Shown here: one piece after another, positions 1 to 39,263 of the stretch
Numbering within the stretch: position 1 is the first letter of the stretch
Layout: every line of letters begins with the position of its first letter
Source: an uncultured Chromatium sp.
GTDB taxonomy: Bacteria > Pseudomonadota > Gammaproteobacteria > Chromatiales > Chromatiaceae
Direction of reading: 5' to 3'
NCBI GenBank assembly: GCA_903897335.1
Contig: CAIUAY010000268.1
Span: 1 to 39,263 of the forward strand
Length of the DNA stretch: 39,263 bases
Translations under genes and position numbers: made by a program
Notes under the pieces: generated by a model
Database searches by the model: none
What the model saw: the letters and a program-made list of their open reading frames with translations, nothing else
Told to the model about the DNA's origin: nothing

Positions 1-57
1 CTCCGCTCCCAGGATCTCAAGCAATTCATCCAGCACGTCGTTATCCAGATAGCTCAT
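1..57 (-). CDS. Probable Hpt-domain protein, N-terminal fragment
   Basis: The reverse strand reads from an ATG at 57 off the left edge of the window, giving only 19 codons (MSYLDNDVLDELLEILGAE). A purine-rich ribosome binding site (GAGGTAAGGGGAG) directly precedes the ATG. The pattern of a VLxxLxxILG helix at the extreme N-terminus is common in histidine phosphotransfer (Hpt) proteins, and the gene is divergent from a receiver-domain c-di-GMP protein, which would suit a phosphorelay partner. The catalytic histidine lies outside the window, so the family call is an inference from the first helix and the context. Confidence 0.5.
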   Translation of the reverse strand, partial: MSYLDNDVLDELLEILGAE

Positions 58-208
58 CTCCCCTTACCTCACCCTGTTTTTGCTGAACGGTGTATTCAAA
101 CGCCAGGTGACAGATCAATCCCTTCCTTGCGCGGTTGCGGATGATTATAGTGCCTGAGAAAAGCGGATTATACCGTGCGTAACGTCACTCAATGCTTGGA
201 GGCTTAAA

Positions 209-2320
209 GTGGATGGGCAACCCACGCAGCAGGATCTCATCCTGATCGTTGACGATGACCGTTCGACGCGCATGCTGCTGACTGGCGTCCTGAGCCGGCA
301 GGGTTTTCAGACCATTGATACTGATGATGGCGAACAGTCCATCGCGCTCTTCAAACAGCACCGTCCGGCATTGGTGCTGCTGGATGTCATGATGCCGGTC
401 ATGGATGGTTTCACCGTCTGCGCACGAATGCGTGAGATTGACCAGAACGAAGGCACGCCAGTTTTGATGCTGACTGCCGCCGACGACCTGAAGGCCATCG
501 ACCGTTCATTCAATATCGGCGCGACAGACTTTATTACGAAACCAATCAATTGGCCGCTGCTGACCCAGCGTGTGCGCTATGCCCTGCGCGCTAGCAAACT
601 CGGACGTGAACTGCGCCAGAGTCAATTGCGCCAGGCATCCGCCCGACGGATCGCGAAACTGGCCTTCTGGGAGTGGTGTCTGCGCAGCGATACCCTGCAC
701 TGGTCAGACGATCTGGCGAGCGTGATCGGCATCCCGGGTCATGACATCCTCTATGTCGAAGATTTTCTGTCGATGATCCATCCTGATGACCGCACGCGCG
801 CCCAACGCCTGATGAATCTGGCGCGTCAGTCTGGAGGTCATATTGAGATGGAACTGCGGATGCGGGTCGGTAATCAGAACCGTCTGGTGCGTCTGGTCGG
901 TGATCGCGGCGTTCAGGGAAGCGATAACAATCTCATCTTCGGTGCACTCCAGGATGTCACTGACCTGCGTCAGACCGAGGCGCTGGTGGATTATCTGGCG
1001 CTGCATGACGACCTGACCGGACTGGCCAACCGCCGGCTGTTTCTGCGCCGGATCAGGGAATCACTCAATGCACTGCCGTCAGAATCGCACGCGGTGCTGC
1101 TGGTGGGCTGGATCGACATTACGCGCTTTCACCGCCACAACGAGGCGCTTGGCGAAACCCAGGGCGATCTGCTGCTCACCCGTTTTGCCCAGCGTCTACG
1201 TCAGGTCGTCATCCATGCCGATGCGGTGGCGCGGGTTGGCGGCGACGAGTTTGCCATCATGTTTCAGGCCGCCGGGATGACCGAGGCCGTTGACCGCTTC
1301 GAGTCGATCCTGCTCAGTCTGCGGCGCCCGCTGTATGTGCTGGAGTGCCAGACTATCCTGACCTTTACGTCCGGGATCGCCTGCGCCCCGGAACATGGCA
1401 TGGATGCTAACCAGTTACTGCTGCTGGCTCAGAACGCCCAGCGGCTGGCGCACACTCAGGCACGGCACCTGCTGATCGCCAAACCCAGCGAAGCATCCCA
1501 GGCGGACTTCAGCGAGACACTTGCCGTCGAACGCGAGCTGCACCATGCGCTCGCCAAGAACGAATTTTTTCTGGTCTATCAGCCACAGATGGATCTGCGA
1601 ACTGGAACCATTATCGGAGTCGAATCACTCCTGCGCTGGCGACATCCGACCTTGGGCATGGTTCCGCCAACACGTTTCATCACGCTGCTAGAGAGTCTGG
1701 GGCTGATCTCGGCAGTGGGACAATGGGTTCTCGAAGAAGCCTGCCGTCAGGCACGGCGCTGGGAACAGTCCGGGCTGACATTGCGGGTCGGGATCAATCT
1801 GTCGCCACAGCAGTTTCTTGAACCAAATCTCTTCGACAATATTCAGATGGCCATCCGTTCATCTGGTGTCAGCGTTGCGCTGATCGAGCTTGAAATCACC
1901 GAAAGCCTGGCCATGCAGGATCCGGCCAATGCCATCGTGCTGCTGCGCAAACTGCGCGAGAGCGGACTAAAAGTGGCCATCGACGATTTCGGGATCGGAC
2001 ACTCGTCGCTGGAATATCTGCTGCGCTTTCCCATTGATGCAATCAAGATCGACCGTGCTTTTGTCACCCATATCACGGATGTCCAGGCCGACCGCGTGAT
2101 CGTGCGCGCCATCACCGCCATCGGACAGACGATGGGGCTGAGTGTCATTGCTGAAGGGGTGGAAACGCTGCGTCAGTGCGATTTTATCGATGCGCTCGGG
2201 GTCAATGAGATTCAGGGCTATCTGATCGGAAAACCGATGGACGCGACCCAGGTCGAAGCACTTGTAGCGAATTTCGTGCGCCCCGGACGCGAGACGGATC
2301 AACAACCCGCTGACGCCTGA
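209..2320 (+). CDS. Response regulator with PAS, GGDEF and EAL domains (c-di-GMP turnover)
   Basis: Predicted cytoplasmic c-di-GMP signalling protein of 703 residues. Domain order: CheY-like receiver (about 9-125, with LILIVDDD and phospho-acceptor in LLDVMMP), PAS fold (about 150-255), GGDEF (GGDEF at 344-348) and EAL (ESL at 472-474). The GGDEF signature is intact, but the RxxD product-inhibition site in front of it is not (I replaces R). The EAL domain keeps DDFGIGHSS (from D592), KIDRAF, AEGVET and QGY, so phosphodiesterase activity is plausible, and ESL is a tolerated variant of EAL. It could be bifunctional or use GTP binding at GGDEF to control the EAL domain. The GTG start is chosen because GGAGG lies 7-8 bases upstream. 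The gene converges on the REC-HDOD gene with a 13-base gap. Confidence 0.93.
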   Translation: MDGQPTQQDLILIVDDDRSTRMLLTGVLSRQGFQTIDTDDGEQSIALFKQHRPALVLLDVMMPVMDGFTVCARMREIDQNEGTPVLMLTAADDLKAIDRSFNIGATDFITKPINWPLLTQRVRYALRASKLGRELRQSQLRQASARRIAKLAFWEWCLRSDTLHWSDDLASVIGIPGHDILYVEDFLSMIHPDDRTRAQRLMNLARQSGGHIEMELRMRVGNQNRLVRLVGDRGVQGSDNNLIFGALQDVTDLRQTEALVDYLALHDDLTGLANRRLFLRRIRESLNALPSESHAVLLVGWIDITRFHRHNEALGETQGDLLLTRFAQRLRQVVIHADAVARVGGDEFAIMFQAAGMTEAVDRFESILLSLRRPLYVLECQTILTFTSGIACAPEHGMDANQLLLLAQNAQRLAHTQARHLLIAKPSEASQADFSETLAVERELHHALAKNEFFLVYQPQMDLRTGTIIGVESLLRWRHPTLGMVPPTRFITLLESLGLISAVGQWVLEEACRQARRWEQSGLTLRVGINLSPQQFLEPNLFDNIQMAIRSSGVSVALIELEITESLAMQDPANAIVLLRKLRESGLKVAIDDFGIGHSSLEYLLRFPIDAIKIDRAFVTHITDVQADRVIVRAITAIGQTMGLSVIAEGVETLRQCDFIDALGVNEIQGYLIGKPMDATQVEALVANFVRPGRETDQQPADA

Positions 2321-2333
2321 CGGGAACCGCCTA

Positions 2334-3500
2334 TTATTCCGGCAGCGGTCGATAACGCTCCAACTGACGCTCGTCCAGACCGGCGCGGGACAGCAAACGC
2401 GCCAGCTCCTGGGAATCCTCGCCAGCGAGCAGGAGACCCGCGATGCGCATGATGATCGCGTCGATCCTGACAGTGCCTGACGGCAGTAGATAGACCGAGC
2501 CAATATGTCTGCGAATGGTGTTCGGGAGATTCCACTGCGTCTTGATGACATTGCCTGCGCGGGCGGACTGTGCGGTGAGGATCGCGGTGCATGCCGACTC
2601 GTCAAGCGCATGACCCTGGTCGAGCCAGGACTGCATGAGCTGGAGCAGTGACAACTCGCCCACGCGGTAGATCATGCTGACCGTGCGTGCCGCGTTGAGA
2701 TTGAAGGTTGGCACGTCGGCACTCAGTCTGGTGATGGTTTCAGCCAATGTCAGGGCATCGCGGTGCAGTTCGAGGCGTTTTTTCCGCAGGAAGTCGGCCT
2801 GGAGATGACTTCCCGGATACAGCGACATCTCCACGGCTAGATTGATAAAACCTTTCAGTCCAACCAGTTGGAGTGCCCGGTCAAAAGTTTCGACCGAATC
2901 CATCCCGCGAATGTACTGACTGGTATTCGCCAGCGTCAGCAGGCGAAAGACCAGCGCCGGATGAAACTGGCATTGACGCAGCAGTCTGGCTCGTGCAGCG
3001 GCGTCCAGACTGCGGATTCCCTCGATGGCATCGACCAGCTCCGGGTCGATCGGCAGTCCGAGCGTCCCGTGGGTCAGATGGAACTCGATGTCATCTGCGA
3101 TGGAATCGAATGCCGCATCCGACGGTGACGCCTGGGGCAATGCCATGATTTCGGACAGACGCGCCATCACTTGTTTGGCCGTAAAGGGCTTGACGATAAA
3201 AGCAGCGATCTGATAGATGCGCGCCGCCAGGATCACCTCGCGGTCAGCATGGCCGGAGATCATCACGCAGATCGTCTTCGAGCCGCTGCGCCGGATCTGT
3301 TTCAGCACTTCCAGCCCGTTCATCCCCGGCAATCCCCAGTCGAGCAGGATCAGATCCGCTCCGGTCGTTCGCCACTGCTCAATCGCCGACAGCGCATCGC
3401 CTTCCAGCGCCACGGATGCCCCTGGCCATAAGCGTTTGACCAGTTGCACCAGCAATGCACCTGTCGAGGCGTCGTCCTCGACGATCATGACGCGAATCAA
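2334..3500 (-). CDS. Response regulator with HDOD output domain
   Basis: About 388 residues: an N-terminal receiver (VMIVEDD, phospho-acceptor D54 in LLDWGLPG, conserved K in VKPF) followed by an HDOD domain (about 170-330, with RQCQFHPALVFRLLTLANTS). HDOD domains are HD-superfamily-related modules found in bacterial signalling proteins and usually lack metal-dependent phosphohydrolase residues, so this is probably a regulatory output rather than an enzyme. Start choice: an upstream in-frame TTG at 3512 exists, but GGAG lies 6 bases ahead of the TTG at 3500, which is preferred. An ATG at 3488 lacks a ribosome binding site. It sits 30 bases downstream of the chemotaxis receptor on the same strand, so the two may be co-transcribed. 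Its target is unknown. Confidence 0.85.
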   Translation of the reverse strand: MIRVMIVEDDASTGALLVQLVKRLWPGASVALEGDALSAIEQWRTTGADLILLDWGLPGMNGLEVLKQIRRSGSKTICVMISGHADREVILAARIYQIAAFIVKPFTAKQVMARLSEIMALPQASPSDAAFDSIADDIEFHLTHGTLGLPIDPELVDAIEGIRSLDAAARARLLRQCQFHPALVFRLLTLANTSQYIRGMDSVETFDRALQLVGLKGFINLAVEMSLYPGSHLQADFLRKKRLELHRDALTLAETITRLSADVPTFNLNAARTVSMIYRVGELSLLQLMQSWLDQGHALDESACTAILTAQSARAGNVIKTQWNLPNTIRRHIGSVYLLPSGTVRIDAIIMRIAGLLLAGEDSQELARLLSRAGLDERQLERYRPLPE

Positions 3501-3530
3501 CACCCACTCCAATTCCAGGCCGGGTCATGC

Positions 3531-5204
3531 CTAAATTCTGAACTGCCCTACCCGCTGCTGCAACTGCGACGCCAGATTTGCCAGTTGCTCGCTGGCCATT
3601 GCGATCTGCGCTGAACCCGTCGACGTTTTGTCTACCGTTCCTGAAATCGTCTGGAGATTGCGGTTGATCTCTTCCGCGACGGCGGTCTGTTCTTCGGCAG
3701 CACTGGCGATCTGGCGATTCATGTCATTGATGCTGGTGATCGAAGTGCTGATGGTATGCAGTGACTCACCGGCGCGACGCGCCTGTTCGACGCTGTCACG
3801 CGCCCGCGTCCGTCCCCGATCCATCACCTGCACCGCGCCGATCGAGCCGCTCTGCACCCGTTCGATCTTCTCCTGAATGTCGAGAATCGAAGACTGGGTG
3901 CGACTGGCCAGAGTGCGCACCTCGGCCGCCACCACTGCAAAACCACGCCCCTGTTCACCGGCGCGCGCTGCCTCGATGGCTGCATTGAGCGCCAGCAGAT
4001 TGGTCTGTTCGGCCACGCCCCGAATCACATCCAGTACCGCGCCGATCTCCTTGCTGTCCTCGGACAGCCGGGCGATCACCTCGCCAGCCGCTTCCACTTC
4101 GCGGGCAAGCGACTCGATGGCGGTAATGGTCTGCATCACCACTGCGCCGCCGGCCTCGGTCTCGGCATCGGTATCCTGCGCCGCCCGCGCAGCGGCGGCG
4201 GCATGGCGCGCCACCTCTTCCACTGTCGCGGTCATTTCATTCATGGCGGTTGCCACCTGATCGGTCTCGGACTGTTCCAGCTTCACCTGTTCACGCATTT
4301 CTTCACTGGTTGCCGAGAGTTGTCCGGCAGCGGCGGCCACCTGCGAACTCGCCGTTGCCACCTCGCGCAGCAGACGTTGTGTGTTTGACACCATCCGCGC
4401 AAACGCAGCCAGCAGACTGCTTTCATCACCCTTGCGCAGGTCGATGCGCACCGTCAGATCACCTTCCGCGACACGGTTAACCACCGCGACCGCGTAGGCC
4501 GGTTCACCGCCCAGTTGGCGCAGGGTATCGCGGGTGATGAAGACACCTAAAAACACGCCAAGCAGCAGACCTAGGCCAATGCCAACTGACGTGAACGTGA
4601 CCTTGTTCCCGGATTCTGTCAGCGCATTGTCGACGCTGGTATGGGTCGTCTGATTGTTGAAAGCCACCATGGTGTCGATCAGCACGCCAACACGATCCGA
4701 GATCAGGATCATCTCTCCCACCAACCGGACAAACTCTGTGTACAGTGGCGCATAGTCGTCCTGCCCTGTGGCCTTGATCATGCTGGCCAGGAGTTGATCA
4801 AGCCGCGTATAGCTTGCCCGCCAGGCCGCATATTCAGTCATGAAGACATCGTAGACCGCCTTCTCATCTTTCGATTTCGGGAGCTGCTCATATTTAGTCA
4901 GCGCATCCTCGACGGTTTTCCATGACGCCAAACGCTGGCGTGAGACGAGTTCCAGCACTTTCTGTGTTTCTGGCGACCAGGGCGTCTGATTCTGCGCTTC
5001 CAGCGTCTGCGAACGCACTTGCAGACGTTCGATATTCATGCGATCCAGCTCGATGATCGACGGCAGCCGGATCTGGCCAATCGTCTCGATGTGGCCGCGC
5101 ATGTCCAGTTCACCCTTGATCCCGAACAATCCAACGATGAGCACGATCACTGCCACCGACAGAAAGCTGACGATCAGCTTCACACTCAGTCGAATATTCT
5201 TCAT
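3531..5204 (-). CDS. Methyl-accepting chemotaxis protein
   Basis: Transmembrane chemoreceptor of 557 residues. TM1 is at about 9-28, followed by a periplasmic region of about 170 residues with the look of a four-helix-bundle sensor (4HB_MCP type). TM2 is at about 201-223, HAMP at about 224-277, then a long cytoplasmic signalling coiled coil. The hairpin tip is canonical (EQTNLLALNAAIEAARAGEQ then GRGFAVVAAEVR, about 398-430) and would contact CheA/CheW. There is no C-terminal NWETF-like CheR/CheB tether; the protein ends in RVGQFRI. The ATG is preceded by GGAG at a 6-base spacing. No che genes lie nearby, so it must use a chemosensory system encoded elsewhere. The ligand cannot be inferred. 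Confidence 0.96.
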   Translation of the reverse strand: MKNIRLSVKLIVSFLSVAVIVLIVGLFGIKGELDMRGHIETIGQIRLPSIIELDRMNIERLQVRSQTLEAQNQTPWSPETQKVLELVSRQRLASWKTVEDALTKYEQLPKSKDEKAVYDVFMTEYAAWRASYTRLDQLLASMIKATGQDDYAPLYTEFVRLVGEMILISDRVGVLIDTMVAFNNQTTHTSVDNALTESGNKVTFTSVGIGLGLLLGVFLGVFITRDTLRQLGGEPAYAVAVVNRVAEGDLTVRIDLRKGDESSLLAAFARMVSNTQRLLREVATASSQVAAAAGQLSATSEEMREQVKLEQSETDQVATAMNEMTATVEEVARHAAAAARAAQDTDAETEAGGAVVMQTITAIESLAREVEAAGEVIARLSEDSKEIGAVLDVIRGVAEQTNLLALNAAIEAARAGEQGRGFAVVAAEVRTLASRTQSSILDIQEKIERVQSGSIGAVQVMDRGRTRARDSVEQARRAGESLHTISTSITSINDMNRQIASAAEEQTAVAEEINRNLQTISGTVDKTSTGSAQIAMASEQLANLASQLQQRVGQFRI

Positions 5205-5289
5205 CGGTTTCTCCGCGAAAACCTACATTCAGACGCTGGTTCAAAAATCGCTGCGTCGACAGCGGCGATTCATTCTTGATTCAAAACAA

Positions 5290-5320
5290 CAAAAAAACGC
5301 CCGTCAAGGCGCTTTTTTTG
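5290..5320 (-). terminator. Rho-independent terminator
   Basis: The stem CGCC/GGCG (5298-5301 with 5308-5311, 6-base loop) is extended by flanking A and T runs and ends on the reverse strand in seven T residues. It lies downstream of the diguanylate cyclase gene and upstream of the chemoreceptor gene, so it should separate their transcripts. The A-run on the other side means it could act in both directions. Confidence 0.65.
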
Positions 5321-5363
5321 TTTATGCAGTTCAATGCGTATCCAAAAACAATGGCGCATTAGC

Positions 5364-5407
5364 GGATTCTAATCCAAATTGAGCAAGCATGAACGAGCCG
5401 TTCATGC
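5364..5407. promoter_or_regulatory. Two dyads in the spacer between cyclase and chemoreceptor genes
   Basis: A perfect 9-bp inverted repeat, GCATGAACG/CGTTCATGC with a 3-base spacer, lies at 5387-5407. A second shorter one, GGATT/AATCC with a 2-base spacer, lies at 5364-5375. Neither is followed by a T-run, so they look more like protein-binding sites or transcript hairpins than intrinsic terminators. They are downstream of the cyclase stop and about 160-200 bases upstream of the chemoreceptor start. The binding protein is unknown. Confidence 0.4.
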
Positions 5408-5473
5408 GAGCGACATCAACCGCCGCGACCGTGAAAACCTGCTGATCCGCAGGCAATCGGTACCGCTGACGCG

Positions 5474-6568
5474 CTAACCGGTCATGCCCGAAGCACCTGC
5501 CAGCACCCGGTTGCTGCCTGCCCGCTTTGCCGCATACAGCGCATCGTCGGCCTGATGGTACAGCAGGTCAAGATCCGTCTCCGGTCGAGAGGCGGGAACA
5601 TCAACGCACTCGTGTGACTGGATCGCTGCTCCGACCAGAAGACTATCTGACAATTTGGCAACAGCGCACCGCATCCGTTCGGCACATTCGATTGCCTCGG
5701 AGAGATCGGGAGTCCGTCTGTCATCCGTCAGATGATGCGAATGTTCTGCCGCTGCACCAACCCGGCAGGTTGCCACGCCGATGCTAACGCTTGGATTAAT
5801 CGTCATGTCAGATGCCGTTGGCAACGCGATCTGTGCAACGGCATGACGAATCCGTTCGGCGCATTCCATCGCTTCAGAGAGATCCGCCCGGGGCAGCAGC
5901 ACGGCGAATTCATCGCCGCCCAGACGGATACAGAGATCAGCGCTGCGGGTCTGCATCCGCAGGGTCTCCGCGATCCGGCATAGCAGTTGATCGCCCAGTG
6001 GATGACCGAAGCGGTCATTGATCGACTTGAAGCGGTCAAGGTCTAGCACCAGCATCGACAGCGGCTCCTGATGCCGCTGACTGTCTGCCAGCCATTGCGC
6101 GCCCTGTATCTTGAGCGCACGTCGATTTCCGAGCCCGGTTAGCGGATCGCGCTCCAGCTGCTGGTTTAATTCAAAAAAGCGCAAGGCATGCTGCAAAGTT
6201 TGCGCGGCCAGTCCCAGCAGGCTCTCGATGCGGATCTGATCCGCCTCGGAAAAACGCCGCCCGCGCATGAGTTTCAGTGCGCCCAGCTCGTGCCCGTTCA
6301 GGGTCAAGGCATATTCAAGCCGATGGCGGTCAGGTTGACCACCTGAAAATTCGAGCCCAAATTCAGCATACCGGTATTCCCAGCCCGTCTGACTCACCAG
6401 TTGATCGAGAAAACCAGCCAGGCTGTCCAGTACTTGATCTAGTTCGAGTGATGCGGAGATCGTCTGTAAAAACCGAACAGGATCGATTTCAGACGTGTGA
6501 CGGGGTGTTTCCTTGAGCGAGGAGACGAGCGTGAGATGGGGTATGTCGGCTTGGCTGATCGAGTTCAC
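5474..6568 (-). CDS. GGDEF diguanylate cyclase with a duplicated segment inside the domain
   Basis: Predicted diguanylate cyclase making c-di-GMP from two GTP. The N-terminal half resembles a degenerate GAF-like sensory region, and the C-terminal half is GGDEF (DPLTGLGNRRAL, then RSADLCIRLGGDEFAVLLPR). Both the active site and the RxxD inhibition site (RSAD) are intact. The domain is longer than usual: between the SIGVAT strand and the closing LLYHQADDALYAAK helix there is an extra stretch of roughly 60 residues containing a second copy of the helix DLSEAMECAERIRHAVA (as DLSEAIECAERMRCAVA). Start: the open frame extends to a GTG at 6772, but the stretch 6580-6670 is AT-rich and promoter-like. 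The GTG at 6568 has GGGGA about 6 bases upstream, giving 364 residues. The longer 432-residue version remains possible. Confidence 0.88.
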   Translation of the reverse strand: MNSISQADIPHLTLVSSLKETPRHTSEIDPVRFLQTISASLELDQVLDSLAGFLDQLVSQTGWEYRYAEFGLEFSGGQPDRHRLEYALTLNGHELGALKLMRGRRFSEADQIRIESLLGLAAQTLQHALRFFELNQQLERDPLTGLGNRRALKIQGAQWLADSQRHQEPLSMLVLDLDRFKSINDRFGHPLGDQLLCRIAETLRMQTRSADLCIRLGGDEFAVLLPRADLSEAMECAERIRHAVAQIALPTASDMTINPSVSIGVATCRVGAAAEHSHHLTDDRRTPDLSEAIECAERMRCAVAKLSDSLLVGAAIQSHECVDVPASRPETDLDLLYHQADDALYAAKRAGSNRVLAGASGMTG

Positions 6569-6810
6569 GGAAATTCCCCGAAGGTGTTGATCCTGAATTT
6601 CTATAAAGCGAAATCCGTTCCATAATAAAAAACCATCGATTACAAAGAGTTGATTGATGCAATGCACTAAAAACGACGGAATCCCGTCAGTTTCTGCGCT
6701 GACGGCGGCATAAATCTGGCGGATTGGGTGCGTTGCTTGCGTCGGTGCAGGGTGCGGCAGACAATCGCTCACACATCACGCAAGCCATGCCGAATCGGGA
6801 AACCACTGCA
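6569..6810. promoter_or_regulatory. Divergent promoter region between the cyclase and ATP-grasp genes
   Basis: This stretch separates two divergent genes if the starts at 6568 and 6811 are right. Its middle (about 6585-6670) is distinctly AT-rich compared with the flanking coding DNA. I see no convincing -35/-10 pair at a proper spacing on either strand, so the promoter assignment rests on composition and gene orientation only. Confidence 0.35.
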
Positions 6811-7998
6811 ATGCAAACCATGCTGGGTCTGGCGACCCTGATGCGCTGTCATCTGGCAGGCGAGGATCTGACGCCACTCTGCCAGTCGCTGTTGAACCGC
6901 GCCGAGCAGGATCCGAACGAAGCCGCCGCGCTGCTGGACGCCGCCATCATCCTGCAATTCCGCGACAATCCAGAGATTGCAGGGCAACTGCAACGCGAGG
7001 CGCTGCAACTGTGCAGACATTATTGCATCCCGGCTGCACGACCCATCAGACTGCGTCTGCTGGTGCTCATGGCGCCCGGCGATCTCATGGCTAACGTGCC
7101 GGTCGAGTGCCTGCTGGAAGACAGCGAGATCGAAATTCATCTCTACTACGCTACGCCCGACGCCACGGACATCCCCGAACACGATGTGCTGTTCGTGGCC
7201 ATTGGCGAATCCCAGGCTAATCGTGAACGGCTGGCGCAATGGCTGCCTCGGCTGGCGCACTGGCCAAAACCGGTTCTGAACAACCCCAGACACATTGCGC
7301 ATGTCGCCCGCGATACGGCGGCGCAACGTCTGCGCCGACTGCCGGGGATCGTCATGCCGCCCACCTGGCGTCTTCAGCGCGAGGCGCTGTGGCAACTGAT
7401 CGCTGGTCAGTTGGCAGATGTCGATTTCCCACTCATCCTGCGCCCCATCGACTCACATGCCGGCCATGACCTGAAGCGGATTGACACCCCGGCTCAGCTT
7501 GCGGAACAGCTCGACAAACTGCCTGGCAGCGCGTTTTTTGTGGCGCCTTTCATCGACTACCGCAGCCCGGATGGCCAGTTTCGCAAATACCGTCTGGTGC
7601 TGATCGACGGTCAGCCCTACGCCTGTCACATGGCGATTTCCAGTCACTGGATGATTCATTATCTCAATGCCGGAATGGCGGAGAGTGCCGTTAAACGTGA
7701 CGAAGAAGCCGCATTCATGATGGATTTCGACGCTTTTGCCCAACGTCACCGCGCCGCTCTCGCGGCCATCTGGCAGCAGATCGGTCTCGATTATCTGGGG
7801 ATTGACTGCGCCGAGATGCCCGATGGACGCCTGCTAATCTTCGAGGTCGATCACGCCATGGTCGTCCATGCCATGGATCCCCTCGACCGCTTCTCCTATA
7901 AGCAACCCGCCATGCGCAAGGTCTTCACCGCGTTCCGCGCCATGCTGTTCAAAGCCGCCGGATCGATTCAGCCCAAGTCATCTGGCAGCGCATCATGA
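6811..7998 (+). CDS. ATP-grasp domain protein (RimK-like ligase superfamily)
   Basis: A 395-residue protein with an N-terminal helical region that looks TPR-like (about 1-70), a central Rossmann-like segment, and a C-terminal ATP-grasp fold. Recognisable ATP-grasp elements are the adenine-side motif FPLILRPIDSHAGHDL, the FIDYRSPDGQFRKYRLVLID strand region, and the metal-binding end GLDYLGIDCAEMPDGRLLIF followed by EVDHAMVVHAMDP. ATP-grasp enzymes join a carboxylate to an amine or similar nucleophile through an acyl-phosphate; the substrate here is not known. The stop overlaps the next gene's start (ATGA), so it is translationally coupled to a SerC-type aminotransferase and a shared pathway is likely. 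The ATG at 6787 is an alternative start; 6811 was chosen because GGGAA lies upstream and the conserved sequence starts there. Confidence 0.82.
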   Translation: MQTMLGLATLMRCHLAGEDLTPLCQSLLNRAEQDPNEAAALLDAAIILQFRDNPEIAGQLQREALQLCRHYCIPAARPIRLRLLVLMAPGDLMANVPVECLLEDSEIEIHLYYATPDATDIPEHDVLFVAIGESQANRERLAQWLPRLAHWPKPVLNNPRHIAHVARDTAAQRLRRLPGIVMPPTWRLQREALWQLIAGQLADVDFPLILRPIDSHAGHDLKRIDTPAQLAEQLDKLPGSAFFVAPFIDYRSPDGQFRKYRLVLIDGQPYACHMAISSHWMIHYLNAGMAESAVKRDEEAAFMMDFDAFAQRHRAALAAIWQQIGLDYLGIDCAEMPDGRLLIFEVDHAMVVHAMDPLDRFSYKQPAMRKVFTAFRAMLFKAAGSIQPKSSGSAS

Positions 7999-9086
7999 GC
8001 AATCTGCTCAATTTTTCAGGCGGGCCTGGCGTCCTGCCCGAAACGGTGCTGGAGCAGACCCGACAGGCCATCGACGCCGTGCCCGAAGTCGGACTCTCGA
8101 TTCTTGGTATCAGCCATCGTTCGGATTGGTTCGCGGCTGTCATCGATGAGACCGAGCGCAACATCCGCCAGTTGCTCAGGCTTCCCGAAAGCCATGCCGT
8201 GCTGTTCCTGCAGGGGGGCGCCACGCTTCAATTTTCGATGATTCCGATGCTCCTGCTGCGCGGACGCCAGCAGGCCGCTGATTATCTGCGCACCGGATAC
8301 TGGAGCGCCAAGGCGATTCCCGAGGCGCGTCGTGAAGGCAACGTGCGGATCGTCTGGGATGGCGAGCCGACGGGTTTCCGGCGACTGCCCCGGATTGACG
8401 AACTGACCTGTTTGGAGACGGCGGCCTATCTGCACTATGTCTCCAATGAAACGGTCGAAGGTCTCCAGTTCCATGACCTCCCTGGACACGACAGCGTCCT
8501 GCGCGTCTGCGACATGTCATCTGATTTTCTGTCGCGTCCAGTCGATCCCGAACGCTTCGATCTGATTTATGCCCACGCTCAGAAAAACCTCGGGCCTGCC
8601 GGCGTCACCATCATCATCCTGCGCCGGAGCCTGCTCGATCAGTCACCGCCGGGATTGCCGGTGATGCTCGACTACCGCGCCCAGCTTGATGCGCATTCGA
8701 TCTACAACACCCCGCCGGTGTTCGCCATCTACGTGGTGCTGCTGGTGACCCGTTGGCTGCTCAATGACATCGGCGGACTGGAGCGAATGGACGCCATCAA
8801 CCGCGCCAAGGCGGCCTGTCTCTATGACAGCATCGACCGCAGCGCGGCGTTTTATCGCGGCTGGGCGGCGACCGTAAATCGCTCGCTCATGAACGTGACG
8901 TTCCGGTTGCCGACTGCCGATCTGGAAGCAGATTTTGTGCGGCAGAGCACCGCGCAGGGTTTCAGTGGACTCCAGGGGCACCGCTCGCTCGGCGGCATTC
9001 GTGCCTCGGTCTATAACGCCATGACCCCGGCTGCCGTCGCATCGCTGGGTCAGTTCATGCTGGAGTTCGCCAAATCGCGTGCGTAA
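7995..9086 (+). CDS. serC: SerC-type phosphoserine aminotransferase
   Basis: Class V, PLP-dependent aminotransferase of 363 residues, the normal SerC length. Family landmarks are NFSGGPGVLPE at the N-terminus, GISHRSDWF, FLQGGATLQFSMIP, YVSNETVEGLQF, the PLP-lysine segment AHAQKNLGPAGVTI, YNTPPVFAIYV, and GLQGHRSLGGIRASVYNAM near the end. SerC interconverts 3-phosphohydroxypyruvate and phosphoserine (and the analogous step in PLP synthesis). The N-terminus has SGGPG where the housekeeping enzyme usually has SAGPA, and the gene starts inside the stop of an ATP-grasp gene rather than beside serA, serB or aroA. It could therefore be either the housekeeping enzyme or a paralogue with a different amino-group acceptor. 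Sequence alone does not settle this. Confidence 0.88.
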   Translation: MSNLLNFSGGPGVLPETVLEQTRQAIDAVPEVGLSILGISHRSDWFAAVIDETERNIRQLLRLPESHAVLFLQGGATLQFSMIPMLLLRGRQQAADYLRTGYWSAKAIPEARREGNVRIVWDGEPTGFRRLPRIDELTCLETAAYLHYVSNETVEGLQFHDLPGHDSVLRVCDMSSDFLSRPVDPERFDLIYAHAQKNLGPAGVTIIILRRSLLDQSPPGLPVMLDYRAQLDAHSIYNTPPVFAIYVVLLVTRWLLNDIGGLERMDAINRAKAACLYDSIDRSAAFYRGWAATVNRSLMNVTFRLPTADLEADFVRQSTAQGFSGLQGHRSLGGIRASVYNAMTPAAVASLGQFMLEFAKSRA

Positions 9087-9141
9087 CCCCGCGCACGGCG
9101 GAAAAAAACAGCTCAACCCGAACCGGTTGCCCGCGTTGTAT

Positions 9142-9157
9142 TGGCAGCCTCGCTGCG
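9142..9157 (+). promoter_or_regulatory. Candidate sigma54 (-24/-12) promoter upstream of prsT
   Basis: The sequence TGGCAGCCTCGCTGCG has GG and GC at the sigma54 spacing (10 bases between) and matches TGGCAC in five of six positions, with CTGC for TTGC. It lies about 180 bases before prsT. PrsR in this locus is a sigma54 activator, which makes it plausible, but the match is imperfect. The surrounding spacer 9087-9337 otherwise holds only a 6-bp hairpin across the serC stop (9078-9097). Confidence 0.3.
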
Positions 9158-9337
9158 GCATTATCCGCCTAGCAAGTTCAAGTGCCTGTCCCAATATGCG
9201 CTTGATCTGGGTTGCTGCCTCAGACCGCTCCGGCGTCATGCCAGCTCGATGGGTGTTTCGCCCAACCCGTTTATGAACAATCCATCTCGACCTTCCGAAT
9301 CCGCTTTATTGTTTCTTCCATCACGCATGAGGGCAGG

Positions 9338-12300
9338 ATGAACACGTCAAGCTCCAGACATCACTATGGACTGACTGCTGCACTGCTGGCGCTGCTGGCC
9401 AGTGGCTGCGCAGCGTCAGACTCTCCGGCTCAGCATCTGGCACGCGCTGAAGCGGCGCTGCAAAAGAATGAACTGCGCACGGCGGTCATCGAACTCAAAA
9501 ATACCTTACAGTCCGATGTCAACCACCAGCAGGCGCGCGCGCTCTTAGGTCAAACCTACTTGCGGATGGGCGATGCCGCTGCCGCGCAACAGGAACTGGA
9601 ACGCGCCCAGAAACTTGGCGCGCCAGTCACCGCCATCCAGCCCTGGCTGGCACGGGCATGGCTGCGGCAGGGCAATGTGCAGCAGGTGCTGGATCTGACG
9701 ATCCCGGCAGATGCGCCAGCGGGATTGCAGGCCGAGCTTCTCGCGCTTCAGTCCGAGGCATCATTGAGCCAGGGCGATTCCTCAAAAGCAGAAACCCGTG
9801 CGACCGAGGCATTGCAGGCGGACAAGGCCAGCGTGTCGGCGCTACTGGCAATGGCGCGGGTGCAGGTGGCAACCGGCAGACTCGATGGTGCCCGCACGGA
9901 GGTGAATCAGGCGTTGCAACAGCAGCCAAATGATGCCGGGGCATTGCTGCTGCTCGGCGAAATCGAACGCACGGCGGGACAACTGGATGCCGCAGAAGCT
10001 GCCTTGACCAAAGCAATGGCCGATCCGGTTGACGGGATCCAGAGTCAACTGAACCGGGTCTATGTACGTATCCAGGCCGGGAAACTCGACGCCGCCGCGC
10101 AGGACATCGAACAGCTGCGCCAGCGTTTGAAGAAAAGCCCTCAGCTCGACTATGCCGAGGGGCTGCTGCGCTATACCCAGAAAGATTATGCCAAAGCCAT
10201 TGAGCGTCTGGATGCGGCACTGGGTGCCAGTCCTGATTTCACGCCTGCACTAACGCTGGCCGGCGCGACCCGTCTGGCTTTGGGTGAACCGGCGCTGGCG
10301 CGCATCCATCTGGAACGGGCAGTGGCCGCGCGGCCTAATGATCTGGCATCACAGCGAATGCTGGCGATGGCGCTGTTACAGCAGGGTGACTCAAAACGGG
10401 CAGAGCAGATAGCGCGCTCGATCCTGCAACAAAAACCAGACGACACCGCAACGATGGATCTGCTGGCCAGCGTACTCATGGCTCAGGGAAAACGCGATGA
10501 AAGCGTGTCCTATCTGCGTCGGGTCAAGGCGGATTTCCCCGACTCTGCCGCAGCCAGCGCACGTCTGGGAGCGGCACTGCTGGATCAGGGCAATTCGCAG
10601 GAAGGACTACGCGCCCTGCAAGAGGCATTGAACCAGAATCCCACTTTCCAGGGTGCCGCCGAGCAACTGGTGCTGGGTGCCGTGCGCGCCGGCGATCTGG
10701 ATCGGGCGCTGAAGGCCGCGCTCGACTATCAGCAGCGTGAACCGGGTTCAGCCCGTGCCCAGACTCTGCTTGGCGTGGTCTATCTCCAGCGCAAGGAAAA
10801 CGCGGCAGCATCTCAGGCGTTTCACCAGGCGCTGACGCTCGATCCTGCTGATCTGGCCGCCAGCAGTGCCCTGGCGGCCATGGCGTTGCAAGACAAGGAT
10901 CTCGACCAGGCAAAAGGCTATTTAACCGCCAGCCTGAAATACCATCCCGATAACGCCCAGTTGCTCATCATGCTCGCTAAGATTGCCATGGCTCAACAGG
11001 ATCAGACGGGGGCAAAATCCTGGCTGGAGACGGCTGTCGAACGCAATCCGAAGGCACTTGAGCCGCGTCTGCTTCTCGCGGCCTACGAGTTGCAGCGCGG
11101 TGAACCCTCGCAGGCCATGGAGACGGCATCCAATGCGCTCGCGTCCTTTCCAGATAACGCCGCGTTGCTCGGCGTCATGGTCGATGCGCAGATTGCGCTG
11201 CGCCAATATGACTCCGCGCAGTCAACGCTTAAGAAACTCAGTGCACTGATCCCGGACAGTCCGCAACTTCGGGTCGCGCAGGCGCTCACCGAGATCGGTT
11301 TGGGAGACCGCAAACAGGCACAGCGCGATCTGGAACAGGCGCTTCGGCTCGATCCAAAATTTGTGTCCGCGATCAATCTTCTGGCGCGGATCGCCATTGC
11401 CGAGAAAAATATCCCGGCGGCGGAACGCCAGCTCCAGGCACTCAAAAATAATCTGGGCTCGACTCACCCGGATGTGTTCCTGATCGAAGGACAGCTTGCG
11501 CAGCTTACGGGCAACTCGTCAGCCGCTAATGATGCCTTTCAGAACCTGCTGACCGCAGGTGGCGCGACGCTCGATGACAATCCGGCGTTATGGGGCGCGG
11601 CTGAACAACTGGTGCTGGGCTATGTGCGTAACGGCGATAACGATGGCGCACTAAAGGCGGCACTGGCTCTGCGTGACCGTCAGCCCGATTCAGCGCGTGC
11701 CCAGACGCTGCTGGGACTGCTCTATCTGCGTCAGGAACACACCGACGAGGCGGAACAGGCATTCAGCAAGGCGCTTGCACTGGAACCTGGAAACATCGCG
11801 GCAAGCAGCGGACTAGCGTCGATCGCCATCCAATCCAAAGAATTTGCGAAAGCGAAAACCTATTATGAGGACAGCCTGAAGCGCAATCCGTTGGACGTGG
11901 GTCTGCTCGCAGGTCTAGCGCGTCTGGCGCTGATTCAGGAAGACCCGACAGCGGCACAGCATTATCTCGAGCAGGCGATGGAACGCAATCCACAACAGCT
12001 CCAGCCGCGACTCTATCTCGGCGCTTTCCATCTTAAACAGGGCGATGCCGAACAAGCCTGGCGCATTTTGTCTACGGTGCGTTCCGATTATCCGCAAGAC
12101 GTAAATCTTTTAGGTCTGCTGGCAGAATCTGAGTTGTCACTCAAGCGTTTTGATGATGCGAACAAGACGCTTCAGGAACTCGCCCGTCTGACCCCAGACA
12201 ATCCGAAGGTGCTGATTGCCATCGCGCAGGCCGAAGCGGGTTTAGAACATCCAGACAAGGCAGAGAAAGCGTTGCAGGAGGCGCTGCGGATTGACCCAAA

Positions 12301-13066
12301 ATCCGCAGCGGCAGTGACTGGACTGGCGCGACTTGCCATCGCTAGACAGTCGGCCACGGAGGCGCAACAACAGATCAACGCGCTGAAGAAGCTCGTCGGG
12401 GCGGAGCATTCGGATGTCCTGCTGCTGGAAGGCAATCTCGCAGAAAGCAGAAAAGACTGGCAGGCGGCACTGGCGTCCTACCGGAAACTGTTTGACCAGA
12501 GTCCGTCCACGGTTAGTCTGCTGTGGCTGATGCGGGCGAGGATGAACACCAACGATGCCGAAGGCGCAAGACAGCAGTTAGCGCAGTGGATGGAACAGCA
12601 TCCCAAGGATGCGCTGATCCAGTTCCAGCTTGCGCAACTTTCCATGAACCTGAAGCACCCAGAAGAAGCCATCACGCAGTTCGAGCAGACGCTCGCGCTC
12701 AATCCGAAGAATGCGGTTGCGATGAACAATCTGGCATGGCTGGTTCAGGATCGCGATCCAGCCAAAGCGTTGGACTATGCCCAAAAAGCCTATGCTGCCG
12801 CACCGAAATCAGCCGACATCGCAGATACGTTGGCCATGGTGCTGCTGCGTAACGGGAAGGTTGCAGAGGCGCGGCGCACCATCGACACGGCGTTGGAGAT
12901 CGACGCCGAAAATGGCAGCATCCTGTTCCATCAGGCGCAGATTCTGCAAAAGGCAGGACTGCCGCAGGACGCCCGGAAAGCTTTGGAATCAGCACTGAAG
13001 CCGGAGCGGCAGTTTGCGGAACGACCAGACGCTGAGACACTGCTGAAATCGTTGCCTGGCGGCTGA
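9338..13066 (+). CDS. prsT: PrsT, TPR-repeat lipoprotein of the XrtA/PEP-CTERM system
   Basis: Large TPR protein of 1242 residues made almost entirely of 34-residue repeats. It starts with a lipoprotein signal (hydrophobic LTAALLALLASGC, lipid-accepting Cys24), so it should be membrane anchored on the periplasmic side. PrsT proteins accompany PrsK/PrsR and exosortase A and probably scaffold or regulate EPS assembly. The protein is longer than I expect for the family because of a segmental duplication: residues 439-752 (GAAEQLVLGAVR...) recur at 753 to about 1060 (GAAEQLVLGYVR...) with a 314-residue offset, including SARAQTLLG and ERNPKALEPRL/ERNPQQLQPRL. The ATG at 9338 is preceded by GAGGGCAGG. 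An open frame extends upstream to 9212, but only the shorter form starts with a signal peptide. Confidence 0.9.
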   Translation: MNTSSSRHHYGLTAALLALLASGCAASDSPAQHLARAEAALQKNELRTAVIELKNTLQSDVNHQQARALLGQTYLRMGDAAAAQQELERAQKLGAPVTAIQPWLARAWLRQGNVQQVLDLTIPADAPAGLQAELLALQSEASLSQGDSSKAETRATEALQADKASVSALLAMARVQVATGRLDGARTEVNQALQQQPNDAGALLLLGEIERTAGQLDAAEAALTKAMADPVDGIQSQLNRVYVRIQAGKLDAAAQDIEQLRQRLKKSPQLDYAEGLLRYTQKDYAKAIERLDAALGASPDFTPALTLAGATRLALGEPALARIHLERAVAARPNDLASQRMLAMALLQQGDSKRAEQIARSILQQKPDDTATMDLLASVLMAQGKRDESVSYLRRVKADFPDSAAASARLGAALLDQGNSQEGLRALQEALNQNPTFQGAAEQLVLGAVRAGDLDRALKAALDYQQREPGSARAQTLLGVVYLQRKENAAASQAFHQALTLDPADLAASSALAAMALQDKDLDQAKGYLTASLKYHPDNAQLLIMLAKIAMAQQDQTGAKSWLETAVERNPKALEPRLLLAAYELQRGEPSQAMETASNALASFPDNAALLGVMVDAQIALRQYDSAQSTLKKLSALIPDSPQLRVAQALTEIGLGDRKQAQRDLEQALRLDPKFVSAINLLARIAIAEKNIPAAERQLQALKNNLGSTHPDVFLIEGQLAQLTGNSSAANDAFQNLLTAGGATLDDNPALWGAAEQLVLGYVRNGDNDGALKAALALRDRQPDSARAQTLLGLLYLRQEHTDEAEQAFSKALALEPGNIAASSGLASIAIQSKEFAKAKTYYEDSLKRNPLDVGLLAGLARLALIQEDPTAAQHYLEQAMERNPQQLQPRLYLGAFHLKQGDAEQAWRILSTVRSDYPQDVNLLGLLAESELSLKRFDDANKTLQELARLTPDNPKVLIAIAQAEAGLEHPDKAEKALQEALRIDPKSAAAVTGLARLAIARQSATEAQQQINALKKLVGAEHSDVLLLEGNLAESRKDWQAALASYRKLFDQSPSTVSLLWLMRARMNTNDAEGARQQLAQWMEQHPKDALIQFQLAQLSMNLKHPEEAITQFEQTLALNPKNAVAMNNLAWLVQDRDPAKALDYAQKAYAAAPKSADIADTLAMVLLRNGKVAEARRTIDTALEIDAENGSILFHQAQILQKAGLPQDARKALESALKPERQFAERPDAETLLKSLPGG

Positions 13067-13086
13067 CCGTTGCCAGCGTCTGCGTT

Positions 13087-13116
13087 GGTTCGACGTCCTG
13101 TGCGTGACGTCGAACC
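13087..13116. terminator. 11-bp hairpin downstream of prsT
   Basis: A perfect inverted repeat GGTTCGACGTC/GACGTCGAACC with an 8-base loop begins 21 bases after the prsT stop. It lies between prsT and a convergent small gene. No T-run follows on either strand, so it would be a non-canonical terminator or transcript-end stabiliser rather than a textbook intrinsic terminator. The rest of 13117-13219 shows nothing else I can support. Confidence 0.5.
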
Positions 13117-13219
13117 CACCAGATTCTTTGGGTTCCGCATGGCGTAGCCCCGTTTTAGAGCCGCTGCTGATTGGAGCGGTTCCGCACACACAATGTTTGG
13201 CCGCATCGCGAAGCAGTGT

Positions 13220-13411
13220 TTAACCTCTGAAACGCATCACGGAATCATTCTGTCTGAGACAGCCCTGTAACAGGCAGCGATAAACATTCACCAGCACCTT
13301 TTCACGAAAGGTTTTGGGATGGCTCAGGAGATTGATTTCCTGCTCGTAGTAAGCGATGCGTTCCTTAAGCGCCAAACTCTGGATATTGATGTCAGTGACG
13401 GCTTGATTCAT
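13220..13411 (-). CDS. Small hypothetical protein, 63 residues
   Basis: I do not recognise this family. The ATG is preceded by GGAG at an 8-base spacing, and the protein is polar, helical-looking and lacks a signal peptide or membrane segment (MNQAVTDINIQSLALKERI, then a tyrosine- and leucine-rich middle and a C-terminus with two cysteines, RCLLQGC). It is the only reverse-strand gene inside the EPS locus, placed between prsT and the ATPase gene. Upstream on its own strand are a candidate sigma54 promoter (13519-13534) and two CTGTCA/TGACAG dyads, which suggests it is regulated with, or by, PrsR. It could be a spurious frame, but the ribosome binding site and promoter arrangement favour a real gene. 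Confidence 0.5.
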   Translation of the reverse strand: MNQAVTDINIQSLALKERIAYYEQEINLLSHPKTFREKVLVNVYRCLLQGCLRQNDSVMRFRG

Positions 13412-13518
13412 TTGGTATGCTCCATCTGTTTTCCGGTCAGGCTGATCCTGTCGAGATTGCTCAATGCGGGAACACCGTTACTGGCAAGGGATCAAGCCCA
13501 TCTGTCCTGATTGGAAAC

Positions 13519-13534
13519 GCATTTGGCGTACCAG
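13519..13534 (-). promoter_or_regulatory. Candidate sigma54 (-24/-12) promoter for the small reverse-strand gene
   Basis: On the reverse strand, CTGGTACGCCAAATGC has GG and GC separated by exactly 10 bases. TGGTAC matches TGGCAC in five of six positions and ATGC matches TTGC in three of four. It sits about 110 bases upstream of the small gene's ATG and 40-90 bases downstream, in transcription order, of two strong dyads. That is the usual geometry of an enhancer-dependent sigma54 promoter. It has not been tested. Confidence 0.4.
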
Positions 13535-13572
13535 CTTTTTATCGCGCCATTGCTGGACTGTAGGTCGCTGAA

Positions 13573-13610
13573 CTGTCAAAAACTGACAGTAATCCTGTCA
13601 AACATGACAG
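13573..13610. promoter_or_regulatory. Paired CTGTCA/TGACAG dyads, probable activator binding sites
   Basis: Two perfect 6-bp inverted repeats with the same half-sites occur side by side: CTGTCA-N5-TGACAG at 13573-13589 and CTGTCA-N4-TGACAG at 13595-13610. Their centres are about 21-22 bases apart, i.e. two helical turns, so dimers would bind the same face. The site lies between the small reverse-strand gene and the ATPase gene, in the locus that encodes the sigma54 activator PrsR. PrsR is the natural candidate ligand, but this is inference. The rest of 13412-13704 contains the candidate promoter at 13519-13534 and no other gene I can support. Confidence 0.6.
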
Positions 13611-13716
13611 TCATGACGCGCCTTGCGCTGGTCTTGCTGGGACTGACCATGGCACCAATCCGCCTTAACGGCCGCCCGGCGCTGAACACCAAAACTGATC
13701 ACTGATGACGCCAATC

Positions 13717-15732
13717 ATGTATGAACCGTTCTATGGACTCACTGCTGAACCCTTCCGTCTAAGCCCGGATCACCGGTTCTGCTTCAACCACGACAATTTT
13801 GCCAAAGCCAAGGCGTATATCGACTACGCACTGCATCGCGCCGAAGGCTTTGTCATGATCACAGGCAAGCCGGGGACTGGCAAAACCACGCTGGTTCATG
13901 ATCTGCTTGAAAGACTGGCGGGCACCGGGGTGAAGGTCGCCATGCTGATGAGCACCCGACTCGATGCCGATGATCTGCTGCGCATGACCGCCTATGCCTT
14001 CGGGCTTGACCCGAAGGCGCCAAATAAAGCGCTGGTGCTGCAACGGCTGATGGAATGTCTGAGCCAACAGTTTCAGCATGGCAAACGCTCGCTGCTGATC
14101 ATTGATGAATCGCAGGATCTGTCGATTGCCGCGCTGGAAGAGTTACGCCTGCTGACCAACCTCGAACAGTCGGGACAGCCACTGCTACAGATCGTCCTCA
14201 TCGGTCAGGAATCGCTGCGCGAGCTGGTGCGCAGTCCGCAATTGGAACAGCTCCATCAGCGTCTGCTGGCCGCCTGGCATCTGGAACCGCTGAGTCCGCA
14301 GGAAACCATCGGCTATATCCAGCATCGTCTGAAAACGGCTGGCTGGATCGGCGATCCTGAATTCATGCCTGGCGTGATGAAGGCTATTTATGGCTTCAGT
14401 GGCGGCGTGCCACGCATGATCAATCTCGTGTGCAGCCGTTTGCTGCTGCACGGCTTTATCGAGGAACGGCATGTCCTCACGGTTGCGGATGCCGCGTTCG
14501 TGCTGGGTGAACTGCGGCAGGAAGAACTGATTCCGCAGCCAGATATCGAGAATCAGGATGCGGCGAATCTGGCGATGGTGTCTGGCGAGGCAGCAGGTGC
14601 CATGATCGCCGGTCGCGCCCCGATCGACTGGTCGCAGATTGATACCGGTTTGCTGGCCACGCTCAGCCAGGCGGCGCCTGATACCAAGACAGACCAGAAT
14701 GCCCGTCTGCCAGAAATCCCGGTTCAGCCGGCTGCGCAGCCAGACATCAAACCGCTCGCTGAGCATCCGCAGATCAATCAGGTACTGCTGCAAGAGGATC
14801 ATGCCAACTGGACACCCGATACGACGGCGGCAAGTGACCCTGTGCCCTTAGATCAAACGCCCCTGTCGCGTACAGGAACCCGTCACCGCTGGTTCATTGG
14901 GCTTGGTTTGGGACTTGGGCTGGCAGGCGTGGTTGCAGCGGTCTATCTGCGTGAATACGTGGTCTGGCGACCGCTGGTCGAGACTGCTGAACAGTGGATA
15001 CGCGCCACGGCCTCTGACTTGATGGCAACGCCGAACAGGCCAGACACGACAGCGCCGACGCCGGACATTCCCAGAAGCGGTTTGAAACGCAGTGCTTCAG
15101 TGTCGCTGCCGCCACCGCCATTAACTGCTGGGACTCCGGGCGTACTTGGCTCGTCGCCATCCAGTCAGGATGTGGCGCCTTCCTCCGTTCCAGCACCCAG
15201 CCTGCCCGTTGCATCATCCGATGCGCCTGTCGCTGAGTCGGTCAGCCAGACGCCAGACACCCCAGTTTCTACATCAGCGTCACCATCTAACCCCGTCATC
15301 GCGGCAACTGGTGAATCTCTTCCAGAGACGCTGGAAGCGACTCCGGCAGCCTCGATGCCGACGCCTGCACCAGAGCCTGAGCGGTCGCAACCCATCACCG
15401 TGCGCGTCCTCTTTGGCTGGAACAGCGCCGAGGTCGATGCGCGCTTCGCGCCGATCCTGGATGGGGTGGTTGCTCGTCTCAGACAATCCACTCAGGATCT
15501 CGTTGAAATCACCGGTTATTCGGATCGCCATGGCAAGGCGGCCTACAATCTCGATCTTTCGCGCCGACGGGCAAATGCCGTGGCCGATTATCTTGTCCAA
15601 CACGGCATCCCCCGCGAGCGTCTGCGGATCGAAGGTCGTGGCAGACGCGATCTGGTGGAATCAGCGACTCCAGAAATATCTGAATCACAGGGTCGCATGG
15701 TGGATGTCACCGTGTCTGCCACCAGGATGTAA
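13717..15732 (+). CDS. XrtA-associated ExeA-like ATPase fused to an OmpA-type peptidoglycan-binding domain
   Basis: The N-terminal 270 residues are the secretion ATPase usually linked to exosortase A loci (TIGR03015 type, AAA family). They open with MYEPFYGLTAEPFRLSPDHR and carry Walker A GKPGTGKT (K56), Walker B LLIIDESQDL and the late GFSGGVPRMINLVCSR motif. Instead of ending there, the protein continues through a linker, a single TM segment (about 392-411), a Pro/Ser/Ala-rich region (about 430-555) and an OmpA-like domain (about 560-668; ITGYSDRHGKAAYNLDLSRR, RANAVADYLVQHGI, RIEGRGRRD). This predicts a cytoplasmic ATPase linked across the inner membrane to the cell wall. It parallels ExeA of type II secretion, which carries a different peptidoglycan-binding domain. 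ATG 13705 is an alternative start, but the family begins at MYEPFYGL. It is followed 29 bases later by prsK. Confidence 0.9.
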   Translation: MYEPFYGLTAEPFRLSPDHRFCFNHDNFAKAKAYIDYALHRAEGFVMITGKPGTGKTTLVHDLLERLAGTGVKVAMLMSTRLDADDLLRMTAYAFGLDPKAPNKALVLQRLMECLSQQFQHGKRSLLIIDESQDLSIAALEELRLLTNLEQSGQPLLQIVLIGQESLRELVRSPQLEQLHQRLLAAWHLEPLSPQETIGYIQHRLKTAGWIGDPEFMPGVMKAIYGFSGGVPRMINLVCSRLLLHGFIEERHVLTVADAAFVLGELRQEELIPQPDIENQDAANLAMVSGEAAGAMIAGRAPIDWSQIDTGLLATLSQAAPDTKTDQNARLPEIPVQPAAQPDIKPLAEHPQINQVLLQEDHANWTPDTTAASDPVPLDQTPLSRTGTRHRWFIGLGLGLGLAGVVAAVYLREYVVWRPLVETAEQWIRATASDLMATPNRPDTTAPTPDIPRSGLKRSASVSLPPPPLTAGTPGVLGSSPSSQDVAPSSVPAPSLPVASSDAPVAESVSQTPDTPVSTSASPSNPVIAATGESLPETLEATPAASMPTPAPEPERSQPITVRVLFGWNSAEVDARFAPILDGVVARLRQSTQDLVEITGYSDRHGKAAYNLDLSRRRANAVADYLVQHGIPRERLRIEGRGRRDLVESATPEISESQGRMVDVTVSATRM

Positions 15733-15761
15733 CGCGTGACCGTCAAGGTGACTGCCGCGTC

Positions 15762-17834
15762 ATGAGCATCGGATTTTTCAGTTACCTGGCCGCTCTGCTG
15801 GCCTATCTCCTGCTGACAACGCTGCTGATTACCTCCTGGCGTGGCCGTCTGCTTGGCCTGCTCGCGGTGCTGGCGACCCTGGCTACCATCGCTTGGGCGG
15901 TCGTGGCCATGGCACTGCTGGCTGATGTTCAGATCCCTGCGCCTGCCGCTGCGTTTGCCGAACTGGCGCGCAATGCCGCCTGGTTCGTGCTCCTGGTGCA
16001 GATTCTGGTTCACGACCATGAGCGCCGCGTCAGCCGGCGTTGGTTCACTGTCGTGTGGCTGGCGATTGCTCTGGGTGGACTGCTCACGCTGGTGGTGCCG
16101 CTTGGCGTGTCGCGTCTGGGCTTGGCTGCTACAACCGCGACCACAGCCATGCTGTTTGGCTGGACGCTGCAAGCCATCGTCGGGCTGCTGCTGGTCGAAC
16201 AGGTCTTCCGCAACCGGCGGCCACAGCGCCGCTGGGAGCTTAAGCATCTCTGTCTCGGACTGGGCGCGGTCTTTGCCTATGACCTATTTTTCTATTCAGA
16301 TGCACTGCTGATGCAGCGCATCGACCTACAGCTCTGGGAAGCGCGCGGAATCATCAATGCCCTGATCGTGCCGCTGATTGCGGTTTCGGCCGCCAGAAAC
16401 CCTGCCTGGTCGCTGGAGGTGCATGTCTCGCGCCATGTCGTTTTCCATTCGGCCACGTTATCGGGGACGGGCATCTATCTGATGGCGATGGCGGCGGCGG
16501 GTTACTACATCCGTTTTTTCGGTGGCACCTGGGGTGCCATGCTACAAATCAGCTTTCTATTCGCGGCTGGCGTATTACTCTTGCTGCTGCTGTTTTCGGG
16601 ACAGTTGAGATCACGTCTGCGCGTCTTGCTTAACCAGCATTTTTTCAGCCTGAAATATGATTATCGCGAAGAATGGCTGCGCTTTACGCAGGCGCTTTCG
16701 CGCGCTGGCGTGACCCTGCCCGAAGCGGTCATCACGGCGCTGGGCAATATCGTCGAGAGTCCGGCTGGAATGCTCTGGGTCAGCAACGATAATCACGCCT
16801 TCGAGCTGGTGGAATGCATCAACCTGTCTGATCCTGGCGCTCCGCCGCTGTCAGCCAAGCATCCCATGGCGCGCTTTCTGACACAGCGCGGCTGGGTGGT
16901 CGATCTCGATGAATACGCCAGGCAATCAGACCTCTATGATGACTTCGAGGAACCAGACTGGCTGGCGCGGGTGCCCGCTGCCTGGCTGATCATCCCGTTA
17001 TTCTTCCGCGACCAGATGTGCGGTTTCGTCGTCCTCACCCATCCCGCCATCAAACGCCCGCTCAACTGGGAAGATCGCTCGCTGCTGCGTACCGCCGGAC
17101 AGCAGGCTGCCGTGCATGTCGCCCAGCATCTTGCCAGTCAGGCGCTACTACGCGCACGTCAGTTCGAAGCATTCAGCCAGCTCTCTGCCTATGTCGCGCA
17201 CGACCTCAAAAATCTGTTGGCACAGCAGTCGCTCATCGTCTCCAATGCCGAGAAACACCGGCATAATCCCGCCTTTATTGAGGATGTGATCACGACGGTG
17301 AAGAGTTCAGTCGAGCGCATGAACCGCCTGATGAACCAGTTACGCAGCGGGGTACGTGGCGAACAGCAGACCCGGCTGCGGTTGGCGGACGTGCTGCGCG
17401 AGGCCATGGCCGCGCATGGCACCCGCGACCCCAAACCGCAGGCAGAGCCGTTGTGCGAGGAACTGTTCCTGGATGCCGACCGCGAGCGTTTGCGAACCGT
17501 CTTTGGGCACCTGATCCTGAATGCTCAGGATGCCACGGCGCCGGATGGCCACGTCATTGTCCGGCTGTGGCCTGATGGCCATCAGGCCGTGATCGAGATC
17601 GAGGACACGGGAGCCGGGATGTCTGTCGAGTTCATTCACACACGTCTGTTTCAGCCCTTTGATTCAACCAAAGGGCTGACCGGCATGGGTATCGGCGCAT
17701 TCGAAAGCCGTGAGTTTATCCGTCTGCTTGGTGGCGACCTGATTGCACAGAGTACGCCCGGACAGGGTACCCTGATGCGCATCCGGCTACCCTGCGTCCA
17801 GTTGATGGATGTTGGCGCGGATCAGGCAAGGTGA
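15762..17834 (+). CDS. prsK: PrsK, PEP-CTERM/XrtA-system membrane histidine kinase
   Basis: Sensor kinase of 690 residues. The N-terminal 290 residues are a multi-pass membrane region (about eight hydrophobic segments), followed by a GAF-like domain (about 310-460), a dimerisation/phosphoacceptor helix with H480 in AYVAHDLKNLLAQQS, and an ATPase domain with the N box HLILNAQDA, DTGAGM and GMGIGAFESREFI. The architecture matches PrsK (TIGR02916). Known family role: paired with PrsR, it controls PEP-CTERM and EPS genes through sigma54. The stop TGA is 6 bases before the prsR start and the prsR ribosome binding site overlaps the end of prsK, so the two are coupled. The sensed signal is unknown; the membrane domain has no large periplasmic loop, suggesting sensing within or near the membrane. 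Confidence 0.95.
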   Translation: MSIGFFSYLAALLAYLLLTTLLITSWRGRLLGLLAVLATLATIAWAVVAMALLADVQIPAPAAAFAELARNAAWFVLLVQILVHDHERRVSRRWFTVVWLAIALGGLLTLVVPLGVSRLGLAATTATTAMLFGWTLQAIVGLLLVEQVFRNRRPQRRWELKHLCLGLGAVFAYDLFFYSDALLMQRIDLQLWEARGIINALIVPLIAVSAARNPAWSLEVHVSRHVVFHSATLSGTGIYLMAMAAAGYYIRFFGGTWGAMLQISFLFAAGVLLLLLLFSGQLRSRLRVLLNQHFFSLKYDYREEWLRFTQALSRAGVTLPEAVITALGNIVESPAGMLWVSNDNHAFELVECINLSDPGAPPLSAKHPMARFLTQRGWVVDLDEYARQSDLYDDFEEPDWLARVPAAWLIIPLFFRDQMCGFVVLTHPAIKRPLNWEDRSLLRTAGQQAAVHVAQHLASQALLRARQFEAFSQLSAYVAHDLKNLLAQQSLIVSNAEKHRHNPAFIEDVITTVKSSVERMNRLMNQLRSGVRGEQQTRLRLADVLREAMAAHGTRDPKPQAEPLCEELFLDADRERLRTVFGHLILNAQDATAPDGHVIVRLWPDGHQAVIEIEDTGAGMSVEFIHTRLFQPFDSTKGLTGMGIGAFESREFIRLLGGDLIAQSTPGQGTLMRIRLPCVQLMDVGADQAR

Positions 17835-17840
17835 CTCAAC

Positions 17841-19202
17841 GTGAAAAAAATTAAAAAGCGTCTGCTCGTCATTGAAGATGATCCAGGGCTACAGAGTCAG
17901 TTACGCTGGTGTTTTGATGGCTTTGAGGTGTTCTTGGCAGGTGATCGCGTTGAAGCACTGACACAGTTTCACAAATGCCAGCCAAGCGTGGTCACGCTCG
18001 ACTTGGGTCTGCCGCCCGATCCTGGTGGAGTCAGCGAAGGCATGGCGACTCTGGAAGAAATCATCGCGCTCGCTCCCGCGACCAAAGTGATCGTGGTGAC
18101 TGGCAATGATGACCGCCGCAATGCCGTCCAGGCGATCAGCCTTGGTGCCTATGATTTTTATCTCAAGCCAATCGACGCTGAAACCCTGAGCCTGGTCGTC
18201 GAGCGGGCATACCGTCTGTCTCAGTTGGAGCTGGAAAATCGCGAGCTGCAAAGTGTCCAGCAAGCATCGCCATTGCGTGGCATCATCGCATCCAGTCCAC
18301 AGATGCTTGCGGTCTGTCGCAGTACTGAAAAAATGGCCACCACGGATGCCACCGTGCTTCTCCTCGGCGAAAGTGGCACCGGCAAGGAACTCTTTGCGCG
18401 CGCAATCCATGAGATGGGAACCCGCTCGCAGGGCAAGCTCGTCGCCATCAACTGCGCCGCGATCCCCGAACATCTGCTTGAGAGTGAACTCTTTGGTTAT
18501 GAAAAAGGTGCGTTTACCGGAGCGAACCGGCAGGTTCTCGGTAAGATTGAATATGCCGATGGAGGCACCCTGTTCCTCGATGAAATTGGTGATCTACCGC
18601 AGTTGCTTCAGTCCAAACTCCTGCGGTTTTTACAGGAGCGGGTGATCGAGCGCGTCGGCGGGCGTCAGGAGATTGCCGTCGATCTGCGGGTGGTCTGCGC
18701 CACGCATCAGGATCTCAACGCACGGATTACAGAGGGGCTGTTTCGCCAGGATCTCTTCTATCGCATCAGCGAAATGACCATTCATCTGCCACCGCTACGC
18801 GAACGTGATGGCGATATCCTGCTGCTCGCCAAGGCATTTCTTGCGAAATATAATCGGGAATTCAAAAAAACGATCCGTGGTTTCACGAAGGATGCCATCA
18901 CCGTGATTGAACAGCACCTCTGGCCGGGTAACGTGCGTGAAATCGAGAGCCGGATCAAGCGGGCGGTGATCATGTCCGAAGGACAGCGCATTTCGCCGAC
19001 TGACCTGGAACTCGCGCCACCCGATGAACCGGAAGAGCGCATGCTCAGTCTACAGGACGTCCGCGAACGGGCAGAAATCCAGGCCATTCAACGTTCACTG
19101 GTGATGTATGACGGGAATATCTCACTGGCGGCAAAAGCATTAAGCATCACGCGCCCAACGCTCTACGCGCTGCTTGAAAAATATAATCTCAAGCATTTTT
19201 AA
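17841..19202 (+). CDS. prsR: PrsR, sigma54-dependent response regulator of the XrtA/PEP-CTERM system
   Basis: NtrC-family activator of 453 residues. Receiver at about 7-125 (phospho-acceptor D54 in TLDLGLPP, with the DPGG extension typical of this subfamily), AAA+ domain with Walker A GESGTGKE (176-183), the sigma54-contacting GAFTGA loop (223-228) and Walker [12 protein letters not shown], and a C-terminal helix-turn-helix ([20 protein letters not shown]). This matches TIGR02915. Phosphorylated by PrsK, it should activate sigma54 promoters upstream of EPS and PEP-CTERM genes. The start is GTG, with AAGGTGA 6 bases before it. The tandem dyads at 13573-13610 are candidate binding sites. A terminator-like hairpin follows the stop. 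Confidence 0.96.
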
Positions 19203-19212
19203 GCGAGTATCT

Positions 19213-19240
19213 GGCGCGTCTAAAAAAAGACGGCGTTTTA
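19213..19240 (+). terminator. Terminator-like hairpin after prsR
   Basis: CGTCT (19217-19221) and AGACG (19228-19232) form a 5-bp stem around an A6 loop, with possible extension through a bulge, followed by GGCGTTTTA. The stem is short and the T-run has only four bases, so termination may be partial. It would separate prsR from the export operon starting at 19338. I found no convincing promoter in the remaining 19241-19337. Confidence 0.45.
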
Positions 19241-19337
19241 ATGCCACAGCGATTGCTCACATGAGACATTCGGCTGAGAATAAGGCACGATCCGTCGCAT
19301 CCGTCCGGTTCAGGAACAGGCTTTCCGGGAGATCGCA

Positions 19338-19982
19338 TTGAGAATGTATCCAGCATCAATCAAGAGCATTGCGCTCCTGGCAGGCACCTGTCTTTTGCTT
19401 GTGGCAGGATGCGCCATGAACAGCAAAAGTTATCCGCCGGTGCCACCTGACCAGCGTGAGCTAACGGTTCAGGACGGCTATTTTTACCAAATCGCGCCGG
19501 GCGACACGGTCAATATTTTCGTCTGGGGCTTAAATGAACTGTCTGGCAGTGTTCCGGTGCGCCCGGATGGCATGTTGACGACCCCCCTGATCGAAGACAT
19601 GCAGGCCAGCGGCAAGACGCCTTCGCAGCTTGCACGCGATCTCGAAAAGCAGTTTGCCACCTATGTACGCTCACCTATCGTCACCGTGATCGTCAACGGT
19701 TTTGTCGGTCTCCCGACGCAGCAAGTGCGGATCATCGGAGAGGCCATGAAACCGGCTGCCGTCCCTTTTCGCAAACACATGACCCTGCTTGATCTCATGA
19801 TCGAGGTCGGTGGACTGACCGAATTCGCTTCGGGAAACAAAGCGGTTCTCGTCCGTTATTACGGTGGTCAGCAGCGTCAGTATTCGGTGCATCTTGATGA
19901 CCTGATTCGCCATGGCAAGATCGCTGAGAATGTCAGTCTGTTGCCAGGCGATATCCTGATTATTCCTGAGGCATGGTTCTAA
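19338..19982 (+). CDS. XrtA-system polysaccharide export lipoprotein (Wza-like)
   Basis: A 214-residue outer-membrane polysaccharide export protein of the PEP-CTERM subfamily (TIGR03027 type). The lipoprotein signal ends in LLLVAGC (Cys25). The polysaccharide-export domain begins at YQIAPGDTVNIFVWG and is followed by a single SLBB-like segment (QVRIIGEAMKPAAVPFRKHM, then TLLDLMIEVGGLTEFA). The C-terminus keeps LLPGDILIIPEAWF. It is much shorter than E. coli Wza, as usual in this subfamily, and probably cooperates with the beta-barrel protein encoded at 22540. The TTG start is chosen because GGGAG lies 6 bases upstream; ATG at 19344 would shorten it by two residues. It is the first gene of the biosynthetic run 19338-31767. 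Confidence 0.93.
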   Translation: MRMYPASIKSIALLAGTCLLLVAGCAMNSKSYPPVPPDQRELTVQDGYFYQIAPGDTVNIFVWGLNELSGSVPVRPDGMLTTPLIEDMQASGKTPSQLARDLEKQFATYVRSPIVTVIVNGFVGLPTQQVRIIGEAMKPAAVPFRKHMTLLDLMIEVGGLTEFASGNKAVLVRYYGGQQRQYSVHLDDLIRHGKIAENVSLLPGDILIIPEAWF

Positions 19983-19985
19983 ACG

Positions 19986-21527
19986 ATGCAAGAGGTTCTG
20001 GCACAGATATTTGGTTATGCGCGAGGCATGTGGCGCCACCGCTGGCTAGCGCTTGTGCTAGCCTGGCTGATTGCGATTGCTGGATGGATTGTCGTCTCGA
20101 AAATACCTGATGAATTCAATGCAACAGCGCGGGTTTTCGTCGACACCAACAGCGTACTGCGTCCACTGCTGCAGGGTCTAACCGTACAGCCCGACCTCGT
20201 GCAGCGCGTCGCACTGATGAGCCGGATGCTGCTGAGCCGACCGAATCTGGAAAAGGTCGTGAGCATGAGTGATCTCGATCTGAGTACGCACAGCCAACAG
20301 GAGAAAGAGAAACTCATTTCGGATCTTGGCGACAAGATCAAAATCATGGGAGATCGCTCGAATGCGTCGCTCTATACCATCTCATTCGAGAACCGTAATC
20401 CTGACGTTGCCAAGAAAGTCGTGCAGTCATTGGTTTCGATCTTCATTGAAGAAACCCTGGTCGGCGATCAGCAAGCCTCATCTACGGCGCAGGATTTTCT
20501 GGACAAAGAGATCAGTGAATACGAATCGCGTTTGCGTGAGTCTGAACAGAAACTGGCTGATTTCAAACGTAAAAATGCAGGATTGATGTCAGGAGAGCAG
20601 GGCGGGTTTTATACGAATCTGGAAGCGGCGCGAGCTGGACTCAAAGATGCTGAACTGGCACTGCGCGAGGCAAAGTGGCGCCGCGATGAATTGAACTTTC
20701 AACTTGAATCACAGGATCAGGCGTTTATTTCTAATATCGATGCGGTTCCAGATCAGCAGCTCGAAGATCCGCGCATCGTCGCCCTCCAATCCAGGTTAGA
20801 TGACCTCCTGTTGCGTTACACCGAGAAACATCCCGATGTCCTGGAGCTGCGGCGACAGATCGAGGAGAGCCGCGCCCGCAATAAACAGAAGATCGTCGCG
20901 AGTCGCACGGATCGCGCAACCGGAACGGTGCAGGCCGATACCGTCTATGGCAACCTGCGGGTAGCCTTGAGCGAGGCAGACACCCAGATTGCCGCCATGA
21001 AAGCGCGTGTTGAGGATTATTCGGGGCGCGTCAAGACGCTTGAAGAGCAAATCGACAGCATCCCGCGCATCGAGGCCGAACTGAAGCAACTGACCAGAAA
21101 TTATGCGGCAATTGCCGAACAGCATAAATCGCTTCAGGAACGCCGCGAGACCGCCAGACTCTCGACACAGGTCGAAAAAACGTCTGAAGGCGTCAAGTTT
21201 CGCGTGATCGATCCACCCTTTGCGCCGCTCAAACCCTCTGCTCCCAATCGGCTCATGCTGTCTGCCGCCGTGCTGCTGGCAGCACTTGGCGCCGGTCTGG
21301 CGGCGGCTCTGGCCATGGATCTGCTCAGACCAACCTTTGATGATCGTGGACAGCTCAACCGCGTGACGGGTCTTCCCGTGCTGGGCACCGTGGCACTCGT
21401 GCAGTCGTTCGCCGACCGGCGTCGGGAACGCATGATGCTAATCCCGTTTTTTGCCATGGTCGCTGGGCTGGTGGTGGCGTTCATCCTGGTCGTCACGGTT
21501 CTGCCGCTCCTGCGCGGCCTGATTTAG
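19986..21527 (+). CDS. XrtA-system polysaccharide chain-length determinant (Wzz/PCP-like)
   Basis: A 513-residue inner-membrane co-polymerase. The N-terminal TM at about 18-37 is followed by the Wzz domain (FNATARVFVDTNSVLRPLL) and a long periplasmic coiled-coil region (about 170-400, e.g. EISEYESRLRESEQKLADFK). A PCP-type motif close to the second TM (FAPLKPSAPNRLMLSAAVLL, about 412-440) precedes a third hydrophobic segment at the C-terminus (about 487-511). This matches the TIGR03007 family. It lacks the C-terminal kinase; that function is supplied by the separate tyrosine autokinase encoded 33 bases downstream. It starts 3 bases after the export gene's stop, consistent with one operon. Confidence 0.94.
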   Translation: MQEVLAQIFGYARGMWRHRWLALVLAWLIAIAGWIVVSKIPDEFNATARVFVDTNSVLRPLLQGLTVQPDLVQRVALMSRMLLSRPNLEKVVSMSDLDLSTHSQQEKEKLISDLGDKIKIMGDRSNASLYTISFENRNPDVAKKVVQSLVSIFIEETLVGDQQASSTAQDFLDKEISEYESRLRESEQKLADFKRKNAGLMSGEQGGFYTNLEAARAGLKDAELALREAKWRRDELNFQLESQDQAFISNIDAVPDQQLEDPRIVALQSRLDDLLLRYTEKHPDVLELRRQIEESRARNKQKIVASRTDRATGTVQADTVYGNLRVALSEADTQIAAMKARVEDYSGRVKTLEEQIDSIPRIEAELKQLTRNYAAIAEQHKSLQERRETARLSTQVEKTSEGVKFRVIDPPFAPLKPSAPNRLMLSAAVLLAALGAGLAAALAMDLLRPTFDDRGQLNRVTGLPVLGTVALVQSFADRRRERMMLIPFFAMVAGLVVAFILVVTVLPLLRGLI

Positions 21528-21560
21528 TCCAAACTTTTTTACTATGGCTGGAACACTTCC

Positions 21561-22520
21561 GTGAGCACCATTCAAAAAGCGCTGGAAAAATTTCAGCAGC
21601 AAACGGCTCTGCCCGCGACGGGCGAGATTCTGACGCCGCATGAGAATGCCAGCCCTCCTGGGCACTCACGCCAGATGCACGCTGAACCGGGTGATACCCC
21701 GCCCATGAACAGAGAACAGGAACGGATACACCGTCTGGCGCTTGACCAGCTCCGCCAGCTTGGAATCCTGACGCCGGATGCGACGCGCTCCCAGTTGGCC
21801 GAAGAATACCGTCTGATCAAACGTCCCTTGCTGCTTAATGTCGACCGCAAAGGCGCAGACATCGTCGATAACGCGAATCTGATCATGGTTACAAGCGCCC
21901 TACCCGGTGAAGGCAAGACTTTTACCGCAATCAATCTGGCCATGAGCATTGCCATGGAGCAGGATCGCACCGTGCTTCTGGTCGATGGTGATGTCGCCAA
22001 GCCCACGGCAGCGAAACGGCTTGGGATCGATGCTGAACAGGGTCTGATCGACATCCTGGCCGGTTCAACGCTCTCCATCGCAGACGTGCTGGTAAGAACG
22101 GATATCCCCAACATGCGGGTCATGCCGGCTGGCAGCAAACATGAGCGCGCCACCGAACTCCTGGCCAGCGAGCGGATGACGCGGATCATGGAAGAACTCT
22201 CAACCCGTTACCGTGACCGGATCGTGATCTTTGACTCGCCGCCGCTCCTGCTTTCCAGCGAAAGCGCGGCACTCGCAGCGATGATGGGTCAGATCATCAT
22301 GGTCGTCGCGGCAGAACAGACCTTGCAGCATGTGGCCGCTGATGCACTGAGCAGACTGGGACGGGACAAGATCAAAGGTCTGGTCTTAAACAAATACCGG
22401 GCAAGTCTCGGCAACCGTTATGGTACTGGCTATGGCTATGGCTATGGCTATGGCTATGGCTATGGTCATTCGCAGGATGCGGCCGCCTCCCCTTCCCGTC
22501 CGGTTCAAGCGGCCGGGTAA
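21561..22520 (+). CDS. XrtA-associated tyrosine autokinase (BY-kinase)
   Basis: A 319-residue cytoplasmic BY-kinase of the TIGR03018 type. It has Walker A (SALPGEGKTF), Walker A' (VLLVDGDVAKPT) and Walker B (IVIFDSPPLLL) motifs, and a C-terminal tyrosine cluster that is autophosphorylated in this family. The cluster here is unusually regular: after NRYGT come six Gly-Tyr pairs encoded by six perfect GGCTAT repeats, then a short tail. Together with the neighbouring chain-length protein it would reconstitute a split Wzc-like co-polymerase whose phosphorylation state controls polymer length and export. Start GTG; the ribosome binding site (GGAA) is only moderate. Confidence 0.94.
   Translation: MSTIQKALEKFQQQTALPATGEILTPHENASPPGHSRQMHAEPGDTPPMNREQERIHRLALDQLRQLGILTPDATRSQLAEEYRLIKRPLLLNVDRKGADIVDNANLIMVTSALPGEGKTFTAINLAMSIAMEQDRTVLLVDGDVAKPTAAKRLGIDAEQGLIDILAGSTLSIADVLVRTDIPNMRVMPAGSKHERATELLASERMTRIMEELSTRYRDRIVIFDSPPLLLSSESAALAAMMGQIIMVVAAEQTLQHVAADALSRLGRDKIKGLVLNKYRASLGNRYGTGYGYGYGYGYGYGHSQDAAASPSRPVQAAG
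22428..22463 (+). repeat. Hexanucleotide microsatellite (GGCTAT) x6
   Basis: Six uninterrupted copies of GGCTAT (36 bases) lie near the 3' end of the tyrosine autokinase gene, flanked by degenerate copies (GGTACT before, GGTCAT after). The unit is six bases, so slippage would add or remove Gly-Tyr pairs without shifting the frame. Confidence 0.95.
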
Positions 22521-22539
22521 TTATCCGAGGTACCTCTGG

Positions 22540-24021
22540 ATGTTAATGCTGGGGCGACCTGAAAACGGAACAGTGGCCGTGATGCTTCTGTCACTGGCAA
22601 CCCTGTCATCGCATCCCGCCTGGTCGGCAGACTGGACGTTATCTAAACAACTGACGACCCAAGTCACCTATACCGACAATCTGCTGCTGAATGCCACCAA
22701 CAAAAAAAGCGATGTTTATGTCGAGATCACGCCTGGTCTGGTGGTGACTGGCAAAGGACGTCGGTTCAACCTTGATCTGGCTTATTCACCGCAATATCTC
22801 CATTACTTTTCAAGTGGTGAAGACGATGTGCTAAATCATCGCCTTCAGGCCAATGCACAGTCTGAACTTTATCAGGATCATCTGTTCCTCGATGCCAGCG
22901 CAACCGCACAGCAGGAGCTGATCAACGCACTGGGGCCATCCAGCAGGGATGCTATCAATCCAACCGGCAACCTTCAGACGAGCTATACCTATTCACTGGC
23001 TCCACGCTATCAAAACCGTTTTGGTCAGACAGCAAAACTCGATATCGGCGTTGAGAACAACGGTGTCTTTTATTCTGATGTGGGAAGTAACAGCATCGGT
23101 TACAAAAGCCATATCGATCTTTCCAGTGGAACGGCATCTGGCAAACTGAGCTGGGGCATTACTGCTGAACATGAACGAATCGAATACGCAGATAGCGCGT
23201 CCAATCAATTCTCCTATACAACGGTTGCCGATCAGTCCACGACCCAGTTCTCCAAGACCAGCGGTACGCTTGGCTATCAGATCAACCCGCATTGGCATGT
23301 CGATACCCGCGCCGGTTATGAAGATAACAACTATGTCTCGCTGAACGAGACCAGCGGCGCACTCTGGGAGGCATCCAGTCTGTGGACGCCAAGCCCGCGA
23401 ACCTCATTGCGGGCAGGCGTTAGCTATCGCTATTTCGGCTGGGCGCCCGTCCTCGAATTCAGCCACCGCAGCAAGCGTTCAGCCTGGACAGCCAGTTTCA
23501 CGCGGGATGTATCCAGTGCCCGAAATGAGCGGATGCAGAACAATGTTTACAGTTTCAAGGATGCCTTTGGCGAACCTGTCGTTCCCGTCACGGGCGACGC
23601 GCTGACGGTGCTGCCCAATGGATCGATTCCCATCTCATCGACCTTTATCAGCAACACGTTCCAGACAGGCTATACGCTTTCCACCCGCCGCAGCACTTTC
23701 GGCGCTTCTCTTGGCTATGTGCTACGTCAATACGAGGGTTTGACGCAGGATGAAGAGACCGCCAACGCGACGCTTTTCTGGACGCGGCGGCTGACTCAGC
23801 TCACCAGCAGCAATCTGACGCTCGGCTGGGACCGCACTCAACGCCGCGATACCGCTGCTGACAATACGACAGGAACAGGTGATCAGCTCACGGTCAATGC
23901 CGGATTGACGCGCAAACTATCAGAACGCGCTAACCTCGACCTGCAATACCGTTTTCTCGATGGCGCTGACTACAGCGAAAATCGCGTCACGCTTGGTTTG
24001 CGCATGAACTGGTCTGACTGA
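22540..24021 (+). CDS. XrtA-associated outer-membrane beta-barrel protein (TIGR03016 type)
   Basis: A 493-residue protein with a signal peptide (VAVMLLSLATLSSHPAWSA, likely cleaved before DWTLS) followed by many alternating amphipathic beta strands (e.g. TTQVTYTDNLLLNATN, RFNLDLAYSPQYLHYF, RANLDLQYRFLDGADYSE), ending in RVTLGLRMNWSD in the way outer-membrane barrels do. This fits the PEP-CTERM-locus barrel family, thought to form the outer-membrane pore for the polymer. The open frame extends upstream into the kinase gene as a Met-Ala repeat read from the microsatellite, but the real start is most likely the ATG at 22540, with GAGG 9 bases upstream. ATG 22546 is an alternative. Confidence 0.88.
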   Translation: MLMLGRPENGTVAVMLLSLATLSSHPAWSADWTLSKQLTTQVTYTDNLLLNATNKKSDVYVEITPGLVVTGKGRRFNLDLAYSPQYLHYFSSGEDDVLNHRLQANAQSELYQDHLFLDASATAQQELINALGPSSRDAINPTGNLQTSYTYSLAPRYQNRFGQTAKLDIGVENNGVFYSDVGSNSIGYKSHIDLSSGTASGKLSWGITAEHERIEYADSASNQFSYTTVADQSTTQFSKTSGTLGYQINPHWHVDTRAGYEDNNYVSLNETSGALWEASSLWTPSPRTSLRAGVSYRYFGWAPVLEFSHRSKRSAWTASFTRDVSSARNERMQNNVYSFKDAFGEPVVPVTGDALTVLPNGSIPISSTFISNTFQTGYTLSTRRSTFGASLGYVLRQYEGLTQDEETANATLFWTRRLTQLTSSNLTLGWDRTQRRDTAADNTTGTGDQLTVNAGLTRKLSERANLDLQYRFLDGADYSENRVTLGLRMNWSD

Positions 24022-24069
24022 TTCCGGCTCAAGCGATCCATTGATCGCTTTACTCTACATGGCGACCCT

Positions 24070-24960
24070 ATGCAGCCTGACATCCCAACGGAGTTGATCC
24101 GCAATGCATTCACCATTGATGTCGAAGACTATTTCCAGGTCTCCGCCTTCGAGTCCCGGATCAAGCGTGATGACTGGCCTGCCCTGCCCTGCCGGATCGA
24201 ACGTAATCTGGTGCGCATCCTGGGGATCCTCGCTGAACACGGCGTACAGGCGACATTCTTTACACTGGGCTGGATCGCCGAACGCTATCCGCGCCTGATT
24301 CGTGATCTGGTGGCGCAGGGACATGAACTTGCCAGCCACGGCTATGCCCATATCCGGGTGACGCAGCAGGATCGCGCTGCTTTCGCGGCGGATATTCGCC
24401 AGACCAAGGCGCGGCTTGAAGACATTGGTGGCGTCGAAGTACGCGGCTATCGCGCCGCCAGTTATTCCATCGATCAAACCTGTCTCTGGGCGCATGCCGA
24501 ACTGCATGATGCCGGTTATCGTTACAGTTCAAGCATCTACCCCATCCATCATGATCTTTATGGCATCCCTGACGCGCCGCGTTTTATCTATCGCCCGCTG
24601 CCGGACGTACCTGAATTTATCGAGATCCCGATCACGACCACTGAGATACTGGGATATCGCTTCCCCTGTGGTGGCGGTGGTTATTTCCGGCTCTATCCCT
24701 ACGGTCTGTCACGCTGGGCGATTGCACGGGTCAACCGTCTGGATCGGCAGTCCGCGCTCTTTTATTGCCATCCATGGGAGATCGACCCGGAACAGCCGAG
24801 ACCACCTGGACTCAGCCTGAAAACCCGCTTTCGGCATTATGTGAATCTGCACCGCACCGAGTCACGCCTGCACCGCCTGCTGACTGATTTTCAATGGGAT
24901 CGCATGGATCGAATTTTCCTGACAGACGCGATTCATCCACAGGCTGGTGCTGACACATGA
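24070..24960 (+). CDS. XrtA-system polysaccharide deacetylase (NodB fold, DUF3473)
   Basis: A 296-residue carbohydrate esterase family 4 enzyme. The catalytic Asp motif is at the N-terminus (NAFTIDVEDYFQVSAF) and the metal-binding His pair is SHGYAH. The arginine/tyrosine motif is RGYRAASYSI, and the C-terminal DUF3473-like region includes FPCGGGGYFRLYPY and FYCHPWEIDPEQP. This is the TIGR03006 type found in exosortase A loci, expected to remove N-acetyl groups from the EPS or its precursor. No signal peptide is evident. The stop overlaps the FemAB-like gene's start by 4 bases (ATGA), indicating translational coupling. Confidence 0.95.
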   Translation: MQPDIPTELIRNAFTIDVEDYFQVSAFESRIKRDDWPALPCRIERNLVRILGILAEHGVQATFFTLGWIAERYPRLIRDLVAQGHELASHGYAHIRVTQQDRAAFAADIRQTKARLEDIGGVEVRGYRAASYSIDQTCLWAHAELHDAGYRYSSSIYPIHHDLYGIPDAPRFIYRPLPDVPEFIEIPITTTEILGYRFPCGGGGYFRLYPYGLSRWAIARVNRLDRQSALFYCHPWEIDPEQPRPPGLSLKTRFRHYVNLHRTESRLHRLLTDFQWDRMDRIFLTDAIHPQAGADT

Positions 24961-25991
24961 CCCAATCTATTCAGATCCGGCACCTGGTGGCAACCGATGC
25001 CGCACGTTGGGATGCCTTTGTGGATCAGCATCCCGATGCCACCTTTTTTCATCGCGCCGGCTGGAAGACCGTTCTGGAACAGGCATTCGAGCATGACGCG
25101 CCCTATCTGTTTGCTGAATCCAATGGCGAGATCTGTGGTGTCCTGCCGCTTGGCCATGTGCGTAGCCGACTGTTTGGGAATGCGCTCGTCTCGACGCCAT
25201 TTTGCGTCTACGGTGGCAGTGTCGGCGCGTCTGTCGAGGTCTGCGATCAACTGGATGCGGCGGCCTGCCGTCTGGCTGAAGAGCGACGGGTCAATCATCT
25301 GGAACTGCGCTATCACGCGCCGCGCCATGACGGCTGGCCGCGCAAGGCACTCCATGTCACCTTCCGCAAACCGATTGATCCCGATCCTGAACAGAATCTG
25401 CTGGCCATCCCGCGCAAACAGCGGGCGATGGTGCGCAAAGGTATCCAGGCCAGACTTGTCAGCCGACTCGACGGTGGAGTCGACGCCGTGCATCGCGCCT
25501 ATTCCGAAAGTGTGCGCAATCTCGGCACGCCGGTCTTTTCCAGACGCTATTTCCGCATCCTCAAGGCTGTCTTTGGCGATGATTGCGAGGCGCTGACCGT
25601 TCATGATGGCCAGCGCCTCGTTGCGGGAGTCCTGAACTTCTATTTCCGCGATGAAGTGCTGCCTTACTATGGCGGCGGCACGGCGGCTGCCCGTCAGCTC
25701 AAAGCCAATGATTTCATGTATTGGGAGGTCATGCGGCGAGCCTGCGAGCGGGGGTGTCGTCTCTTTGACTTCGGACGCAGCAAGATCGACACGGGCGCTT
25801 TTGATTTTAAGCGCAATTGGGGATTCGAGCCGCAGCCACTGAGTTATGAATTCCACCTGATCCGCGCCACGCAAGTGCCCGATGTCAATCCGCTGAATCC
25901 AAAATACCGGCTGTTCATTGAGGGTTGGAAACGCCTGCCACTGCCCATCAGCCAAGTGCTCGGGCCGCTGCTGTCGCGGTCTCTGGGCTAA
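24957..25991 (+). CDS. XrtA-system FemAB-like GNAT-fold protein
   Basis: A 344-residue protein of the TIGR03019 type, related to FemA/FemB aminoacyl transferases and the GNAT superfamily. Recognisable parts are the opening WDAFVDQHPDATFFHRAGWK, the central PRKQRAMVRKGIQARL, and the acceptor-site region YYGGGTAAARQLKANDFMYW, EVMRRACERGCRLFDFGRSK, FDFKRNWGFEPQPLSY. In cell-wall synthesis this fold moves amino acids from aminoacyl-tRNA; in EPS loci it is presumed to attach an amino acid or acyl group to the sugar backbone, possibly to amines exposed by the preceding deacetylase. A reverse-strand open frame across it is a shadow. Confidence 0.93.
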   Translation: MTQSIQIRHLVATDAARWDAFVDQHPDATFFHRAGWKTVLEQAFEHDAPYLFAESNGEICGVLPLGHVRSRLFGNALVSTPFCVYGGSVGASVEVCDQLDAAACRLAEERRVNHLELRYHAPRHDGWPRKALHVTFRKPIDPDPEQNLLAIPRKQRAMVRKGIQARLVSRLDGGVDAVHRAYSESVRNLGTPVFSRRYFRILKAVFGDDCEALTVHDGQRLVAGVLNFYFRDEVLPYYGGGTAAARQLKANDFMYWEVMRRACERGCRLFDFGRSKIDTGAFDFKRNWGFEPQPLSYEFHLIRATQVPDVNPLNPKYRLFIEGWKRLPLPISQVLGPLLSRSLG

Positions 25992-25996
25992 CCTTT

Positions 25997-27199
25997 ATGG
26001 ATGATCTGCTGGTTCTGGTTCACCGGATTCCCTATCCACCCAACAAGGGCGATAAAATCCGTTCCTTTCATCTGCTCGACGATCTGAGCCGACGCTACCG
26101 GGTGCATCTCGGCACCTTCATTGACCGGCCAGCCGACTGGCAGTATTGCGAGACGGTCAGACGCTATTGCGCGAGTACCTGGTTCGGTGCGCTCTCGCCA
26201 GGCCAGGCCAGGCTCAGAAGTCTAAGCGGTCTGCTCACCCATGACGCGCTGACACTTCCTTATTATCGGAATTCGGGTCTGAGTCACTGGATTCGCGAGC
26301 TGCGTCAGCACACGCCAATTCACCGGATTCTCGTCTATTCGTCAGCGATGGCGCAGTATGTGTTGGGTTCAGAGTTTGCGGGAACGCGCCGGATCATCGA
26401 TTTCGTGGACATGGATTCAGATAAATGGCGTCAGTACAGCACCGTAAAACGCTTCCCGATGAGCTGGGTCTACCGGCGCGAGGCGACCCATCTGGCCGCG
26501 TTCGAACGTCAGGTTGCGAACTGCTTCGATGCCAGCATTTTCGTCTCCGAACAGGAAGCCGCGCTCTTTCGGCGCGGGCTGAATCCTGGCGCATCCCGCG
26601 TCCATGCCATCCACAATGGCGTGGATGCCGATTATTTCGCGCCTGATCCCGCCCGTCAGTCGCCCTTTCAGGGCAACGGCAAGCGGCTGGTCTTCACCGG
26701 CGCGATGGATTACTGGGCCAATGAAGAGGGCGCGACCTGGTTCGCGCAGGCGATCCTGCCCGCCGTGCGTCAGCAGTTTCCGGACTGTGAATTTTATATC
26801 GTCGGCATGAACCCGACCGCCAGCGTACGTCAACTGGAACAGATGCCGGGCGTGACCGTCACCGGCAGCGTTCCGGATGTCCGGCCTTATCTGCAACATG
26901 CGAACGCGGTTGTCGTCCCGTTACGGATTGCCAGAGGCATCCAGAACAAGGTGTTGGAGGCGATGGCAATGGGGCGACCCGTCATCACCACGGCTCAGGC
27001 GCTCGAAGGCATCGCGGCCATGCCTGGACGCGAGATTCAGGTCGCGGACACTGCCGATGCTTTCGTGCGGCAGATCGCGCAGACCCTGACTGAGGGTGAC
27101 GCGGCGATGGGTTCCAGTGCGCGCGCCTTTGTGCAGACGCATTTTTCCTGGGAAGCCAGTCTGCCTTTATTGACCACGCTACTGGAGAACACGACGTGA
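25997..27199 (+). CDS. XrtA-system family 4-type glycosyltransferase (TIGR03087 type)
   Basis: A 400-residue GT-B glycosyltransferase. The N-terminus carries the conserved LVHRIPYPPNKGDKIRSFHL and the C-terminal nucleotide-sugar domain has LVFTGAMDYWANEEGATWFA, FYIVGMNP, VTVTGSVPDVRPYL, and the donor-binding acidic motif ARGIQNKVLEAMAMGRPVI. It transfers a sugar to the growing EPS repeat unit on the cytoplasmic face of the membrane. The open frame extends back to 25925, overlapping the FemAB-like gene, but the conserved sequence starts at the ATG 25997, 5 bases after that gene's stop. Its own stop overlaps the exosortase start (GTGA), so the genes are coupled. Confidence 0.94.
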   Translation: MDDLLVLVHRIPYPPNKGDKIRSFHLLDDLSRRYRVHLGTFIDRPADWQYCETVRRYCASTWFGALSPGQARLRSLSGLLTHDALTLPYYRNSGLSHWIRELRQHTPIHRILVYSSAMAQYVLGSEFAGTRRIIDFVDMDSDKWRQYSTVKRFPMSWVYRREATHLAAFERQVANCFDASIFVSEQEAALFRRGLNPGASRVHAIHNGVDADYFAPDPARQSPFQGNGKRLVFTGAMDYWANEEGATWFAQAILPAVRQQFPDCEFYIVGMNPTASVRQLEQMPGVTVTGSVPDVRPYLQHANAVVVPLRIARGIQNKVLEAMAMGRPVITTAQALEGIAAMPGREIQVADTADAFVRQIAQTLTEGDAAMGSSARAFVQTHFSWEASLPLLTTLLENTT

Positions 27200-28737
27200 A
27201 CACCGCTAACGCATCAATCAATCCAATGCGATCCAGACTGGTCTGGCTGGGCGGACTGATGGCCGCGCTGCTGGCGCTGTTCTGGTCGACCTTTGCTGAC
27301 ATTGTACACATCTGGTGGCGATCAGCGACCTTCGCGCACGGCTTTTTCGTGCTGCCCATTGTCGGTTATCTGATCTGGCGCAAACGTTCTATCCTCCAGC
27401 AGATCCCGTTCACCACTGCGCCCCTGGCCATCCCATTGATCGCGCTGACCGGGCTGTTGTGGCTGCTGGCGCGTCTCACCGAGGTGGCCGTCGTCGAGCA
27501 GCTTGCGGCCGTGCTGTTGATCCCGCTTCTGGTTTGGCTGGCGCTTGGCTGGGCGGCGATCAGGGTACTGGCGTTTCCACTCGCATTCCTGCTGTTTGCC
27601 GTCCCGATGGGCGAGGAGCTGGTCTATCCATTGATGCAGTTCACTGCTGCCATGACTGTCGGCATGCTGCGACTGACGGGTCTCCAAGTCTTCTCGGATG
27701 GTACCTTTTTCAGTCTTCCGAGTGGTGACTGGTCGGTCGTTGCAGCTTGTAGCGGAATCCGCTATCTCATCGCTTCGCTTTTTCTCGGCGTGCTCTATGC
27801 CTATCTCAACTACCGTTCCGTCTGGCGGCGAATCGCTTTTATCGCGCTGTCTGCCATCGTCCCGGTCTTTGCCAATGGTGTGCGCGCTTATCTCATCGTG
27901 ATGATCGGACATCTCAGCGGAATGCGCCTGGCGGTTGGCGTCGATCATCTGATCTATGGCTGGGTGTTCTTCGGTCTCGTGATGTTTCTACTGTTTGCAC
28001 TGGGCAATCTGTGGTCGGAGCCACCATTAACTGACGCCTCGGAGAAACTCGGTTCGGATCTGCCAACCAGTTTCCCGCCAGAACCGGCGCGGCGAAGCCT
28101 GGTCATGCTGACACTCGGACTGCTGATGCTGGCGCTCGGCCCGCTGCTGGCCAATCTAACTGACCGACCATACACCGCGCAGTCACTGGCCTTTGAGATG
28201 CCTGCTGGTCGCGCTGACTGGCAGGCGCTATCCAGCCCCATCACCGACTGGAAACCGCGTTACCTTGGCGCATCGCTGGAGGTTCGGCAGGATTTTCAGC
28301 AGCCCGTGACGGATCATCCTGCCCTGGCTGGGGTCTATCTCGCCTTCTATGGCAATCCAGCCGGTGAACTGGTCAATTCGGAAAACGTGCTGGTGACGCA
28401 GAACGATCCGGCATGGCAGATGCCGTCGCGATACGCCGTTCAGGCACGGATCGCCGGACAGGACATGACAGTGAATGAATCAAAAGTCCGTTCATCCGGG
28501 CAGACACTGCTGGTCTGGGACTGGTATTGGATCGACGGACACCTGGTCGCCAGTGACTATGGTGCCAAACTCTACGAAGCCCTGGCGGTGATCCTCGGTC
28601 GCGGGCAGCGTCAGGCGGGCGTCGTCCTCTACACCACAATGGACGAGGTCAAGCCTGAACTCGCCCGCAAGCGGCTGCAACGCTTTGCGGATGACATGCT
28701 GCCATCGCTTGCGGAACACTTAAACGCCATCCACTGA
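27196..28737 (+). CDS. xrtA: Exosortase A with C-terminal EpsI domain
   Basis: A 513-residue inner-membrane transpeptidase. The N-terminal half has about eight TM segments and the exosortase active-site residues: Cys185 in VAACSGIRYL, Arg230 in FANGVRAYL and His239 in IGHLSGM. The C-terminal part (about 300-510) is an EpsI-type domain outside the membrane (ENVLVTQNDPAWQMPSRYAV, LVWDWYWIDGHLV). Exosortase A recognises a C-terminal PEP-TM-Arg signal on secreted proteins, cleaves it and probably links the protein to a cell-surface molecule made by this locus. No protein with a PEP-CTERM tail is encoded in the window, so substrates must lie elsewhere. GTG start, overlapping the glycosyltransferase stop. 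Confidence 0.97.
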   Translation: MNTANASINPMRSRLVWLGGLMAALLALFWSTFADIVHIWWRSATFAHGFFVLPIVGYLIWRKRSILQQIPFTTAPLAIPLIALTGLLWLLARLTEVAVVEQLAAVLLIPLLVWLALGWAAIRVLAFPLAFLLFAVPMGEELVYPLMQFTAAMTVGMLRLTGLQVFSDGTFFSLPSGDWSVVAACSGIRYLIASLFLGVLYAYLNYRSVWRRIAFIALSAIVPVFANGVRAYLIVMIGHLSGMRLAVGVDHLIYGWVFFGLVMFLLFALGNLWSEPPLTDASEKLGSDLPTSFPPEPARRSLVMLTLGLLMLALGPLLANLTDRPYTAQSLAFEMPAGRADWQALSSPITDWKPRYLGASLEVRQDFQQPVTDHPALAGVYLAFYGNPAGELVNSENVLVTQNDPAWQMPSRYAVQARIAGQDMTVNESKVRSSGQTLLVWDWYWIDGHLVASDYGAKLYEALAVILGRGQRQAGVVLYTTMDEVKPELARKRLQRFADDMLPSLAEHLNAIH

Positions 28738-28762
28738 TCACCCGCAAAGGAAGTGAAAGCGC

Positions 28763-30655
28763 ATGTGCGGAATTGCCGGAATTTTTGATACCCGAGAACG
28801 CCGTCCAGTCAATGCGGAACGGCTGGCGCGGATGAACCAGACGCTGCTGCATCGCGGCCCGGATGATGGCGGGCTGCATCTGGAACCGGGCGTCGGTTTG
28901 GCGCACCGGCGACTGTCGATCATTGATCTGTCAGGCGGTCATCAGCCGCTGTTCAATGAAGATCAGACAGTGGTCGTGGTCTACAACGGCGAAATCTATA
29001 ATTTTCAGGGCTTGGTCACAGAACTCAGCGCTGCTGGTCATGTGTTTCGGACGCACTGCGACACCGAGGTCATCGTTCATGCCTGGGAAGAATGGGGCGA
29101 GCGTTGCGTCGAGCGGTTTCGCGGCATGTTTGCCTTTGCGCTCTGGGATCGCAACCGCGAAACGCTGTTTCTGGCGCGTGATCGGCTCGGCGTCAAGCCG
29201 CTGCACTACGCGCTGACGCCCGACGGGCGGTTGCTGTTCGGTTCTGAAATCAAGGCGCTGCTCGACGATCCAACGCTTCCACGCGAGATCGATCCGCGTT
29301 CGGTCGAAGACTACTTTGCCTACGGCTACATCCCCGATCCGCGCAGTATTTTCAAAGCGGTACATAAATTGCCGCCCGGTCATACGCTGACGTTGCGCCG
29401 CGCTGACGGCAAACTGCCCGCGCCGCGTGAATACTGGGATGTCTCATTTCAGCCCAACGGCGTGACCGATCTCAGCGAGGCGACTGCTCAGGTCATCGAA
29501 CGGCTGCGCGAGGCGGTGCGGATGCGACTGGTCGCCGAGGTGCCACTGGGTGCCTTTTTGTCAGGTGGCGTCGATTCCAGCGCGGTGGTGGCGATGATGG
29601 CCGGTCTGTCAGAGCGACCGGTGAATACGTGTTCGATTTCATTCGGCGATCCGCGTTTCAATGAGAGCGCATTCGCCGAGCGTGTCGCGCAACGGTATGG
29701 CACCGATCATTATGTCGAATCGGTCGATCCTGATGATTTTGATCTGATCGACCGACTGGCCGCGCTGTACGACGAGCCGTATGCGGACAGTTCGGCGATG
29801 CCGACCTATCGCGTGTGCGAACTGGCGCGCAAGCGCGTGACGGTATGTCTGTCCGGCGATGGCGGGGATGAAAGTTTTGCCGGTTATCGCCGCCATCGCT
29901 GGCATATGAATGAAGAACAGGTGAGAAGCCGTCTCCCGCAGTGGTTCCGTGGGTCGGTGTTCGGGCTGCTCGGCGCGGTCTATCCCAAAGCTGACTGGGC
30001 ACCGCAGATCTTCCGAGCCAAATCGACCTTGCAGGCGCTGGCGCGGGATTCGGTCGAAGGGTACTTCGACAGCGTATCAATCCTCGACGGGCACACGCGG
30101 GAGTCGCTGTTTTCGCCGCGTTTTAAGCGTGACCGTCAGGGTTATCAGGCCGTCGAAGTCCTCAAACACCATGCCCAACGTGCCCCGGAGCATTCGCTGT
30201 CACGGGTGCAGTATCTGGACATGAAGACCTATCTGCCCGGCGACATTCTCACCAAAGTGGATCGCGCCAGCATGGCCCATGCGCTGGAAGTGCGGGTGCC
30301 GATGCTTGATCACGAGTTCATCGACTGGGTTTCAGGTCTGCCGCCAGACCTGAAACTGGCCGGAGGCGAAGGAAAATACGTGCTAAAAAAAGCGTTGGAG
30401 CCGTATCTGGGCAACGACATCCTATATCGCCCGAAGATGGGTTTTGCGGTGCCGCTGGCAAGCTGGTTTCGCGGCGCACTGCGGACACGGGTACGCGACA
30501 CGCTACTCGGCGAACCGCTTAACGACACGGGATTGTTTGATCGTCAGCGGCTGCGCTGGATCGTCGAGCAACATCAGTCCGGCGCACGGGATTTCAGCCC
30601 GGCGATCTGGAGCCTGCTGATGTTCGCCGCCTTCCATCGCCAGACGGGAGCCTGA
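28763..30655 (+). CDS. XrtA-associated asparagine-synthase-like amidotransferase
   Basis: A 630-residue class II glutamine amidotransferase, TIGR03108 type. The N-terminal glutaminase domain begins MCGIAGIFDT with nucleophile Cys2 (after Met removal it would be N-terminal). The C-terminal ATP-pyrophosphatase domain has the PP-loop SGGVDSS (267-273) and LSGDGGDESFAGYRR. It would use glutamine-derived ammonia to amidate a carboxyl group, presumably on a uronic-acid sugar or modified EPS residue rather than free aspartate. AAGGAAG upstream of the ATG provides a ribosome binding site. The next gene starts 2 bases after the stop, so this is not the end of the transcript. Confidence 0.95.
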   Translation: MCGIAGIFDTRERRPVNAERLARMNQTLLHRGPDDGGLHLEPGVGLAHRRLSIIDLSGGHQPLFNEDQTVVVVYNGEIYNFQGLVTELSAAGHVFRTHCDTEVIVHAWEEWGERCVERFRGMFAFALWDRNRETLFLARDRLGVKPLHYALTPDGRLLFGSEIKALLDDPTLPREIDPRSVEDYFAYGYIPDPRSIFKAVHKLPPGHTLTLRRADGKLPAPREYWDVSFQPNGVTDLSEATAQVIERLREAVRMRLVAEVPLGAFLSGGVDSSAVVAMMAGLSERPVNTCSISFGDPRFNESAFAERVAQRYGTDHYVESVDPDDFDLIDRLAALYDEPYADSSAMPTYRVCELARKRVTVCLSGDGGDESFAGYRRHRWHMNEEQVRSRLPQWFRGSVFGLLGAVYPKADWAPQIFRAKSTLQALARDSVEGYFDSVSILDGHTRESLFSPRFKRDRQGYQAVEVLKHHAQRAPEHSLSRVQYLDMKTYLPGDILTKVDRASMAHALEVRVPMLDHEFIDWVSGLPPDLKLAGGEGKYVLKKALEPYLGNDILYRPKMGFAVPLASWFRGALRTRVRDTLLGEPLNDTGLFDRQRLRWIVEQHQSGARDFSPAIWSLLMFAAFHRQTGA

Positions 30656-30657
30656 TC

Positions 30658-31767
30658 ATGCCAATCGAACTGCTGTGGCTGCTTGTGCCATGGAGCCTTG
30701 CCTTTGTCTTTCTGGGGCGTCTGCGTTCCTGTCCGACCCGGTTGAGCCAGACCGCTGATCTCAAGGTCTCGGTCATCATCCCCGCCCGCAATGAACAGGC
30801 GCGACTGCCGCCACTGCTCGCCTCGTTGCAGGCGCAGGACTATCCCAATTGTGAAGTGATCGTCGTCGATGACAATTCGACTGACGGAACGTCCGCCCTC
30901 GCCCGTGCAGCGGGTGCGACAACGCTGACCCTGACCGAAGTTCCCGAAGGCTGGCTGGGCAAGCCTCATGCTTGCTGGATCGGAGCGCAACAGGCCAGCG
31001 GCGAGCTGCTGATCTTTCTCGACGCCGATACCGCGCTTGAACCGCAGGGTCTGCGCCGTCTGGTTGCCACCTATGCCGGGGCGGGCGGACTGGTTTCAGT
31101 CCAGCCCTACCATCGCATGGTTCACGCCTACGAACGGCTGTCGGCGCTGTTTTCGATCATCATGATGGGCAGCATCCGCTCCTTTACCCTGGCCGGTCAT
31201 CGCATCGCCGCCAATGGCAGTTTCGGTCCCTGCATGATCTGCTCGCGGGCAGACTATTTCCGCACCGGCGGACATCATCTGGTACGCACCGAGATCATCG
31301 ACGACGTCGCGCTGGCTCGCGAGATGGGTCGCCGTGGCGTCGCCACGACAAATTTTATCGGTCACGGCACCATCTCGTTTCGCATGTATTCGGGCGGAAT
31401 CCGTGATCTGGCGGATGGCTGGACGAAAAATTTTGCCCGTGGCGCGATGACCACCGACCCCTGGATGCTCCTTATGATGACGGCTTGGATTTCGAGCAGT
31501 TCAGCGACCATCAATGCCGTGTCTGGATGGCCTGCTGATGGCCTTTCCAACTGGGTCATCGCAGGTGCCGTCGCCTATGTCGCCTATGTCGCGCAGATCT
31601 GGTGGCTGCTGCGTCGGCAGGGAAATTTTGGCCTGCTCACTGCTCTGACCTATCCAGTCGGGCTGGTGTTTTTCGTGTTGATCTTTGTGCGCTCACTCTA
31701 TCTCACGCTCGTCTGTAACAGCGTGCGCTGGAAGGGACGCCTGATTCCGGTGCGCTCGCCGGTCTAG
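30658..31767 (+). CDS. Family 2 glycosyltransferase resembling CrtQ (diaponeurosporenoate glucosyltransferase)
   Basis: A 369-residue membrane-anchored GT-A glycosyltransferase. An N-terminal TM is followed by VSVIIPARNEQARLPPLLAS, a nucleotide-binding DDNSTDGT, GKPHAC (101-106) and the metal-binding DAD (122-124). The C-terminal half has LVSVQPYHRM, NGSFGPC, FRMYSGGIRDLADGWTKNFA, then two or three TM segments and a terminal SVRWKGR. From memory, staphylococcal CrtQ shares RIIPARNE-like, GKSHAC, SVQPYH, FGP, GWTKH and VEWKGR elements in the same order, which is why I name it. CrtQ glucosylates a carotenoid acid; here the acceptor could be a carotenoid or another lipid. It starts 2 bases after the amidotransferase stop, so it is probably the last gene of the EPS transcript. 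Its 3' end overlaps the convergent CrtO-like gene by 75 bases. Confidence 0.82.
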   Translation: MPIELLWLLVPWSLAFVFLGRLRSCPTRLSQTADLKVSVIIPARNEQARLPPLLASLQAQDYPNCEVIVVDDNSTDGTSALARAAGATTLTLTEVPEGWLGKPHACWIGAQQASGELLIFLDADTALEPQGLRRLVATYAGAGGLVSVQPYHRMVHAYERLSALFSIIMMGSIRSFTLAGHRIAANGSFGPCMICSRADYFRTGGHHLVRTEIIDDVALAREMGRRGVATTNFIGHGTISFRMYSGGIRDLADGWTKNFARGAMTTDPWMLLMMTAWISSSSATINAVSGWPADGLSNWVIAGAVAYVAYVAQIWWLLRRQGNFGLLTALTYPVGLVFFVLIFVRSLYLTLVCNSVRWKGRLIPVRSPV

Positions 31768-32238
31768 CGTCGACAAGATCCGGCGCAGACGGGCGCGATT
31801 GTAACGCTGCACGAGAATGAAGGGCGCATTGGTTACTGCGCCATAGATCAGCATGACTACGCCAATCTGCCAGGGATTCCAGGCAAAAAACGTCAGCGCC
31901 ATACTCCAGGTCAGCCAGTGCGAATATTCCGCTCGGCAGGTCTCTTGCGCAAAGCGATCCAGATCATTCGCATCGGTGCCGTGCAGATGCCGTTTGCAGA
32001 AGCCCCCGCGAAAAAATCCCCCGGCTTCGGGTAGTGCGTCCTTCCAGCGCCGGATCCACAGCCATGCGTAGAATTTCCCTTTTTCCTCCCAGGTATAACT
32101 GCTGCCGATCACGGGCAGCGCGACCAGCAGATGCAGCGGTAAACGATGGGCGACATAGCCTGATCCCAAATGGAAGACGATCCACAGCGTCGCGTAAAGC
32201 GTGATCAACGTCCACATGACGGCGGTTTCAATCGGCAC
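31693..32238 (-). CDS. CrtO-like acyltransferase (glycosyl-diaponeurosporenoate acyltransferase family)
   Basis: A 181-residue protein with an N-terminal TM (about 9-30), a second hydrophobic hairpin (about 108-145) and a strongly conserved core: YTWEEKGKFY (48-57), WIRRWKDALP (61-70), CRAEYSHW (101-108) and NAPFILVQRYNRARL (137-151). I recall the same elements in the same order in staphylococcal CrtO, which puts the fatty acid on glucosylated diaponeurosporenoate in staphyloxanthin synthesis. The gene lies tail-to-tail with the CrtQ-like gene, overlapping it by 75 bases, and 26 bases downstream of a receiver gene on its own strand, so it may be co-transcribed with the hybrid kinase. The GTG start lacks a clear ribosome binding site; an in-frame ATG at 32217 is possible. 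Confidence 0.82.
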   Translation of the reverse strand: MPIETAVMWTLITLYATLWIVFHLGSGYVAHRLPLHLLVALPVIGSSYTWEEKGKFYAWLWIRRWKDALPEAGGFFRGGFCKRHLHGTDANDLDRFAQETCRAEYSHWLTWSMALTFFAWNPWQIGVVMLIYGAVTNAPFILVQRYNRARLRRILSTLDRRAHRNQASLPAHAVTDEREIE

Positions 32239-32264
32239 ATCTGACGCGCTGAATCAGACTGTCG

Positions 32265-32924
32265 CTAGGTGGCAGCATCTAGCGAGGCGGCATAGAGCGT
32301 GAGCACCCGCTGTAGATTCAGACCGCTGATCGGCTTGACCAGAAAGGCATCAACCCCGTAGGTCTTGGCCACTTTGACATTGACCATCGTGGCATTTCCG
32401 CTGACTAGACAGACAAAGGTGTCCGGCGACCAGAATTTGACCTGCTTCAGAACATCGATGCCATCCAGACCCGGCATGTCGATGTCGAGAAACACCAGAT
32501 GCGGACGTTGCCGGAAAAACTGGACGACGGCCTGCCGTCCGTTCTCCGCTGCGAGGATACGATTGACGCCCTGTTCGCGTAACAGACGCACCAGCAGCTT
32601 AAGCGATAGCGACATGTCATCGGCGACCAGCGCCACGGCCTCCGACAAACCGGGGCGAGGCTGCGGCTGAAAGCGCACCGGCGCCTGCTGATCCATGCGT
32701 GACGCCGCGTCTTCCAGGCTGATCGCATCGGCAGGCGGTTGCTCCTCAGTGGTCACGCCCCGCCAACACTGACGGCGCAGCACCTCCAGTTGCTCTGGAT
32801 CGGTCAGGTTCTGTCCGCGAGCGGCAAGCTGTACGCCATTTGCCAGATACAGGTGATAGGGCAACGGCTCGCCGGCAACGATGTCCGCCGCAGTCACTGG
32901 TGCCAGCAGATGAATTAGCGCCAT
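32265..32924 (-). CDS. Stand-alone receiver-domain response regulator
   Basis: A 219-residue protein. Residues about 1-60 form a small N-terminal region (YHLYLANGVQLAARGQNLTD) of the kind often found fused to c-di-GMP or HD-GYP signalling domains. Residues about 95-215 are a CheY-like receiver (VALVADDMSLSLKLLVRLLR, phospho-acceptor in LVFLDIDMPGLDG, switch SGN, and KPIS). There is no DNA-binding or enzymatic output. The start ATG overlaps the end of the hybrid kinase gene by 10 bases, so it is translationally coupled and is the likely final receiver of that kinase's Hpt domain. Confidence 0.88.
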   Translation of the reverse strand: MALIHLLAPVTAADIVAGEPLPYHLYLANGVQLAARGQNLTDPEQLEVLRRQCWRGVTTEEQPPADAISLEDAASRMDQQAPVRFQPQPRPGLSEAVALVADDMSLSLKLLVRLLREQGVNRILAAENGRQAVVQFFRQRPHLVFLDIDMPGLDGIDVLKQVKFWSPDTFVCLVSGNATMVNVKVAKTYGVDAFLVKPISGLNLQRVLTLYAASLDAAT

Positions 32925-34792
32925 AGGTGTTCCATCTCATCAATTAAATCAGCGACTTCATTAAAATCACCGCGCAATATCTGAAATTCCATGGCTCCGG
33001 CCAGACGGGTCAGTTCCGGCATTCCAAAATTGCTTCCAACACCCTTGATCTGATGCGCCTGACTGCGCAGTGATTCCCAGTCACCCACCTCATGGGCGGC
33101 ACGCATCAGCGCCATCCGACCGGGCAGTTCAGTTAGAAATTCGGTGCGCAGACGCGCAAGTTCAGGATCGTCGTCGGCATGGCGGTCAGCGCGGACGGGC
33201 ATCTCCTGCGCCTGTTGGCCAGATGGCAGATAGTGCGCTAACATTTTATAGAAGGCATCGAGATGGATGGGTTTCGGGAGATACGCATCGCAACCCGCCG
33301 CCAGGGCTGTCTCGATATCAGAGCGTTCAATATTCGCGCTCAGTGCGATGATCGGCCTGTCAAAACCGGTCAGCCGCAGTAGTTCAGTGGCATCCAGCCC
33401 GCCCATCACGGGCATCCGCATATCCATTAATATCAGATCAAAAACATCCTGCTGCGCCTTTTCGACCGCCTCCTGACCATTGGCCGCAATCTCGATCAGC
33501 AGTCCGCAGCGGCGCAGATAGAGTGAAATCAGATTCTGATTAGCCGGATTATCATCCGCGACCAGAATTTTTCCACGCAGAGCCGGAGCCCGTGCCACGC
33601 GCAGCGGACGCACCTGGGATGCCTGGGTAAACGCCTGAACATCCCAGGCCAGATCAGCCGTTGGCACCGGGCCGGTCGCCACGGTTGCAATAAAGACTGA
33701 ACCTGTCCCTGGAGTGCTGATCACCTGAAGATCACCACCCAGATGTTCCGCCAGCGCCTTGCTGATCGACAGTCCCAGGCCGACGCCTGAAACACGGTTC
33801 CTGCTGGAAGGGTCGACTTGGGTAAATGGTTCAAACAGCGTTGCCAGTTGCGTTTCTTCAATACCGCAGCCGGTATCCTGCACCGAAATCAGGAGTTTCT
33901 CCTGTTCCGTGGAAAAGCTCAGGATCAAACGGACGGTGCCCGTCTGCGTAAATTTGATGGCATTGCTCAACAGGTTAAAGATAATCTGTCTGGCGCGGGT
34001 CGGATCGGTCTGAATCTTCAGTGGCAGCGGCGGCATGAAATGAACGCCAAATTCGAGACCCTTTTCAGTAGACTGTATCCGTGCCACATCAACAACACCT
34101 GCCAGCAGATCTGGCAGCGACGTCTCAAGCCGCTCCAGTGCAATACGCTGTTCCCGAATCTTTGAAAAATCCAGGATGTCGTTCAGCAGGGCATGCAGAT
34201 GGCGGCCATTGCGGATGATGGTATCCACCGCCTGGGCACGTTCAACCAGTGTCTGGCGGCTGTCGATCATGGTCTCGGCAAACCCGATGATCGCCGTCAG
34301 GGGCGTGCGGATCTCATGGCTCATATTGGCCAGAAATAGCGATTTCGTGTGCGCAGCCGCCTCGGCATCCCGTTTAGCAAGCTCCAGTTCCTGCTCCCGC
34401 TGCGTCTGACTCAGATCGTCAAAGAGACCCAGATAGCCGATTCGGTGGCCTTGCGGATTCTGGATCGCCTGGATCGTCAGAATCTGGAGATACTCCCCTC
34501 CATGTTTACGGCGGTTCCAGATTTCGCCCCGCCAATGGCCATCGGCAATCAGCATCTGCCAGATCCGCGCATAAAACTCAGGCGGATGACGGTCAGATTT
34601 GAGAAACCTCGGATTCTGACCCCTGGCATCGACTTCGGCATAGCCGGTAATCCGGGTGAAGGATGGATTGACTGCGACGATACGCGGCTGACAATCGGTG
34701 AGCAGGGCACCGTCGTGCGTCAGCGTAAAGAGATGACCAGCCGCCTGGCGTAGACAGTCTTCAGCGTGACATTCCAGGATCGCTGCGGACAT
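32915..34792 (-). CDS. Hybrid histidine kinase: PAS-HisKA-HATPase-REC-Hpt
   Basis: A 625-residue cytoplasmic kinase without TM segments. The PAS domain (about 15-130) has IVAVNPSFTRITGYAEVDAR and GEIWNRRKHGGEY. The HisKA domain has H159 in ANMSHEIRTPLTAIIGFAET, and the ATPase domain has LLSNAIKFTQTG, VQDTGCGI and GVGLGLSISKALAEHLGG. The receiver (about 405-520) has ILVADDNPANQNL and LILMDMRMPVMGG, and the C-terminal Hpt domain has H580 in SQAHQIKGVGSNFG. It carries out a His-Asp-His relay internally, with the coupled receiver at 32265-32924 as the obvious next acceptor. AGGA lies 5 bases upstream of the ATG. The signal for the PAS domain is unknown. Confidence 0.95.
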   Translation of the reverse strand: MSAAILECHAEDCLRQAAGHLFTLTHDGALLTDCQPRIVAVNPSFTRITGYAEVDARGQNPRFLKSDRHPPEFYARIWQMLIADGHWRGEIWNRRKHGGEYLQILTIQAIQNPQGHRIGYLGLFDDLSQTQREQELELAKRDAEAAAHTKSLFLANMSHEIRTPLTAIIGFAETMIDSRQTLVERAQAVDTIIRNGRHLHALLNDILDFSKIREQRIALERLETSLPDLLAGVVDVARIQSTEKGLEFGVHFMPPLPLKIQTDPTRARQIIFNLLSNAIKFTQTGTVRLILSFSTEQEKLLISVQDTGCGIEETQLATLFEPFTQVDPSSRNRVSGVGLGLSISKALAEHLGGDLQVISTPGTGSVFIATVATGPVPTADLAWDVQAFTQASQVRPLRVARAPALRGKILVADDNPANQNLISLYLRRCGLLIEIAANGQEAVEKAQQDVFDLILMDMRMPVMGGLDATELLRLTGFDRPIIALSANIERSDIETALAAGCDAYLPKPIHLDAFYKMLAHYLPSGQQAQEMPVRADRHADDDPELARLRTEFLTELPGRMALMRAAHEVGDWESLRSQAHQIKGVGSNFGMPELTRLAGAMEFQILRGDFNEVADLIDEMEHLWR

Positions 34793-34850
34793 CAGTTCCT
34801 CTGCAAGCGGCTAAGGTGGCAGGTATCAACAGAAAGTGGATATATTGACC

Positions 34851-36497
34851 TCAGGCGCGTCGAGCCGCCCGAAAAAACAGCAGCGTACCCGCCAGATAAC
34901 AGCCAATTACCAGTGCGGTGACGGCGGATTCATCAAGCCACTGACCAGGCCCAAACAGCAGCAGCAGCGTCCCGCAGATGGTCAACGTTGCACCCGCCAG
35001 CGCCCGGACTGAATTCACTGCGCCCGGCGTTTGCCGTTCCAATGCCCCGGCGTTTCCCTGTAGATCCGCCGTTCGCATGTGTTTGTCGTAAGCCATCAAC
35101 ATGCGATAGGCGATCAAGGGCAGTTCAGGAGCCTGATCAGCCACGGAATACAGGTTGCGTTTGGTGCGATCAAACAATCCCTTGATGCCGATCTGATCCT
35201 TCATCCAGCGTTCCATATACGGCTTGGCAGTCGTCCACAGATCCAGCTCAGGATAAAGCTGGCGCCCCAGTCCCTCGATGTTGAGCAGCGTTTTTTCAAG
35301 CAGCACCAGTTGCGGCTGGATCTCCATGTTGAAGCGTCGTGCCGTCTGGAACAGACGCACCAGAAAGTGCCCGAACGAAATCTCAGCCAGCGGTTTTTCG
35401 AAGATTGGCTCACTGACAGTGCGGATTGCGCTTTCAAATTCGTCAACACGGGTGCCGTGCGGCACCCAGCCGGATTCAACGTGCAACTCAGCGACGCGCC
35501 GATAGTCACGCTCGAAAAAGGCCAACAGATTCTCGGCCAAATAGCGCTGATCCTCGGTGGTCAGGGTGCCAACAATCCCAAAGTCAATCGAGATATAACG
35601 ACCAGAGGGTTCCACGAAGATGTTGCCGGGGTGCATGTCGGCATGGAAAAAATTATCCCGAAACACCTGGGTAAAGAAGATCTCGACGCCGCGCTCGCCG
35701 AGCTGCTTCATGCTCACGCCCTGCGCTTTGAGTGTCTCGACATCGCTGACCGGCGTTCCGTAAACGCGCTCCATCACCATCACGTTCGAGCGCGTCCAGT
35801 CCCAGTAGACCTCTGGGATATAGAGCATCTCGCTGTTCTGCCAGTTGCGCCGAATCTGCGAGGCATTGGCCGCTTCGCGCTGCAAATCCAGTTCATCGTA
35901 GATGGTTTTTTCGTACTCGCGCACCACCTCGATCGGACGCAGACGCCGGCCTTCCTTCCAGTAATGCTCGGCAAGCTGGGCGACGGTGTACATCAGACCC
36001 AGATCCTGGCGGATGGTGCGTTCAATGCCGGGGCGCAAAACCTTGACCACGACCTCGGTGCCATCCTTCAGGCGTCCAGTATGCACCTGTGCAATCGAGG
36101 CGGACGCCAGCGGCGTGGCATCGAATTCATCTAGCACCTCATCGACTGAACGCCCCCACGCCTTTTCGATCAGGAGACGCGCTTCGTTGCCATCGAATGG
36201 CGGCACGCGATCCTGGAGCTTGGCCAGTTCAACCGCCAGATCATCCGGGAGCAGATCGCGCCGGGTGGAGAGAATCTGGCCAAACTTGACGAAGATCGGG
36301 CCTAGGTCTTCCAGTGCCCGGCGCACCCGCACCGGATAGGCGGGCAGATCGCGTTCCACCCAGTGCCAGGGCAATAGATGCTTGATCCAGCGCAGCGGTC
36401 GAAACAGATGGGTGGCAAGGACGACTTCATCCAAACCATGACGCAGCAGTATCCAATTGATCCAGAAAAGACGCAGTGCCTGGCGGGGTCCAATCAT
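34851..36497 (-). CDS. ubiB: UbiB, ubiquinone biosynthesis ADCK/ABC1-like protein
   Basis: A 548-residue atypical protein-kinase-like ATPase needed for ubiquinone synthesis. Hallmarks are the KxGQ region ([20 protein letters not shown]), the alanine-rich loop [20 protein letters not shown], the lysine in [23 protein letters not shown], and [13 protein letters not shown] with the metal-binding DFG in [10 protein letters not shown]. Two C-terminal TM segments anchor it to the inner membrane. It is last in the ubiE-ubiJ-ubiB order, with a 4-base overlap with ubiJ, as in other gammaproteobacteria. Known family role: ATP hydrolysis that supports the Ubi complex, probably by extracting hydrophobic intermediates. 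Confidence 0.97.
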
Positions 36498-37135
36498 GGC
36501 TGACGGCCAGACTCCGCTGCCTGGTGCGCCAACTGTTCGACACGAGCGGCAATGCGTTCGCAGTCATCACGCAGGGAATCGACCTGGGTCAGAAAGGCAT
36601 CGACCTCATCGCGGGTCGGCACCAGCCGCCGCTCGTCTTGCAGGTATGCTTTCAGATCTGCCGTCAAGGATTCAGACGTGCGCTGTCCCCAGCGTTCGGC
36701 AGCCTTGAATTGGTTGCCGATCTGACGTGCGAAGGGATCGCCGATGACACGCGCCAGTTGTTCTTCCCAATCCACGTCCAGGCGTGCGAGCGCGGCGTTG
36801 AATGACTGCGCCAGCGCCGTATCGCCGGTGATTTCCACCTCGCCTGACATCAATTGCGATTCCCTGTGTTCGGCCATGCCCATCCGTGCCAGGCTCAGTG
36901 GCGTCCCCCGAATGAGACAGTCTGGCGCGGCGTCGTAGGTTCCGAAAATCTGTAATCCCTGAGTGTTCGGGATGATGATCACGCGGGTGCCAAAGCCTTT
37001 GACCTCGATGGCGATGAGCCGACCGGCAAGCGCCGCGAAGCCCGCCGCGCCATGGGGATCGAGCGCGATATAGCGATTGACCGCTTGTTCGATCACCGCT
37101 AGCAGCGCATCGGGAATCTGGAGTCTATCGTTCAC
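36494..37135 (-). CDS. ubiJ: UbiJ, SCP2-domain ubiquinone biosynthesis accessory factor
   Basis: A 213-residue protein with an N-terminal SCP2-like lipid-binding domain (about 20-120: [52 protein letters not shown]) and a C-terminal charged helical region. UbiJ binds ubiquinone intermediates and, with UbiK, scaffolds the soluble Ubi complex. Length and gene order (between ubiE and ubiB, with ATGA overlaps on both sides) match the family. No unusual feature is seen. Confidence 0.93.
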
Positions 37136-37881
37136 AGCTTGTACCCCCGATGGATGGCGACGATGCCACCGCTGTGATTGAAGTATTCACAACGCTCAAA
37201 TCCAGCGGTTTCCATCATCGAGCGCAGGGTGTCCTGATCCGGGTGCATCCGAATCGACTCGGCCAGATAACGATAGCTGCCGGGGTCATTCACCACCAAC
37301 CGCCCCAGCGTCGGCAAGACCGAGAAGGAATAGAGATCGTAGACCTTGCCCAGCGATTTGCTGACCGGATGCGAAAACTCCAGGATCAGCGCCCGTCCGC
37401 CCGGTCGCAGCACCCGATACATTTCTTCGAGCGCGGCCTGTTTATCGGTGACGTTGCGCAGACCAAAACCGATGGTGACGCAATCGAAACGATCATCATC
37501 GAACGGGATTTTTTCGGCATTGATGAGCGCGTAATGCAGATTGCCGACGCGACCGCGATCCAGCATCCGTTCGCGCCCCTCAGTGAGCATGGAAGCGTTG
37601 ATGTCGGACATCACCACGCATCCCTCAGCGCCGACGATCCCGGCGAAACGGTCGGCCAGATCACCCGTTCCAGACGCCAGATCCAGCACCCGCTGCCCGC
37701 GACGCACGCCAGCCAGCTCAATGGCATGACGTTTCCAAAGACGATGGATGCCGAGCGACATCAGATCGTTCATGAGGTCATAGCGCGAGGCGACTGAATC
37801 AAACACCTCGCGCACCCGTGCCGCTTTCTCGGCAACGGGCACCTGCTGATAGCCAAAATGGGTCGTTTTATCATTGGACAT
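37132..37881 (-). CDS. ubiE: UbiE, ubiquinone/menaquinone C-methyltransferase
   Basis: A 249-residue SAM-dependent methyltransferase. Family motifs are [20 protein letters not shown], the SAM-binding [35 protein letters not shown], and the C-terminal segment [31 protein letters not shown]. It methylates the quinone ring precursor of ubiquinone (and of menaquinone, if present). First gene of the ubiE-ubiJ-ubiB operon. GGGGA lies about 9 bases before the ATG. The putative promoter must lie in the spacer to the right (37882 onward). Confidence 0.97.
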
Positions 37882-38155
37882 AGCGGCGTCCCCGGTCTCG
37901 ATATAGGCGGATAGGCGACAGGAACTCGCCCGACACGATGGGGAGCTAGTTTACACCAAACCCGGCAGGCATAGCTTGAGGCGCGTTGGCGTGATCTGTT
38001 TCCCGTCCTGACTAATCACGGCAGGGGTCGAAAACGGCGAGATGGGTTGCGTGAGTGGAAACGGCAGAGCCGAGGGCGATGCTTGCGGATGCGATCAACG
38101 CTGATGCGTCCGAAAAGCCTTTGCCAGAAGCAAGCGGGCGGGTTTATGCTCCAAC

Positions 38156-38197
38156 GCGCCGATAATGCATACGGACACATAAGATGTCCGATGGCGC
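38156..38197. repeat. Nested inverted repeat at the island boundary
   Basis: Inner stem CGGACA/TGTCCG (38172-38177 with 38185-38190, 7-base loop) and outer stem GCGCC/GGCGC (38156-38160 with 38193-38197) are arranged concentrically with unequal internal bulges. No T-run follows. It may be a folded recombination or regulatory element, or a remnant; the function is unknown. Confidence 0.4.
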
Positions 38198-38221
38198 TGA
38201 CTGTTTGAAGCGGTTAGGCCG

Positions 38222-38283
38222 ATTCTGTCTAATACGGCAAACGTAGAATCTGTCTAGTACCAGAATGACGTATTCTGTCTAAT
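38222..38283 (+). repeat. Three direct repeats at an exact 25-bp period
   Basis: ATTCTGTCTAAT (38222-38233), AATCTGTCTAGT (38247-38258) and ATTCTGTCTAAT (38272-38283) begin exactly 25 bases apart, sharing the core TCTGTCTA. The intervening 13-base spacers differ from one another, so the conserved part is the 12-base box. The last copy ends 30 bases before the start of the first AT-rich gene, which suits an iteron-like operator or an element end. Confidence 0.75.
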
Positions 38284-38313
38284 TCACTGTTAGGTATAAA
38301 CAAGGAATCAGCA

Positions 38314-38679
38314 ATGACTATTCTTGAATGGGTTAGAGAAGATACTTTAAAAAATAAACAAATAGAAGAATCCGTGCTAAAAAAGCTGTCGTTCGATGAG
38401 AAAAAATTTCTTCTTGGCGCTATCAATGGTGTAATTGATAGGAATCACCCAGCTTGGTTACTATCAATCGAAAAAAACAAGATAAATAAAGAAAATAAAA
38501 AAATTGGAATTTTGGAACTACTTTTCATAGTTGGAATCATTATATCTCTCATCTTAGCCGCTTCCAAAACAGCAGGATGGGGTTTTTTTATCATCATCTC
38601 AGCTTTTTATTTGATGGCAAAAGCAATTTTTTTACTTTTTTCGATTACCAAAAGAATTATTTTTACTAAAAGTAAGTAA
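38314..38679 (+). CDS. Hypothetical two-TM membrane protein, AT-rich
   Basis: I do not recognise the family. The protein has 121 residues: a charged, Lys/Glu-rich N-terminal half (about 1-62) followed by two hydrophobic segments (about 66-85, IGILELLFIVGIIISLILAA, and about 89-111), and a short basic tail ending FTKSK. The ATG has AAGGA 7 bases upstream. Base composition and codon use (AAA, ATT, TTT, AAT preferred) differ sharply from all genes to the left, indicating acquisition from an AT-rich source. It is followed after 23 bases by another membrane-protein gene on the same strand, so the pair is probably an operon. The repeats at 38222-38283 lie directly upstream. Confidence 0.7.
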   Translation: MTILEWVREDTLKNKQIEESVLKKLSFDEKKFLLGAINGVIDRNHPAWLLSIEKNKINKENKKIGILELLFIVGIIISLILAASKTAGWGFFIIISAFYLMAKAIFLLFSITKRIIFTKSK

Positions 38680-38702
38680 AAAGCCCAGTTGGAGGATAAT
38701 AA

Positions 38703-39125
38703 ATGTTCCCGCTAATTCTTGTTGGATATGCATTGCGAGTTGCCATTCATTATATTAAAATTGCATTTGATTCTGGGAATGCAGCTTATAGCTCTTGGGA
38801 AGAGCACCAGCAAACCTCTATCCTTAATAATCTTATTCGAGAAGAACACCAGCAAACTTCGATCATTGAGAGTCTCGTTCAAGATGGACACCATCAAACC
38901 CTATTACTCGAAGGGCTTCAAACCTCCCTCGGATTAATTATGTCAGGCACTATTTTACTTTCTGGTTTGTCGGTTTTTTCTTTAATTAAAATTAACCAAA
39001 TTAGCAAAAATATCCGTCAATTAAGAGGAGATGTTAAGCATCTCTCCTCTCAAGTTGATCGTGGGTTTTGGGATTTGAAGAATTTTATTCAAGAACGCAC
39101 AGATTCAGTGATCGACTATCAATAG
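38703..39125 (+). CDS. Hypothetical membrane protein with 14-residue tandem repeats and coiled coil
   Basis: Family not recognised. A 140-residue protein: N-terminal hydrophobic stretch (1-22), three tandem 14-residue repeats at about 33-74 (EEHQQTSILNNLIR, EEHQQTSIIESLVQ, DGHHQTLLLEGLQT), a TM segment (about 77-98) and a C-terminal charged helix (QLRGDVKHLSSQVDRGFWDL) that looks coiled-coil. Fourteen residues is two heptads, so the repeats likely form a helical bundle next to the membrane. A strong ribosome binding site (GGAGG) sits 7 bases before the ATG, and composition is AT-rich like the preceding gene. A role as a pair with that gene is likely, but I cannot assign a function. Confidence 0.72.
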   Translation: MFPLILVGYALRVAIHYIKIAFDSGNAAYSSWEEHQQTSILNNLIREEHQQTSIIESLVQDGHHQTLLLEGLQTSLGLIMSGTILLSGLSVFSLIKINQISKNIRQLRGDVKHLSSQVDRGFWDLKNFIQERTDSVIDYQ

Positions 39126-39130
39126 AGTTG

Positions 39131-39147
39131 AATTAACGTAGTTAATT
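39131..39147. repeat. Perfect AT-rich dyad after the repeat-protein gene
   Basis: AATTAAC-GTA-GTTAATT is a perfect 7-bp inverted repeat 5 bases after the preceding stop, followed by TTC. It may be a weak terminator or an operator for the gene starting at 39194. Confidence 0.45.
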
Positions 39148-39193
39148 TTCGATAAAATACCAAACCATTTTTAGTTAACACGGAAACAGCGCA

Positions 39194-39263
39194 ATGAAAA
39201 TGACAACTTTAGATTTAAAGCAAGACAGGCAGTGGCGAGCGACTGTTGGTATAAGCAAAGAGC
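39194..39263 (+). CDS. Start of an unidentified gene, possibly transposase
   Basis: The ATG at 39194 opens a frame that runs off the right edge (23 codons: MKMTTLDLKQDRQWRATVGI then SKE). The pattern of an arginine/tryptophan pair followed by a xxGISKE helix start resembles the N-terminal helix-turn-helix region of some DDE transposases, which would fit an island edge. That is a weak resemblance from very little sequence. No clear ribosome binding site is seen. Confidence 0.35.
   Translation, partial: MKMTTLDLKQDRQWRATVGISKE

Follow-up and report, generated by a model that had tools for sequence, protein, structure and literature searches.

One of the closest described counterparts of the gene pair reported here belongs to the staphyloxanthin pathway of Staphylococcus. 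There, the GT2 glycosyltransferase CrtQ and the small acyltransferase CrtO, a member of PF18927, are encoded in tandem and act in turn on a carotenoid, the substrate being a C30 carotenoid carboxylic acid. In green sulfur bacteria, the C-1 hydroxyl of a C40 photosynthetic carotenoid, hydroxychlorobactene, is glucosylated by CruC and then acylated by CruD. Among purple bacteria, Rhodoblastus acidophilus produces rhodopin glucoside. In the spirilloxanthin route, CrtC introduces a tertiary C-1 hydroxyl, which is then methylated by CrtF, the 1-hydroxycarotenoid O-methyltransferase. Deletion evidence exists for META1p3663 and META1p3664 of Methylobacterium extorquens AM1, a glycosyltransferase and an adjacent acyltransferase that make a carotenoid glucoside ester (PMC10448405). 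Unlike the pair presented below, they act on a C30 dicarboxylic acid and involve a lysophospholipid-type acyltransferase; no CrtO homologue was found by the authors of that study (PMC10448405). For purple bacteria, a 2023 review states that nothing is known on the genes and enzymes of carotenoid glycosylation and fatty-acid esterification (PMC10604819), and our literature searches found no genes for rhodopin glucoside.

The window analysed here is a stretch of 39,263 nucleotides, contig C268 (positions 1-39,263) of a Chromatiaceae draft genome (G000). It carries a CrtQ-like GT2 gene and a CrtO-like gene in convergent orientation (Table 1). The ORF coordinates agree with the first-pass annotation: only 2 bases separate the XrtA amidotransferase gene (end at 30655) from the start of GT2 (30658), and the GT2 gene overlaps the CrtO-like ORF at the 3' ends. 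The motifs named there for the GT2 protein (GKPHAC, SVQPYH, GWTKN, WKGR) and for the CrtO-like protein (RRWKD, RAE..HW, ILVQRYNRARL) were all found as well. Eight further loci of the Chromatiaceae show the same convergent layout, the genes overlapping there by 60-162 nt. Both genes are real. On the far side of the CrtO gene, a histidine kinase and a response regulator adjoin a group of UbiB, SCP2-domain and UbiE genes.

Table 1. Features of the window discussed in the text.
Feature	Position	Strand	Remarks
Exosortase A (XrtA)	27196-28737	+	TIGR03109 342 bits, cut-off 208
XrtA/PEP-CTERM amidotransferase	28763-30655	+	TIGR03108 1084 bits, cut-off 817; directly upstream of GT2
GT2 glycosyltransferase, CrtQ-like	30658-31767	+	369 aa, ATG start; proposed 1-hydroxycarotenoid glucosyltransferase
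Convergent 3' overlap GT2/CrtO	31693-31767		75 bases
CrtO-family (PF18927) protein	31693-32238	-	181 aa, GTG start; proposed carotenoid-glucoside acyltransferase
Histidine kinase and response regulator	32265-34792		
UbiB (ABC1 kinase), SCP2-domain and UbiE genes	34851-37881	-	

With 107.4 bits against the PF18927 profile, the CrtO-like ORF lies well over the cut-off of 27.3, and its assignment to the CrtO family in the first reading stands. In an alignment of 81 homologues including the protein of the window, the following positions show no variation to two decimals: W65-K66-D67, P70-E71-A72, R102, E104, H107, P139, Q144-R145 and N147-R148. The family-wide pattern WKD..PEA, R.E..H, QR.NR is present in the window protein. 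An AlphaFold2 model built with 57 homologues is confident and all helical (pLDDT 89.9). Foldseek comparison with solved structures gave no match below E 0.001, and VIA-align yielded Z values of at most 6.6, such as common helical arrangements also reach, which say little for a helical protein. We propose that the CrtO-family protein is a putative acyltransferase acting on a carotenoid glucoside.

The GT2 protein matched PF00535 with 86.9 bits. Its best curated NCBIfam match was HpnB, a hopene-associated glycosyltransferase, with 105.4 bits (cut-off 379.25), and the 2'-O-glycosyltransferase CruG reached 90.2 bits (cut-off 600). As both remain far under their cut-offs, the substrate is named by no model; a CrtQ model was not found among the NCBIfam matches. 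A GT2 domain with a DxD motif is present, and in an alignment of 78 homologues D122 and D124 are, together with W99, G101-K102, P150, H152 and E159, invariant to two decimals. Since such residues are invariant across 78 and 81 homologues, respectively, the motifs of GT2 and CrtO do not result from chance.

To place the pair in a wider context, a collection of species genomes was scanned with the CrtO alignment, which resulted in 80 loci with flanks of up to 10 kb, 66 of them outside and 14 inside the Chromatiaceae. In all 66 outside loci (Bacillaceae, Actinomycetota, Spirochaetota and cyanobacteria) a GT2 homologue immediately precedes CrtO in the same orientation, and most of them contain a crtI or crtB homologue within 10 kb. 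Inside the family, GT2 is convergent and overlapping with CrtO in 8 of the 14 loci and lies outside the fetched flank in the other 6; several members of the family have them on different contigs or further apart than one 10 kb flank. Thus, GT2 is the regular partner of CrtO among carotenoid genes, and the Chromatiaceae genes are, unlike the tandem CrtQ/CrtO genes of Staphylococcus, convergent and overlapping or apart. The orthologous convergent pair occurs elsewhere in unrelated surroundings or inside a photosynthesis cluster. The latter is the case in Thiocystis violacea DSM 208, where the order reads bchI, bchD, bchO, crtI, crtB, a methyltransferase gene, CrtO converging on GT2, several further genes, crtC, crtD, crtE and crtF. 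Here, bchI, crtI, crtC, crtD and the crtF-type O-methyltransferase were called by family search, and the remaining genes were placed by homology to our genome and to its genus-mate G004, or by eye. In quick trees with SH-aLRT support only, the Chromatiaceae sequences of GT2 and of CrtO each group in a single clade (supports 100 and 97).

The crtI-, crtB- and crtC-type genes, for which the first-pass annotation had proposed to look elsewhere in the genome, were all detected. The genome contains pufLM, a contig that carries crtI, crtB and bchO together, and crtC on another contig (C136, L132:4786-5688), which identifies it as that of a purple phototroph. Only one squalene/phytoene-synthase (SQS_PSY) gene is present; it is CrtB-like and adjoins crtI, so that a C40 carotenoid is the expected substrate. 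Beside it, the genome searches detected neither a C30 synthase (CrtM) nor a route via squalene synthase. The whole-genome search gave no match for crtF and no second crtI-family gene over the cut-off that could represent crtD, the only full crtI-family match being the phytoene desaturase adjoining crtB. The draft consists of 277 contigs, and the one with crtC breaks off 1.3 kb past this gene; crtD and crtF were hence judged absent from searches of the whole genome and not from an intact locus. This contig end 3' of crtC (L132:5689-7005), which in other Chromatiaceae is the place of crtD-crtE-crtF, reads by eye like transposase fragments.

For crtC, the Pfam family PF07143 was dropped as a marker because it had no match in our genome and gave strong matches elsewhere that were unrelated to pufLM. 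A CrtC query read by eye from the photosynthesis cluster of G004 was used instead; its homologues scored 279 and 275 bits against the CrtC model NF045922, under the cut-off of 400. The crtC of our genome is 93% identical to that of G004, and those of G037, G041, G055 and G032 belong to the same group with 75-95% identity to the query. The other five genus-mates show 52-54%. This identity pattern suggests that crtC was transferred or replaced between genera. Two further observations concern the photosynthesis genes of the genome. Between bchC and crtB (L044:4452-9204, contig C178) we observed genes for a PgfS-like GT2, a GtrA-type membrane protein, a methyltransferase, a TuaG-like GT2 and a 681-aa protein without Pfam match. 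On the 3' side of pufLMC (L080:13202-15135, contig C60), an ORF resembles by eye a RuBisCO-like protein with an isopentenyl diphosphate isomerase after it.

In summary of the pathway, CrtB and CrtI would lead to lycopene, one end of which would be hydrated by CrtC to the tertiary C-1 hydroxyl of rhodopin, or of rhodopinal if the C-20 methyl group is oxidised as well. With CrtF and CrtD not found, this hydroxyl should stay free. GT2, the partner of CrtO in carotenoid clusters elsewhere, would be the natural candidate for its glucosylation, transferring glucose to the same C-1 hydroxyl that CrtF would methylate, and the CrtO-family protein would then esterify the glucose with a fatty acid. Given that neither the 3,4-desaturation by CrtD nor the O-methylation by CrtF is encoded as far as the searches show, the pathway would close with glucosylation and acylation and not run on to spirilloxanthin. 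We infer substrate, sugar, acyl group and order of the steps from sequence. In its proposed reaction and its phototrophic host, the pair is comparable to CruC/CruD with their substrate hydroxychlorobactene; in contrast to the C30 acid of Staphylococcus, its substrate would be a C40 1-hydroxycarotenoid. A carotenoid-glycoside-ester branch had been one of the suggestions of the first reading, and it gains support from the CrtO match, the pairing with GT2, the phototrophy and carotenoid genes, the placement in the T. violacea cluster and the clades. The pair therefore probably makes a carotenoid glucoside fatty-acid ester in this purple sulfur bacterium, and linkage together with pathway context gives good reason to assign it this role.

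The distribution of the genes was investigated in 92 relatives, our own genome among them, of which 26 are pufLM-positive. A close GT2 orthologue occurs in six: our genome, G025, Allochromatium warmingii (G032), Thiobaca trueperi (G039), an uncultured Thiodictyon (G041) and Imhoffiella purpurea (G055), the five others sharing 66-76% identity with the GT2 of the window. All six contain pufLM, compared to 26 of the 92 overall (Fisher p = 3e-4), and the five genomes with CrtO over the Pfam cut-off are likewise all among the 26. Within these phototrophs, crtF is absent from G000, G023, G025, G032, G041 and G055, that is, from 5 of 6 with GT2 versus 1 of 20 without (G023, 84% complete; Fisher p = 5e-4, shared ancestry ignored). 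G000, G025, G032 and G041 lack a second crtI-family gene over the cut-off. That of G055 has 25-26% identity to CrtD and was not counted as crtD. Absence of crtD then amounts to 5 of 6 versus 0 of 20 (Fisher p = 9e-5, shared ancestry ignored), where crtD presence in the other genomes means a second crtI-family match, CrtD and CruO not being told apart one by one. Both genes are missing in 5 of the 6 GT2-positive phototrophs sampled. In A. warmingii, which possesses GT2 and CrtO but neither crtD nor crtF, crtC is directly followed by crtE; in Imhoffiella, the region that leads from crtC via crtE to bchC has no crtD or crtF match.

When 210 genomes of the family were searched, GT2 was found in 21 and crtF in 65. 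As crtF is kept in 15 of the 21 GT2 carriers, Allochromatium vinosum among them, a mutual exclusion of the two genes is ruled out, and the pattern is better read as a loss of crtF that is tolerated where GT2 is present. Congeners of G000 and G041 that contain crtF have no GT2. The A. vinosum orthologue (L248:5259-6368) is 71% identical, and no CrtO homologue was found in the 12 kb fetched around it. A. warmingii is a rhodopinal producer and A. vinosum makes spirilloxanthins (PMC3368242), in line with their crtF status. For species carrying GT2, no report of a glucoside or ester was found in the accessible literature.

Several other functions have to be weighed. The first-pass annotation had tied the pair to the exosortase A system; recruited to it, the pair would glycosylate or acylate a lipid carrier, a polysaccharide or a surface anchor. 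By NCBIfam, the XrtA locus upstream of GT2 comprises PrsT, PrsK, a PEP-CTERM response regulator, a chain length determinant, a tyrosine kinase, a TIGR03016 protein, a deacetylase, FemAB, Stp1, XrtA and the amidotransferase, and with only 2 bases between amidotransferase and GT2 a co-transcription of GT2 with this operon may take place in our genome. However, an XrtA homologue near CrtO was found in 0 of the 80 loci within flanks of up to 10 kb, and the amidotransferase query gave only distant relatives (30-36%) in two of them. The adjacency is seen in our genome only, a result that the annotation itself had named as refuting. Moreover, the orthologous convergent pair stands elsewhere in unrelated or photosynthetic surroundings, and close GT2 orthologues are restricted to phototrophs among the 92 relatives. 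We consider a recruitment to the exosortase system very unlikely; XrtA and the amidotransferase are neighbours only and lie outside the proposed function. It is rather unlikely that the substrate of GT2 is a different isoprenoid or lipid, for instance a hopanoid, quinone or polyprenol, with CrtO acylating the product. HpnB being the best curated match of GT2 (105 bits versus a cut-off of 379) and a ubiquinone group of UbiB, SCP2 and UbiE located 2.6 kb beyond the CrtO gene would fit such a role, but the single CrtB-like squalene/phytoene-synthase gene implies that HpnC/HpnD-type squalene synthases for hopanoids are missing, and at most loci the CrtO homologues stand with carotenoid genes.

A glycosylated C30 carotenoid of the staphyloxanthin type is suggested by the very name of CrtO and by the crtI-family genes that adjoin many Bacillaceae CrtO homologues. 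With no C30 synthase found beside the CrtB-like gene, and with a phytoene desaturase adjoining crtB as sole full crtI-family match, a strict staphyloxanthin route is unlikely in our genome, and we regard such a product of the pair as extremely improbable. Finally, GT2 and CrtO could act on a carotenoid in other species and be idle or marginal here, GT2 glucosylating trace rhodopin only. The retention of crtF by many GT2 carriers, including the spirilloxanthin producer A. vinosum, agrees with this, whereas both genes are intact in our genome, the family-wide invariant residues are conserved and crtD and crtF were not found; an idle pair is therefore unlikely as well.

Returning to the carotenoid glucoside ester, we tend to the view that the two proteins are the carotenoid glucosyltransferase and the glucoside acyltransferase missing so far in purple sulfur bacteria, and that they go back to a single acquired pair, which was reshaped to the convergent, overlapping form and allowed several lineages to lose crtD and crtF and to end at rhodopin- or rhodopinal-glucoside esters. 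Enzyme pairs of this kind are known; one at work in purple sulfur bacteria would close the gap stated in the 2023 review (PMC10604819). The pair provides two candidate genes, a list of carrier species and one species with the pair inside the photosynthesis cluster, and it predicts which strains should contain glucoside esters. As light-harvesting complexes bind carotenoids, the GT2 and CrtO genes could also be of use for studying how the antenna is assembled.
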